Below are positions 1 to 64,000 of a stretch of DNA of 64,000 nucleotides, piece after piece; position 1 is the stretch's first letter; every line of letters begins with the position of its first letter. The position numbers were made by a program, and so were the translations under genes. Source of the DNA: Bradyrhizobium sp. (lineage in GTDB: Bacteria; Pseudomonadota; Alphaproteobacteria; Rhizobiales; Xanthobacteraceae); the NCBI RefSeq assembly GCF_016219575.1, contig NZ_JACRMG010000005.1, positions 186,001-250,000 on the forward strand, written 5' to 3'. The notes beneath the pieces are model-generated. The model was not told where the DNA came from and ran no database searches. It saw only the letters and a list, made by a program, of their open reading frames with translations.

Positions 1-833
1 TTCACCACCGCTTGGGCAGCGACATTCTCCTGCACCATGCCGAGCAGCGCGGCTTCGTTCAGCTTCTGCTCGTAGTTGGCCTGCACCGCCTTGGGCGTGA
101 GGATGCGCGGCCCGATCAGCGTGATCGGGAACACCAGGAGCGCCACCGCGGCGAGCTGCCAGTTCAGGAACACCATCAGGATTATGCCGGCTATCAGCTC
201 GAGGAACGGGAGCGCCGCGCTGTTGGCAAAGCTCTTGATCGAGCTCTCGAAGGCCGTGAGGTCGATCGAGAAGCGCGACAGGATCTCGCCGCGCTTGGTC
301 TTGGCGAAGTATGATGAGGGCAGGTTCTGCACGTGCTCGAAGATGCGCGTGCGCACGTCGGCGATCAGTCCCGCCGCCAGCCGCGCATCGTGGCGCTCGT
401 ACCAGACCGCAACCATCGAGGTCACGATGCCGGCCACCGCCAGCACGCCGAGAATCTTGTAAAGGGCCTGGAAATCCTCCTCGCCGAGCGCATCGTCGAT
501 CAGGAACTTCAGGCTGAGCGGCATGATGACGTTGAACAGCGTCTCGACGATGACGCCGAAGCTGACGAAGGCGATCAGCTTCTTGTAGTTGCCGAAATAG
601 GGCCGGACAAAACCATAGATGGTGGCAAACGCGCCGGCAGCCTCGCGGGCGGTAAAGACGACGAGATCCTCGTCCTCCTCGTCGTCGTCGAGCTCGATTT
701 CGTCGTCCTCTTCCTTCTCCGCCTCGTCGGTGGAAGGCGGCGGCGCATCCGGATCGGCCGCGAGCTTCTTCAGCTCGGACTCGTCCGTCTGGGCGTGTGT
801 CGGGTCGTCCGGTGAAGGAGGTCTGGGCGCCAT
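1..833 (-). CDS. ABC exporter, membrane-domain part (3' end beyond the window)
   Basis: The reading frame starts at the ATG at 833 and stays open to the left edge, giving 277 codons of the N-terminal part. Residues 1 to about 55 are hydrophilic and very acidic, with runs of Asp and Glu. They are followed by a type 1 ABC exporter transmembrane domain, recognisable from the segment FEHVQNLPSSYFAKTKRGEI and the following SRFSIDL. The nucleotide-binding domain must lie outside the window, so substrate and direction are inferred from the fold only. The gene follows the FAD/methyltransferase fusion on the same strand after a 127 bp gap, so the two may be co-transcribed. The acidic N-terminal extension is unusual for this family. 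Confidence 0.85.
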   Translation of the reverse strand, partial: MAPRPPSPDDPTHAQTDESELKKLAADPDAPPPSTDEAEKEEDDEIELDDDEEDEDLVVFTAREAAGAFATIYGFVRPYFGNYKKLIAFVSFGVIVETLFNVIMPLSLKFLIDDALGEEDFQALYKILGVLAVAGIVTSMVAVWYERHDARLAAGLIADVRTRIFEHVQNLPSSYFAKTKRGEILSRFSIDLTAFESSIKSFANSAALPFLELIAGIILMVFLNWQLAAVALLVFPITLIGPRILTPKAVQANYEQKLNEAALLGMVQENVAAQAVV

Positions 834-960
834 AAAACCAACCGATGTCGCACGGCCGGCATGACCGCAACGCGAGGCGATAGCGGCAAATCGCTACCGT
901 CCCAATCCTAGGCGATCAGGGGGCATTCGGCAAAGCAAATGGAACAGCACGTAAACGCGA

Positions 961-3018
961 CTATTCGTCCTCGTCTTCGATCTTGTCGAAGAATGAGTAG
1001 CGAAGGCTGTCGGCGTCGGCATACCAGTGCCCCGGGCCCTTGTTGGCGGCCAGGGTCGCGGTCCACACCTCGTCCATGGTGTCGCGACGGTGCATCGACA
1101 GGTCGAAGCCGTTGCCGAAGAACAATTCCGACCACTCCCACCAGGTGCCGAGCTTCTTCACACCGCGCAGCAGGTCGTAGCGGTCGATGATCGCCGGCGC
1201 CATGTCCGAGGTCACCGAGCCGAACACGACACCGGCCTTGACCACGCGGTTGAGCTCGCGCACGGCACGCGCCACCTGCTTGTCGGAAACGTGACACAGG
1301 CTGGTCTCGAACACGAAATCGAAGCTGCCTTTCTTGAACGGCAGGTCGGTGATCGATCCGAGCTTGTTGTACTTCTTCAGCGCCTTCGGCGTCCGGGCGT
1401 GGATGGCGCGGTTGTTCTCAACGCCCCAGGCATCGATGCCGCGCCCGCGCAGCGCGCCGACCAGTTCGCCGCTGGCGGAGCCGGCGACCAGCAGCTTGTA
1501 GCCCTTCGCCCTGCCCCAGACGATCCGGATCAGCTGCGTCAGGTAATCGGGATCGGTGAACCGGTTCCAGACCTCGTTGTAGGGGCCGACGCCGCGATAG
1601 TTCTCGAAGTAGTCGCGATCGATCCTGTCGGAGAATGGCTTCTCGGTCTGCGCGCGCGCGCGGCGCAGCCGCATCATCTCGGTGAGAATGAGGTCGGTCG
1701 CAGCGTCCGAGGAATCGAGCAGGCCGTTGAGCGTGGAGTCGAACAGATAGTCGCCGACCACGACGATACCCGGATGCTCCTTCGGCTCCGGCCGGTGATT
1801 GGTCAGGACGTCGCGAACCGGCAGGCCTCCGGGCAGCGCGTTGACCGACGACAGCCAGCGATGGATCTTGCCTTCGAGGAAATGGTCGCGCGCATTGCCG
1901 AGCGAGGCCGGCAGCGATTTCAGCGCGGCGTCGATCAGTTCCTCGTCGGTCAGGTTGGCAAACGCCAGCGCATCGGAACCCGCGATCAGCCAGTTCAGCA
2001 CGCCGTGCCTGCCGACGTCGTGGCGCGAGCCTTCGTTGTAGACGCAGCAGCCTCCGAATGCCTCCGACATGAACCAGGAACCCGGGATCTTCTCGCCCCA
2101 GAACGGTTCGTCGAACAGGATGGAGACGCGCAGATAATGCGCGGGACGGTCGAAATAGGCGACGTGCTTGACCATCGAGGCGCGCAGCCGTTCGCCTTCC
2201 CAGTTCATGGTGGAGAGCCAGGAGTGCGGCAGGCACATCAGCACGAGGTCGAAGTCGCGCGTCTCCGGCCCCTTGCCGTTCATCATGTTGAGGCGGTAGC
2301 GGCCGGCCGCTGTCTTGCCGACCTTGAGCACACGGTGGTTGAGCTGGATGTCGGCGTTCACTTCCGAACGCAGGCACTCGATCAGCTGCTCGTTGCCGTT
2401 CTGGATGGAGTACAGGCCGATATAGCCGTCGATATCCATCACGAAGTTCTTCAGCGCATTGAGCCCGTTGGTGTTGTGCGATTCCGTCGCGATGTCGGAA
2501 CGCGCCATCACCTTGAAGAAGCGCTTTGCCGTGGGATCGTCGATTTCCTCGTCGAGCAGTTGCTCGCAGTTCTTCCAGGCCCAGGGATGCTCGTTGTCCT
2601 GGGCGCCGACGCCTTCGTAATATTGCAGCGGGCTCATCAGGCCGGCGCAGCGCTTGCGGAACGCCTCGATCGCAGCCGCGGTCTTCTCGCCGTACTTGCG
2701 GCGCATGCCCGGCACGTCGTTGAGCAGGACGCCGTCGAGCTGCACCTGCTCGGCGTCCATCGGAATAGTCTGCAGCCCGAAATGCTGGATCAGCTCGCGC
2801 AGCGGATCGGGGCCGGTCATCGAGTAGTCGTAGATTTCGGCTACACCGGCCTCGTACATCGCGTTCGCGGTATCGAACTTGCGGGTGACGATCTTGCCGC
2901 CGAGGCGGTCGGATGCCTCATAGATGGTGACCCGGCACTGATCGCCGAGCTTCTTCTTCAGATACCAGGCGCTCATCAGCCCGCCCGGGCCGCCGCCGAC
3001 AATTGCGAGGTCCAACAT
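961..3018 (-). CDS. FAD-dependent oxidoreductase fused to a SAM methyltransferase
   Basis: This is a 685-residue two-domain protein. The first part is an FAD amine-oxidase/desaturase-type domain: it opens with the dinucleotide-binding motif IVGGGPGG at residues 5-12, then a YEASDRLGGK flavin motif. The last 200 residues look like a class I methyltransferase, with a degenerate motif I (LLVAGSASGELVGAL), an acidic motif II (GVENN) and a motif around LPFKKGSFDFVFETSLCHV. The ATG at 3018 is preferred over a GTG at 3096 because GGAAG lies about 9 nt upstream and the flavin motif then sits at the N-terminus. It follows the rpoC terminator and precedes the ABC exporter. The substrate is unknown; lipid or polyketide-like modification is only a guess. 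Confidence 0.85.
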   Translation of the reverse strand: MLDLAIVGGGPGGLMSAWYLKKKLGDQCRVTIYEASDRLGGKIVTRKFDTANAMYEAGVAEIYDYSMTGPDPLRELIQHFGLQTIPMDAEQVQLDGVLLNDVPGMRRKYGEKTAAAIEAFRKRCAGLMSPLQYYEGVGAQDNEHPWAWKNCEQLLDEEIDDPTAKRFFKVMARSDIATESHNTNGLNALKNFVMDIDGYIGLYSIQNGNEQLIECLRSEVNADIQLNHRVLKVGKTAAGRYRLNMMNGKGPETRDFDLVLMCLPHSWLSTMNWEGERLRASMVKHVAYFDRPAHYLRVSILFDEPFWGEKIPGSWFMSEAFGGCCVYNEGSRHDVGRHGVLNWLIAGSDALAFANLTDEELIDAALKSLPASLGNARDHFLEGKIHRWLSSVNALPGGLPVRDVLTNHRPEPKEHPGIVVVGDYLFDSTLNGLLDSSDAATDLILTEMMRLRRARAQTEKPFSDRIDRDYFENYRGVGPYNEVWNRFTDPDYLTQLIRIVWGRAKGYKLLVAGSASGELVGALRGRGIDAWGVENNRAIHARTPKALKKYNKLGSITDLPFKKGSFDFVFETSLCHVSDKQVARAVRELNRVVKAGVVFGSVTSDMAPAIIDRYDLLRGVKKLGTWWEWSELFFGNGFDLSMHRRDTMDEVWTATLAANKGPGHWYADADSLRYSFFDKIEDEDE

Positions 3019-3150
3019 GTTCCGTTCCGCCGCTTCCGCCGCCCCCTGCCCGGAAAGCGCGCGGTCCAAGTCCAAACTAGAAAAGGCGCTTTTCACCCTG
3101 AAGGAAAGATGAACAAAGCGGGTTCCTGCACCGCAGCAATAAAGAAAAAC

Positions 3151-3177
3151 AAAAAGGCCGGCGCGTGGCCGGCCTTT
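3151..3177 (-). terminator. Rho-independent terminator of rpoC
   Basis: There is a perfect 10-bp stem, AAAGGCCGGC (3153-3162) with GCCGGCCTTT (3168-3177), and a 5-nt loop. On the minus strand it runs into a T-rich tract (TTTTTGTTTTT). It lies about 30 bp after the rpoC stop codon and should end the rpoBC transcript. Confidence 0.9.
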
Positions 3178-3208
3178 CGCAAGATATTTCCCTATTCTAC
3201 CGGGACGC

Positions 3209-7408
<4,200 letters not shown>

Positions 7409-7527
7409 GGTCTTCTCCTCGCGTGCCGGTCAAAGGCCGGCAGCAATAAGACATTCTTTTTGGTCACGGGCGCCCCGCCCCGCTCGGGCGAAGCGCCATA
7501 GCCCGGCAGTAACGCCGGGCGTCAAAG

Positions 7528-11655
<4,128 letters not shown>

Positions 11656-12099
11656 CGTGGCCTCTCATCTGCGCCGCCCCCGCCGTGAGGGCGAACCTTC
11701 CGGACCGCGGTTTGCGACCGCCATCCGGGTTGAATTTCGATTCGTTTCGACCCCCCAAAGCCCGATTGCGGGTTTTTCGTCCCGATTTCGTTCTTCGGAC
11801 CTTCAAAACGCAAAACGACGCGCGGGGCGCGCTAGCGCACCCGCCCGTCACAACCATTCATTTCACGGACTGCAAAAAGCCCGAAATCTGACTGTCTCCC
11901 AACGGCTTGCGCCGGGAACCCTGCCGTCCCCGTCACCGCGCCGTGTTTTCCTGCTGCCGACCCGATATGGGGCGGCGAACGCAGGGATTCGAGGATTAAG
12001 TTCCCGAATCCCCACACTTTTCTGTGTACGCCCTGCTCCGGGATGCCCCGAAGCACGCTTCTTGCACAATCCCGGGGATTCGGCCCCGGGTTTACGCAC
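11656..12099 (-). other. rplL-rpoB spacer
   Basis: No credible gene is visible in these 444 bp. Just after rplL there is a 7-bp GC palindromic stem, CCCGGGG (12071-12077) with CCCCGGG (12084-12090), without a T-run. A second weak hairpin (about 11757-11778, AAGCCCG/CGGGTTT) lies closer to rpoB. In enterobacteria the equivalent spacer holds an attenuator and an RNase III site; a similar partial terminator or processing role is inference here. Confidence 0.5.
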
Positions 12100-12477
12100 T
12101 TACTTGAGCTCGACCTTCGCGCCAGCCTTCTCGAGCTGGGCCTTGATCTTGTCGGCTTCGTCCTTGTTGACGCCTTCCTTGACCGGCTTCGGAGCGCCTT
12201 CGACGAGGTCCTTGGCTTCCTTCAGGCCCAGGCCCGTGATGGCGCGGACTTCCTTGATGACCTCGATCTTCTTGTCGCCGGCGGAAGCCAGCACGACGGT
12301 GAACTCGGTCTTCTCTTCGGCCGGAGCGGCGGCGGCGCCACCAGCGGCGGGGCCGGCAACCGCAACCGCGGCAGCGGCGGACACGCCCCACTTCTCTTCC
12401 AGGAGCTTAGCGAGTTCAGCCGCTTCGAGCACGGTGAGGCTCGAGAGGTCGTCGACGATTTTCTGCAAGTCAGCCAT
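12100..12477 (-). CDS. rplL: 50S ribosomal protein L7/L12
   Basis: This 125-residue stalk protein recruits translation GTPases to the ribosome. It has the N-terminal dimerisation helices ([20 protein letters not shown]), an Ala/Gly-rich hinge at about residues 34-52, and the conserved C-terminal globular domain with [16 protein letters not shown] and [20 protein letters not shown] lies upstream of the ATG. It follows rplJ by 53 bp in the same transcript, as expected because L10 and L7/L12 form the stalk complex. Confidence 0.99.
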
Positions 12478-12530
12478 TGATCTGTTTCCTTAAACGTATG
12501 GTTCGAACCAGGTTGATGTTTTGCGAAGGG

Positions 12531-13049
12531 TCAGGCCGCTTCGCCCTTTGAGGCATGAGCCTGAATGACGCGCGCGAGCTTGGCCGCGGGAGCGTTCGAC
12601 AGTTGGGCGATCTTGGTCGCGGGCGCCACGAGGAGGCCCACGAGCTTTGCGCGCAGTTCGTCGAGCGACGGCAGCGAGGCAAGCGCCTTCACGCCATCGA
12701 CATTCAGGACGGTTTTACCCATCGAGCCGCCGAGGATGACGAACTGTTCGTTCGCCTTGGCGAATTCGATGGCAACCTTCGGCGCGGCGACCGGATCGCT
12801 GGAAGTTGCGATCACGGTCGGCCCCTTCAACAGGGGGCCGATGCCGGCGACGTCAGTGCCTTCAAGAGCAATTTTGGCGAGACGGTTCTTCGAGACCTTC
12901 ACCGATGCGCCAGCCTGCCGCATCTGCATGCGCAGCTTCTGCATCTGGGCCACGGTGAGGCCGGAATAGTGGGCGACGATGGCAACGTTCGTGGTCTTGA
13001 AGACCTCGTTGAGCGCTACGACCGCGTCCTTTTTTGCCGCTCTTTCCAC
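12531..13049 (-). CDS. rplJ: 50S ribosomal protein L10
   Basis: L10 is the base of the ribosomal stalk and normally represses its own operon through the mRNA leader. The GTG at 13049 is chosen as start. It has GGAGAG about 8 nt upstream and gives 172 residues beginning (M)[16 protein letters not shown], the length and start usual for alphaproteobacterial L10. An in-frame ATG at 13082 would add 11 residues and lacks a good ribosome binding site. The segment [13 protein letters not shown] (here [13 protein letters not shown]) and the C-terminal L7/L12-binding helix are present. Confidence 0.97.
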
Positions 13050-13682
13050 AGCAAGCTCTCTCCGGTTGGCGGCCTTGCTCATCTTGGAGCAGGACCACCG
13101 GGTTGCACCCGCCGTCCCGCCCGTCACCTGACATTCGGAAGCGAGCTTCCGAAGGACACGAAGGGCAAGACGACATCTTAAGCCTGCCCTCCCGAAAGCC
13201 TTCGCAGGCCCGCGGGGTGTCGAGGTTCGAACCAAACTCCCTCCACGCCGCCAATAATGGCAGGCGCGAACAAAAATCCGGTCTTCACCCGTCTATGCAG
13301 GCCGTTCGATTAAGCCCTTGAAGAACTTGCGTTCGTCGCAGGCGCCTGCAGTCTCGGACAGGATCGAGGCACATCGGCAGAACCGACGGCCCCTGCCCCA
13401 TTCCACCGGGACGAAGTTTCCTCTTCCTCTTGAACGGCCCGAGCGGACGTCAAAAGGAACAGTCTCCCTTCATTTCGGCATTTTGGAATGCGAGCACGAA
13501 CGCGCCAGCGACCGCCAGCACGTCCGGAGGCGGCTGTTTATCCGCTCCGGCACCGATTGCCAAGAGCAAAAATCGGGCCGCGGCCGGCGGGGCAAAACCC
13601 CTGAAACCGGCCTCTCCGGGCCCCGTATATCGCCCATATAATGGGTTCCCGCCAAAATGGGGCCGCTACGGGGGCATTTTCG
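13050..13682 (-). promoter_or_regulatory. rplJ leader and promoter region
   Basis: The region holds no convincing gene. About 85 bp upstream of the rplJ GTG there is a stable hairpin, TTCGGAAG (13134-13141) with CTTCCGAA (13146-13153) and a CGAG loop. In many bacteria the rplJ leader binds L10 to shut off translation; this leader is the logical place for that control, but no specific L10-binding fold could be verified by eye. The start of the divergent cupin gene lies at the right end. Confidence 0.5.
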
Positions 13683-14282
13683 ATGGCAAAGCCGGCCGAC
13701 AGCTACTTCAACCCGGTGACCAAGACGCGGCTGGTGTTCGTCACGACGGCTGAGTCGTCCGGCGGAATGGAACTCGCCATCGACTGGTTCGTCCCGCCCG
13801 GCGAGCGGCTGGCGGCGATTCCCCACTGCCACGGCGGAGGGCCCGACGGCGCCAGCATCGAGCATTTCGACCTGCTCGAGGGCAGCGCCGGTTGCAGCAT
13901 CGGCGGGGTCAGGCAGCAGGCGAGCGCACCCCACACCTTCACGGTCCCCTTCAATACGCCGCATGTCCATCCCTGGAACACCGGCACCATGACATTGCAC
14001 GTGCGCCAGCGCATCACTCCGCCGGAGCCGAGCCTCGAAATCCTTGAAGGCGTCGAGCGCTTCTTCGAGACCCTGACCGCGCTGAGCCAGCAGGGCCGCG
14101 CCAACCGCCGCGGCGACATCTACAATCCCTTGCAGGCCGCGCTGCTTCTGACCAGCACGCTGTTTCCGGTCACCTATATCGCCTATCTGCCCGTCGGCCT
14201 GCAGGCGGCCGCGCTGGGCGGCATGGCGAAACTGGCCAGGCGCCTCGGCTATCCCGCGCATATCATGCCGAAGGCGGGCTAG
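13683..14282 (+). CDS. Cupin-fold protein of unknown function
   Basis: The protein has 199 residues from the ATG at 13683 (MAKPADSYF); an upstream in-frame ATG at 13641 is possible. A cupin-like core is suggested by IPHCHGGGPDGASIEHFDLLEG, a Gly turn, and later NTPHVHPWNTG, which would supply the metal-binding His/Glu set. The C-terminal 60 residues contain a hydrophobic stretch (LQAALLLTSTLFPVTYIAYL) that may anchor the protein in the membrane. It stands alone between rplJ and the dispersed repeat and is divergent from rplJ. Reaction and ligand are unknown. Confidence 0.75.
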   Translation: MAKPADSYFNPVTKTRLVFVTTAESSGGMELAIDWFVPPGERLAAIPHCHGGGPDGASIEHFDLLEGSAGCSIGGVRQQASAPHTFTVPFNTPHVHPWNTGTMTLHVRQRITPPEPSLEILEGVERFFETLTALSQQGRANRRGDIYNPLQAALLLTSTLFPVTYIAYLPVGLQAAALGGMAKLARRLGYPAHIMPKAG

Positions 14283-14430
14283 GATCGTAGGATGGGTAGA
14301 GCGAAGCGAAACCATCATGCTTCAACAACAAAGATGAATGATGGGTTTTTCGACGCGCTCGACCTCTCCCACGGCAGCAGCGGCGCGCACCATTGCAAAT
14401 CCGGCACGACGGGCAAGTCACTTCGGTTTG

Positions 14431-14998
14431 ACGGAATCGTGTCAAGCCCCGGAGTGAAAAATATTTCGCTTTACCAGAATTCTGATTTGCGGTATGCATG
14501 CCCCAGCCCGCGCCACCATGAGGGACGTTCGCGCGATCGTCACGGAACGTGGTGCGGGTTGCGATGGACGCTTGCCGCGTCAGGCGGGGTCATTCCCGCC
14601 CGACGAAAACGCGGCAGCGTACGGCGAAATCGTGTGGTCCTGGCGCCGCGACCCTGGCGTCTATCCCCGCCGGCCTGTGCTGGCGAGGCAACGGGGGCAA
14701 GACAGGCCGTTCCCCGGGGAGAGCGCGACATAAGCCGTAAGGCCATTGCGCGGGGAAGGCCGGGCTGTCCCGGCTGTACCTGTCAAACCCGTGTGCACCT
14801 TTTGTAGCACTTTTCGCACACGGCAATGCGGGCGCAGTCGGCGCCCGGCCTTCCCTGCGCCCTCTTCACAGAAGAGGGCCGAAGAGACCGCAAAACTCAG
14901 GCGAAACCGCGCCGTGAGAACGAGAAGCTATGTCTGCATTCTTGTCGCGGCCATCCTTCGAGACGCCGCGCGAGCGCGGCTCCTCAGGATGAGGCAGC
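14431..14998 (+). repeat. Dispersed 0.57 kb repeat, copy A
   Basis: By eye this stretch aligns over its whole length with the reverse complement of 29815-30400, at roughly 80-85% identity with small indels. Shared blocks include GTGTCAAGCCC near the start, AATCGTGTGGTCCTGGCGCC, GGCGTCTATCCCCGCCGGCC and CCTGTCAAACCCGTGTGCA. The right end contains a CATCCTTCGAGACGC/CTCAGGATGAGG palindromic element. No frame is preserved between the copies as expected for a gene, so it looks non-coding. It sits exactly where rplKA and rplJL are separated. Confidence 0.85.
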
Positions 14999-15006
14999 AA
15001 AGCGCC

Positions 15007-15093
15007 GTAGGGTGGGCAAAGCGCAGCGTGCCCACCCTCAAGAGCACTGCACGCAAGGTGGGCACGGCGCAAGAGCGCCTTTGCCCACCCTAC
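15007..15093. repeat. Nested inverted repeat (REP-like)
   Basis: Perfect 15-bp arms GTAGGGTGGGCAAAG (15007-15021) and CTTTGCCCACCCTAC (15079-15093) enclose a second inverted pair, CGTGCCCACC with GGTGGGCACG. It lies just after the dehydrogenase stop codon and could fold into a long cruciform or transcript-end hairpin. Confidence 0.85.
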
Positions 15094-15098
15094 AGTTC

Positions 15099-16052
15099 TC
15101 ACCCCGCCTTCACCGCAAAGGGCAGCGGCTTGCCGGCGAAGAACGCCTCCAGATTCGCCATCACGCAGTCCTGCATCGCGACGTGGCCTTGCAGCGTGTG
15201 GCCGCCGACATGCGGGGCGAGCACGACGTTCGGCAGCGCGGTCAGCGCATCCGGCGCGTGCGGCTCCTTCTCGAAGACGTCGAGGCCGGCGCCGGCGATG
15301 GTCTTGTCGGTGAGCGCTGCAACCAGTGCGCGCTGGTCGATGACGGAACCGCGCGCGATGTTGACGACATGGCCGTCCTCGCCGAGCCGCCGCAGGATAT
15401 CGGCGTTGACGACGTGATACGTCTCGGGGCCGGCGCGCACGGCGACGATGAGCACGCTGCACCAGTCGGCCAACGCCTCCAGACCGTCGAAATAGCGATA
15501 GGGCACGTCATGGCGGCTGCGGCTGAAATAGCCGACCTCGCTCTCGAAGGCGGCCACGCGCGCGGCGATGCGGCGGCCGATCTCGCCCATGCCGTAGATG
15601 CCGACCTTGCGTCCGCCCATGCCGTTCTGCGGCCGCATCAGCGGCGACGGTTTCGACGCCGCCCAGCTGCCGTCGCGGATAAAGCCGTCGGCGACCAGGA
15701 TCCGCCTCACGCTTGCCAGCGTCAGGGCCAGCGCCATGTCGGCGACCGACGAGGCATTGGCGCCGGGACTGTTGCCGACCGCGATGTTGCGCGCGGCTGC
15801 GGCCTTCAGGTCGACGCCGTCATAGCCGGTGCCGTAGCAGACGATCGCCCCCAGTTGCGGCAGCAAGTCCATGATGTCACCGCCGAGCCGCTGGCCGCCT
15901 GCCGCGAGCACGGCGCGGACGGAAGCGAGCTGTTCCGCCGAAAACACCTCGCCGGGCTTCTTCCCCGCCGCATCCATCAGCTCGTAGCGCTGGCTGATGC
16001 GCGCCATCTGCGATTTCGGGAAGCGGTGGAGGATCAGGACTTTCTCGGGCAT
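15099..16052 (-). CDS. D-2-hydroxyacid dehydrogenase
   Basis: This 317-residue NAD(P)-dependent oxidoreductase probably interconverts a 2-oxoacid (glyoxylate, hydroxypyruvate or similar) and the D-2-hydroxyacid. The Rossmann motif YGMGEIG is near residue 155. The catalytic trio is visible: Arg in VAVRAGPET, Glu in LDVFEKEP and His in NVVLAPHVGGHT. The ATG at 16052 is preferred over an in-frame TTG at 16070 because AAGAGG lies about 7 nt upstream. It follows rplA on the same strand by about 80 bp, an unusual neighbour inside the ribosomal region. Confidence 0.93.
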   Translation of the reverse strand: MPEKVLILHRFPKSQMARISQRYELMDAAGKKPGEVFSAEQLASVRAVLAAGGQRLGGDIMDLLPQLGAIVCYGTGYDGVDLKAAAARNIAVGNSPGANASSVADMALALTLASVRRILVADGFIRDGSWAASKPSPLMRPQNGMGGRKVGIYGMGEIGRRIAARVAAFESEVGYFSRSRHDVPYRYFDGLEALADWCSVLIVAVRAGPETYHVVNADILRRLGEDGHVVNIARGSVIDQRALVAALTDKTIAGAGLDVFEKEPHAPDALTALPNVVLAPHVGGHTLQGHVAMQDCVMANLEAFFAGKPLPFAVKAG

Positions 16053-16133
16053 CGCGGCCTCTTCTTGCAAATGAAACGGGCGGAACCGGTGACCCGATCC
16101 CGCCCTTCGATTGTCATGCCCTCAGGCGAATCA

Positions 16134-16826
<693 letters not shown>

Positions 16827-16832
16827 GGCGCC

Positions 16833-17261
16833 TTACCCCGCAACTTCCAGACCCATCGAACGGGCAGAGCCCTCGACCATTTTCATGGCCGATTCGATGG
16901 TGTCGCAATTGAGATCCTTCATCTTCTTCTCGGCGATCTCGCGCACCTGCGCCTTGGTCACCTTGCCGGCCTTGTCGCGGCCCGGAGCCTTCGAACCGGA
17001 CTCGATCTTGGCGGCCTTCTTGAGGAAGTAGGACATCGGCGGCGTCTTCATCTCGAAGGTGAAGGAACGGTCCGCATAGATGGTGATGATCACCGGGATC
17101 GGGGTGTTCTTCTCTTCCTTCTGCGTCTGGGCGTTGAACGCCTTGCAGAATTCCATGATGTTCAGGCCGCGCTGACCAAGCGCGGGGCCGATCGGGGGCG
17201 ACGGGTTCGCCGCTCCCGCCGGCACCTGAAGTTTCAGGTATCCGGTCACTTTCTTTGCCAT
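16833..17261 (-). CDS. rplK: 50S ribosomal protein L11
   Basis: L11 (142 residues) binds the GTPase-associated region of 23S rRNA. The N-terminal signature [20 protein letters not shown] and the C-terminal RNA-binding part (GTVTKAQ-like [19 protein letters not shown]) are both present. The start ATG follows CAGGAG. It is preceded by nusG with a 160 bp gap and followed directly by rplA. Confidence 0.99.
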
Positions 17262-17421
17262 GTATCACTCCTGTTGTGCCGGCGAACCGGCGGTTTCAGG
17301 TTCCGTGGTTCGGATGGAGGCGGCTGGCTACCGCCCTCTCCTCCCACGGCCTCTTCAGTCTACGCGAAGATCGATCCTCGCGCCCTCAATATACACGAAG
17401 ACGCACTTCGTGCTTTCGCAA

Positions 17422-17952
17422 TCAGACCTTCTCGACCTGAGCGAATTCCAGTTCGACCGGGGTCGCGCGGCCGAAGATCGACACGGCGACCTTCAGGCGC
17501 GAGCGCGCCTCGTCGATTTCCTCGACCACACCCGAGAACGAGGCGAACGGGCCATCGGCCACGCGGACGTTCTCGCCGATCTCGAACGACACCGAGGCCT
17601 TCGGCCGTTCCACGCCCTCCTGCACCTGGTGCAGGATGCGCATGGCTTCGGCTTCCGAGATCGGCATCGGCTTGTTTTCGGCGCCGAGGAAGCCGGTCAC
17701 CTTGGGCGTGTTCTTGATCAGATGAAACGCCTCGTCGGTCAGCTTCATCTTCACCAGCACGTAGCCCGGGAAGAACTTGCGCTCGGCGTCGATCTTGCGG
17801 CCGCGGCGCACTTCCGTGACCTTCTCGGTCGGCACCAGCACCTGCTCGAACAATTCCTCGAGCCCGCGCTGCTTGGCCTGCTCGCGGATCGATTCAGCGA
17901 CCTTCTTCTCGAAGTTCGAGTAGGCGTGAACGATGTACCAGCGCTTGTCCAT
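17422..17952 (-). CDS. nusG: Transcription termination/antitermination protein NusG
   Basis: NusG binds RNA polymerase and couples it to Rho or the ribosome. The 176-residue form starting MDKRWYIVHAYSNFEKKV matches the family's usual N-terminus (NGN domain). The C-terminal KOW domain begins near IGENVRVADGPFASFSGVVE. An in-frame ATG at 17973 overlaps the secE stop codon (TGATG) and would add MSAGTQL; this overlap suggests translational coupling and may be the true start. Neither ATG has a strong ribosome binding site. Confidence 0.97.
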   Translation of the reverse strand: MDKRWYIVHAYSNFEKKVAESIREQAKQRGLEELFEQVLVPTEKVTEVRRGRKIDAERKFFPGYVLVKMKLTDEAFHLIKNTPKVTGFLGAENKPMPISEAEAMRILHQVQEGVERPKASVSFEIGENVRVADGPFASFSGVVEEIDEARSRLKVAVSIFGRATPVELEFAQVEKV

Positions 17953-17972
17953 AAGTTGAGTTCCGGCGCTCA

Positions 17973-18164
17973 TCAGCGGATGCCCAGAATGAAGGTAACG
18001 AAATAGCGGATGATGATGTCCGCGACGAAAAAGAAGATCGATGCCAGCGCCACCATGACGAACACCATGATAGTCGTGATGGTCACCTCGCGGCGGGTCG
18101 GCCAGGTGACCCTGCCGGCCTCCGAACGCACTTCCTGGAGAAATTTGAACGGGCTGAAAGCCAT
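17973..18164 (-). CDS. secE: Protein translocase subunit SecE
   Basis: This 63-residue single-span inner-membrane protein clamps SecY in the Sec translocon. The conserved amphipathic helix (FLQEVRSEAGRVTWPTRREV) is followed by one transmembrane segment (VFVMVALASIFFFVADIIIRYFV, cut here to its core). It heads the secE-nusG pair. tRNA-Trp, usually immediately upstream, is 7.5 kb away in this window. Confidence 0.98.
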   Translation of the reverse strand: MAFSPFKFLQEVRSEAGRVTWPTRREVTITTIMVFVMVALASIFFFVADIIIRYFVTFILGIR

Positions 18165-18567
18165 TCTGTCGATCCAAAGGCCGTCTTGAGACGATGCTTG
18201 ATTTTACGGGAATCCCGAGCAGCCGATATGAGCCCAGCCCTCGTTGGAAGGATGAGCCGCAAAGCGAGCTCGATTGTTCGGGGGAATTCAACGCCGCGCC
18301 GGATATCCGCATCAAACGGGCCGGCAGCAGGTGGCGGCTATCTACTGCGCCGCGGGGCAAAGGTCAAGGTATGGGCAGGACCAAAAGCGGAACGAGCTGC
18401 CTACGTCGCAACGGTGGGTGGCTCTTGGCCGAGCGCCGCCACGCGACAGCGCCCTATTTCCCTGTTTGCGGACGATCAAGGGGCGACCGCCAAACATGGC
18501 CTCTACTGCCTCGGGCAACCGGCGTTCGGCAAACGCCAGTTGCCACCCACCCATGGAAGGCAATTCA
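18165..18567. promoter_or_regulatory. Divergent intergenic region secE / YgaP-like gene
   Basis: About 400 bp without a convincing gene. It should contain the secE-nusG promoter (leftwards) and the promoter of the rightward YgaP-like gene, whose FixK2-type box is listed separately. Confidence 0.4.
18465..18478 (+). promoter_or_regulatory. FixK2/FNR-type box
   Basis: The sequence is TTGCGGACGATCAA, which fits TTG(A/C)-N6-(T/G)CAA, the box known for FixK2 in Bradyrhizobium. Its centre is about 96 bp upstream of the ATG of the YgaP-like gene, leaving room for a class II promoter and a 55-nt leader. Confidence 0.6.
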
Positions 18568-18771
18568 ATGACCAAGAATGTCGGAACAATCGATCGCGTG
18601 ATCCGGGCCGTTGTCGGGCTCGCCATCCTCAGCCTGGTATTCGCCGGACCGAAGAGCCTGTGGGGCTTGCTGGGCCTCATTCCGCTCATCACCGCCCTTG
18701 TCGGCTGGTGTCCGCCTTATGCCCTGCTCGGCTTCAACACCTGCAAGGCAGCAGCAAAGCCCGGTGCCTGA
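18568..18771 (+). CDS. YgaP-like (DUF2892) inner-membrane protein
   Basis: The 67-residue protein has two hydrophobic segments (AVVGLAILSLVF and LLGLIPLITALVGWCPPYALL) and the typical DUF2892 features: the start TKNVGTIDRVIRAVVG and a CPPY turn followed by LLGFNTCK. The two Cys residues may bind sulfur or metal; function in this family is unsettled. GGAAGG lies 8 nt before the ATG. It has its own FixK2-type box upstream and probably belongs to the microoxic group of neighbours. Confidence 0.88.
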   Translation: MTKNVGTIDRVIRAVVGLAILSLVFAGPKSLWGLLGLIPLITALVGWCPPYALLGFNTCKAAAKPGA

Positions 18772-18833
18772 CACAAGTGCAGCGGGGCGCTGCGACTCCG
18801 GCCGCGGCGCCTCGCCCATTATTTGCTACGGCC

Positions 18834-19316
18834 TCAGGCCGCCGACTTGATCTCGATCTGCTTGCTCTGCGCGGGCGCAGGCTTCTTCACGGTCACCTTG
18901 AGCACGCCCTTGGCGATCTCGGCCGAGACGTCCTCCGGCTTCACGCCTTGCGGCAGCTCTACCGAGCGCGAGAACGAACCGTAGCTGCGCTCGACCAGAT
19001 GATAGTCTTTCTCCTTCTCTTCACGCTCGCTCCTCTTCTCGCCGCGAATGGTGAGAACATTGTCGGCGAGGTTGATCTGGACATCCTTGGTCTCGAGACC
19101 CGGAAGTTCGGCCTCGATCTCGATCGCCTTGTCGGTCTCGGCCACGTCCATCCGCGGCAGGTTGGCGCCCGCGCCGGTAAAGGCCGGGAAGTTGGGGAAG
19201 CCGCGGGTCACGCCTTCGAACAGCCGGTCGATCTCCTGTTGCAGGAACGAGAACGGATTGGCCTCCCGGCGGGAGACAGTGCGATCGGTTCCAACGGGTA
19301 TCAGAGACTTGTTCAT
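18834..19316 (-). CDS. Hsp20/alpha-crystallin small heat-shock protein
   Basis: This 160-residue ATP-independent holdase keeps unfolded proteins soluble. It has an N-terminal arm with an RREANPFSFLQQEIDRLFEG segment, an alpha-crystallin domain from about residue 53 (PRMDVAETDKAIEIEAELPG), and the domain-end motif AEIAKGVLKVTV. The ATG at 19316 follows GGAGG, so the longer frame from 19430 is rejected. The gene is divergent from the alcohol dehydrogenase, and the shared gap holds a FixK2-type box; low-oxygen control is inferred. Confidence 0.96.
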   Translation of the reverse strand: MNKSLIPVGTDRTVSRREANPFSFLQQEIDRLFEGVTRGFPNFPAFTGAGANLPRMDVAETDKAIEIEAELPGLETKDVQINLADNVLTIRGEKRSEREEKEKDYHLVERSYGSFSRSVELPQGVKPEDVSAEIAKGVLKVTVKKPAPAQSKQIEIKSAA

Positions 19317-19383
19317 TGCTTGCCTCCAGGTGAAGTTGAGCCCCATGCGCGGCGCCAAGCTAGAGTGCCGGGCGAGCGTGACG

Positions 19384-19397
19384 TTGCGCGAGATCAA
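19384..19397. promoter_or_regulatory. FixK2/FNR-type box in a divergent promoter
   Basis: TTGCGCGAGATCAA fits TTG(A/C)-N6-TCAA. The centre is 74 bp from the hsp20 ATG and 63 bp from the alcohol dehydrogenase ATG, so a class II site at -41.5 would be geometrically possible for both genes. Confidence 0.6.
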
Positions 19398-19453
19398 GCC
19401 GGCTTTGTCGCATTGCGCAAAATTGCTCATGCTGGGCGGTCAGGAAATTCCCA

Positions 19454-20437
19454 ATGCACGCCATGGTTCTCACTGCCAGGGGAGCGGCACTCACGATGCA
19501 GGAGCGGCCGGACCCTGTGCCCGGCGCAGGCGAGGTGCGCGTGAAAGTCAGTGCCTGCGGCGTTTGCCGGACCGATTTGCACGTCGTCGACGGCGAATTG
19601 CCCGATATCGGCTATCCCATCGTGCCCGGACATGAAGTCGTCGGCCGGATCGATGCGCTGGGAACAGGCGTCTCCGGGCTCGCGCCGGGCATGCGCGTCG
19701 GCGTGCCCTGGCTCGGCTGGACCTGCGGCCACTGCAGCTATTGCGAGCACGGGCAGGAAAATCTCTGCGACCGCCCGCAATTCACCGGCTACACCCGCGA
19801 CGGCGGTTTCGCCACGCATCTGGTTGCGGACGCCCGCTACTGCTTTCCGCTTGGCGAGGCCGGCGACGACACCGCGCTCGCTCCCCTGCTCTGCGCCGGC
19901 CTGATCGGCTGGCGCTCGCTGGTGATGGCAGGTCCCGGCAAGCACATCGGCATCTACGGTTTCGGCGCGGCCGGCCATATCGTGGCGCAGGTCGCCCGTT
20001 GGCAGGGCCGCTCGGTCTATGCCTTCACGCGCAAGGGCGATGCCGACGCGCAGGGCCTGGCGCGCGCGCTCGGCGCGGTGTGGGCCGGCGCATCGGAAGA
20101 TATGCCGCCGGCCCCGCTCGACGCTGCGATCATCTATGCGCCCGTCGGCGCGCTGGTGCCGATCGCGCTGCGCGCGGTGCGCAAGGGCGGCCGCGTGGTT
20201 TGCGCGGGCATTCACATGTCCGACATCCCGGCCTTCCCCTACAACATTCTCTGGCAGGAACGGCAGCTCGTCTCGGTTGCCAATCTCACCCGGCAGGACG
20301 GCCTCGATTTTCTGAAGGTCGCGGCCCAGGCCGACATCCGGACGCACACCACGGCGTTCCCGCTCGAACGCGCCAACGAGGCGCTGGCGCAATTGCGTGA
20401 CGGCAAGCTCGTCGGCGCCGCGGTGCTGCGGCCATGA
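19454..20437 (+). CDS. Zinc-dependent alcohol dehydrogenase
   Basis: This 327-residue medium-chain dehydrogenase has the catalytic zinc ligands in CGVCRTDLHVVDG and GHEVVGRI, and the structural zinc site in CGHCSYCEHGQENLC. The cofactor motif is GFGAAG near residue 176. It probably oxidises alcohols or reduces aldehydes with NAD(H). The stop overlaps the start of the next gene by ATGA, so translation is coupled. The FixK2-type box upstream suggests use under oxygen limitation, for example to re-oxidise NADH. Confidence 0.94.
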   Translation: MHAMVLTARGAALTMQERPDPVPGAGEVRVKVSACGVCRTDLHVVDGELPDIGYPIVPGHEVVGRIDALGTGVSGLAPGMRVGVPWLGWTCGHCSYCEHGQENLCDRPQFTGYTRDGGFATHLVADARYCFPLGEAGDDTALAPLLCAGLIGWRSLVMAGPGKHIGIYGFGAAGHIVAQVARWQGRSVYAFTRKGDADAQGLARALGAVWAGASEDMPPAPLDAAIIYAPVGALVPIALRAVRKGGRVVCAGIHMSDIPAFPYNILWQERQLVSVANLTRQDGLDFLKVAAQADIRTHTTAFPLERANEALAQLRDGKLVGAAVLRP

Positions 20438-21990
20438 CCGCGCCGGCGAAATCCACCGCGTCGAGCCAGAACGAGGTGCTGGCGTTTCTCGCCGCCGGCG
20501 CCGGCACCGGCGTGCCCACCAGGCGCATCGATACCCACATTTCGATCGTGTTCCTTGCCGCCGATCGCGTCCTGAAGATCAAGCGCGCGGTGAGGCTACC
20601 TTTCCTCGACAACTCGACGCTGGAGCAGCGCAAGCGCTGCTGCGAGGAGGAACTCGCGGTCAACGCCCGCCACGCGCCCGCGATCTATCGCCGGGTCGTC
20701 GCCATCACGCGCGAAGCGGACGGGCTTGCGCTCGGCGGCAAGGGGCCGCCGGTCGAGTGGGCGGTGGAAATGGCGCGCTTCGACGAGACCCGCACGCTCG
20801 ACCATCTCGCCGCGGCGCGCGCCGTTCCGCCTGCAGCGGCTGACCTGTTGGCCGAGACAATGCGCGCTTCCCACGCCGGCGCCCCGATCGCCACGGGATC
20901 GCAATGGCCGGCTTCGATCGCGACCATCATCGACCGCAACACCGACAAGTTCCTTGAGCAGCGCGCGTTGCCGGCCGGCGACGTCGGTCGGCTGCACGAG
21001 CTCAGCCACCGGCATTTCCGCGACCATCTCGCCCTGCTGCAACGGCGCACCGCGGCCGGGCAGGTGCGCCGCTGTCATGGCGATGCGCATCTCGCCAACA
21101 TCGTCATGATCGGAGAGCAGCCCGTCCTGTTCGACGCCATCGAATTCGATGCGGCGATGGCGACGACCGACCTGCTCTACGACCTCGCCTTCCCGATCAT
21201 GGACTTCCTGCATTTCGGCTACGCCGATGCGGCGAACCGCCTGTTCAACGGCTACTTGCAGTCCGGATGGCGCGAGCATGGCGATGCGCTGGTGCTGCTG
21301 CCGCTGTTTCTCTCGATGCGCGCCGCAGTCCGAGCGCTGGTGTCGTTCACCAAACACGAACTTTGTCCAGACGATCCCGCCGGCATCGCCGATGCGAAAT
21401 CCTATTTTGCCCTCGCGCTGCACCTGATCGCTCCGCGCAGGCCATCCCTGCTCGCCATCGGCGGACGCTCGGGGACGGGCAAGAGCGTGCTGGCGCGCAG
21501 CATCGCGGGCCGGATCGCGCCGGCGCCCGGCGCCGTGCTGCTGCGCTCTGACCTCATTCGCAAGGAACTTGCCGGTGTCGATGCGCTGACGCGGCTGCCG
21601 GAAGCGGCCTACACGCGCGAGAGCTCGGATCGGGTCTATGGCGAGATGTTCGACCGCGCCCGCCATGTGCTCGCACAGGGACACTCCGCCCTGCTGGATG
21701 CAGCCTTTCTGACGGAGGCCGAACGAACGGCGGCGGCGGAAATCGCTCGCGCCGCCGGCATCGATTTCCACGGCATCTTTCTCGTGGCCGCGCCCGAAGT
21801 CCGCGTGCAGCGCATCGGCTCGCGCCGCAACGATGCATCGGATGCCTCCCAAGCCGTCGCACTCAGCCAGGAAGCCATCGATCCCGGCGCGATCGATTGG
21901 CCGATCGTGGACGCCTCGGGAACGCCGGATGAAACACTGGCGCACGCCGCGCCGCATTTGCCTCCATCTCAGCGTTGCAACACATACTGA
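20434..21990 (+). CDS. Aminoglycoside-phosphotransferase-like / P-loop kinase fusion
   Basis: This 518-residue protein joins two kinase-like halves. The N-terminal part resembles the APH/choline kinase fold, with the catalytic-loop motif HGDAHLANIV and a following DAIEFD metal motif. The C-terminal part has a Walker A motif, GGRSGTGKS, near residue 345, as in AAA_33 zeta-toxin/gluconate-kinase-like enzymes. The substrate is unknown; the name comes from sequence features only. It is coupled to the alcohol dehydrogenase by a 4-bp overlap, and its 3' end overlaps the convergent PHA synthase by 22 bp. Confidence 0.9.
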   Translation: MTAPAKSTASSQNEVLAFLAAGAGTGVPTRRIDTHISIVFLAADRVLKIKRAVRLPFLDNSTLEQRKRCCEEELAVNARHAPAIYRRVVAITREADGLALGGKGPPVEWAVEMARFDETRTLDHLAAARAVPPAAADLLAETMRASHAGAPIATGSQWPASIATIIDRNTDKFLEQRALPAGDVGRLHELSHRHFRDHLALLQRRTAAGQVRRCHGDAHLANIVMIGEQPVLFDAIEFDAAMATTDLLYDLAFPIMDFLHFGYADAANRLFNGYLQSGWREHGDALVLLPLFLSMRAAVRALVSFTKHELCPDDPAGIADAKSYFALALHLIAPRRPSLLAIGGRSGTGKSVLARSIAGRIAPAPGAVLLRSDLIRKELAGVDALTRLPEAAYTRESSDRVYGEMFDRARHVLAQGHSALLDAAFLTEAERTAAAEIARAAGIDFHGIFLVAAPEVRVQRIGSRRNDASDASQAVALSQEAIDPGAIDWPIVDASGTPDETLAHAAPHLPPSQRCNTY

Positions 21991-23777
21991 CCCGGTGCAT
22001 CCGCCAGCACGCTCTGCTTCGGTCCACCCATCGGCGGCGGTGCGACGGGCGCGCCGGAATGCTCGATGAGAAAGCGCACCCATTCCGGCCACCACGATCC
22101 CTCGTGCCGCGGCGCGTGGCTCAGCCACTCGTCGGGCCCGAGATAGGGCGCGTCGGCCTCCTTGCCCAGCACCTGATAGGTGTGCCCCGCCTCGCCCGGC
22201 GGCGCGACGATGCCGGCATTGTGCCCGCCGCTCGCCAGCACAAAGGTGATGTCGGCATCGGCAGCGAGGTAGTTGATCTTGTAGGTCGAGCGCCACGGTG
22301 CGACGTGGTCGCGCAGCGTCCCGACTACGAACATCGGGGCGTGCAGATCGGACAGCGAGATCAGGTCGCAGCCGGCATAGTAACGGCCCTCCGCCAGCTC
22401 ATTGTTGAGGAACAGCTTGCGCAGATACTCGGAATGCATCCGGTAAGGCATCCGCGTGGCGTCCGCGTTCCACGACATCAGGTCGTTCGGTGCGGAGCGC
22501 TCGCCCAGCAGATAAGAGCGAATCGCGCGCGACCAGACCAGATCGTTGGAGCGCAGGATCTGGAATGCGCCCGCCATCTGCTCAGTGCCGAGCACGCCTC
22601 GCTCCCACATCATGTCCTCGAGGAAGGCGACCTGGCTCTCATTGATGAACAGCGTGAGCTCACCCGCTTCGGTAAAGTCGGTTTGCGCCGCCAGCAGCGT
22701 CAGCGAGCTCAGGCAGTCCGGCCTCGCCGTGGCGAGATGCGCGGCGGCAATCGAGAGCAATGTGCCGCCGAGGCAGTAGCCGGCCGCATGGATCGGCTGC
22801 CCCGGCATGATCGAATTGATGGCGGCAATCGCGGCGTCGATGCCGAGCGTGCGATAGTCTTCCATCCCGAGGTCGCGCTCTTCCGGCGTCGGATTGCGCC
22901 AGGAGATCATGAAGACGGTAAACCCCTGCCCCACCAGATGGCGCACCAGCGAATTGTGCGGCGACAGATCGAGGATATAATATTTCATGATCCATGCCGG
23001 CACGATCAGCACCGGCTCGGGGCGGACTTCCGCCGTCTGCGGCGCGTACTGGATCAGCTCGATCAGCCGATTGCGGTAGACCACCTTGCCCGGCGCCGTC
23101 GCGACGTCCTTGCCGACAACGAACGGCCTGCTGTCGCCGAGCCGGCCCGATCCGAGCAGCGCACGAGCGTCCTCGGACCAGTTTCGCAGGCCCGCCGCAA
23201 GATTGCCGCCCCCTGTCTCCCGCGTCTTGCGCAGCACTTCCGGATTGCTGAAGGCGAAATTGGTCGGCGCCGCCATGTCCAGAACCTGGCGCATCGCAAA
23301 GTCGACGATGGCTGCGTTGGACTGCGACAGTCCGCGCACGCCGGTCGCGGCGGAATGCCACCATTGCTCGGTGAGCAGGAAGGCCTGCGCCATCATGTTG
23401 AAAGGCGGCAGCTCCCAATCGTGCGCCGAGAAGCGGCGGTCGGCTGGCGCGGGAGCGGCAACCGACCAGGGCTTGAAGCCGGCATTGGGAAACGCCAGCG
23501 ATTCGGCGAAGCGATAGGCGCTGCGCGCAGCCTCGCTTGCAAGCGCGACCTGCTTGCCGGGCGACGCCACCAGGTGCAGCTGCCAGTCGGCAAAGGCCAG
23601 AGCCAGCGCAGCCGGCGAAACGCCGCCGGTGAAATGCGCGATGGAGGCGTGCACCGAGCGGTCGATCGCCTCGGGAATGGTCGGCGGTGCTGATGGAGGC
23701 GGACACGGCGCCTCGTGCGCGGCGGCGGCCGGCACGGGAAATGGCACGACTTGGGTTGCGGGCCGCGGAGTCATCAT
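21969..23777 (-). CDS. phaC: Class I poly(3-hydroxyalkanoate) synthase
   Basis: PhaC polymerises 3-hydroxyacyl-CoA into storage granules. The lipase-like box GYCLGG carries the nucleophile Cys (about residue 335); the Asp is in GTLRDHVAPW and the general-base His in ASGGHNAGI. The size, about 602 residues, is class I. The first 35 residues are Pro/Ala-rich. GAGGGG precedes the ATGATG at 23777; an upstream ATG at 23789 overlaps the preceding stop as ATGA. It is the second gene of a leftward pair with the eRF1-like gene and probably shares its FixK2-type promoter. Confidence 0.95.
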   Translation of the reverse strand: MMTPRPATQVVPFPVPAAAAHEAPCPPPSAPPTIPEAIDRSVHASIAHFTGGVSPAALALAFADWQLHLVASPGKQVALASEAARSAYRFAESLAFPNAGFKPWSVAAPAPADRRFSAHDWELPPFNMMAQAFLLTEQWWHSAATGVRGLSQSNAAIVDFAMRQVLDMAAPTNFAFSNPEVLRKTRETGGGNLAAGLRNWSEDARALLGSGRLGDSRPFVVGKDVATAPGKVVYRNRLIELIQYAPQTAEVRPEPVLIVPAWIMKYYILDLSPHNSLVRHLVGQGFTVFMISWRNPTPEERDLGMEDYRTLGIDAAIAAINSIMPGQPIHAAGYCLGGTLLSIAAAHLATARPDCLSSLTLLAAQTDFTEAGELTLFINESQVAFLEDMMWERGVLGTEQMAGAFQILRSNDLVWSRAIRSYLLGERSAPNDLMSWNADATRMPYRMHSEYLRKLFLNNELAEGRYYAGCDLISLSDLHAPMFVVGTLRDHVAPWRSTYKINYLAADADITFVLASGGHNAGIVAPPGEAGHTYQVLGKEADAPYLGPDEWLSHAPRHEGSWWPEWVRFLIEHSGAPVAPPPMGGPKQSVLADAPGQYVLQR

Positions 23778-23785
23778 CGTACCCC

Positions 23786-24187
23786 TCATTCGAGGTCGAA
23801 GCGGCGCCGTCCGAGCGCGATGATTTCGCGATCGGAGGGATGATCGGCAGCCTCGGCGTGCAGCGATGTCGGGGCCAGGTCTTTGCGATGTTCCCTCAGA
23901 TAATGCAGCAGTGCTGCCTTTTCGGTTCCCGGCCCGACGATCAGTATGTCGCGACAGAACCGCAAGGACTCCGCCACCGCCGGCAGGAAGCTCTTGTCTT
24001 CCGCGGCTTGGCCAGAACCGATGGTATTGGCCTTGTGGTGCAGATGGGTCGAGGAAGGATGCGCATGCACGACCACCTCGCCGACCCCGGCCAGGCCCAT
24101 CGGAAAGACCTTTGCAGTCAAGTGATCGATCCAGACCACGGCATGGGCGTGTTTGACATCGGCCGGTTTGGCGTCGGTTTTGTTCAT
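23786..24187 (-). CDS. Small eRF1/baeRF-like protein beside phaC
   Basis: The 133-residue protein starts MNKTDAKPADVKHAHAVVWIDH and contains a His-rich loop (VVHAHPSSTHLHHK) and a C-terminal segment (ILIVGPGTEKAALLHYLREH). The GPG-containing segment resembles the bacterial archaeo-eukaryotic release-factor-like families often annotated as translational machinery proteins. A role in stress-time ribosome handling is inference. The stop overlaps the first possible phaC start, so the two genes form one operon under the box at 24271. Confidence 0.85.
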   Translation of the reverse strand: MNKTDAKPADVKHAHAVVWIDHLTAKVFPMGLAGVGEVVVHAHPSSTHLHHKANTIGSGQAAEDKSFLPAVAESLRFCRDILIVGPGTEKAALLHYLREHRKDLAPTSLHAEAADHPSDREIIALGRRRFDLE

Positions 24188-24270
24188 TGTGATTTTCCGT
24201 CCTCGAATTGGCGTCGCAGGAAGCGACCGCATTTATGGATCAAAATTTAGGCGTTTGGCTTGGCTGGCGT

Positions 24271-24284
24271 TTGATTTGGCTCAA
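24271..24284. promoter_or_regulatory. FixK2/FNR-type box in a divergent promoter
   Basis: TTGATTTGGCTCAA is a full match to TTGA-N6-TCAA, the best of the three boxes in this window. The centre is about 69 bp from the universal stress protein ATG and 90 bp from the ATG of the leftward phaC operon. Confidence 0.7.
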
Positions 24285-24346
24285 TCCAGCGCGGGCCGAC
24301 AGGGTTAAGAAAAAGCAACCGAGCAGACTTGCGGATGGAGAGGCCC

Positions 24347-25183
24347 ATGTACAAGAAGATTCTGGTCAACATTCCCACCGAGCGTTCGCCGCGCCCCGTG
24401 ATCGACGGCGCGATCTCGCTGGCGGCACGCTGCAAGGCCGAGCTCGATGCGGTGTCGGTCGGCTATGAATCCTCCAGCATGCCCCTGGTCGCCGAAGGCG
24501 GCGCGGCGGTCGCGGTCATCTTCGAGGCCGAGCGCGAAAAGGCGCTGGAGCGCGCTAATGCCGCGCTTGCCGTTTTCGAGGCGGAGGCCAAGCAAGCCGG
24601 CGTGGTCCATTCCAGCCGCGCCATCAGCGCCCTGCAGGGTGAGGCTGCCGCAATCCTCGGCGCCACCGCACGGCTCTATGATCTCAACGTGGTGGCGCAG
24701 CCGGAATTCGAGCGCGACACCTTCGACAACACGCTTGCCCAGGAAATCCTGTTCCAGTCGGGCGGCCCGGTTCTGTTCATGCCCTATACCTTCAAAGGCG
24801 CGTTCCATGCCAAGCGGGTCGGCATCTGCTGGGACGGCAGCCGGGTTGCCGCCCGTGCGGTGCGCGATGCCATGCCGCTGCTGGAGAAAGCCGAAGCGAT
24901 CACGATCATCACCATCAACGCGGACAACAACGTCCCGGCCGAGGCCTCCGCCGCAAATCTTGTGCGCTATCTCTCGGGGCTCGGCGTGCCGACGGAGATC
25001 GACAGCCTGAAGACGGAAAAGGCCAATATCCAGTCGAGCATCCTCTCGCTGGCGTCCGACGAGAGTCTCAACCTCCTGGTCATGGGCGGCTACGGCCATT
25101 CCCGCCTGAAGGAGACCGTGTTCGGCGGCGTCACCCGCGAGATGCTGGAGTCGATGACCGTGCCGACCCTGATGTCGCACTGA
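24347..25183 (+). CDS. Universal stress protein, two UspA domains
   Basis: The 278-residue protein carries two UspA-type domains in tandem. The second ends with the ATP-binding motif MGGYGHSRLKETVFGG, matching G-x2-G-x9-G-S/T; the first lacks this motif and is probably structural. The ATG at 24347 has GGAGAGG just upstream, so the in-frame start at 24329 is not used here. Its FixK2-type box suggests induction under low oxygen together with the phaC operon. Confidence 0.95.
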   Translation: MYKKILVNIPTERSPRPVIDGAISLAARCKAELDAVSVGYESSSMPLVAEGGAAVAVIFEAEREKALERANAALAVFEAEAKQAGVVHSSRAISALQGEAAAILGATARLYDLNVVAQPEFERDTFDNTLAQEILFQSGGPVLFMPYTFKGAFHAKRVGICWDGSRVAARAVRDAMPLLEKAEAITIITINADNNVPAEASAANLVRYLSGLGVPTEIDSLKTEKANIQSSILSLASDESLNLLVMGGYGHSRLKETVFGGVTREMLESMTVPTLMSH

Positions 25184-25213
25184 GCTAGCATAGGCTGAGT
25201 GGAAGGCGGCAAC

Positions 25214-25405
25214 ATGGTCTGGGTCGTCCGTTTCCTCCTTTTCCTCGCAGCACCTATCGCCGCGCTGTTCGTGTCGCGCGATGCGCTGAATTTCGGGATT
25301 GTCGAGATGCTGGTGACCATCGTCCTGATCACCGGCCTTGCGCTCGCCGCAACGGCCTGGATGTGGTGGCGAAAATCCGTTGCTGCCGACCGCTCCGCGA
25401 AGTGA
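25214..25405 (+). CDS. Small two-span membrane protein
   Basis: The 63-residue protein is almost entirely hydrophobic, with spans around VRFLLFLAAPIAALFV and MLVTIVLITGLALAATAWMW, and a basic C-terminus. GGAAGG lies before the ATG. It follows the universal stress protein by 30 bp on the same strand and could be the second gene of that operon. Function is unknown. Confidence 0.7.
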   Translation: MVWVVRFLLFLAAPIAALFVSRDALNFGIVEMLVTIVLITGLALAATAWMWWRKSVAADRSAK

Positions 25406-25412
25406 GGTGCCG

Positions 25413-25640
25413 ATGCCCACCTTCGAGATCCGGTACATCAAGAAGCTCTGCGACGATTCGGGCCACGAGCATGACACCTGCCAGAGCGTGACCACGGTGG
25501 AGGCGCCGACCGCGCATGAGGCGTTGCGGCTGGCCGAAGCGCAGGTGTGCGGCAGCCGGCAGCAGTCCGACTGGACCGTGTTTGCCGACGCCGTCGAACT
25601 GCGTGCGACGTCACCGCTCGGCCGCGCTGCGCACGGCTGA
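25413..25640 (+). CDS. Small conserved-type hypothetical protein
   Basis: The 75-residue soluble protein begins MPTFEIRYIKKLCDDSGHEHDTCQ. It has a Cys/His-rich N-terminal half and an alpha/beta pattern. The start follows GAGGTG, and it begins 7 bp after the preceding stop, so it is probably the last gene of the universal-stress operon. No family was recognised. Confidence 0.7.
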   Translation: MPTFEIRYIKKLCDDSGHEHDTCQSVTTVEAPTAHEALRLAEAQVCGSRQQSDWTVFADAVELRATSPLGRAAHG

Positions 25641-25700
25641 TCGAGGCAAGCGGTCGAAAGCGTTCGGCCGGTCAGATTTTGCGCTAAGTGATTGAAAAGA

Positions 25701-25776
25701 TGGCAGGAGTGGCAGGGCTCGAACCTGCGACCCCCGGTTTTGGAGACCGGTGCTCTACCAATTGAGCTACACTCCT
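25701..25776 (-). tRNA. tRNA-Trp (CCA)
   Basis: This is a 76-nt cloverleaf with CCA encoded. The acceptor stem is AGGAGTG/CACTCCT, the anticodon loop CTCCAAA gives anticodon CCA, and the T-loop is GGTTCGAGCCC. In most alphaproteobacteria this tRNA lies just upstream of secE; here the stress cluster lies between them. Confidence 0.98.
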
Positions 25777-25924
25777 GCAGGGAACCTGGCGTCGCCGCCG
25801 GTTCGCGCCGTTTCAAGCATAGGCCATGCCCCGATTGCAAGTGCGAAGCGCCCGGGCTGCCCTGTTCATTCAATTCTTTCTGCGCCACACTCTCGCCCAA
25901 GCAACAAGAGCAACGGGAGAGACC

Positions 25925-27148
25925 ATGAACGCGCAAACGGCCGCCCTCAAGACATCCGCCCCGCAGACGCCCTCCCTGCCCCAGGCCAAACCGGAAGCGA
26001 TCGGGCTTTCCACGTCCCGCCTGCAGCGGCTGTCGGACGCCTTCAAGCGCGAAGTCGACGAGGGCACGCTGCCCGGCGCGACCGTGCTGGTGGCGCGCAA
26101 GGGACAGATCGGCTGGTTCGACGCCATCGGCCGGCAAAGCCCGGCTGCTTCCGCGCCGATGGCGCATGACACCATCTTCCGCATCTTCTCCATGACCAAG
26201 CCGATCGTCTCCATCGGCATCATGCAGCTGCTCGAGGACGGCCACTTCCTGCTCAACGATCCCGTCGCCAAATTCATTCCGGAATTCGCCGACACCAGGG
26301 TCGGCGTCGAAAGCGGCGGCAAGCTCGAGCTCGTTGCCGCGAAACGGCAGATGACGGTGCAGGACCTGCTCCGCCACACCTCCGGCCTCACCTACGACCA
26401 CACCGGCAACGGCCCGGTGCAGCAGCTCTATAAGGAGTCTCGGCTGCGCAGCCGCAAGATCACCAATGCCGAGCACGCCACGATGCTCGCGGCCATGCCG
26501 CTGGTCTGCCAGCCCGGCGCGGAATGGAACTACAGCCGCTCCACCGACATCCTCGGCCGCATCATCGAGGTGGTCAGCGGCAAGTCGCTCGGCGCCTTCC
26601 TCACCGAGCGTATCCTCGCGCCGCTGCAGATGGCGGAGACTGCCTTCTCCACCGGCGAGCAAAATGCCGGGCGGCTGGCCGAGCCCTTCGCCAAGGACCC
26701 CTGGAATGGAGATGAGGTGAAGCTGTTCAACATGCTCGAGAAGCCCGCGATGGAATCCGGCGGCGGCGGGCTGGTCTCGACCACGATGGACTATGCGCGC
26801 TTCTGCCAGATGCTGCTCAATGGCGGCTCGCTCGACGGCAACAGGATCATCGGCCGCAAGACGCTGGAGCTGATGGCCTGCGATCATCTCTCCCCGGACG
26901 TGGTGATCAAGGGCGACCTGGTGCCGGCAGGCCACCGCTTCGGCCTCGGCTTTGCCGTGCGGACCGAAGCCGGCATCGCGCCGTTCCTGGGTTCGACCGG
27001 CCAGTTCTTCTGGAGCGGCATGGCCGGCACGTTCTTCTGGATCGATCCGAAGGAAGATCTGTTCGCCGTCTTCATGATGCAGGGCCCGGGCCAGCGGCAG
27101 CACACCCGCTCGCTGGTGCGCAACCTGGTGTATGCGGCGGTGGAGTGA
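25925..27148 (+). CDS. Serine hydrolase of the class C beta-lactamase/esterase family
   Basis: The 407-residue protein has the catalytic SxxK motif as SMTK in FRIFSMTKPIVSIG and the YxN-equivalent Tyr in WNYSRSTD. There is no clear signal peptide, which fits an intracellular EstB-like esterase rather than a periplasmic beta-lactamase. The ATG at 25925 follows CGGGAGA. It faces the SDR gene tail to tail, with a REP-like pair between them. The substrate is unknown. Confidence 0.92.
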   Translation: MNAQTAALKTSAPQTPSLPQAKPEAIGLSTSRLQRLSDAFKREVDEGTLPGATVLVARKGQIGWFDAIGRQSPAASAPMAHDTIFRIFSMTKPIVSIGIMQLLEDGHFLLNDPVAKFIPEFADTRVGVESGGKLELVAAKRQMTVQDLLRHTSGLTYDHTGNGPVQQLYKESRLRSRKITNAEHATMLAAMPLVCQPGAEWNYSRSTDILGRIIEVVSGKSLGAFLTERILAPLQMAETAFSTGEQNAGRLAEPFAKDPWNGDEVKLFNMLEKPAMESGGGGLVSTTMDYARFCQMLLNGGSLDGNRIIGRKTLELMACDHLSPDVVIKGDLVPAGHRFGLGFAVRTEAGIAPFLGSTGQFFWSGMAGTFFWIDPKEDLFAVFMMQGPGQRQHTRSLVRNLVYAAVE

Positions 27149-27178
27149 GACGAAGCGCTCGCCCCCTCCAACACGGTC

Positions 27179-27273
27179 ATGCCCCGCGAAAGCGGGGCAT
27201 CCAGTACGCCGGGAATTATCGAGTCTATCTCTGAAGCCTCTGGAATACTGGATCACCCGCTTTCGCGGGTGAT
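27179..27273. repeat. REP-like composite palindrome
   Basis: Two hairpins, ATGCCCCGC-GAAA-GCGGGGCAT (27179-27200) and ATCACCCGC-TTTC-GCGGGTGAT (27252-27273), are joined by a spacer flanked by CCAGTA and TACTGG. The same architecture recurs at 34943-35037. It lies between convergent genes and may act as a bidirectional transcript-end structure. Confidence 0.85.
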
Positions 27274-27304
27274 GACATGCTGAGTGTGTTGCCGCGCAAG
27301 AGCG

Positions 27305-28072
27305 TCAGCTGATCGTAGCCCCTCCGTCGATCACCATGGTCTGGCCGGTCATGAAGTCGCCCGCGGCCGAGCCCATGAATACCGCCGCACCCGCGATCTC
27401 GTCGGGAATGCCGATGCGCAACAGCGGCGAGCGTGCGGTCGAGGCTTTCAGGTTGTCCGGATTGTCCCACAGCGCCTTGGCGAAATCGGTCTTGATCAGG
27501 CCGGGCGCGATGCAGTTCACGCGGATATTGTGCTTGCCGTATTCGCAGGCGAGGTTGCGCGCGAGCTGCATGTCGGCAGCCTTGGAGATCGCATAGGCGC
27601 CGAGAATGGTCGAGCCCTTCAGGCCGCCCACCGAGGAGACGATGATGATCGAGCCGTCCTTGCGCTCGATCATCTGCGGCACCACCATCGAGATCAGCCA
27701 GTTGTTGGCGACGATGTTGTTGTCGAGGATCTTGCGGAACTGATCGTCGGAGATGCCGGCGAGCGGGCCGTAATACGGATTCGACGCGGCGTTGCAGACC
27801 AGCACGTCGATCCTGCCGAAGGCGCGGTTGCTCTCGTCGACGAGGTTTTGCAGGTTCTCCTTCGAGGAGATGTTGGCGGCGATCGCCACCGCTGTGCCCT
27901 TGCCGAACTTGTCGTTGATCTCCTTCGCCACCTGGTCGCAGACGTCGGCCTTGCGCGAGGAGATCACCACCTTGGCGCCGTGCTCGGCCATGCGCTCGGC
28001 GATGGCGCGGCCGATGCCGCGCGTCGAGCCGGTGATGACGGCGACTTTTCCCTTCATGTCGAACAAGCTCAT
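27305..28072 (-). CDS. Short-chain dehydrogenase/reductase
   Basis: This 255-residue classical SDR has the cofactor motif TGSTRGIG at residues 15-22, NNA-type strand end VCNAASNP, catalytic Ser in VSSVGG and YAISK as the Tyr/Lys pair. Arg in the cofactor region (SSRKAD) suggests NADP(H). It is 45 bp downstream of the histidine phosphatase gene on the same strand, so the two are probably co-transcribed. Substrate unknown. Confidence 0.95.
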   Translation of the reverse strand: MSLFDMKGKVAVITGSTRGIGRAIAERMAEHGAKVVISSRKADVCDQVAKEINDKFGKGTAVAIAANISSKENLQNLVDESNRAFGRIDVLVCNAASNPYYGPLAGISDDQFRKILDNNIVANNWLISMVVPQMIERKDGSIIIVSSVGGLKGSTILGAYAISKAADMQLARNLACEYGKHNIRVNCIAPGLIKTDFAKALWDNPDNLKASTARSPLLRIGIPDEIAGAAVFMGSAAGDFMTGQTMVIDGGATIS

Positions 28073-28117
28073 GTGTCTCTCTCCCAGATATGATTGCGGC
28101 GATTGCGCCGGTTTGGT

Positions 28118-28822
28118 TCAGGCAAGTTTGGTCTGCACGACTTCGGGACCGGCCGGCTGATGCATCGCCGCATGCGCGGCATCGGCCATCCAGGGCTGCT
28201 GGTTCACCATCGGCAGCCGCCAGACGCTGCGATCGCCGGCCGCAAAATGATCCAGCCGCGTCACCGAGCAATTGTCGATGTCGAAGGCAAGCCCGCGCTC
28301 CGGCAATCCGCCCAGCGCAAGCCCCACCGCGGCCTTGATGGTGCCGCCATGGCCGACGGCAATCACGTCCCTGCCCGCCTCCGCCGCCGTGATGCGCTGG
28401 ATGGCGTTGCAAGTGCGGTTGTAGAGGTCCATGAAGCTCTCGCCGCCGGGCGCGGGCTCGTCGATGGCGGCGAACCAGTGGCTGCCGGGCGGACGGCTCG
28501 CCAGGAAGGCCGCGCGATTCATGCCCTGCCACTTGCCGAGATTCTGCTCCGCAAACGCAGCCTCGCGCGCCATGCTCGCGGGCCTCGGAAATCCGGTGGC
28601 CCAGATCGCTTCCGCGGTCTGATGCGTGCGTTGCAGATTGCTCGCATACCACGCTGCGCTGCGCGGCAGGATTTTCGCGACCGCCTCGAACACCTCGCGA
28701 TCGCCGGTGTCGCATTCGATGTCGAACTGGCCGTAGATGTTGCCGCCGTCGCTGCGCACCGGCGCGTGACGCACCCACCACCAACGCGTCACCACCACAG
28801 CCGGCTTGTTGTTATTGGACAT
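28118..28822 (-). CDS. Histidine phosphatase family protein
   Basis: The 234-residue protein belongs to the phosphoglycerate-mutase-like branch. The catalytic motif is RHAP, in place of the more usual RHGE, within WWWVRHAPVRS. The second catalytic His is in VIAVGHGGTIKAAVG, and the acid is in the GGESFMDLYNR segment. It is divergent from the 28951 SDR and upstream of the 27305 SDR. The phosphorylated substrate cannot be told from the sequence. Confidence 0.92.
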   Translation of the reverse strand: MSNNNKPAVVVTRWWWVRHAPVRSDGGNIYGQFDIECDTGDREVFEAVAKILPRSAAWYASNLQRTHQTAEAIWATGFPRPASMAREAAFAEQNLGKWQGMNRAAFLASRPPGSHWFAAIDEPAPGGESFMDLYNRTCNAIQRITAAEAGRDVIAVGHGGTIKAAVGLALGGLPERGLAFDIDNCSVTRLDHFAAGDRSVWRLPMVNQQPWMADAAHAAMHQPAGPEVVQTKLA

Positions 28823-28950
28823 CGCGAAATCCGTTCACTAGTGTCGTCCTACGTCAGAGCACACATCGTCTCAAGTGACTTTGCCGTTTTAAATCTTGTT
28901 TGAAATTCCGCTGCACGGCAAGCGCACGGATGGATGTCAGGGAGAAACTC

Positions 28951-29736
28951 ATGGGCCGCCTCGAAGGCAAATCTGTCGTGATCACCGGCGCCGGCAGCGG
29001 CATCGGACGCGCGGCGTCGCTGCTGTTTGCGAAAGAAGGCGCAAAACTGATCGCGGTGGACAAGACCGAGGCCGTCAGGGAAACCGCGAAGCTCGTGAGC
29101 GAAGCCGGCGGCACCGTGGAAGCCGTGATTGCCGATGCCGGCAACGAAGCCGACGTGAAGGCCTTCATAGACAAGGCGGTGTCGAAATACGGCAAGCTCG
29201 ACGTCATCTGGGCCAATGCCGGCGTCAGCGGCGGGCTGGTTCCGCTGTCGGAGCAGACCCCGGAACATTGGCAGGAAGTGTTGCGCGTCAACCTGATCGG
29301 GCCGTTCCTCGCGATCAAGCATTCGATCCCGCACATGACCAGGCAGGGACACGGCTCGATCATCTGCACGGCCTCGGTGGCGGGCCTGAAATCCGGCGCC
29401 AGCGGTCACCCCTATGGCGCCAGCAAGGCCGGCGTCATCAGCCTGGTGCAGACCACCGCCTATTCGCTGTCCGGCACCGGCGTGCGCATCAACGCGGTCT
29501 GCCCCGGCCTGATCGAGACCGGCATGACCAAGCCGGTGTTCGACCGCGCCAAGGAACGCGGCACCCAGGACAAGATCGGCCAGCTCAACCCGCTCAAGCG
29601 TCCCGGCCAGCCGCACGAACTCGCCGCGATGGGATTGTTTCTGGCAAGCGACGAGGCCTCCTACGTCAACGGCCAGGCGATTCCGGTGGACGGCGGCCTC
29701 ACCGCGTCGATGCCGTATACGGGCAAGCCGATATAA
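28951..29736 (+). CDS. Short-chain dehydrogenase/reductase
   Basis: The 261-residue SDR has TGAGSGIG as cofactor motif, an Asp in IAVDKTE that favours NAD, the NAG motif in IWANAGVS and YGASK as catalytic Tyr/Lys. The ATG at 28951 has AGGGAG 7 nt upstream; two in-frame ATG-type codons further upstream are less likely. It is followed by dispersed repeat copy B, so it probably forms a single-gene unit. Confidence 0.94.
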   Translation: MGRLEGKSVVITGAGSGIGRAASLLFAKEGAKLIAVDKTEAVRETAKLVSEAGGTVEAVIADAGNEADVKAFIDKAVSKYGKLDVIWANAGVSGGLVPLSEQTPEHWQEVLRVNLIGPFLAIKHSIPHMTRQGHGSIICTASVAGLKSGASGHPYGASKAGVISLVQTTAYSLSGTGVRINAVCPGLIETGMTKPVFDRAKERGTQDKIGQLNPLKRPGQPHELAAMGLFLASDEASYVNGQAIPVDGGLTASMPYTGKPI

Positions 29737-30525
29737 GGACTCTTGCGGCAACGCGGGCCTTCATGGTTCGAGACGCGCGTGCCGCGCTCCTCACCATGAG
29801 GGTCTGGCAACTTGCTCCGCCTCATCCTGAGGAGCCGCGCAGGCGCGGCGTCTCGAAGGATGGCCGCGCAGCAAGTACAGACGCGCCTTCTCGTTCTCAC
29901 GGCGCGATTTCGCCTGAGTCCTGCATCTCGTTGGCCCCCTCTCTGAGAGGGCGCAGGGAAAGCCGGGCGCTGGCTGCGCCCGCATCACCGTGTGCGAAGA
30001 GTGCTACAGAAACTGCACACGGGTTTGACAGGTACAGCCGAGGCAACCCGGCTTTCCCCGCGCAATGGGTTTACGGCTTACTTCGTGCTCTCCCCGGGGA
30101 ACGGCCTCTTTTGCCCCCGTTGCCTCGCCAGCACAGGCCGGCGGGGATAGACGCCAGGGTCGCGGCGCCAGGACCACACGACTTCGCCGTACGCTGCACT
30201 CCTTCGTCGGGCGGCGGACCCCGACTCCTTTCGGAACCGGGCCGTTACGCCTGGGATTGCCGCGTCCATCGCATCCTCTGCCCAACGTGTCGTGACGATC
30301 GCGAAACGCCCCTCATGCGGGCTCAGGACAGGCGGATTATGCGCCTGATTTGGGTCTTCGGTAAAGCAGAATATTTTTCAAACCAGGGCTTGACACTTAT
30401 TCCGCAAAACCGAACAAGTGATTTGCCCGTCGTGCCGAAAATGTCACAGCTCTTTCGGCGGCAGGCCGGACGCCGTGGCGCCGGCCTCGCCCAAGGTGCA
30501 GCCTCACCGAAGCGTCCGCCGCACC
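29737..30525. other. Gene-free stretch filled by repeat material
   Basis: Nearly all of these 790 bp are occupied by dispersed repeat copy B and its flanking CTTCGAGACG-type palindromic element. No credible gene was found. Confidence 0.7.
29815..30400 (-). repeat. Dispersed 0.57 kb repeat, copy B (inverted)
   Basis: This is the reverse-complement partner of 14431-14998. Long identical blocks (for example the segment containing GTCGTGTGGTCCTGGCGCCG on the minus strand) alternate with diverged or indel-bearing parts; overall identity is estimated by eye at 80-85%. The two copies bracket about 15 kb that includes rplK-secE and the stress cluster. No transposase or target duplications were seen. 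Confidence 0.85.
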
Positions 30526-32778
<2,253 letters not shown>

Positions 32779-33038
32779 TCGGCGGCTTCCTTCGTGTGGC
32801 AGTGTTTTGGCGAGAGGCGTGTCGGTACCGATGCGTACACGGACACTGCAGCGATGCGCGTCATTGGGATGCGGACAATCAGGCGGCTCGGTGGTTCCGG
32901 CAATCGGATGACTTCGATAACTGTTGTCAAATCTGACACTCGCGATGGATTTCGGCAACCGGTTCGTTAGTTGGGTGTCAAGGTACCCCTGGTGCGGCAA
33001 TATACTGCGCGCCGCTCAAGGCCCCCCTCTCGGGAAAT

Positions 33039-33953
33039 TCACACGCCTTCCGGCGGCGAGCCGGAAGCGGTGGCGGCGGGGCGCAGGCGGTTGCGCACGC
33101 GCTCCCGATAAAAGGCGTAGAGGCCGGACAGCACGATGATGGCCGCGCCAAGCAGCATGAAGGCGTCCGGGCGGTCGCCGAACGCGAGATAGCCGAGCAG
33201 CATGGCCCAGAGCAGCGCGGTGTAGCGGAACGGCGCGACGGCGGAGATTTCGCCGGTGCGCAACGCCGAGATGATGCATTGATAGCCTATCAGCAGCAGC
33301 ACGGCGGCGACCGCCAGCATGCCCACCGTGCGGCCTGACGGCGGCACCCATCCGCCGAGCGGATGGATGATGCCGGCGCCTGCGGTGGTGACCGTGAAGG
33401 TGGTCAGCAGCGCAATGAACAGCGACGGGATCTCGGTGGGAATTCTTCGCGTCGCAAGGTCGCGCAGGGTGCAGAAGGCAACCGACGAGAGCGCCAGCAG
33501 CGAGAACTCGTTGAACCCCGCGGTGCCCGGCCGGACAATGACGAGCACGCCGACGAAACCGGCGGCAATCGCCAGCCAGCGCCGCCAGCCGACGGGCTCG
33601 CCGAAAGCCAGCGCCGCACCGAGCGTAATGACGAGCGGCAGCGCCTGGAAGATCGCCGCCGCGTTGGCCAGCGGCATATGTGCGATCGACGACAGGAAGG
33701 TCAGCGTGCCGCCGATCTCGCCGATGACGCGCATGCCGACCGGCCTGATGAACAGCGTGCGCAGCGGACGCAGCGCGCCGTGCCAGGCGGCGAAGGCCGC
33801 GATCATCACCATCGCAAACAAGCCGCGCACGACGATGATCTGGCCGATGTTGAGTTCCGCCGACACCGACTTGGTGATGGTGTCGTTGAGCGTGAACGCC
33901 GCCATGGCCGCAGCCATCAGCAGGCTTCCGCGAATGTTGGGGTGGGAGTGCAA
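33039..33953 (-). CDS. DMT-family (EamA) permease
   Basis: The 304-residue protein has about ten transmembrane segments and two EamA repeats; the motif around ALAFGEPVGWRRWLAI is typical. It is closely related to the next gene, at about two thirds identity by eye, including identical C-terminal ends, SPPEGV against VPPEGV. It is the second gene of the leftward pair, 21 bp after its paralogue. Export or uptake of a small metabolite is expected; the substrate is unknown. Confidence 0.92.
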   Translation of the reverse strand: MHSHPNIRGSLLMAAAMAAFTLNDTITKSVSAELNIGQIIVVRGLFAMVMIAAFAAWHGALRPLRTLFIRPVGMRVIGEIGGTLTFLSSIAHMPLANAAAIFQALPLVITLGAALAFGEPVGWRRWLAIAAGFVGVLVIVRPGTAGFNEFSLLALSSVAFCTLRDLATRRIPTEIPSLFIALLTTFTVTTAGAGIIHPLGGWVPPSGRTVGMLAVAAVLLLIGYQCIISALRTGEISAVAPFRYTALLWAMLLGYLAFGDRPDAFMLLGAAIIVLSGLYAFYRERVRNRLRPAATASGSPPEGV

Positions 33954-33974
33954 TCGAGTATCCGGGATGTGAGA

Positions 33975-34892
33975 TCAAACCCCTTCCGGCGGCACGGCCG
34001 AAGCGGTGGCGGCGGGGCGCAGGCTGGCCAGCTTGCGCTCGCGGTAGAAGGCGTAGAGGCCGGACAGCACGATGAACGTTGCGCCCAGCAGCATGAAACG
34101 GTCGGGCCGGTCGCCGAAGACGAGATAGCCGAGCAGCATCGCCCAGAGCAGCGCGGTGTAGCGGAACGGCGCCACGGCCGACAGGTCGCCGGCGCGCAGC
34201 GCCATGATCACATATTGATAGCCGACCAGGACGAGGACTGCGGCAAGCGCCAGCAATCCGAGCGCGCGGCCGGAGGGCGGCGTCCAGCCGCCGAGCGGAA
34301 GAAGGATGATGCCGCCCACCGCCGTCACGGCCACGGTCGTCACCAGCGTGATGAACAGCGAGGGAATGTGCGCAGGAATCGGCCGGGTCGCGAGATCCCG
34401 CACGGCGAAAAAGAACACCGAGCCCAACGCAAACAGCGAATATTCGTTGAAGCCTTCGAGGCCCGGCCGGACGATGATGAGAACGCCGACGAAGCCTGCC
34501 ATGATTGCCAGCCAGCGTCGCCAGCCGACGGGTTCGCGAAACGCAAGCGCCGCGCCGAGGGTGACGGCGAGCGGCAACGCCTGGAAGATCGCGGCGGTAT
34601 TGGCCAGCGGCAGGTTGACGATCGCGGTCAGGAACGCGATCGTGCCGCCGACTTCGGCCGCCACGCGCAGCGCCACCGGCATCATCATGGACGTTCGCGG
34701 CGAACGCAGCGCGCCCCGGTGATACGCGAACGCCGCAATCAGCAGCGTCGCGAACAGGCCGCGTACCAGCATCACCTGGCCGAAATTCATCTCCGACGAC
34801 ACGGCCTTGGTGATCGCGTCGTTCATGGTGAAGCTCGCCATGCCCACGACCATGAACAGGCTGCCGCGAATGTTGGAGTGGGGGTGAGACAA
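33975..34892 (-). CDS. DMT-family (EamA) permease, tandem paralogue
   Basis: The 305-residue ten-span permease has the same layout as its neighbour: start SHPHSNIRGSLFM, the block ALAFREPVGWRRWLAI, and a basic C-terminal tail. The two genes are only 21 bp apart and arose by tandem duplication. They may work separately or as a heteromer. A REP-like element lies just upstream of the start. Confidence 0.92.
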   Translation of the reverse strand: MSHPHSNIRGSLFMVVGMASFTMNDAITKAVSSEMNFGQVMLVRGLFATLLIAAFAYHRGALRSPRTSMMMPVALRVAAEVGGTIAFLTAIVNLPLANTAAIFQALPLAVTLGAALAFREPVGWRRWLAIMAGFVGVLIIVRPGLEGFNEYSLFALGSVFFFAVRDLATRPIPAHIPSLFITLVTTVAVTAVGGIILLPLGGWTPPSGRALGLLALAAVLVLVGYQYVIMALRAGDLSAVAPFRYTALLWAMLLGYLVFGDRPDRFMLLGATFIVLSGLYAFYRERKLASLRPAATASAVPPEGV

Positions 34893-34942
34893 ATAAGAAT
34901 TCCGAGTCCAGGCGGCGGACGACGACGCGCTTCCCGCTTGTC

Positions 34943-35037
34943 ATCGTCCGCGAAGGCGGACGATCCAGTATTCCAGAGACGCCAGCGAAAAAACGGAGCA
35001 GCCGCAGCGTACTGGATACCCCGCTTGCGCGGGGTAT
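34943..35037. repeat. REP-like composite palindrome
   Basis: Two hairpins, ATCGTCCGC-GAAG-GCGGACGAT (34943-34964) and ATACCCCGC-TTGC-GCGGGGTAT (35016-35037), are separated by a spacer beginning CCAGTA and ending TACTGG. The layout matches 27179-27273, while the stem sequences differ. Confidence 0.85.
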
Positions 35038-35071
35038 GACGAACTAGGTGTGCGGGCGCATCATCGCCCGC

Positions 35072-36130
35072 TCACACCGCGCCGGCCTTTTGCGCGTATT
35101 CCCAGGAAGCCTGCGAGAGCGGCACCGTGCGGGCGGCCGACTCGAGCGCCCTGGCATTCGCCGCGGTGCCGTCGCGGACCCGGCCGGCGATGCCCTGGGT
35201 AATGCCGGCAAGGCGGAACAGATTGTAGGAGAAGTACCAGTTGAGGTCGGGCACGGCCATGCCGGTGTAATCGCAATAGATCTTGGCCGCCTCATCCTGA
35301 CTCGGAATGTTCAGCGCCTTGAGATCGGCATTGGCGAGACCCGGCATGGTCCACTGCATCAGGAGATAGGTGAAGTCGGCCATGGGATCGCCGAGCGTCG
35401 ACAATTCCCAATCCAGCACCGCGAGCACGCGCGGTTCCGTCGGGTGGAAAATCATGTTGTCGAGGCGATAGTCGCCATGGACGATCGAGATGCGCTCCTG
35501 CGCCGGCACCGTTTTGGGCAGCCATACGGCGAGCTTCTCGAATTCCGGGATGTGCTGGGTTTCGGAGGCGCGATACTGCTTGGTCCAGCGATCGATCTGG
35601 CGCGCAAAATAATTGCCGGGCTTGCCGAAGTCGCCGAGGCCGATCTTCTCGGGATCGTACATGTGCAGCTTCGCCAGCGTCTCGATCTTGCTGGCGAAGA
35701 TCTTGCGCCGCGCATCCGGCGTCTGGCTGGGCAGCGTCGGATCCCAGAATACCCGGCCCTCTTCCATCGACATGATGTAGAAGGCCGAGCCGATCACGGC
35801 ATCGTCCATGCAGAGCGCATAGGCACGCGCGACGGGAAAGCCCTGCTTGCCCAGCGCGGAAATGACGCGGAACTCGCGATCCACCGCATGCGCCGACGGC
35901 AACAATTTACCGAACGGGCGGCGGCGCATCACATAGGAGCGCTTCGGCGTATTGAGCCGGTAGGTCGGATTGGACTGACCGCCCTTGAACTGCAGGACGG
36001 TCAGCGGGCCTTCGAAGCCCTCAACATTTTCCGACATCCATTTGGCGAGGTTCGCCTCGTTGATGCGATGGCGCTCCTCGACTTCCCGGGTGCCGGAAAA
36101 TTCCTCGTCTTTCCTGACGCCGTCGTTCAC
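35072..36130 (-). CDS. APH-family phosphotransferase (ACAD10/11-type partner)
   Basis: The 352-residue protein has an APH/choline-kinase fold. The P-loop-like region is VLQFKGGQSNPTYRL, the catalytic loop is IVHGDYRLDNMIF and the metal motif is VLDWELSTLGDP. In other organisms this family is linked, or fused as in human ACAD10/11, to acyl-CoA dehydrogenases, where it phosphorylates 4-hydroxyacyl-CoA during degradation of 4-hydroxy acids. The gene follows an acyl-CoA dehydrogenase by 63 bp, so the same pathway is a reasonable inference. Confidence 0.93.
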   Translation of the reverse strand: MNDGVRKDEEFSGTREVEERHRINEANLAKWMSENVEGFEGPLTVLQFKGGQSNPTYRLNTPKRSYVMRRRPFGKLLPSAHAVDREFRVISALGKQGFPVARAYALCMDDAVIGSAFYIMSMEEGRVFWDPTLPSQTPDARRKIFASKIETLAKLHMYDPEKIGLGDFGKPGNYFARQIDRWTKQYRASETQHIPEFEKLAVWLPKTVPAQERISIVHGDYRLDNMIFHPTEPRVLAVLDWELSTLGDPMADFTYLLMQWTMPGLANADLKALNIPSQDEAAKIYCDYTGMAVPDLNWYFSYNLFRLAGITQGIAGRVRDGTAANARALESAARTVPLSQASWEYAQKAGAV

Positions 36131-36193
36131 GCTGACGCTCCCTGCGAGTTTCTTCTAGGTTATCAGGGAGCGCCGCGTTTCTAGGCGTTCCCC

Positions 36194-37429
36194 TTAGTGC
36201 CTCGGAGCGTTTTGATACTTCCGAACTTCAAGTCTGGCAATGGCGCGGTTATGCACCTCGTCCGGGCCGTCGGCGAGCCGCAGCGTGCGGATGCCGGCGT
36301 AGGCCTTGGCGAGCCCCGCATCGTCGGAGACGCCGCCTCCGCCATAGGCCTGGATGGCATTGTCAATGATCCGCAGTGCCATGTTGGGCGCAGCTACCTT
36401 GATCATGGCGATCTCGAGCTGCGCGGTCTTGTTGCCGACCTTGTCCATCATGTCGGCGGCCTTCAGGCACAACAGCCGGTTCATCTCGATGTCGGCGCGG
36501 GCCTCGCCGATGCGTTGTTCCCACACCGAGTGCTCGATGATCTTCTTGCCGAACGCGGTGCGCGACGACAACCGCCGCACCATCTTCTCCAGCGCCTCTT
36601 CGGCCACGCCGATGGTGCGCATGCAGTGATGGATGCGGCCGGGACCGAGGCGGCCCTGCGCAATTTCAAAACCCCTGCCCTCGCCGAGCAGAATGTTTTC
36701 CTTCGGCACGCGGACGTTTTCGAGCAGCACCTGGGCATGGCCGTGCGGCGCATCGTCGAAGCCGAACACGGGGAGCATCTTTTCCACCTTGATGCCGGGG
36801 GTATCGAGCGGCACCAGGATCTGCGACTGCTGCTGATGGCGCGCCGCGTTGGGATCGGTCTTGCCCATCAGGATCGCGATCTTGCAGCGGGGGTCGCCGA
36901 CGCCGGACGACCACCATTTGCGGCCGTTGATGACGTAGTGATCGCCGTCGCGCTTGATGCTGGTCTCGATATTGGTCGCGTCCGAGGAGGCGACCGCGGG
37001 CTCGGTCATCAGGAAGGCGGAGCGGATTTCGCCGTTCATCAGCGGCTTCAGCCATTTGCGCTTCTGTTCCTTGGTGCCATACCGCATGAACACTTCCATG
37101 TTGCCGGTATCAGGTGCGGAACAATTGAACACTTCCGACGCAAAGGAGATGTGCCCCATCTCCTCCGCCAGCAGCGCGTATTCGAGATTGGTCAATCCCG
37201 CGCCGCGGAATTCATCGTCCTCATGCTCGTTCGGCGGCATGAACATGTTCCAGAGGCCTTCTGCCTTGGCCTTGGCCTTGAGCTCTTCCAGGATCGGGAT
37301 CACCTTCCAGCGCCCGCCCTCCTCGTCCTGCTTCTTGTAGACCGGCACCGCCGGGCGGACGTGCTTGGTCATGAACGACCGGACCCGGTCGAGCCATTCC
37401 TTCTGCTTGCTGGACAATTCGAAATCCAT
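36194..37429 (-). CDS. Acyl-CoA dehydrogenase (ACAD10/11-like)
   Basis: The 411-residue flavoprotein introduces or removes the 2,3-bond of acyl-CoA. Family blocks are [16 protein letters not shown] (flavin/substrate region), [15 protein letters not shown] and [18 protein letters not shown], plus the C-terminal [19 protein letters not shown]. The ATG at 37429 has AGGAG 7 nt upstream. It is the first gene of a two-gene operon with the phosphotransferase and is divergent from a TetR regulator; the operator lies between them. Confidence 0.95.
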
Positions 37430-37545
37430 CGGACGCTCCTCGCTTTTCACTTTTCAAAATCGTTGGCCGCACTGTCCGCCCGCCGCCCCGCACCGGCAAG
37501 CCGGAACTTGCCGATCGTTCGCAGCAGCATTGACATTTCGCCGCC

Positions 37546-37576
37546 TTCAAACGATAGTTTCATACAACTGTTTGAA
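37546..37576. promoter_or_regulatory. Probable TetR operator
   Basis: A 31-bp segment has the ends TTCAAAC (37546-37552) and GTTTGAA (37570-37576). Inside it, CAAAC-GATA-GTTTC resembles the CAAAC-N4-GTTTG-type boxes used by fatty-acid TetR regulators such as PsrA. It is in the divergent gap, 28 bp before the TetR ATG and 117 bp before the acyl-CoA dehydrogenase ATG. Confidence 0.6.
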
Positions 37577-37603
37577 TTGCAACTCCCGATGCGGGGGCGA
37601 CCC

Positions 37604-38275
37604 ATGGCCTCAGATCAGACCCGCTCTGCAATCCTCGCCGCCGCCGAGCGGCTTTACGCCGACCGCGGCTTCGGCGACGTGACGCTGCGCGACATCGTCG
37701 CGGAGGCGAACGTCAACCTCGCGGCGGTAAATTACCATTTCGGTTCCAAGGACGAGCTGATCGCGGAGCTGTTCGTCACCCGCTCGATCCAGACCAACCG
37801 CGAGCGTCTCAACGAACTGAAGGCCGCGGAGGAAAAAGGCGGCGGCCGCGCCACCATCGACGAAATCCTGCGCGCGCTGGTCGGCCCCACCCTGCGCGGC
37901 TGCCTCGGCCCCGACCGCGAGGGCTCGACCGCGGCGCGCTTCATGATCCGCGCGTCGATCGAATCGGTGCCGCCGATCCGCCGCATCAAGAACCGCGAGA
38001 TCGATCACTTGCGCAAATTCGCCGCCGCGATGCGCCGCGCGCTGCCCGGCCGCGACGAGGCCGAGCTCTACTGGGGCCTGCACTTCGCGCTGTCGATGGC
38101 CCACCACACCATCCGCGAAAAGGAGCGGCTGGCGAAGCTGTCGGAGGGCAAGTGCGACCTAAACGACGTTGCTGGTATCGTCGATCGCGTGGTGGGCGTG
38201 GCGGCGATGGCGTTGACGGCCGAGCCCGTCGAGAAACGGCAGCCGGCGCGGCTGGTGGCGCGCGACGCGCGATAG
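37604..38275 (+). CDS. TetR-family regulator
   Basis: The 223-residue protein has an N-terminal helix-turn-helix (LAAAERLYADRGFGDVTLRD, then VNLAAVNYHFGSKDELI), typical of TetR/AcrR. The C-terminal ligand-binding domain is about 150 residues. The ATG at 37604 follows GGGGGC; another ATG at 37589 would add MRGRP. Divergence from the acyl-CoA dehydrogenase operon, with a palindrome between, suggests an acyl-CoA-responsive repressor of that operon and itself; ligand identity is inference. Confidence 0.93.
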   Translation: MASDQTRSAILAAAERLYADRGFGDVTLRDIVAEANVNLAAVNYHFGSKDELIAELFVTRSIQTNRERLNELKAAEEKGGGRATIDEILRALVGPTLRGCLGPDREGSTAARFMIRASIESVPPIRRIKNREIDHLRKFAAAMRRALPGRDEAELYWGLHFALSMAHHTIREKERLAKLSEGKCDLNDVAGIVDRVVGVAAMALTAEPVEKRQPARLVARDAR

Positions 38276-38283
38276 CCTGCCCC

Positions 38284-40299
38284 CTACTTCACCTCCCGGA
38301 TCGTCATCGCCGGATTCGTCGCAAAGAAATTGTGCGGCATCAGGGTGAAGCCGAACCAGTGGGTCGGCATGACCGGCCAGTCCTCCATCCGCGTGATGTG
38401 GTGAAAGCCGACCGTGTACCAGGCGACGATGTCGCGGTTGCCGATCGGCCGGTCGCGGGCGGTCCAGGCGCCCAGCGTGTCCGAGCCGTCGCTCATCATG
38501 GCAAAGCGCCCGCCGGCATATCGCTCCGAAGGCTGCCGGGGCGTCACCGAAAGCTGATAGTGCAGATAGGAATTGCGCCGCACCGGCGGATCGTCGGCAG
38601 CGAGCAGAGGATGCACGTAGCTGCCTTCCGGCATCAGCATATAGCCGGGATGATGGCCGAGCGCGCTTTCCACATTGTGATTGCCGAAGTGATAGAGCGC
38701 GGGCGAAGCCGGCTCGATGCGGCTGCGCGCCGCCTGTTCGCTTGCCGGCATTTCGTGCGTGACCGCAAAGATCGAACGCCGGGGCAAGCCTTCCGGCATC
38801 AACTGCTGCACCAGACGCTCGCGCATGAAATCGTTCGCGGTGCCGTCGATGTCGAGATCGAGGCGGAAGTTGAAATAATGACTGTGGAACGGCGCCACCA
38901 GGCCCGGCGCGATCAGGGTTCCCCAGCGTGTGTCGGCCGCCGCCGTTGCGTCCTTCATCGACTGGCTCGCCACACCCTTGACGGCGTCGATGCCGGTCGC
39001 GCCGATGGCAATGCGGATGCTGCCGTCCTGGCGGAAGACATAGTCGACTAGGTAGTCGTAATTGCCGATCGCGGAGGCCGAGCGCACCACGAGTTCGCTG
39101 GCCGGCCGGCCGACGGTCGGCTTCGGGTCTTGCGGCGTATTGCCGACGATCTCGAAATGCCGCCAGGCGGGATCGCCGATCGATCGCTCGAACAGGCAAA
39201 TCGCATTCGCAATCGGCATCGGTTCGCCATTGTCCTGCGGCATGGTGACGGCAAGGAAGCGGGCATAGGACGGACAGTCGACGCCCGGGCGCAGCGGGCT
39301 CAGGAGATTGCCGAAACCATACTCGCCGCTGTCCATGTAGGTCCGCCAGTACCAGGCCTGGTCCGGATCCATATAGGGCACGAAGACTTCGGACAGGTGC
39401 ATCTGGTAGGCGACCGAGCGCCAGCGCGCGCCGTCGCGCACCTCGACCATCGAGAGCACCGTCCCCGGCCGGATGTCGGCGCGCAGGTGAAAACGCCAGA
39501 TGTCCCAGCCGAAGCGGCCGTCCTCCGTCCTGATGTTGTCGCCGCCGGGCTGGGAAAGGCTGGCTGCCCTGGTCTCCGGCCGCAGCGCACCGCGCGCGGC
39601 GACCTCAGCCTCGTCATAACCCCAGCCCTCGGTCGGGACCGGCACAACGCCGGCATCGATCACGTCGATCGCCTTGCCGGCCTTCAGATCGAAGGTCGCA
39701 AACAGGCCTTCGATCGGGCGAGCCCACGCATTGGATTGGATTGGCTTGGCGAAGCACGGGACTTTGAGGAGGCGCTGGCCCTGCTCTTCCCTGGCGCCGA
39801 AATTTCCGGCGGTCAGCGGCACGCAATACACCTGATCCGGCGCGAAACCGCGCTTGGCCAGCGCCTCCACCATGCGCGGATCCGCTTTCGCCATGTCGCC
39901 GGCGCCCATCATCTCGCCCAGCAGCAAGGCCGGCTCGCCGGTGAGCGGTCGCCATGCCGTGATGCGGCCGGCCAACAGATCGATGGCGGCTTCATACACC
40001 GTGCCGGCCTCGTTCACGACGGCGATGGCGCGCCGGGGCAGAGTCGTGCCCGGACGCCACGCCAACACCTCGGCCTTTTCTGGCTCGTCGAGATCGACGC
40101 TGTGAAAGCGCGCGCGCGACCCGATCTTGCCTTCCGCAATCAGAATGGACTTCACGCGGCCGAGTTCGTCGCCGGTCAATGCGTCGAGCGGATGCGCATT
40201 TTTCGCGTCCTGGGCAGTGGCGGAGAACGGCGAGAGCAACAGGATCACCGCCGCCAAACGCCGCGTCCAAATCGCCCCCCGAGACATCGATCCATGCAT
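38284..40299 (-). CDS. Copper amine oxidase, exported
   Basis: The 671-residue enzyme oxidises primary amines to aldehydes, releasing hydrogen peroxide and ammonia. The topaquinone motif NYDY is in ASAIGNYDYLVDYVF; the copper ligands are HSH in PFHSHYFNFRLD and a distal His in the HHITRMEDWPVMP region. A signal peptide follows the start (AVILLLSPFSATAQ), so it acts in the periplasm. The ATG at 40299 follows GGAGA. It faces the TetR gene tail to tail and is a single gene. Confidence 0.94.
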   Translation of the reverse strand: MHGSMSRGAIWTRRLAAVILLLSPFSATAQDAKNAHPLDALTGDELGRVKSILIAEGKIGSRARFHSVDLDEPEKAEVLAWRPGTTLPRRAIAVVNEAGTVYEAAIDLLAGRITAWRPLTGEPALLLGEMMGAGDMAKADPRMVEALAKRGFAPDQVYCVPLTAGNFGAREEQGQRLLKVPCFAKPIQSNAWARPIEGLFATFDLKAGKAIDVIDAGVVPVPTEGWGYDEAEVAARGALRPETRAASLSQPGGDNIRTEDGRFGWDIWRFHLRADIRPGTVLSMVEVRDGARWRSVAYQMHLSEVFVPYMDPDQAWYWRTYMDSGEYGFGNLLSPLRPGVDCPSYARFLAVTMPQDNGEPMPIANAICLFERSIGDPAWRHFEIVGNTPQDPKPTVGRPASELVVRSASAIGNYDYLVDYVFRQDGSIRIAIGATGIDAVKGVASQSMKDATAAADTRWGTLIAPGLVAPFHSHYFNFRLDLDIDGTANDFMRERLVQQLMPEGLPRRSIFAVTHEMPASEQAARSRIEPASPALYHFGNHNVESALGHHPGYMLMPEGSYVHPLLAADDPPVRRNSYLHYQLSVTPRQPSERYAGGRFAMMSDGSDTLGAWTARDRPIGNRDIVAWYTVGFHHITRMEDWPVMPTHWFGFTLMPHNFFATNPAMTIREVK

Positions 40300-40434
40300 G
40301 CGCCGATCTCCGTGCAGGAAACTGCCTGCGCGAAATCTGCGCAAACTCCACGGCGAAGTCTAGTTCAAGTCAGGCGATCCGCCAAAGGCGCGACGGTCAA
40401 ACCGGCGCAAGCACCGTGCCGCCGGAAAGCGCGC

Positions 40435-41658
40435 CTAGATGACCTTCCGCTCCTTCAGCCCGGCCACCTTCGCCTCGTCGTAGCCGATGCCGGCCAGCAC
40501 TTCGCTGGTGTTGGCCCCTAACAGCGGCGGGGCGCGGTATTCCTTCACGGGGGTGCCGGAGAAGGTGATGGCATTGCGGATCAGCGACAGGTCGGGCTCG
40601 AAGGGGTGATTGACCTTGACCCGCATGCCGCGCGACTGCACGTGCGGGTCGTTGAACACCTGCGAGAAGTCGTTGATCGGGCCCGAGGGCACGCCGGCCT
40701 TCTCCAGCTCATCGAGCCAGTGGGCGACCGGCTTCTGCAGGAACAGGCCGGCGAAGATCGCCATGATCTCCTTGCCGTGGACGACGCGGTCGTTGTTCTT
40801 GATGAATTTCGGATCGCTCGCGAGTTCCGGCCGGCCGAGCACCTCGCAGGTGCGCGCGAACTGGCCGTCATTGCCGACCACCAGCATCAATTCGCCGTCG
40901 GTGCAGCGGAACACGCCGGCCGGCATGCCGCCGTTGCCCCAGGTGCCGCGGCGCGGCGGGGTGACGCCGTTGACGAGGAATATCTGCGCGTAGTGCGACA
41001 GCGAGGCGATCACGGTGTCGAACAGGCAGACGTCGACATGCTGCCCCTCCCCCGTTGCCTTGCGGTGATAGAGCGCGGCGAGGATGCCGATCGAGGAGTT
41101 CATGCCGGTCATGTAGTCGACGATCGACGGGCCGACCTTCATCGGCCCCGCGCCGGGTTCGCCATCAAGATGCCCGGTGACGCTCATCAGGCCACCCATC
41201 GCCTGCAGGATGGCGTCATAGCCGGCGCGCGGCGCGTAAGGTCCGGTCTGGCCGAAGCCGGTTACGGAGGCGTAGATGATGGATGGGTTGATCGCCTTGA
41301 TCGACTCGTAGTCGAGCCCGTAGCGCTTGAGGTCGCCGACCTTGTAGTTCTCCATGAAGACGTCGCAGCCCTTGGCGATGTCGCGGATGATCTGCTGCCC
41401 CTCGGGGCTTGCGATATTGACGGTGACCGACTTCTTGTTGCGGTTGGCGCAGAGATAGAAGGAATTGTTGTTGTTGGCCTTGCCCTCGGGGTCTTTCAGG
41501 TAGGGCGGGCCGAAGGCGCGGGCATCGTCGCCGCCGCCGGGGCGCTCGATCTTGATCACCTCGGCGCCGAGATCGGCCAGCATCTGCGCCGACAGGGGAC
41601 CGGCCAGCACGCGCGTGAGGTCGAGAATCTTGATGCCGGTAAGCGGCAGGGCCGACAT
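40435..41658 (-). CDS. CaiB/BaiF-type (family III) CoA-transferase
   Basis: The 407-residue enzyme moves CoA between carboxylic acids. The start LPLTGIKILDLTRVLAGPLS and the CoA-binding block MLADLGAEVIKIERPGGGD are characteristic. The catalytic Asp is probably the one in PSIVDYMTGMN. The ATG at 41658 follows GGAGG; a longer frame to 41760 has no such site. It stands alone and could belong to oxalate, carnitine or other acyl-CoA metabolism. Confidence 0.94.
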   Translation of the reverse strand: MSALPLTGIKILDLTRVLAGPLSAQMLADLGAEVIKIERPGGGDDARAFGPPYLKDPEGKANNNNSFYLCANRNKKSVTVNIASPEGQQIIRDIAKGCDVFMENYKVGDLKRYGLDYESIKAINPSIIYASVTGFGQTGPYAPRAGYDAILQAMGGLMSVTGHLDGEPGAGPMKVGPSIVDYMTGMNSSIGILAALYHRKATGEGQHVDVCLFDTVIASLSHYAQIFLVNGVTPPRRGTWGNGGMPAGVFRCTDGELMLVVGNDGQFARTCEVLGRPELASDPKFIKNNDRVVHGKEIMAIFAGLFLQKPVAHWLDELEKAGVPSGPINDFSQVFNDPHVQSRGMRVKVNHPFEPDLSLIRNAITFSGTPVKEYRAPPLLGANTSEVLAGIGYDEAKVAGLKERKVI

Positions 41659-41904
41659 GGCGGTTCCTCCAGAGTGCTGTTCTTGACGCGGGAACTCCCG
41701 CGATGTTCTGGGGAAGCCGAATATACTATTTTTCGGCTGCGAGTACTGCACCGGCGGCATGAAGCCATACTTGAACCGCCGCGGTCGGGCGGACGCGGCG
41801 CAGCATCAGGCAATCCGGACCCGCCATTCGATCGTTGTTCGCGCAACGCGCGGTGGTAGTCTTGGCAGTGGTAGTCTTGGCGGCGGGACAAGTCGGGAGA
41901 CGGC

Positions 41905-42327
41905 ATGAGGCCTTCACGGATCGCTCTCGGTCTCACCATCGCCGCCGCGATCACGGCGCCGTTCGTTGCCGGCACGTCGCGACCCACGGCCAACGCGCAG
42001 ACGTGGATCGCGCTCACGCCGGAACAGCGGGCGGAGATCGCCGCGAAACTCGAGCGCTCGGGGAACTGCCGCTTTTTCGAGACCCAGGTCGAGGCGCGCG
42101 ACGTGCTCGGGCTGAAGGTCGACCCCGGGGATATCGACGATGCCCTCGCGTGCCACCGCGAGCAGGATGCGCTGCGCGACGGCGGCAAGATGCAGGCCAA
42201 TTTCTCCCTGCCGCGCTATCTCGCGGTCAACGGCGCGGTTGCGCTGGCGAGCGCGCTCGGCATGCTGGGGCTCGCGATGGTGCTCCCTGCCCTGCGCCGG
42301 CGCGCGCGATGGCGGCTCGGGAGTTGA
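41905..42327 (+). CDS. Hypothetical envelope protein
   Basis: The 140-residue protein has an N-terminal signal-like segment (IALGLTIAAAITAPFVAG), a soluble middle with two Cys residues, and a C-terminal transmembrane span (LAVNGAVALASALGMLGLAMVLPAL) followed by Arg residues. Both ends may therefore be in or at the membrane. It runs tail to tail with the M20 peptidase. No family was recognised. Confidence 0.7.
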   Translation: MRPSRIALGLTIAAAITAPFVAGTSRPTANAQTWIALTPEQRAEIAAKLERSGNCRFFETQVEARDVLGLKVDPGDIDDALACHREQDALRDGGKMQANFSLPRYLAVNGAVALASALGMLGLAMVLPALRRRARWRLGS

Positions 42328-42333
42328 GCACGC

Positions 42334-43539
42334 TCACCGCATGGTCGCGAGCTGCACGGCCAGCGCGCAGGCCTTGTCGTATTCGTCGAGATTGATCCAC
42401 TCGTCTGTCGTGTGCGGCTCGTTCTGCCCGGCGCCGAAGGTCACCGTGGGAACGCCATGGCGGACCATCCAGTTGGCATCGAGCCCGCCATTGGCAGCGC
42501 GGATGGCCGGTGCTGCGCCGATGCCGGACACCGCCGCGACCGCGCGCTTGACCACGGGCAGGCTCTCCTTCATGCGGAATGGATAGTAATCGGTCTCGGC
42601 CTTGAACCTGACCTTGCCTGTCTTGCCGTCGCTGTTCTTGACGCGCCTTGCGGCCTTCTCGAACGCCGTCTTGTAGGCCCTGGTGATCTCCTTGAAGAAT
42701 CTTGCATCGTGGCTGCGGCTTTCGCCGCGCACATGCACATAGTCGGTGACGACATTGGTGGCATCGCCCGCCGGGCGGCCCTCGCCGCCGGTGACGGGAC
42801 CGACATTGCTGGTGCCTTGCCTCTTCTCCTGCCCCTTGCCCTTCACCACCTTGCCGAACCAGCCGCCGGCCTTCAAATCGGCGAGTGCGAGCGCGAGAAT
42901 CATGGTCGAGGAGATGCCGCGCTCGGGTGCAACACCGGCATGCGAGGCGCGGCCGAAAATCTCGACCTGCCAGCGATCCGCGCCGACCGCGCCGATGGTG
43001 ACATTGGAGGCGGCGCCGCCGTCGAAATTGAAGGCCATCACGGGCGAGCCGAGCTCCGCGGTCCTGACGTGGCGCGCGCCGTAGAGCCCGCTCTCCTCGC
43101 GCACGCAGAACAACAGGGTGATCGGCGGATGATCGAGATTCTGTTTGGCGAGCTCGGCCGCCAGCGTGACGAGCACGCCGCAGCCGCAGCGGTTGTCGCC
43201 GCCGAGCGCCGTCTTCGCCTCGTTGACGATTCTGCGCCCCGAAATCTTCGGCTTGGCGCCGGCACACAGCGGCACGGTGTCCATATGGGTCATGAACATG
43301 ATCCGCGGCTGGTTGTGCATCGCGCCGCGGCCGGGCAGATCGACGATGAGGTTGCCGGTCTCGGTCGGCACGGGAATGCGCGTGTTGGCGTCGTCGAGCC
43401 GGATCGTGTCCGCTGGCACGCCGACCTCCCGCAGCGCCGCACTTAGCTCGCGCCCGATCGCCGCTTCCTTGCCGGTCACGCCCTCGACGGCGAGGAAGCG
43501 CATGAGACGGTCGGTGGCGGCTTTGACGTCAACGGGCAT
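42334..43539 (-). CDS. M20-family metallopeptidase (PepT-like)
   Basis: The 401-residue zinc peptidase has the family motifs: MTHMDTVP (first His-x-Asp), GGDNRCGCG (bridging Asp), REESGLYGA (catalytic Glu pair) and a late His in EPHTTDEWINLDEY. It has no signal peptide, so it is expected in the cytoplasm, cleaving short peptides. The ATG at 43539 precedes PVDVKAATDRLMRF. A CTTCGAGATG-type palindromic element lies just upstream. Confidence 0.92.
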   Translation of the reverse strand: MPVDVKAATDRLMRFLAVEGVTGKEAAIGRELSAALREVGVPADTIRLDDANTRIPVPTETGNLIVDLPGRGAMHNQPRIMFMTHMDTVPLCAGAKPKISGRRIVNEAKTALGGDNRCGCGVLVTLAAELAKQNLDHPPITLLFCVREESGLYGARHVRTAELGSPVMAFNFDGGAASNVTIGAVGADRWQVEIFGRASHAGVAPERGISSTMILALALADLKAGGWFGKVVKGKGQEKRQGTSNVGPVTGGEGRPAGDATNVVTDYVHVRGESRSHDARFFKEITRAYKTAFEKAARRVKNSDGKTGKVRFKAETDYYPFRMKESLPVVKRAVAAVSGIGAAPAIRAANGGLDANWMVRHGVPTVTFGAGQNEPHTTDEWINLDEYDKACALAVQLATMR

Positions 43540-43631
43540 GATGAAGGACCTTGGTTGCGGTGCGTTCGAGCATCCTTCGAGATGCATCGCTGCGCAAGGC
43601 TCTTCAGGATGAGGCGCCAAGGACCGATGTG

Positions 43632-44009
43632 CTAGGCGGAAGAATCCTCATCGGCCATCGCCGGTCGCGACACGACGTAGGCCGCGCAGGCGAGGAACGA
43701 AAGCCCCACGACCGCGGCAAGCGGCGGCGACGGATCGGCGCTGTACCAGAAGACGAAAAAGCCGACCGTCATGCCGGCGCAGGCCATGGCCTTGGCCGAA
43801 CGCGGGATCGCGCCGGCGGCGCGCCAGTCCCGCAGCGATTTGCCGAACTTGGGATGATCGAGCAGCCATGCCTCCAGCCGGGGCGAGGAGCGCGCAAAGC
43901 ACGCCGCCGCAATGATCAGGAAAACCGTCCCCGGCATCAGCGGCATCACGAGCCCGATCACGCCCAGCGCGACCATCACCCAACCGAGGCCGAAATACAT
44001 CATGCGCAT
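43632..44009 (-). CDS. DUF454 (YbaN-like) membrane protein
   Basis: The 125-residue inner-membrane protein has three hydrophobic segments: MYFGLGWVMVALGVIGLVMP, FLIIAAACFARS and LAAVVGLSFLACAAYVV. The motif LPGTVFLIIAAACFARSSPRLEAWL (here MPGTV) is the DUF454 hallmark. Function is not known; in E. coli ybaN is next to apt and priC. Here it lies between the peptidase and tRNA-Gly. Confidence 0.9.
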   Translation of the reverse strand: MRMMYFGLGWVMVALGVIGLVMPLMPGTVFLIIAAACFARSSPRLEAWLLDHPKFGKSLRDWRAAGAIPRSAKAMACAGMTVGFFVFWYSADPSPPLAAVVGLSFLACAAYVVSRPAMADEDSSA

Positions 44010-44104
44010 CAGAGCTGCCGCCTGCAGTGTGTTCGAACAAGGAATGCTCGCTCCCGGCTGACGCGCTGGCCTGCCGAGCCGTAGCTCGCGAAGCGAGCGA
44101 AGGC

Positions 44105-44178
44105 TGGAGCGGGTGAAGGGAATCGAACCCTCGTATTCAGCTTGGAAGGCTGCTGCTCTACCATTGAGCTACACCCGC
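44105..44178 (-). tRNA. tRNA-Gly (TCC)
   Basis: This is a 74-nt cloverleaf with CCA encoded. The acceptor stem is GCGGGTG/CACCCGC, the anticodon loop CTTCCAA gives anticodon TCC, and the T-loop is GGTTCGATTCC. Confidence 0.98.
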
Positions 44179-44356
44179 GCTAGGGGGTGACCTAACACGG
44201 CGCGCCACGGGTCTCAACCGCTGTGCAAGCCTCAAAATATGCAGTTCCGGCCTTAGATTCCAGGTCGCTGAGCGCGCCCCGGAATGACGGACAAGGCGCG
44301 CCAGGCCCTTAACGGCAGCCGATTCGCCGCCTATATTGGATTCTCCACTAACAACG

Positions 44357-44371
44357 AAAGGAGGTGATCCA
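44357..44371 (+). promoter_or_regulatory. Extended Shine-Dalgarno, perfect complement of the 16S 3' end
   Basis: AAAGGAGGTGATCCAG is the exact complement of the last 16 nt of bacterial 16S rRNA (CTGGATCACCTCCTTT); its final G is the first base of the following GTG. AGGAGG is 7 nt from that GTG. An internal TCACCTC (44392-44398) can pair with GAGGTGA of this site, giving a possible self-sequestering hairpin. Confidence 0.65.
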
Positions 44372-44416
44372 GTGTCTTGTTTCAAGCGCTGTCACCTCGC
44401 TGGGATCGCCCGCTAA
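44372..44416 (+). CDS. 14-residue ORF with an ideal ribosome binding site
   Basis: The ORF has 15 codons from GTG to TAA and encodes (M)SCFKRCHLAGIAR, a basic peptide with two Cys and one His. The ribosome binding site is the longest possible match to the 16S tail. A tRNA gene lies on one side, reading away, and a strong terminator (44475-44508) lies 58 bp downstream. This supports a small transcript of about 165 nt. It may be a leader peptide, a small protein or a riboregulator; no homologue was recognised. Confidence 0.55.
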   Translation: MSCFKRCHLAGIAR

Positions 44417-44474
44417 GGCCTGACAGCCTGGCAACGGGGCGTTCTCAGCCCTGGACCAGCGAGACAACAGTTGG

Positions 44475-44508
44475 GGCGCGGCGGGAGTTTTTCCGCCGCG
44501 CCTTTTTT
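44475..44508 (+). terminator. Rho-independent terminator
   Basis: A perfect 10-bp stem, GGCGCGGCGG (44475-44484) with CCGCCGCGCC (44493-44502), is followed by TTTTTT. It ends the short transcript that carries the 14-codon ORF. Confidence 0.92.
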
Positions 44509-44520
44509 GTTTGTCCTTGA

Positions 44521-44612
44521 GTCATTCCGGGGCGCGCGAAGCGCGAACCCGGAATCTGGAAATCGTCGATAGAGATTCCGGGTTCGGCCCTGCGGGCCGC
44601 CCCGGAATGACG
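44521..44612. repeat. Long nested palindrome (REP-like)
   Basis: The element opens GTCATTCCGGGGC and closes with its exact complement GCCCCGGAATGAC. Inside, CCCGGAATCT pairs with AGATTCCGGG, so the whole 92 bp can fold into one cruciform. A partial copy (CCCCGGAATGACGG) is at about 44276-44289. Confidence 0.85.
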
Positions 44613-44619
44613 GGTGGGG

Positions 44620-44811
44620 TTAGATGCCGGCGGGACTGAGCGAGCGCGCGCGCGGGCCGCGGCGGGATTCGGTGAGGCGCTCGCCGCCGTTGAAGGCGGA
44701 GCTGCCGTAATAGCGGTGATGGCGGGGGACATCGTGCCAGTCGCCGCCGGTGTCGATCGCAGCCAGGCCGCGGGCGGTATCGCTGATGATGGTGGCTGAT
44801 TTCCGTGACAT
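44620..44811 (-). CDS. Small hypothetical protein
   Basis: The 63-residue basic, soluble protein (MSRKSATIISDTARGLAAID...) has several His, Tyr and Arg residues in DVPRHHRYYGSS. The start has GGAGAGGG in the proper position, which is the main support for a real gene. It stands alone next to a palindromic repeat. No family was recognised. Confidence 0.55.
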   Translation of the reverse strand: MSRKSATIISDTARGLAAIDTGGDWHDVPRHHRYYGSSAFNGGERLTESRRGPRARSLSPAGI

Positions 44812-44981
44812 GACCCTCTCCGCTTGCGCAATTCCTGCGTTCTGCCCATCAGTCGTGCCCCGACTTCGCCACGTTCACACAGGCCACCCCGAAATCGTGT
44901 TTCAATTCGGTTTCGTGGGTGCGCGGATTGTCGGATTCGGCGCCGTTCCGGCGTCTTCCATCCGTGCGAATCGAAGGGAAA

Positions 44982-45380
44982 ATGAGGTTTTTGATGCTCT
45001 ACGCCATTCTCGCCTATCACGTCGAAACCGAGGTGAATTCCTGGAGCGCGGAAGAAGACGCCGCGCTGATGGTCAACCTCCGCAAGGCCCATGAGCGGCT
45101 CAACCAGGTCGGCAAGCTCGGCCCCGCGGCGCGGCTCGGCGAAACCAGGAAAGCGCGCACCCTGCGCGGGCCCGGCGACGGCATGATGATCGACGGGCCG
45201 TTCGCCGAGACCAAGGAGCAGCTGCTCGGCTTCTATGTCGTGGATTTTCCGGACGAAGCCGCTGCCGATGACGCGGTGCGCCACCTGCGCCGCGCCAATC
45301 CGAGCGCCGTCTATGAAGTGAGACCGATCCGGCTTTTCATTCCCGGCAACGCCTTCCCGGAGACTGCGGCCGAAAGTTGA
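44982..45380 (+). CDS. YCII-related protein (DGPF/PhnB-like)
   Basis: The 132-residue protein belongs to the YCII family of small alpha+beta barrels. Family marks are YAILAYHVE near the start, MMIDGPFAETKEQLLGFYVVD and the C-terminal YEVRPI. Members are often linked to ECF sigma factors, but none is next to it here. The start could be 44982 or 44994 (MLYAILAYH); GAGG lies 7 nt before the second. Reaction unknown. Confidence 0.88.
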   Translation: MRFLMLYAILAYHVETEVNSWSAEEDAALMVNLRKAHERLNQVGKLGPAARLGETRKARTLRGPGDGMMIDGPFAETKEQLLGFYVVDFPDEAAADDAVRHLRRANPSAVYEVRPIRLFIPGNAFPETAAES

Positions 45381-45543
45381 CGCCGACGGTGGATTTCTCG
45401 CGTTTTCGTCAATGGGTTAGGCGCCCGGCCCGCTTGCCAATGCGGTTCCCTCCGCCTAGCCTTTGCGCGGGCGCTTAGGGGTGGTGATGCAACCAGCAGG
45501 TATCTTCGCCTGAAGAGGGCGATCACATGAGCCGGAGGAATTG

Positions 45544-45993
45544 ATGGTTACTACCAGACGACGTCACGCTTCTCTTCTCGTCGCGGCATCCGCGGCAGTC
45601 GGGCTGTTCGCCTTGGCGCCGGCGCAGGCCGCGCCGCTTGCCCCGACCGGTGCGCTCAATGCGCAGGTGAACGACGCTTCCGACGTCAGCGAAGTTGCCG
45701 TCGTCGTGCGCCGTGGCGTCGCGGTCGGACCGCGCGGCGGCGTCTACCGCTATCGCGGCACGACCGTCGTGCGTCCGGGTCCGATCGTACGTCCCGCCCC
45801 GGTGGTGCGCTGGGCACGTCCGTATCGCTGGGCACCGGGCGGTGCGATCGCCGCCGGTGCCGCCATCGGCTTCATCGCCGCTGCGGGCGCTGCTGCCTAT
45901 GCGTCAAGCGTCGCGCCGGCGCCGGGCATGTGCTGGTATTATACCGACCCGTACCGCCGCGCCGGCTTCTGGGATTACTGCCCCGGGTACTAG
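45544..45993 (+). CDS. Secreted Val/Arg/Pro-rich hypothetical protein
   Basis: The 149-residue protein has an N-terminal signal peptide (LLVAASAAVGLFALAPAQA), a low-complexity middle with RPGPIVRPAPVVRWARPYRW, an Ala/Gly-rich transmembrane-like span and a C-terminal CWYYTDPYRRAGFWDYCPG motif seen in many small Bradyrhizobium envelope proteins. GGAGG precedes the ATG at 45544. A terminator follows. Function unknown. Confidence 0.85.
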   Translation: MVTTRRRHASLLVAASAAVGLFALAPAQAAPLAPTGALNAQVNDASDVSEVAVVVRRGVAVGPRGGVYRYRGTTVVRPGPIVRPAPVVRWARPYRWAPGGAIAAGAAIGFIAAAGAAAYASSVAPAPGMCWYYTDPYRRAGFWDYCPGY

Positions 45994-46022
45994 CCACCCC
46001 TGCGTGAGCGGCGCGACAAATC

Positions 46023-46053
46023 AGGCGGAGGGCCAAAAGCTTTCCGCCTTTTT
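46023..46053 (+). terminator. Rho-independent terminator
   Basis: The stem AGGCGGA (46023-46029) with TCCGCCT (46043-46049) is followed by a T-run, 30 bp after the stop of the secreted 45544 protein. Confidence 0.75.
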
Positions 46054-46066
46054 CGTTACGCATTGG

Positions 46067-46279
46067 TCAGGGAAGAATTGCGTTGTGCTGCTTCTTCAAC
46101 AGCCGCTTCAGCGCGTTGAGCAGAAGCGCGAGCAGCGAGATCGTCAGCGCGGCTGCGGCGACTGCCAGCTGCGCCAGCGACGTGACGAGGTCGACCAGCA
46201 CGTCCGCCATATCGAAATAGGCGAGGACGACCACCGCGATCACGATCACGACCGCTGCGATGATGAGCCAATCGAGCAT
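46067..46279 (-). CDS. Small hydrophobic membrane protein
   Basis: The 70-residue protein is two hydrophobic helices, LIIAAVVIVIAVVVLAYF and AQLAVAAAALTISLLALLL, with a basic tail (KRLLKKQHN). GGAGAAG precedes the ATG. It lies 43 bp after the TMEM175-like gene on the same strand and may be co-transcribed. Function unknown. Confidence 0.7.
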   Translation of the reverse strand: MLDWLIIAAVVIVIAVVVLAYFDMADVLVDLVTSLAQLAVAAAALTISLLALLLNALKRLLKKQHNAILP

Positions 46280-46322
46280 GGTGCTTCTCCGCAGCCTTGG
46301 TCGCCGCGGCCAAGCTGCCGGT

Positions 46323-46928
46323 TCAACGGCCCCCGGCCGCGCCATCTCCAGGCCTCGATGCGCCGTAACGGCGCATCAGCAGCCCGCCGAATGCGAGGAA
46401 CCAGAAATAGGGCGCATATTCAGGGGCGATCGCCGCGATCGCAGTACCCGGCAGGAATGCCAGCACCGGAAAAAAAGCGGCTGCGACCTCGATGTTGCGG
46501 ATCCCCGGCACCGCCAGCCACCACAGCACCGCGTTCAGCGAGGCGATCAGCGTCAGCTGCAAACCGTAAAGCACCGTAACGGCACTGCTCAGCCGGTAGC
46601 TGCCATAAAGGCTGTTGGTCACCGGCAACAGGATGATCGAGAGCAGGAAGAAAAGATTGAGGATCACGACACCACGGTCGGCCTCCGGCTGCCGCGCCAG
46701 CCGGCGATGATGGCTGATCCAGAACACGCCAGCGATGACGAAGGAGAAGATCAGCGCCGACAGCCTGCCGGCATAGTGGTGATAGAGATCGGTCCATCCC
46801 GGCATGCGGGCGAAGGTGCCGGTCCTGGGAAGGTCATAGGCCAACAGCGTCATCGCCACACCGAAGATGGTGTTGGAGAGCGATTCCAGCCGCCGCATTT
46901 CGAAGAGATCGGGATGGGATGGGGTCAT
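46323..46928 (-). CDS. TMEM175-like (DUF1211) putative potassium channel
   Basis: The 201-residue protein has about six spans. The first helix carries RRLESLSNTIFGVAMTLLAY, corresponding to the channel-lining RxxxFSDxVFA motif of bacterial TMEM175 proteins, with SN in place of the usual SD. The ATG at 46928 overlaps the end of the broken GIY-YIG gene. Potassium conductance is inferred from the family; the altered motif makes this less certain. Confidence 0.87.
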   Translation of the reverse strand: MTPSHPDLFEMRRLESLSNTIFGVAMTLLAYDLPRTGTFARMPGWTDLYHHYAGRLSALIFSFVIAGVFWISHHRRLARQPEADRGVVILNLFFLLSIILLPVTNSLYGSYRLSSAVTVLYGLQLTLIASLNAVLWWLAVPGIRNIEVAAAFFPVLAFLPGTAIAAIAPEYAPYFWFLAFGGLLMRRYGASRPGDGAAGGR

Positions 46929-47203
46929 GGATTCGGATTGCTCCACCAGAGTCGCTTCTTTGCAAAGGCGTGACCCGAGCCTGACTTCAGGTACTGCTCG
47001 AAGGTTTCGGCTTTTTACCTGTTGGAGAAGGCGACGTATGTCGCCAGGTTCCAAGGGACGTACTTGGACGTGTGAGCGGACTTTCCCTCGTTGTGGTCCG
47101 GAATTCTCTGCTTCAGATCATTGGTAACACCGATATATCGCTGATCCGGGAATCGCTCACTTTCGATGAGATAAACGTAGTGCACGTAACCTGACCTCTG
47201 CAT
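46925..47203 (-). pseudogene. GIY-YIG nuclease-like gene interrupted by an in-frame stop
   Basis: From the ATG at 47203 the frame reads MQRSGYVHYVYLIES, then RYIGVTNDLKQRIPDHNEGK and YVAFSNR, followed by TAA (47018-47016 region). After the stop the same frame continues KAETFEQYLKSGSGHAFAKK and RLWW, the usual C-terminus of this family. A single changed codon therefore breaks an otherwise complete gene of about 91 codons. It may be a pseudogene, a readthrough gene or a sequencing error. Confidence 0.8.
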
Positions 47204-47355
47204 TGATGCTTCGGTGGAGATCATGCTTCGGAGTTGGCTGGGCCGCAAATCGCAAACATGGTTGGTAGGCCCTCCTTCGCCAAGGCTTCGGAGGGCATCC
47301 TGCTTCGCGGTCTGGCAGGCCGTAGTCCTGCGAAGCGCCTTGGCGCGAAGCAGGA

Positions 47356-47441
47356 TGGTGGGGGAGGCAGGACTCGAACCTGCGAAGTCATAAGACGGCT
47401 GATTTACAGTCAGCTCCCTTTGCCACTCGGGACACTCCCCC
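47356..47441 (-). tRNA. tRNA-Tyr (GTA)
   Basis: This is a class II tRNA with a long variable arm and CCA encoded (86 nt). The acceptor is GGGGGAG/CTCCCCC-type, the anticodon loop CTGTAAA gives anticodon GTA, and the T-loop is GGTTCGAGTCC. Confidence 0.97.
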
Positions 47442-47660
47442 GTCCCAACAGCGTCAGCAATTCGTCCGCAAGACGTGGCGGCGGACAGAACCGTCGATAT
47501 GGCGCTGGGCCCGCGCGACCCGGTGACGGGGCGCGGTCGGGCGCGTTTATGGGTAAGCGGACCCGCAAAGTCAACCAAGGGAAGCGCTCAAAACCGTGCT
47601 CAAACCGCTCCAAACGAGACCAAATTGCCAGAATCCGGAACCCGTGACACAAGCCTTGTC

Positions 47661-48491
47661 ATGAATGATCGCGACCGCAGGCCGCCGTTCCGCAGGAGCG
47701 GCGGCAAATCCTTCGAAAAAGGGCGGAAATCCTCCCCCCGGCCGGCTTGGCGCGACCGCGATTCCGGCGGCGACGGGCCGGCGATCCTCTATGGTTTTCA
47801 CACGGTTGCCGCGGCGCTGGCCAATCCCCGGCGCAAGATCAGAAAGCTGCTGCTGACCGAGAATGCGGCGCGGCGGCTGGCGGAAGAAAACATCCACACC
47901 CGCGTGACGCCGGAAATCGTCCGTCCGCAATTGATCGACCAGCGGCTCGGACCGGATGCCGTGCACCAGGGCATGCTGGCCGAAGCCGATCCCCTGCCCT
48001 CGCCGGACATCGAGACATTGAAGCAGGAAGGCATCGTGCTGGTGCTCGACCAGATCACCGATCCGCACAATGTCGGGGCCATCCTGCGCTCGGCGGCGGC
48101 CTTTGCGGTGAAGGCGATCGTCACCACCGCCCGGCACAGCCCGGAGGCGACCGGCGTGCTGGCGAAATCCGCCTCCGGCGCGCTGGAGCTGGTGCCGCTG
48201 GTGCTGGTGCAGAATCTCGCGCGCGCGCTCACTGAACTGAACGAACGCGGCTTCCTCACCGTCGGACTCGACAGCGAGGGTACGGACGAGCTTTCCAAGG
48301 TGGAATTACGCGAGCCGCTGGCGCTGGTGCTCGGCGCCGAGGGCAAGGGCCTGCGGCAACTGACGCGCGAGACCTGCGCCACGGTGGCGCGGCTCGACAT
48401 GCCCGGCGAGATCAAGAGCCTCAACGTCTCCAACGCCGCGGTGCTGGCGCTCTATGTCGGCGCCAGCCGGCTGGGGCTGATGGGGAAATAG
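47661..48491 (+). CDS. rlmB: 23S rRNA 2'-O-methyltransferase (RlmB/TrmH family)
   Basis: The 276-residue SpoU-type enzyme has an Arg/Lys-rich, disordered N-terminus (residues 1-35), then the substrate-binding domain (YGFHTVAAALANP), then the knotted catalytic domain. Its three motifs are visible: LDQITDPHNVGAILRSA, VLGAEGKGLRQL and LNVSNAAVLALY. RlmB methylates G2251 of 23S rRNA in E. coli; the exact target here is assumed. It is divergent from tRNA-Tyr. Confidence 0.94.
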   Translation: MNDRDRRPPFRRSGGKSFEKGRKSSPRPAWRDRDSGGDGPAILYGFHTVAAALANPRRKIRKLLLTENAARRLAEENIHTRVTPEIVRPQLIDQRLGPDAVHQGMLAEADPLPSPDIETLKQEGIVLVLDQITDPHNVGAILRSAAAFAVKAIVTTARHSPEATGVLAKSASGALELVPLVLVQNLARALTELNERGFLTVGLDSEGTDELSKVELREPLALVLGAEGKGLRQLTRETCATVARLDMPGEIKSLNVSNAAVLALYVGASRLGLMGK

Positions 48492-48510
48492 ACGCGCGTG
48501 CGCTGAAAGA

Positions 48511-48614
48511 CCCTCATCAGAGGAGTGGCCTTCAGGCCGCGTCTCGAAGGATGACGGCCCGTCTGTGGCCTTATGGTTCGAGACGCGCGAAGACGCGCTC
48601 CACGCCATGAGGGG
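48511..48614. repeat. CTTCGAGACG-type palindromic element
   Basis: The two ends, CCCTCATCAGAGGAG and CATGAGGGG, enclose GTCTCGAAGGATGA and GGTTCGAGACGCG. The same vocabulary recurs at about 29765-29875, 43565-43612, 53842-53938 and the right end of copy A (14950-14996), marking a dispersed family. Confidence 0.75.
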
Positions 48615-48619
48615 TGACA

Positions 48620-48661
48620 GTGACGAAAAACAAAACGCCCGCTCGCGAAAGCGAGCGGGCG
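48620..48661 (-). terminator. Rho-independent terminator
   Basis: An 11-bp stem, CGCCCGCTCGC (48636-48646) with GCGAGCGGGCG (48651-48661) and a GAAA loop, is followed on the minus strand by TTTTGTTTTT. It ends the Tyr/Gly-rich secreted protein gene. Confidence 0.92.
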
Positions 48662-48685
48662 TCCCGGTCTCAAATCTTGTTCAGA

Positions 48686-49186
48686 TCAGTAGTAGCGGCG
48701 CAGCGCGCGCTGACCGTGGTGATAGTGCATGCCGTGGTGGCGATGCGCGTAGCCGTAGCGATAGGCGGTGCCGTACGGACGGACGGCGCGATAGCCATAG
48801 GCGCGCGGGCCGAAGTAGCGCGGCCGCGCGACATAGCCGTAGTCATAGGGACGCGCGTAGTTGCTCCAGCCGGACACCGACGGCTCGTAGTAGGTCGGCT
48901 GCGGCGCCCAGGCACCCGGACCGCTGTAGGTCGGACCCTGGTTGACGTAGTAATATTGCGTGGCCGGCTCGGCGAGACGCTGGGTGGCCCAGCCGCCGCA
49001 GGTCGAGCCACAGCCATAACCATAGCCGTAGCCGTAGCTGTAGGTCGCGACGGGGGCGACATAGCGCGGCGCGCACGGGCTATACGAATAGCACGGCGTG
49101 CCGCACGAATAGTAACCGCACGCCATCGCGGGCGACGCGGCCATGACGGCAACTGCCGCAACAATTCCTGAAATCAAATGACGCAT
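48686..49186 (-). CDS. Secreted Tyr/Gly-rich protein
   Basis: The 166-residue protein has a signal peptide (ISGIVAAVAVMAASPAMA) and a mature part dominated by Tyr, Gly, Arg and His. It has alternating YGYGYGYG, a Cys cluster in ACGYYSCGTPCYSYSPC, and a C-terminal HRHHGMHYHHG segment that could bind metal. It is followed by a strong terminator. Composition is far from a globular enzyme; a structural or metal-binding surface role is a guess. No family recognised. Confidence 0.82.
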   Translation of the reverse strand: MRHLISGIVAAVAVMAASPAMACGYYSCGTPCYSYSPCAPRYVAPVATYSYGYGYGYGCGSTCGGWATQRLAEPATQYYYVNQGPTYSGPGAWAPQPTYYEPSVSGWSNYARPYDYGYVARPRYFGPRAYGYRAVRPYGTAYRYGYAHRHHGMHYHHGQRALRRYY

Positions 49187-49235
49187 TACTCTCTCCTGTA
49201 GGGGTGTTCTCGTTGGCGTGGGTCTACTTCAAAAC

Positions 49236-49694
49236 TTAACGCGGATGCGGGCGCGGCCGCGGGTGACGGCCATGCTGCCAGTCGTAATCGATCTGCGGCG
49301 CGACGATCACCGGCGGAGGATTGGCCGGAACTTCGAGCTGCGGGGTCGATTGCGCCGACCAGGAGCGGTAGTAGCTCTCGGCCTCCGGCGGCAATTTGCG
49401 ATTGGCGGGCGGTTCGATTTCAAGCCGGCCATAGCCGGGCATATGGCCCGCGCTGGGATAGTAGTGGCCGACATGCGGCACCGGATCGACATAGCGGCCG
49501 CCGTAAACCGTGGGCTGCACATGCACACCCTTGCCAAGACCCCAATCGCCTTCGACCACCGCATAGGATGCATCGACGCCATTGATGATCACGGGCACGC
49601 CCGGCTTGCCCGGTATCACGATCTCGAAGCCGCCGCCGGCCAGCGCCTGCGACGTCATCGCCATCAAGAATGCCAGTGCAACGCCTGCGCGCAT
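49236..49694 (-). CDS. Secreted Pro/Tyr/His-rich hypothetical protein
   Basis: The 152-residue protein starts MRAGVALAFLMAMTSQALA, a clear signal peptide. The mature part has the ordered segment FEIVIPGKPGVPVIINGVDASYAV, then GHYYPSAGHMPGYGRLE and a basic His/Pro-rich end (HGRHPRPRPHPR). AGGGAA precedes the ATG at 49694. It lies 50 bp upstream of the Tyr/Gly-rich gene on the same strand, so a shared transcript is likely. Function unknown. Confidence 0.82.
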   Translation of the reverse strand: MRAGVALAFLMAMTSQALAGGGFEIVIPGKPGVPVIINGVDASYAVVEGDWGLGKGVHVQPTVYGGRYVDPVPHVGHYYPSAGHMPGYGRLEIEPPANRKLPPEAESYYRSWSAQSTPQLEVPANPPPVIVAPQIDYDWQHGRHPRPRPHPR

Positions 49695-49867
49695 TTCCCT
49701 GTACCCGCCTTTGTTTCGCCGCAACCTAGTCCAATGCGCGATGCCAAGGGTTAAGGCCGCGGGCGAAACTGCGGGTAAGCCTAACGCGTAAGGATTGGCG
49801 CCTGCGCAAATCCGAGCGAGTGCGATCAGGAAACGTTAACGCGGCGACGAAGGTTACGACAGTCGCG

Positions 49868-50563
49868 CTAGGCGAGCACGTTTTCCGCCAATGTCACCAG
49901 GCCGATCGCGATTGTGACAGTCCCCACCGCGCCCTGCAGCGCATGGTTGGCCGCGGTGAGAAAACGCGCGGAAACCGCCAGCGGAACCGCAATGACCGCG
50001 GAAAGCACGCCCATTCCGATCATCGAGCCGACGCCGAACAGCGCGACATAGCCGAGCCCGGCCGCGGGACTCGAGGCCTGCGTCACCGCCAGCACCAGCA
50101 GTGCTGCGGAACCCGCCATGCCGTGCATCAGCCCGACCAGCAGCGTGCGCCAGCGGAACCCGTGTTCATGGGCGTGAGCGGCGCCGGCATGCGGCAGCGT
50201 GTCGCCGGCATGACTGTGGGCATGGAAGTGCACGGTGCCGTCGGCATGACCATGGCGGTGGAAATGCACGCGGTCGCGCCACAGCCGCCACAGCACATGC
50301 GCGCCCAGGCCGATCAGCATGACACCCACGGCGGCCTCAAGCGGCTTTGCCACGGTTTCGGGGATGGCGCGGCCGAGCAGGATGGCTACGCCGGCAAACA
50401 CGAACAGCGTGGCCGTGTGGCCGAGGCCCCAGGTCAGGCCGTGCTTGACGATGTCGCCAACGCGGCTGCGGCGGGCGGCGATGCTGGAGACCGCCGCGAT
50501 ATGATCGGCCTCGAGCGCATGCTGCATGCCCAACAGGAAACCGAGACCCAGAATTCCGAACAT
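49868..50563 (-). CDS. NiCoT-like nickel/cobalt permease (UreH-type)
   Basis: The 231-residue protein has six or seven spans. The first helix carries GMQHALEADHIAAV, the H-x4-D-H metal signature of NiCoT/UreH carriers. A His-rich loop at about residues 99-135 (HFHRHGHADGTVHFHAHSH) sits between helices and likely binds metal. It could import or export nickel or cobalt, as for urease or hydrogenase; no such enzyme genes are in this window. Confidence 0.9.
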   Translation of the reverse strand: MFGILGLGFLLGMQHALEADHIAAVSSIAARRSRVGDIVKHGLTWGLGHTATLFVFAGVAILLGRAIPETVAKPLEAAVGVMLIGLGAHVLWRLWRDRVHFHRHGHADGTVHFHAHSHAGDTLPHAGAAHAHEHGFRWRTLLVGLMHGMAGSAALLVLAVTQASSPAAGLGYVALFGVGSMIGMGVLSAVIAVPLAVSARFLTAANHALQGAVGTVTIAIGLVTLAENVLA

Positions 50564-50680
50564 GCACCCTGCCCGCTTATGAGCTCACATCAAATACGAG
50601 TTGGAAGCATTTGTCAGGTCTTCGATTTTCTTGACGCGTTTTCTCCGCGCGAACCGGGGATACCACTTCGCTTGAAAACG

Positions 50681-51394
50681 CTAGAGCACTTCATCGAACA
50701 ATGCGCGCATCGCCGCCCAGGAGCGCCGGTCAGACTGGGCATCATAGAGCGCGGTCCGCATCATCGAGCCGTCGGCGGCCGGGTTGGCAAAGCCGTGCAG
50801 CGTGTTGCCATAGCTCACCACCTGCCAGTCGGCGACCCTGGCGGCGCGCATCTCGTCCTCGAAGGACGCGACCTGATCCGGCGGCGCCAGCGGATCCTCC
50901 GCGCCGGTCAGCACGAGGACGCTCGCCTTCACCTGCCCCTCCTGCGCCGGCAGTTTCGTCGCGAGCACGCCGTGAAAGCTGACGACCGCTTTCAGCTCGG
51001 CGCCAGCTCGCGCCAACTCCAGCACCACCGAGCCGCCGAAGCAGAAGCCGATGGCGGCCAGCCGCGATGCATCAACCTGCGGAAGAGCGGCAAGGGTCGC
51101 GACTGCTGCATGGGCGCGGGCGCGCAATCGTTCCGGCTCGGCGCGCAGCCCGCCGACCGCGGTCGCCACCTCCTGCAGGTTCCTTGCCTGCCGCCGCTCG
51201 CCGAACATGTCGGCCGCGAGCGCGACATAGCCGAGAGAAGCGAGCTGGCGCGCCTTGTCCATGGCGAAGTCGCCGAGCCCGAGCCCCTCGTGAAACACCA
51301 GCACGCCCGGCCGGGGACCTGCGCCTTCATCGAAGGCGAGATAGCCACGCATGGTCACGCCATCAGCGGCATAGTCGATGTCCAACGTGTGCAT
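50681..51394 (-). CDS. Dienelactone hydrolase family protein
   Basis: The 237-residue alpha/beta hydrolase has the Cys nucleophile in GFCFGGSVVLEL, Asp in GAEDPLAPPDQ and His in NTLHGFANPAAD, the typical dienelactone hydrolase set. No signal peptide, so cytoplasmic. The ATG at 51394 is used; the frame can be extended to a TTG at 51412. It is followed on the same strand by the NiCoT-like gene after about 115 bp. The real substrate is unknown. Confidence 0.93.
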   Translation of the reverse strand: MHTLDIDYAADGVTMRGYLAFDEGAGPRPGVLVFHEGLGLGDFAMDKARQLASLGYVALAADMFGERRQARNLQEVATAVGGLRAEPERLRARAHAAVATLAALPQVDASRLAAIGFCFGGSVVLELARAGAELKAVVSFHGVLATKLPAQEGQVKASVLVLTGAEDPLAPPDQVASFEDEMRAARVADWQVVSYGNTLHGFANPAADGSMMRTALYDAQSDRRSWAAMRALFDEVL

Positions 51395-51567
51395 TTTGCG
51401 GATGCTTCCCAACCCCTTGGAGCGGGAAATTCACACTGCTTGGGAGCCTGCACAACGGGAAAAACGGGACCGCCGAGGGTAGTTCTTTAAGGCCAAGTCT
51501 GCTATTCGACCCGGCAGTTCAGTGGCGTCCGCGCCCGATTTTTTCCCTTTGCCGATCCCGTCGATTT

Positions 51568-51642
51568 GCCGGCTTAGCTCAGCGGTAGAGCAGCGGTTTT
51601 GTAAACCGAAGGTCGGGGGTTCAATCCCCTCAGCCGGCACCA
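51568..51642 (+). tRNA. tRNA-Thr (TGT)
   Basis: This is a 75-nt cloverleaf with CCA encoded. The acceptor stem is GCCGGCT/AGCCGGC, the anticodon loop TTTGTAA gives anticodon TGT, and the T-loop is GGTTCAATCCC. Confidence 0.98.
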
Positions 51643-51852
51643 TTGGCGGCGACCGCCCGTCAAGCGATCGGGGCACACACCTTCTCATTGCGGGCTGATG
51701 CGGGAGCACTTCCCGGTCGCTCCCGAACGATCGCATCGGGCTGATGCAGCAACGACACAACCGGAACAGATTCCGCTTTTGCACACCCACCCCCGGCTTT
51801 CTCGGCCGGGCGAGCTTTTGCAGACTGCCAGCCAGGGTTGGGGGACCTTGCC

Positions 51853-53133
51853 ATGGTTGCTTTTCGGAATGCCAAATCCTTTCTCGCACTTGCCGCACTG
51901 ATGTCGCTTGTCGTGACGGCTCCCGCTCGCAGTCAGGCCATCCTGGGCGGCAAAATAAAAATCGAGTCGCCCATCGACGAGGAGCCACCGGTGGCACCGG
52001 GGGTATTTCCCTGCGCGACGGATGCGGAGAAGGAGGAACTGGCGCGGCTGAGGGACAGTTGGCAGTCCACTTACGATGCCATGCAGCAGGGGCAGCGCGA
52101 TATCGCCGCTGCCAAGCAGGCCGAAGCAGCCGCGTTTGATGCCAAATACAACGCAGATTTCGCCCTCGGCCAGGCGCGAAACGAAATGATGCGGGCGCGA
52201 GATGCGCTGCAGGAGGCAAGAAAGCGCGGAGCCGGTGCTGCAATCGGCGTTGTCTATCTGCCGCAGTTTGAGGCCGCGCTGAAAAAGCACACCGATGCAC
52301 GCGCGGCGGCTCAGAAAGCCGAGCAGGCTTACATTCAGGCAGCCGGGCGAAGAGCAAGTCGCGAGGCCGCCGTCGAGAGCGTCAAGAAATACGTGATCGA
52401 GGCCAGGCAAAAATACGAAGCGGCCGCAGACAAACTACGCGAAAGCAAGAGGTGCCCTCCCTCGCAATCAAGCCTGCCTCTGATGCGCAACAACTTCGCA
52501 GACCGCTGGTCCGGCTTCAACGGCGGCGCCTTCGTCAACGTCTCCAACAGCCGCCTCAACATCACGGAGCGGTTCGCCGCCACGGGTCTGCAGACCAACG
52601 CCTTCAGCGACTCCGCAACGCGCGCCGGAGGCGGCGTAACCATCGGCTACAACACGATCATCGGCGGCCATTTCGTGGCTGGCATGGCCGTCAATCTTGG
52701 CGTTGCCGGCGGCGAAGTACGCCATCCCTTCCCGCCAACTCCCTTCTTCCTCGGCACAACGCAAACCTTCACCGTCGACCTTCTCGGCCGGGCTGGTGTG
52801 CTGGTCGCACCGAATTTCCTGCTTTACAGCCAGGCGGGCGTCAGCGTTGCGAGCAACCGCATCCAGATCGATTTCGGCGGCACGCCGACCGACGTGAGCA
52901 AGACCAGCGTGGCGGCAGCAGTCGGCGGTGGCGTCGAGGTCAAGCTCCCGATGCTGGCTTCCGGCGGCTCCGCCATGGGAGACCCATCGATCTTCTTCGA
53001 CTACCTCCATAGGTTCCCGTCCAGCGTCGGCACCGAGCGGGCACCGTTCACCTACGATTTCGAGCGCAGGGGTGACCAGGCGGCGGTTGGTTTCCGGTTC
53101 CGTTTCAACCCGTCGGCGACCGGCCCGATTTGA
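51853..53133 (+). CDS. Coiled-coil plus outer-membrane beta-barrel protein
   Basis: The 426-residue exported protein has a signal peptide (SFLALAALMSLVVTAPARS), a helical, Ala/Glu/Lys/Arg-rich section at about residues 55-210 that should form a coiled coil, and from about 220 a C-terminal barrel-like half (RWSGFNGGAFVNVSNSRLN ... DQAAVGFRFRFNPS) similar to Omp25/OmpA-like barrels. A periplasmic helical stalk on a barrel is an uncommon combination. It lies after tRNA-Thr as a single gene. Confidence 0.85.
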   Translation: MVAFRNAKSFLALAALMSLVVTAPARSQAILGGKIKIESPIDEEPPVAPGVFPCATDAEKEELARLRDSWQSTYDAMQQGQRDIAAAKQAEAAAFDAKYNADFALGQARNEMMRARDALQEARKRGAGAAIGVVYLPQFEAALKKHTDARAAAQKAEQAYIQAAGRRASREAAVESVKKYVIEARQKYEAAADKLRESKRCPPSQSSLPLMRNNFADRWSGFNGGAFVNVSNSRLNITERFAATGLQTNAFSDSATRAGGGVTIGYNTIIGGHFVAGMAVNLGVAGGEVRHPFPPTPFFLGTTQTFTVDLLGRAGVLVAPNFLLYSQAGVSVASNRIQIDFGGTPTDVSKTSVAAAVGGGVEVKLPMLASGGSAMGDPSIFFDYLHRFPSSVGTERAPFTYDFERRGDQAAVGFRFRFNPSATGPI

Positions 53134-53429
53134 GCCGCCGGCGGAACCGCTCGACGGCGAAGCAGGAGGCAGCGAGCCCTTCAGCCTATCTCGCCGACTC
53201 GAACCGGTGCGAGTCGTCGGCGCGCCGTTCATACCCAACACCAATCCGCGCGAGCGTCACTAGCGCAGGCTTATGGTGACCTGGCACCGGTGGAAGCTCC
53301 TGTGTGTCACTGTTTTGTCACCTTGCGCGAAAAACAAATCGCTGCAGTATCCGCGCGCACAGCCCGCTCTTGATTCCCGGAAAACCTGTGTTGGAATGAG
53401 TGCGCGGGCGTGGCGTGGGGTAGCGTCAT

Positions 53430-53828
53430 ATGAAATGGATGCGGGAACGCGATCTCTTGATCGCGCAGACAATGGCGTTCGTGCAGTCGGTAACCGGGCG
53501 GAAGTCCGAAGCCGAAGTTTTTGCGCGAACCGACCTCCCTGCCGTCAGCCCCACCCGTCTCCCCGATGTCGAAGCAATGCTCGCCGAGGCGCTCGGGGTT
53601 TCCGAACCGCCTGTGCGTGCCGTTCCCGAGGCGGCAAAACCGCTCCCGCCCCCACCCGTGCCGCCGGCCGGACGCAGCGAGTACCAGAGCGACATCCAGG
53701 CCCGGGTCGACAAATTCCGTGCCCAGCAGGCCAAATTCAACCGCGAACGCGAGGCTTATTGCAGCCAGACCATGGCCAGGATGCAGGCCTCGCTCGACAA
53801 GTTTCCGGCGCCGCGGCCGCCGAAGTAA
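53430..53828 (+). CDS. Hypothetical Pro-rich protein
   Basis: The 132-residue soluble protein has an N-terminal helical part (LLIAQTMAFVQSVTGRKSEAEVFART), a Pro-rich linker (KPLPPPPVPPAG) and a C-terminal helix (SDIQARVDKFRAQQAKFNRE) that may form a coiled coil. The ribosome binding site is weak. No family was recognised. A palindromic repeat follows. Confidence 0.65.
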   Translation: MKWMRERDLLIAQTMAFVQSVTGRKSEAEVFARTDLPAVSPTRLPDVEAMLAEALGVSEPPVRAVPEAAKPLPPPPVPPAGRSEYQSDIQARVDKFRAQQAKFNREREAYCSQTMARMQASLDKFPAPRPPK

Positions 53829-53841
53829 CGCCTATGGAGGT

Positions 53842-53938
53842 CATCCTCATGGTGAGGAGGCGCGCCAGCGCCGTCTCGAACCATGAGGCCACTTCATCCT
53901 TCGAGACGCGCCGCAAGCGGCGCCCCTCAGGATGAGGA
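53842..53938. repeat. CTTCGAGACG-type palindromic element
   Basis: CATCCTCATGGTGAGGAGG and GTCTCGAACCATGAGG form one hairpin and CATCCTTCGAGACGC / CTCAGGATGAGG another, the same building blocks as in 48511-48614 and other sites. It lies between convergent genes. Confidence 0.75.
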
Positions 53939-53952
53939 TCTGACACCGAGCT

Positions 53953-54801
53953 TCACCGCGCCGCAATCTTCTCCAGCACCGGCAGCAGGTGGCCCAGGAA
54001 CGCCTGCGGATCTTCGCTCATCGGGAAATGACCGAGGCCTTTCATGATGACGGCTTCGCAGCCGGCGATACTGTTCGCCACCGCCATCGTTTCCTCCGGC
54101 GTGCAGGAATAGTCGTACTCGCCCGAGAGCAGGAACAGCGGGCAGCGTTTGGTGTCGATCTGCGCGACGCGGCTGCGGATGTCGCCGTCGATCTTGTAGA
54201 AATAGAGATCGCCCTTGAAGACGCCGGGGCCGCCCTGCATGTAGTGCCACAGCGTCTCCCAGCGCTCGCTGTCGGGTGCGTCCGGGCCGACCAGGCCGGA
54301 GACGATGGCGCCCGCGACCTCGCCGCCATGGACGTCCGGCCGGTGCAGGAAGTTGAGGTCGTAATAGGGATCGACATGGGCGCCGGCCTGCAGGCCGATG
54401 ATGGCACGGAAGCGTTCGGGATGTTCGAGCGCCAGGTGCAGGCAGATGCGCCCGCCGATCGAGCAGCCGATCAGGATCGGCTTTTCCAGCCCGAGCGCGG
54501 CCATCACCTCGAGGATCATGGTCGTGTATTGCGCCGAGGTGAGTTGGTACTCCTCGTCGTGCCAGCCGGCCGGCGGCGAGGATTTGCCGTGCCATGGCAT
54601 GTCGAAGGCGATGACGCGATGCCGCGACGTCACCCGCGCATCGTTCATCAGGCCGCGATACTGCCGCCCGTCGCTGCCCGCCGTGTGCAGGCAGAGCAGC
54701 GGCGTGCCCTCGCCGGCTTCCTCGACATAGAGACGGTGCGGCTTGCCCAGGAGATCGAGACGCATATAGCGGCCGACGATCGGCTCGAATGTCGCGCTCA
54801 T
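53953..54801 (-). CDS. Alpha/beta hydrolase
   Basis: The 282-residue hydrolase has the nucleophile elbow GCSIGGR (Ser), an oxyanion-type loop LHTAGSDGRQ, an acid in LSGEYDYSCTPEET and the His in MKGLGHFPMSEDP. It has no signal peptide. The start overlaps the stop of the upstream SCP2-like gene by ATGA, so the two are translationally coupled and probably act together. The substrate may be an ester of a hydrophobic acid; this is inference. Confidence 0.92.
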   Translation of the reverse strand: MSATFEPIVGRYMRLDLLGKPHRLYVEEAGEGTPLLCLHTAGSDGRQYRGLMNDARVTSRHRVIAFDMPWHGKSSPPAGWHDEEYQLTSAQYTTMILEVMAALGLEKPILIGCSIGGRICLHLALEHPERFRAIIGLQAGAHVDPYYDLNFLHRPDVHGGEVAGAIVSGLVGPDAPDSERWETLWHYMQGGPGVFKGDLYFYKIDGDIRSRVAQIDTKRCPLFLLSGEYDYSCTPEETMAVANSIAGCEAVIMKGLGHFPMSEDPQAFLGHLLPVLEKIAAR

Positions 54802-55163
54802 GCGCCCGCTCCCGCGCGCAGCTTGCCGAGCGCTTCCTTGAAGTAACGCAAATTGGCCATGAAGACCTGCAGATCGCCTTCCGCCTTCAGGACGCGGCGT
54901 TTGATCAGGGCCATCAGGTCGTTGGAGCCGGGTGGCGGGCGCCGGCTCCAGAATTTCTCCCATTCCTCCGCCGGCGCGCGCAGCGCAAAGGCCGACGACG
55001 GCATCACGAACGGCCCTTTCGTCACGGCGACGATCCGCCCCTCGAATATCCGGATCAGCCAGGCCGTGGAGCCGACCTCCAGGAGGAAGGTCGTGGTGAG
55101 GTATCGTCCGCGCCTCGTCAGGCCCGCATCGCCGTTGACCTTGTCTTTGAGCGTCTCGATCAT
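54798..55163 (-). CDS. Small SCP2-like/hypothetical partner of the hydrolase
   Basis: The 121-residue soluble protein has beta-rich first half (YLTTTFLLEVGSTAWLIRIFEG) with FVMPSSAFALRAPAEEWEKFW and a C-terminal helix (LMALIKRRVLKAEGDLQVFMANLRYFKEAL). The pattern resembles a sterol-carrier-like lipid-binding fold, which is a tentative call. It is coupled to the alpha/beta hydrolase by a 4-bp overlap. Confidence 0.82.
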   Translation of the reverse strand: MIETLKDKVNGDAGLTRRGRYLTTTFLLEVGSTAWLIRIFEGRIVAVTKGPFVMPSSAFALRAPAEEWEKFWSRRPPPGSNDLMALIKRRVLKAEGDLQVFMANLRYFKEALGKLRAGAGA

Positions 55164-55276
55164 CGCCAGCCTCCCGTCACCTCCGCGCCTTCTGGTCGAG
55201 GCGCTTGCTCCTTCAGCATGATGGGCGGGTGGAGACTTGCGTCAATCGGCGAGCCATGACGCCGCACGACGGCGCG

Positions 55277-55390
55277 CTACAGCCAGGCGCATACCAGTAC
55301 GACATTGGCCACGCAGGCCAGCAGCAGCGCCGCGGAAAGCGTCAGCTGCAGGCGCACGCAGGCGCACGCGTTATGGAGGGTCGCTCTCAT
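55277..55390 (-). CDS. Very small membrane peptide
   Basis: The 37-residue frame MRATLHNACACVRLQLTLSA followed by a hydrophobic span (ALLLACVANVVLVCAWL) has three Cys residues around the span. The ribosome binding site is weak and an in-frame ATG four codons upstream is possible. It may be real or chance. Confidence 0.35.
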   Translation of the reverse strand: MRATLHNACACVRLQLTLSAALLLACVANVVLVCAWL

Positions 55391-55480
55391 GGCAATCAGC
55401 ATCCGGCGATTCTGCACGTAGAGTCCCGGGGTTTCTTTTTTGGGGGATTCACCACTTGTTAGGGACTCAGAGACTCCCGG

Positions 55481-55507
55481 AAAACGGCCCGAAACGGGCC
55501 GTTTTTT
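55481..55507 (+). terminator. Orphan Rho-independent terminator
   Basis: The stem AAAACGGCCCG (55481-55491) with CGGGCCGTTTT (55495-55505) is perfect and is followed by T residues. No annotated gene ends upstream on the plus strand, so it may end a small RNA. Confidence 0.85.
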
Positions 55508-55597
55508 GCCTTCACCGGCCCGTGATGTCCAAGCAAACCAGACGTCGAAACCGCGAGGCCGCCCAAGGCGTTGTCGGTTTCTGATGGAGCCCCGGCG

Positions 55598-55876
55598 ATG
55601 CCCTACGCGCTGTTTTCCAACGAGGCCAAGCTGAGCAAGGCCTACCCGACCGAAGCCGATGTCTGGCAGCTCGCCAGACGGTCCGGGCTCGTCGTGGACG
55701 TGATGTCGGAAAGCGGCAAGATCGCGCCGCGGCCGGTGCTGGACAATGACTATGAAATCCGCCCCTGCCACTGTGAGACCAATGAAGACCCAGCCAGGAA
55801 CAAGGCCGACGCCGAGCGCGAGGCGCGGCTGGAGCCGGAACTCTCCGAGACGGAAACCAGGGACGAAGCGGCCTAG
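55598..55876 (+). CDS. Hypothetical acidic protein
   Basis: The 92-residue protein starts MPYALFSNEAKLSKAYPTEA, has a short alpha/beta first part, two Cys/His in RPCHCET and a Glu/Arg-rich tail. GGAG precedes the ATG at the right distance. It is conserved-looking but no family was recognised. Confidence 0.68.
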   Translation: MPYALFSNEAKLSKAYPTEADVWQLARRSGLVVDVMSESGKIAPRPVLDNDYEIRPCHCETNEDPARNKADAEREARLEPELSETETRDEAA

Positions 55877-55922
55877 GGCCCCGCGGTCGGCGGGACCGGC
55901 TTTCAGGACAATTCCAGACCCT

Positions 55923-56162
55923 TTACGGCGTCGCGCTCACCAGCGAGGCCTGCGCCGAACCGATCGATACGCACACCTTCTTGCGGTGCAGACCCCGGAT
56001 CGCGCCGGTCACCCTGAGCACCCTGCCCGCGCCGCAGGACGAATCCTGCACGAAGGCGATCTCATAAGGCGCCAGAGCCAAGGGTTCGGATTTCAGGATA
56101 GTCTGGGCGAAGCACGGCGCAGAGAGCGCCGAAAAGATCAGCCCTAACGCAAAAGCACGCAT
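55923..56162 (-). CDS. Small secreted protein
   Basis: The 79-residue protein begins with a signal peptide (RAFALGLIFSALSAPCFAQ) and has a short mature part with two Cys residues (SSCGAGRVLRVTGAIRG and KKVCVS) that could form a disulfide. It is a single gene facing the hypothetical protein at 55598. No function is evident. Confidence 0.72.
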   Translation of the reverse strand: MRAFALGLIFSALSAPCFAQTILKSEPLALAPYEIAFVQDSSCGAGRVLRVTGAIRGLHRKKVCVSIGSAQASLVSATP

Positions 56163-56283
56163 GTTTGTTTGTCCGCCAACCCGACGACGAACATAATAGC
56201 GCATGCGCCGTGAAAGTTTCGTGCACGACGAAAATTATTTTGCCGCACCCTGCCGCAGCGGACGTCGCAAGCGGAAAAACAAA

Positions 56284-56305
56284 AAAGCCGGCTCGCGCCG
56301 GCTTT
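56284..56305 (-). terminator. Rho-independent terminator
   Basis: The stem AAAGCCGGC (56284-56292) with GCCGGCTTT (56297-56305) and a TCGC loop is followed on the minus strand by TTTTTTGTTTTT. It ends the outer-membrane barrel gene 27 bp after its stop. Confidence 0.9.
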
Positions 56306-56331
56306 CCCGCAAGGCAATTTGAACGGCGGCC

Positions 56332-57060
56332 TCAATATCTGGAGGCGGCCGGGCCGCCCCAACCGAAGCGGTAGTTCACGCCGACCTTGACGCTGTGCTC
56401 GTCGTTGCGAAAGCGCGCGCCGACCGTGTCGGCGGGACCGGCGGTGACCGTCGTATTGCCGAAATTGTAGTATTGGTACTCGGCCTTGGCCGACCAGTTC
56501 GGGGCGAACAGGTACTCCAGGCCCGCGCCGACGGTGTAGCCGTCCTTGCTGTTGCCGGAGGTGGTGAAGGCCTGGGGCACACCGGCGACCGTCATGCCGA
56601 TATTGTTGCCGTCGCGCCAGGCGTAGCCGCCCTTGGCATAGACCAGTGCCGGACCCCAAGTGTAGCCGAGGCGGCCGGTCACCGAGCCGATCTGATCGGC
56701 GACCCTGCCGGTCACGACCGTGCCCGCCGGGAAGATCAGGTTGTTGTTGGTGCCGCCGCCCAGCCAGGAGTACTGCGCTTCCGCGCCCAGCACCCAGTTG
56801 GGGGTGAACTGATAATCGAAGCCGGCCTGCACGCCGCCGAGGAAGCGGGCGTCGCTGCTCTGCAGGCTGTTGTTGCCCGCAAACGCGCCGCCAAGATGGC
56901 CGCCGACGTAGAAGCCGGTCCAGTTGTAGACGACGGCGGGCGCCGTATAGGCCGGCGCCTTGGCATAGGGTCGGGACGGCATGTCAGCCGCGAACGCCTG
57001 GCCCGCGAGGGCTGCCAGGACACCCGCCAGGGCGGCTGCGCCGAGAATGGTCTTCTTCAT
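56332..57060 (-). CDS. Omp25/31-type outer membrane beta-barrel protein
   Basis: The 242-residue protein has a signal peptide ([20 protein letters not shown]) and then the family pattern: YNWTGFYVGGHLGGAF near the start of the mature part, alternating amphipathic strands, and a C-terminal strand ending in Phe/Tyr (VGVNYRFGWGGPAASRY). These eight-strand barrels are abundant surface proteins of Rhizobiales. It is closed by its own terminator. Confidence 0.94.
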   Translation of the reverse strand: MKKTILGAAALAGVLAALAGQAFAADMPSRPYAKAPAYTAPAVVYNWTGFYVGGHLGGAFAGNNSLQSSDARFLGGVQAGFDYQFTPNWVLGAEAQYSWLGGGTNNNLIFPAGTVVTGRVADQIGSVTGRLGYTWGPALVYAKGGYAWRDGNNIGMTVAGVPQAFTTSGNSKDGYTVGAGLEYLFAPNWSAKAEYQYYNFGNTTVTAGPADTVGARFRNDEHSVKVGVNYRFGWGGPAASRY

Positions 57061-57329
57061 GTTTGATCCCCGTTATTCAGTCACGACACTCATCAAACAA
57101 CGTGGCTCGAGTTAGGTTGCTCTGCGGCATCGAACGATCACAACCGTGACGGAGCGGCCACAAAGCCCTTTTGTTCCAAAGGGAAATAGGGATTTTTTCG
57201 CCCGTCACAATACACTTTGCGCCCGGAGATTGGTCGATTGGGGCCACAATCGGGTTCGCCCCGCTCTCCGAAACGTGATCGGGACCCAACCCCGATCCGA
57301 GGCGGCGGCAGGCGGGCCAGCCGCGGGGC

Positions 57330-57755
57330 TCAGCGGGTCAACTTTTCCAACTCGGGAAACGGCAGGTAAGTGGCGCCGGCACAGGCATCGCCGCTGTTCT
57401 CCAGCACGCGATCGAGCCGCGCATCGACATAGACCACGGCCCGCTCGCGCGGATCGCGGTAACGCCCGTCGGACTCGCGGGCGGCATAGCGGAGGCAACT
57501 GACATAGCGCAGCCGGCCGCCGATCGTGCGCTGGACCGGCTCGGCCATCATGGCCTCGCGAACCCCGACCGGATTGTTCAGGTACGTCCGCATGAAGGCC
57601 AGCACTTCGCTCTTGTAGTTGTTGGGATAGGGCTGGTTGGAATAGCCGCGGTCGTCGGTAAACGAAATACCCCTGCTCTCCTCGCCGCCGCCGGCACAGG
57701 CGGCAAGCAGGATCGGCAGCAGCACGACAGCGACACGGGGTGACAATATTGGCAA
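57330..57755 (-). CDS. Lipoprotein of unknown function
   Basis: The 141-residue protein has a lipobox, LLAAC with the Cys at about residue 20, after a short hydrophobic signal (AVVLLPILLAA). The mature domain has YKSEVLAFMRTYLNNP, VSCLRYAAR and VYVDARLDR. No named family was recognised, but the layout resembles small conserved alphaproteobacterial lipoproteins. It is a single gene on the minus strand. Confidence 0.83.
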   Translation of the reverse strand: MPILSPRVAVVLLPILLAACAGGGEESRGISFTDDRGYSNQPYPNNYKSEVLAFMRTYLNNPVGVREAMMAEPVQRTIGGRLRYVSCLRYAARESDGRYRDPRERAVVYVDARLDRVLENSGDACAGATYLPFPELEKLTR

Positions 57756-57944
57756 AGGCAGAGACCCGAAGATTTTCCCGGCCGGAAACTAGACGCTTCG
57801 CCCGCAAATTGGAATTCGCAACCCCGTCGAAAAAGGCACCGGCCCGCCGCCATTGGGGAAGCAATGGCTGACGGGCCGGGCCTGTACCCGTTGGACGCGG
57901 CGGGGCAATGCGGATCGGACGGCGTCCCCCGGGATCAGGATCAA

Positions 57945-58166
57945 TCAGCGCCAGTGGTGATGGTGGTGGTGCCGATGATGACGATGGTGGAAGTGCCAGC
58001 GGTGGTGACGATGATGACGCCCCCAGCGCGCATTGGCGTTGAGCACGTTTGCGCTGAAGGGTGCGGCCTTGATCACCGGGGCATGATCCGACCGGTAGGG
58101 TGCCGCCAGCGCCGGTGCGGCAAGAACGGATACGGCGAGCAGCGCCGCAGAAATCGTCTTGAACAT
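57945..58166 (-). CDS. Secreted His-rich peptide
   Basis: The 73-residue protein has a signal peptide (KTISAALLAVSVLAAPALAA) and a C-terminal stretch made almost only of His and Arg (WGRHHRHHRWHFHHRHHRHH). It should bind transition metals such as nickel, copper or zinc in the periplasm. GAGGAGG precedes the ATG. No family name; low-complexity sequence limits comparison. Confidence 0.75.
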   Translation of the reverse strand: MFKTISAALLAVSVLAAPALAAPYRSDHAPVIKAAPFSANVLNANARWGRHHRHHRWHFHHRHHRHHHHHHWR

Positions 58167-58433
58167 CTTGGTCCTCCTCAAGGGGATCTGCGAGGTGACC
58201 GCATCCGGGCCCGCCGATCATGTGCAGGAGGCTAACGGCTGCGCACTGAACCCCCGCTGAAGCGGAAAAGCGGACTTCGTTCATCTCGATGACATGTCTG
58301 TCATCTTCCCCTTCAATCGCCGCAGCGTCGCAAACCGGCCCAAAAGGGGAGACGGAACCGGGAATATCCCGGCGTCCCGGATGTTCATCTGTTCGGACCT
58401 GGGAACAAATCCAACGGGAATCAGGAGAGACGC

Positions 58434-58991
58434 ATGCGCAAGTCTGCAGTCCGGTTATTCTCAATCATGATCACGGGAATGTTCCTTTGCGCGCCCGCGC
58501 TGTCGGCGCTTGCCGCCGGTGGTGGCGGCGAGCCGCCGGCACCGCCTCCCCCTTCCTCCGACACCTCGACCAAGAACACCAAGAAGAAGGGCAAGAAGAC
58601 CTCCTCGATCGAGGAGCAGCGTTTCGCCGCCGGCTATCGCGCCGCCTATGCCACGATCTACGACCGTCAGGATTTTGCTGCCGCCATCGAACAGCTGCAG
58701 GCGCTCGGCCATCACGACCGCGCCGATGTCGCAAATTTGATCGGCTACTCCTATCGCAAGCTCGGCGACTACAGGGTTTCGCAGATCTGGTACGAACGCG
58801 CGCTGAAGGCCGATCCGAACCATGTGCGGACTTGGCAATATTACGGTCTGTGGCAGATCGAACAGGGCAATCGCGACCAGGCGCAGTATCATCTGGGCCG
58901 TATCGCCGCGCTCGCGGGCACGCAAAGCGAGGAGTACCGCTCGCTCGCCGACGCACTGGATAAGCCGCCGGGAACCGGGCTAGTCTACTGA
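58434..58991 (+). CDS. Secreted TPR protein, first of a tandem pair
   Basis: The 185-residue protein has a signal peptide-like start (VRLFSIMITGMFLCAPALSALAA), a Pro/Ser/Lys-rich linker (PPPPSSDTSTKNTKKKGKK) and a C-terminal TPR-like helical domain (AAIEQLQALGHHDRADVANL, then GYSYRKLGDYRVSQIWYERA). The last 100 residues are nearly identical to those of the next gene. A scaffold role in the periplasm is inferred from the repeat. Confidence 0.88.
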   Translation: MRKSAVRLFSIMITGMFLCAPALSALAAGGGGEPPAPPPPSSDTSTKNTKKKGKKTSSIEEQRFAAGYRAAYATIYDRQDFAAAIEQLQALGHHDRADVANLIGYSYRKLGDYRVSQIWYERALKADPNHVRTWQYYGLWQIEQGNRDQAQYHLGRIAALAGTQSEEYRSLADALDKPPGTGLVY

Positions 58992-59017
58992 CGTCACAAC
59001 GTGAACTGGAGAACTGC

Positions 59018-59557
59018 ATGAAGAACTACGCGAAGCTTTTGACGCTGGGACTCTTCTCGATCGCACTTGCGGTGGCGCCCGTCGTGACCAATGCCTACGC
59101 CGCACCCGACGAACCGTCGCCGCCATCCAGCAGCAGCAAGAAAAAGAAGAAATCCAGCGAAGTCCGCCCTGGCAGCGGGCAGGCTTCGTTCGCGGAAGGC
59201 TATCGCTCGGCCTATGATGCGATCTACCGGCGCGGCGAATACGCCACCGCCATCGAACAGCTCAAGGCGCTGCATCGCGACGACAGTGCCGCAGTCGCCA
59301 ATCTGATCGGCTACTCCTACCGCAAGCTCGGCGACTACAGGGTTTCGCAGGCCTGGTACGAGCGCGCGCTGAAGTCCGATCCCGGCCACGTCAAGACCTG
59401 GCAGTATTACGGGCTTTGGCAGGTCGAACAGGGCAACCGCGACCAGGCGCAATATCATCTGGGCCGCATCGCCGCGCTCGCGGGCACGCAAAGCGAGGAA
59501 TACCGCTCGCTCGCCGCCGCGCTTGAAAAGGCGCCGGGCACCGGCCTGGTCTACTGA
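59018..59557 (+). CDS. Secreted TPR protein, second of a tandem pair
   Basis: The 179-residue paralogue has a different N-terminus (LLTLGLFSIALAVAPVVTNAYA signal, then PSPPSSSSKKKKKSSEVRPG) but shares GYSYRKLGDYRVSQ and RDQAQYHLGRIAALAGTQSE, through to the identical end PGTGLVY. The 26 bp gap and shared orientation suggest one transcript, ending at the terminator downstream. Confidence 0.88.
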   Translation: MKNYAKLLTLGLFSIALAVAPVVTNAYAAPDEPSPPSSSSKKKKKSSEVRPGSGQASFAEGYRSAYDAIYRRGEYATAIEQLKALHRDDSAAVANLIGYSYRKLGDYRVSQAWYERALKSDPGHVKTWQYYGLWQVEQGNRDQAQYHLGRIAALAGTQSEEYRSLAAALEKAPGTGLVY

Positions 59558-59582
59558 CCGGCGATATCGACCGACACGCAAG

Positions 59583-59616
59583 CCGGCGCGACGACAACGT
59601 CGCGCCGGTTTTGCTT
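59583..59616 (+). terminator. Rho-independent terminator
   Basis: An 11-bp stem, CCGGCGCGACG (59583-59593) with CGTCGCGCCGG (59598-59608) and an ACAA loop, is followed by TTTTGCTTTG. It ends the TPR pair and separates it from the convergent peptidase. Confidence 0.9.
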
Positions 59617-59618
59617 TG

Positions 59619-61181
59619 TCATTTCATCAGCGACTGCACTTCGCCGCGGAACGCCTTGCGGGCGCCTTCGCGCGAATAGAACATGTGGCCGCCCGGATAG
59701 ACCACGAACCTGACGCGGTCGGGGCTGGCATAGGCCGGCAACTGGTCAAGCACGATCCGCGTTGCGAAATACGGCGTGGCGAGATCGAACAGGCCGTGCC
59801 CGACCAGCAGCTTCATGTTGGGATCGAGCGCCAGCGACCGCCGCAGGTCCGACACCGACTCGGCCGGGTCGCGCCCTCGACCGAAATTCCAGCCGCCGCC
59901 GACGGCATCGTTGAGCAGATGATAGGAGCCGTCGGGCCGCCAGTTCAGCTTGCGCGTGGTGAGATCGACGGCGGCGCTCGTCAACGGCGCCATCAGCGCA
60001 TCGCCGGAGGGATCGCCGAACTGCCCGTAGTTCGAATCGGGATAGGGATCGAAGCCCGTCACGGATGCATCGTAGCGGCCGGTGACCTTGCCGTTCTTGC
60101 GGTCGAACTCCCGGCGGAATTCGCCGACGCTGAGCCGTCCGGCCAGGCGGCGGGTCACGGCGGCATCGATGCCGGTGAGCCCCGCGATCTTGTCGGCGAT
60201 GCGGTTGGTGGCCTCGGTGTCGGCCTGACCCCTGACGAGATCGACGAGATACTCGCCGCGCGCGTAGCGTTCGACGTCGGCCAGATCCTTGTGCGTCACG
60301 GGCCCCCTGGCCTCGCGCGCCACCGCCGCCATGGTCGGCAACCGCCCGACAAATTGCAGCAGGCTCGATCCCGACCAGTCGCGGAAGTCGAGCACGGGCG
60401 ACACCAGGATCAATCCGCGTATGCCGACGCCCTGCTTGCTCTGCAAATTGTGCACGACTTTCGGCCCGCGAATGCCGCCATAGCTCTCGCCCACGACATA
60501 TTTCGGCGCCAGCAGCCGGTCGTATTTCTCCAGCCAGCGGCGGATCACCAGCGCAATCGCCTCGACGTCGCCATCGACCGACCAGATGCGGCGGCGCACG
60601 TCCTCGCCGGTCGCGACGAACCGGCTGTAGCCGGTGCCGACGGGATCGATGAAGACGAGATCGGTGAAGTCGAGCCAGGTTTCGGCATTGGGAAGGAGAT
60701 CGGGCGTTGCAGAGGCTACCGCCCCCTCGCCCGTGATCGACAGCCGCCACGGCCCGGCATCGCCGAGTTGCAGCCAGGCCGATGAGGCGCCCGGTCCGCC
60801 GTTGAAGAAGAACGTCACCGGCCGCGCGCCGCGGTCGGCGCCATCGAGCTGATAGGACGTGTAGGCGACGTCGGCCTGCGGCTCGCCCTTGTCGTCGAAC
60901 AGCCGAATCGATCCGGCCACCGCGGTGAAGGACTGCGTGCGCCCGGGCAGCGCCAGAGTGTGCTTGGTGGTGGAGTCCGGCGGCAGGCGATGTTGCTCGG
61001 CGGCGGACGGTTGTCCGGCCCCGCCCTTCTGCCCCGCGGGCGCCTTCGCAGCCTGCCCCGGCGAATCCGTCGTTACCCCACCGGTGTCCTGGGCGTGCGC
61101 GCCGGCTGCAATGGCGAGCGCAAACAACGCTACCAGGATACGTCCGCGCATGCGCCACGGCGCGGCAGGACTATTGGCCAT
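59619..61181 (-). CDS. S10-family serine carboxypeptidase, exported
   Basis: The 520-residue peptidase has a signal peptide (ILVALFALAIAAGAHAQ), a Pro/Gly/Ala-rich region and then the S10 fold. The catalytic Ser is in VVGESYGGIRG, the Asp in GHGLFDLATPY and the His in YPGGHMFYSR. Also FFFNGGPGASSAWL is the oxyanion region typical of S10. GGGAGA lies 8 nt before the ATG at 61181. It probably trims C-terminal residues of peptides in the periplasm. Confidence 0.94.
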   Translation of the reverse strand: MANSPAAPWRMRGRILVALFALAIAAGAHAQDTGGVTTDSPGQAAKAPAGQKGGAGQPSAAEQHRLPPDSTTKHTLALPGRTQSFTAVAGSIRLFDDKGEPQADVAYTSYQLDGADRGARPVTFFFNGGPGASSAWLQLGDAGPWRLSITGEGAVASATPDLLPNAETWLDFTDLVFIDPVGTGYSRFVATGEDVRRRIWSVDGDVEAIALVIRRWLEKYDRLLAPKYVVGESYGGIRGPKVVHNLQSKQGVGIRGLILVSPVLDFRDWSGSSLLQFVGRLPTMAAVAREARGPVTHKDLADVERYARGEYLVDLVRGQADTEATNRIADKIAGLTGIDAAVTRRLAGRLSVGEFRREFDRKNGKVTGRYDASVTGFDPYPDSNYGQFGDPSGDALMAPLTSAAVDLTTRKLNWRPDGSYHLLNDAVGGGWNFGRGRDPAESVSDLRRSLALDPNMKLLVGHGLFDLATPYFATRIVLDQLPAYASPDRVRFVVYPGGHMFYSREGARKAFRGEVQSLMK

Positions 61182-61460
61182 TCCGTCGTCTCCCTGCATC
61201 TGCCGCAATTGTCGTGCGGGTTCCAACGCCGCGGCGAGCCGGATGGTCCACAACCGGGGAAACGAATGAAAGTCACAAACGCGCCAGCGTCGAACATTGC
61301 GCCGGGTTGACGCGACTACCGGTCGCGCGGTCATGTTGTCCTCGCCGGCCGCTAAGTGATATCAGTCACATTCATCGGCGTTGCCGATCTGTATTCCGAA
61401 GCAAACCCCATGGGCCGGGTGACCGGAGAGCAAGCTCTCCAATTCAAAGGGATTTCTGCC

Positions 61461-62138
61461 ATGAAACGCGCGATTGCACTCTGTGCCGGACTATTGGCCC
61501 TGGCAGGGCCTGCCGCCGCCCAGTCACCGGTCGCCGTCGTCGAAGAGGTGCAGGGCAAGGTGACCGGCGCCGAGTTCATGGACTATGTGGCACCGAAAAC
61601 GGTGATCAAGGTGCCGGCGGGCGGCTCCGTCACGATCTCCTACATGAAATCCTGCCAGCGCGAGAAGATCAGCGGGCTCGGCACCGTCATCATCGGCACC
61701 GAAGAGAGCTTCGTGCAATTCTCCGACGTCAAGCGCGAGAAGACCGATTGCGATTCCAGCCAGGCGCACGCCACGACCAAGGCGACCAGCGAGGCCGCCG
61801 CCACCGTGCTGCGCAGTCTCGGCGACAAGAGCGACAAGAGCGCGCCGAAAATCCAGACGCAGCTCACCGTGTACGGCACCTCGCCGATCGTGGAGGCCAA
61901 GGGCAAGGGCACGCTCGTGGTCGAGCGGCTCGACGTCAAGGGCGAGCGGCAGCAGATCGAGCTCAACGGCAGCCAGCAGAAGGGCAAGTTCTACGACTTC
62001 GCCAGCGCCAACAAGACGCTGACCCCGGGCGGCGTCTATTCGGCGACGTTCGGCACCTCCAAGATCGTGTTTCAGGTCGACGCGAACGCAAAGCCCGGCG
62101 CCGCGCCCGTCGTCGGCCGCCTGATCCGCCTCAACTAG
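61461..62138 (+). CDS. FecR-domain-like periplasmic protein
   Basis: The 225-residue protein has a signal peptide (AIALCAGLLALAGPAAAQ) and a beta-rich part resembling a FecR/PEGA-type sensory domain (VVEEVQGKVTGAEFMDYV, VPAGGSVTISYMKSCQREKI, GLGTVIIG). A FecR-like protein followed by a CHASE2 cyclase is a recurrent neighbourhood, so it may present a signal to the cyclase. The gap to the cyclase is 16 bp. AAAGGGA lies before the ATG. Confidence 0.85.
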   Translation: MKRAIALCAGLLALAGPAAAQSPVAVVEEVQGKVTGAEFMDYVAPKTVIKVPAGGSVTISYMKSCQREKISGLGTVIIGTEESFVQFSDVKREKTDCDSSQAHATTKATSEAAATVLRSLGDKSDKSAPKIQTQLTVYGTSPIVEAKGKGTLVVERLDVKGERQQIELNGSQQKGKFYDFASANKTLTPGGVYSATFGTSKIVFQVDANAKPGAAPVVGRLIRLN

Positions 62139-62154
62139 CCCGGCGGCAGCACTT

Positions 62155-64000
62155 TTGAACGCGCGGCGCGTCACGCGGGATGCGATTGCGGCCTCCGCCA
62201 TCGCACTCGCCTGCGCCGGCCTCGCGGTTTCCCCTGCCCTCGACCGGGTCCAGGGGCTGTCGCTCGACATCCTCACCGCACTCCGCTTCGAGATGTTCGG
62301 CAACCGGACCAATCCGGCGGCCTCGCCGGCGGTGGTGGTGGCGATCGACGAGGAGAGCTATCACACCCCGCCCTTCAAGGGCTCGCCGACGCTGACCTGG
62401 ACCGGCGAGATCGGCCGCGTGCTGAATTCGGTCGTCGAAGGCGGCGCCAGGGTCGTCGGCTTCGACATGGTGATCCCGACATCGATCGAGCAGTCGGAAA
62501 TCCCCTTCGGCGAGGGCGTGCTCGGCGAAAGGGTCCGCGGTTTCGACCGCGACTTCCTGCGCGCGCTGGCGGGCGCAACGGCGCCCGGCAAGGTGGTGCT
62601 GGGCGAGCAGTTGCGCGGCAATGACCCGATCCGGCCCTCGCCCGGCCAGCGCATTGCCGTCCGCCAGCAGCAGAACATCCGGCCGCTCAACACCCTCACC
62701 GACGGCGACGATACCGTGCGCCGCATGCCGCTGACCTTCACCGTGAATGGCGCAAGGGTGCCGGGCATGGCGCTGGAACTGGCGGCACGCGCCCAGAACG
62801 CGGCGCCGGAATTCGCCGCAGACGGATCGGTGACGCTCGCCGGCTACAGGATTCCGAGCACGGTGCCGAACACTATGACCGTCAATTTCGAGGGCGGCGC
62901 CGACGACATCCCGACCTACTCCTTTGCCGACTTGCGCACCTGCGCGCTGAAGAACGACAAGGACTTTTTCAAGCGCGCCTTCGACGGCAAGGTCGTGATC
63001 TTCGGCACCGTGCTCGATTCGGAGGACCGAAGGCTCACGTCGAAGCGTTTTGCGACGGGCCTCGAAGGCGGCCGCGCGGCGCGCTGCGCGGGTGACGGCA
63101 AGCCCGTGATGACGAGCTTCAGGCGCAGCTCGATTGCGGGCATTTACATCCACGCTACCGCCGTCAACAATTTGATCCGGCATGACGCGGCGATCGAGCT
63201 CGGCGGGCATGCGACGTTCGCCATCGCATTGCTGATCGCAGCACTTGCCGCCGCCGGCGCGCTGCTGTTCGCGCCGATCGGCGCCGCCGCTGCCTTCCTC
63301 GTGCTCGCGGCCGTCGGCCTCATCGACGCCATCGTCGCCTTCAAGTTCGGCACCGTCATCCCGATCGTCGAGCCCTTCTTCGCCGGCCTCGGCGCGCTGG
63401 CGCTGACGATCGGCTATCGCTTCGCCGTTGCCGACAAGGACCGGCGGCTTCTGCAGAAGAGCTTCGGGCTCTATCTCGCCCCCGACGTGATCAATCGCAT
63501 GCTGAGCTCGAACAAGCTGCCGGAGCTCGGCGGCGAGACACGCCAGGTAACGGTGTTCTTCTCCGACCTCGAAGGCTTTTCCAAGATCGCCGAACAGATC
63601 ACGCCGGAAGCCCTGACGGCGCTGATGAACGAGTATCTGTCTTACATGACCGACATCATCGAGAGCCATGGCGGCTATGTCGACAAGTACATCGGCGACT
63701 CCATCGTCGCGGTGTTCGGCGCGCCCGCCGACGATCCCGATCATGCCGCCCACGCCGCCCGCGCTGCGCTCGATTGTTGCGCGAAACTCGCCGAGCTCAA
63801 CCGCGATGCCGCGGCGTTCCAGCAACATCCGCTGGCCCAGCGCATCGGCATCAATTCGGGCGAAGCCGTGGTCGGCAATCTCGGGTCGCGGCGGCGGTTC
63901 AATTATTCCGTGATGGGCGACGCGGTGAACCTGGCCTCGCGGCTCGAAGGCGCCAACAAGTTTTACGGCACCACGATCATTGTCTCGGAGACGACGGCCG
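62155..64000 (+). CDS. CHASE2 adenylate/guanylate cyclase (3' end beyond the window)
   Basis: The frame starts at TTG 62155 and is open to the right edge (615 codons). It begins with a transmembrane helix (ASAIALACAGLAVSPAL), then a periplasmic CHASE2 domain (VVVAIDEESYH, FDMVIPTSIEQ), three transmembrane helices (about residues 355-425) and a class III cyclase domain. The metal-binding Asp residues are in FFSDLEGFS and IGDSIVAVFG; the adenine-binding Lys (DKYIGD) and Asp (VMGDAVNLASRLE) favour cAMP. No ATG or GTG start is available near the N-terminus. Confidence 0.9.
   Translation, partial: MNARRVTRDAIAASAIALACAGLAVSPALDRVQGLSLDILTALRFEMFGNRTNPAASPAVVVAIDEESYHTPPFKGSPTLTWTGEIGRVLNSVVEGGARVVGFDMVIPTSIEQSEIPFGEGVLGERVRGFDRDFLRALAGATAPGKVVLGEQLRGNDPIRPSPGQRIAVRQQQNIRPLNTLTDGDDTVRRMPLTFTVNGARVPGMALELAARAQNAAPEFAADGSVTLAGYRIPSTVPNTMTVNFEGGADDIPTYSFADLRTCALKNDKDFFKRAFDGKVVIFGTVLDSEDRRLTSKRFATGLEGGRAARCAGDGKPVMTSFRRSSIAGIYIHATAVNNLIRHDAAIELGGHATFAIALLIAALAAAGALLFAPIGAAAAFLVLAAVGLIDAIVAFKFGTVIPIVEPFFAGLGALALTIGYRFAVADKDRRLLQKSFGLYLAPDVINRMLSSNKLPELGGETRQVTVFFSDLEGFSKIAEQITPEALTALMNEYLSYMTDIIESHGGYVDKYIGDSIVAVFGAPADDPDHAAHAARAALDCCAKLAELNRDAAAFQQHPLAQRIGINSGEAVVGNLGSRRRFNYSVMGDAVNLASRLEGANKFYGTTIIVSETTA

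Follow-up and report, generated by a model that had tools for sequence, protein, structure and literature searches.

A predicted CC2171-like small-RNA gene in Bradyrhizobium with a 14-codon reading frame behind a predicted self-masking complement of the 16S rRNA tail

Why a reading frame of only 14 codons should lie directly behind a perfect complement of the 3' tail of 16S rRNA is the question raised by a short locus in the window, the 64,000-nucleotide stretch of Bradyrhizobium sp. DNA analysed here. A first-pass annotation had described the complement as a 16-nt perfect match; the match is real, and against the 16S end of the same genome it extends to 17 nt (GAAAGGAGGTGATCCAG), the final G doubling as the G of the start codon. 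The GTG, the 14 codons and the closing TAA that it described are all in place. It had also given the element its own terminator with a 10-bp stem; a strong stem-loop followed by a T run is indeed present, with 12 pairs in the predicted fold and 14 in the terminator scan rather than 10, and 56 nt of further RNA separate the end of the reading frame from it. The position of the -10-like element would place the transcription start near 44343, and the locus as a whole is predicted to be a stand-alone small-RNA gene with an RNA of about 165 nt (Table 1). The element is adjoined by a divergent tRNA-Gly(TCC) at 44105-44178, and short CGGAATGACG-type repeats, intergenic repeats by their look, lie either side of it at 44280-44290 and 44518-44615.

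Table 1. Features of the locus, in window coordinates.
Feature	Position	Strand	Basis
-35-like element CTTAAC	44308..44313	+	promoter scan match; spacing kept in relatives
-10-like element CTATAT	44331..44336	+	promoter scan; spacing kept in relatives
Predicted ribosome-binding site, 17-nt perfect complement of the 16S rRNA tail CTGGATCACCTCCTTTC	44356..44372	+	16S end of the same genome; conserved
14-codon reading frame GTG...TAA, peptide MSCFKRCHLAGIAR	44372..44416	+	GTG at 44372, TAA at 44414-44416
Predicted hairpin H1	44361..44398	+	minimum-free-energy fold; 13/16 pairs invariant in 42 sequences
Predicted hairpin H2, containing codons 10-14 and the stop codon	44399..44449	+	minimum-free-energy and consensus folds
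CTCGCTGG, spanning the H1/H2 boundary; alternative partner 44456-44463	44396..44403	+	44/44 elements
CCAGCGAG, perfect complement of 44396-44403, mostly unpaired in the consensus fold	44456..44463	+	44/44 elements
Predicted P1 5' strand TTGTTTC, codons 2-4, class-type long-range helix	44377..44383	+	pairs with 44461-44467; competes with H1
Predicted P1 3' strand GAGACAA	44461..44467	+	partner of 44377-44383
Intrinsic terminator	44473..44510	+	stem-loop 44473-44504 and T run; scan, fold and alignment

One account of such a complement is that it is accidental, or that it is an antisense fragment of ribosomal DNA. Exact matches to the 16-mer number two in the 6.27 Mb of the same genome, one being the antisense of 16S rRNA and the other the present locus, against a chance expectation of about 0.003 (arithmetic at equal base frequencies); the 11-mer GGAGGTGATCC occurs seven times. 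No similarity to 16S rRNA was found beyond the tail, Watson-Crick complementarity stopping after 17 nt. A search of relatives had been named as a check, with loss of the element from close relatives as the outcome that would mark it as a chance rrn fragment; the unit is present in 33 of 35 genomes of the same genus, the two misses being drafts of 94% and 80% completeness. With the whole unit conserved and the complementarity limited to 17 nt, an origin by chance or from an rrn fragment was rejected, and on these sequence comparisons the extended complement at this locus is not a chance occurrence.

Conservation within the genus extends well beyond the binding site. Among the matches listed in a scan of named contigs there are 44 distinct Bradyrhizobium-type elements, and the listed contig titles are Bradyrhizobium or Bradyrhizobiaceae (those of L153-L190 are unlisted). 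The spacing of CTTAAC, 17 nt and a CTATAT-like hexamer is exact in 42 of these 44, with CTTACC and CTTGAA each seen once as -35-like variants, and the divergent tRNA-Gly(TCC) neighbours the element at 29 of 30 same-genus loci, the window among them. The reading frame is exactly 14 codons long in all 44 and closes with TAG (20), TAA (18) or TGA (6), never with a sense codon. All 44 share the peptide MSxxKRCHLAGIAR, an ending in KRCHLAGIAR having been the criterion for assigning elements to the clade. Not one nucleotide of codons 5-14 differs among the 44 sequences, synonymous sites included, whereas codons 3 and 4 vary in amino acid (Y, L, F, C and T, L, F, P, respectively), and selection therefore appears to act at the level of the RNA. 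Promoter, binding-site, reading-frame and terminator motifs thus recur jointly, and a conserved anatomy is well supported.

The first-pass annotation had matched the element to none of the feature types it knew, and here it was overtaken by a covariance-model search. The Rfam model RF01867 (CC2171) aligns with the window element over model positions 1-159 of 159, at 51.6 bits and E 3.5e-10 in a 261-nt stretch and at E = 2.0e-9 in a whole-genome search. CC2171 is catalogued as a Caulobacter sRNA, presumably one of those reported by Landt et al. 2008. The match lies below the curated gathering threshold of 75 bits, and an Rfam 15 scan of the window at curated thresholds returned nothing but tRNAs; because that threshold was tested and missed, we do not file the element as an Rfam member. 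The threshold is reached by only 13 of 85 matching genomes at class level. Two intermediates toward CC2171 were found, a same-family genome (G493) at 69.9 bits and a 14-codon MSHCHCRRLAVVAR form (L168), and because of these and the full-length match the window element is likely a distant relative of RF01867, a derived form below the cut-off. Passages of the Rfam 15 paper (a covariation table) and of a Mesorhizobium sRNA list record CC2171 as an RNA without assigning it a role, and in the literature on CC2171/RF01867 and on the binding-site letters, the latter including a paper on YbeY, as far as the texts seen extend, no description of a reading frame or a 16S complement was found.

With this model and strict filters, matches were found in 72 of the 150 order-level genomes, two of them with a second match, and in 85 of 385 genomes of the class, 79 with exactly one match and six with a second or third. 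An exact 18-letter pattern of binding site and start occurs in 36 of the 385. In a phylum sample of 299 genomes all 55 matching genomes belong to the window's class, whatever share of the sample lies outside it, and Caulobacter vibrioides was the only match among 14 control genomes. Fifty loci found by the model (20 picked at order level and the 30 best class-level matches) served for the binding site and start, with the qualification that the model itself includes those letters; 49 could be placed, the window among them and L213 failing a position filter. They start with GTG (30) or ATG (19), carry reading frames of 14-27 codons, and hold Watson-Crick complements of 11-18 nt, as measured against the tail of the window genome rather than that of each genome.

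A second set of 181 elements came from a pattern search in which the binding site and an RTG start are preset, and so is uninformative on both features. It was sorted by peptide pattern into four main types whose counts shift slightly between analyses: type A, the window's clade, with MSxxKRCHLAGIAR and 14 codons (44 elements); type B, MSHCH..., mostly 20-27 codons; type C, MSRxxLERGVGT..., 18 codons, on Rhodobacteraceae-type contigs (42 elements); and type D, MSSE...EQP.... Several members stand apart. Four elements (L044, L117, L147 and L159, the second and third being Azospirillum contigs by title) start at a AAAGGAGGTGATCCAATG site with MSHGA and run into a 56-59 codon reading frame with a signal-peptide-like N-terminus, and L057 has a similar secreted-looking frame of 57 codons. 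At L149, on a contig that is by title a Gammaproteobacteria MAG, the element is of type D and its long-range helix consists of 8 bp without a mismatch. In two Rhodobacteraceae-type loci (L075 and L078) the element lies directly upstream of a reading frame with a GGQ motif, which we take to resemble the ribosome-rescue factor ArfB.

The predicted structure of the RNA offers a first indication of what the element may do. The window RNA folds to a minimum free energy of -83.4 kcal/mol (z -5.3, with none of 200 shuffles as low), and with the terminator removed z is still -3.0, with one of 200 shuffles as low. The first-pass annotation had pointed out that TCACCTC within the coding part (44392-44398) could pair with the binding site, and in the predicted fold its partner is GAGGTGA at 44361-44367. 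This pairing forms the core of H1, in which the binding site contributes GAGGUGA and the start-codon region CAGUG, paired with UCACCUC and CGCUG, respectively, of codons 6-9 and lengthened in the window by CUUG:CAAG. Over the 44 elements GAGGUGA:UCACCUC has a mean predicted probability of 0.97. H1 carries no covariation support because it is nearly invariant. It is predicted to hide both binding site and start codon behind codons 5-9 of the frame itself, which would mimic the 16S tail, the masking strand being an in-frame imitation of part of it.

The second hairpin speaks to whether the reading frame is real. In a type A alignment of 42 sequences (L104 and L132 of the 44 were omitted, the terminator finder having overrun), the third base of the stop codon faces its H2 partner in the clade consensus fold as A-U in 18, G-C in 15, G-U in five and an unpaired A-C in four; the window is one of the A-C cases, and the base is unpaired in its own minimum-free-energy fold. 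When the window fold is applied to the alignment, seven pairs are changed on both sides against a shuffle mean of 3.6, with one of 500 shuffles as high, a count that sequence relatedness may inflate. Since the stop is always a stop while its third base covaries with the H2 partner, stop-codon pairing and termination appear to have been kept together in this clade.

Fixed length in the window's clade and the interchange of all three stop codons suggest, therefore, that the tiny reading frame is translated in CC2171-like RNAs. In type C the stop falls at codon 19 as TAG (21), TGA (11) or TAA (10), despite widely varying codons 13-18 (n=42), although, with a length of 18 being part of how the type was defined, this constancy lends support without being independent evidence. 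A CTGG block occurs in 50 type B elements and is missing from eight more; in 47 of the 50 its TGG is in frame 0, at codons 12-17. Between clades the positions of start and stop persist and the peptide does not. The stops of types A and C and the in-frame TGG of type B therefore favour translation with little regard for the peptide sequence. These observations weigh on the reading of the RNA as an ordinary non-coding sRNA that pairs with target mRNAs, its reading frame incidental. The filing of the family by Rfam as an sRNA and the conservation of codons 5-14 at RNA level agree with that account, but a stop kept through all three codons does not, nor does a 17-nt site placed right at the start codon, which in 49 of 49 model-found elements is GTG or ATG, and we consider it quite unlikely. 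They weigh further on the opposite account, in which the 14-residue peptide is itself the functional product. The peptide pattern is common to the whole of the clade that it helps to define, but RNA constraint can account for this given the lack of synonymous change, and the other types have peptides of unrelated appearance (MSHCHxP.., MSRKVLERGVGT.., MSSEI..), which leaves a micropeptide very unlikely. A copper-binding leader peptide, considered from CFKRCH in the window, was dropped, codon 3 being Cys in only 7 of 44.

The ribosome profiling study of Schrader et al. 2014 reports Caulobacter intergenic ncRNA regions to be untranslated and two earlier-predicted ncRNAs, of which CC2171 is possibly one, to be translated. 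A Bradyrhizobium study confirmed ten sRNAs, BjsR1 to BjsR10, by Northern blot, and expression of the present RNA may already be on record among them.

A short reading frame with alternative pairings and a terminator is also the usual anatomy of a leader-peptide attenuator of the next gene, and a leader peptide gene was one of the possibilities raised at first. It is disfavoured by the element's own terminator and by the downstream reading frames: across the 11 loci inspected in other clades, only two, both Rhodobacteraceae-type, have the same one. At those loci no conserved regulated gene was found downstream in the same transcript. In the window the next same-strand frame taken for a gene (44919-45380) begins about 400 nt past the terminator, the nearer ones at 44614 and 44750 being mechanical ORF calls. 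A role as leader of a downstream gene was rejected on this comparison, and attenuation seems to us extremely improbable.

Outside the window's clade, a second way of occupying the start region comes into view. The predicted long-range helix P1 has seven pairs in the window, one of them G-U, with non-standard pairs in the RF01867 model alignment. In that family the closing helix joins codons 3-5 to the bases ahead of the terminator, and its B-type form is present in the Rfam RF01867 consensus line. In types B, C and D pooled, pairing of codons 2-6 with the pre-terminator strand scored 13.48 for own partners against 10.50 for permuted partners (sd 0.29, maximum 11.33, 200 permutations). This pooled signal appears to arise mainly between types: own partners exceeded the swapped mean in 6/44 elements of type A, 38/57 of B, 20/42 of C and 14/24 of D, a within-type test of the 181 elements in which two had no terminator found. 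With a shorter strand, own partners in type A averaged 10.16 against 9.29 when swapped; in type C they were no better than swapped ones (10.74 against 11.05). Examples include CAUUGUC:GACAAUG in type B and, within type D, GUGAGAUU:AAUCUCAC, AUGAGAUU:AAUCUCAU, GUGAGU:ACUCAC and GUGAA:UUCAC, and the window's clade keeps the helix only partly. Consensus folding of types B and D found almost nothing, because their reading frames are too diverged.

Masking of the binding site itself follows a different distribution. Predicted accessibility, computed with eight shuffles each for the first 30 of 44 type A, 30 of 57 type B, 30 of 42 type C and all 24 type D elements, fell below its value with shuffled downstream sequence in 30 of 30 type A elements (0.12 against 0.28) and in 30 of 30 of the Rhodobacteraceae-type C elements (0.15 against 0.37). 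Lowered accessibility was not found in type B (0.41 against 0.30 in shuffles, lower in 9 of 30) or type D (0.38 against 0.33, lower in 7 of 24). Site masking is thus, in these models, not class-wide. The energy of the duplex between site and downstream sequence is a weak test of masking against shuffles: no more than 3 of 60 shuffles were as good in 2/44 elements of type A, 13/58 of B, 18/42 of C, 5/25 of D and 2/12 others. For type C the modelled evidence is for site masking and not for the long-range helix. In every type, part of the ribosome start region is predicted to be paired, by differing means, and the geometry would make a starting ribosome and these pairings mutually exclusive.

Taken together, our preferred reading is that of an sRNA gene of about 165 nt, a distant CC2171 homologue, whose 14-codon frame is translated from a site that matches the 16S tail over its full length and whose fold acts as a switch opened by the ribosome. 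We give this reading a probability of roughly 0.45, somewhat short of even. A 30S subunit would capture the binding site as it emerges from RNA polymerase, ahead of synthesis of the masking strand; the bound ribosome would prevent H1, read the 14 codons and terminate within H2, and with no ribosome at hand the RNA would close. Open and closed RNA could then differ in stability or in a segment left free for pairing with other RNAs, for example the invariant CCAGCGAG. The parts of this switch come from sequence comparison and its folds from prediction, and we infer translation, timing and output from these. The riboregulator that had been offered among the first interpretations, here with a real tiny reading frame, fits both the conservation and the predicted self-masking, whereas the leader peptide offered beside it is disfavoured, and the remark that the element fits no familiar feature type is to be corrected by the RF01867 match, below the cut-off as it is. 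Several results count against the switch: the weak duplex-energy statistics, the helix CTCGCTGG:CCAGCGAG, favoured in only 8 of 44 elements under a simulated ribosome on the start, the lack of masking in types B and D, the mixed within-type outcome for the long-range helix, the want of covariation in H1, the unpaired third base of the stop codon in the window and the untranslated Caulobacter intergenic ncRNA regions of Schrader et al. 2014.

The main rival is a ribosome decoy, raised in the first-pass annotation as a ribosome-titrating RNA, in which the RNA uses its 17-nt complement to bind free 30S subunits, lowering translation elsewhere, the reading frame serving as a clean exit for trapped ribosomes. 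Such a role is in keeping with the long complements of the model-found elements, with a site predicted to be more open in types B and D, and with a long-range helix that covers codons just downstream of the start. The site is nevertheless predicted to be shut in the window's clade and in the Rhodobacteraceae type, titration demands a very abundant RNA, and the kept stop positions exceed what a decoy needs; on balance we find a decoy rather unlikely. A broader version of the switch reading would make CC2171-type RNAs a class-wide sensor of free ribosomes, the balance between the real 16S tail and its mimic, and hence the free 30S supply, deciding between an open RNA that is translated and a shut one that is free for some other task. 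Every such RNA would present a perfect complement of the 16S tail and at least two CC2171 types would carry an intramolecular stand-in for that tail, and this extension strikes us as speculative and unlikely. Judged by the conservation of its start, stop and frame, an RNA family recorded as an sRNA resembles a very small mRNA whose Shine-Dalgarno pairing spans the whole 16S tail. If the switch reading is true, it would provide a natural readout of ribosome supply with no protein sensor, for which the invariant predicted mask makes the Bradyrhizobium form a compact test case.

Comparison with known systems places the element closest to CC2171. It shares with RF01867 the full-length model match and the same GAAAGGAGGUGAUCCAGUGUCU block, and the window has a 7-bp version of the long-range helix, for which support within the clade is mixed; it differs in its reading frame of 14 codons against 20-27 in other model-found elements and in the predicted H1 across the start region of its clade. 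The rnTrpL/peTrpL RNA of Sinorhizobium meliloti (PMC10117765) is likewise an alphaproteobacterial small RNA with a 14-codon reading frame, called a dual-function sRNA, but trpL is leaderless and sits in the trp attenuator, whereas the window RNA has an extreme predicted ribosome-binding site and lacks an obvious partner operon. SmelA075/SmelA099 (PMC3927594) also use Shine-Dalgarno/anti-Shine-Dalgarno pairing; they present anti-Shine-Dalgarno CCUCCUCCC loops, whereas the window RNA bears the Shine-Dalgarno strand together with an internal predicted mask. GsrN, a Caulobacter stress sRNA (PMC5869019), was likewise first listed by Landt et al. and differs by its description in a C-rich loop, a stress sigma factor promoter and homologs near stress genes; identity with GsrN was rejected on that description alone. 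Extended Shine-Dalgarno motifs, with small reading frames among the start sites, are described for Staphylococcus aureus (PMC13009471) as a general trait of initiation, whereas here the extended motif belongs to a dedicated RNA, usually one per genome.
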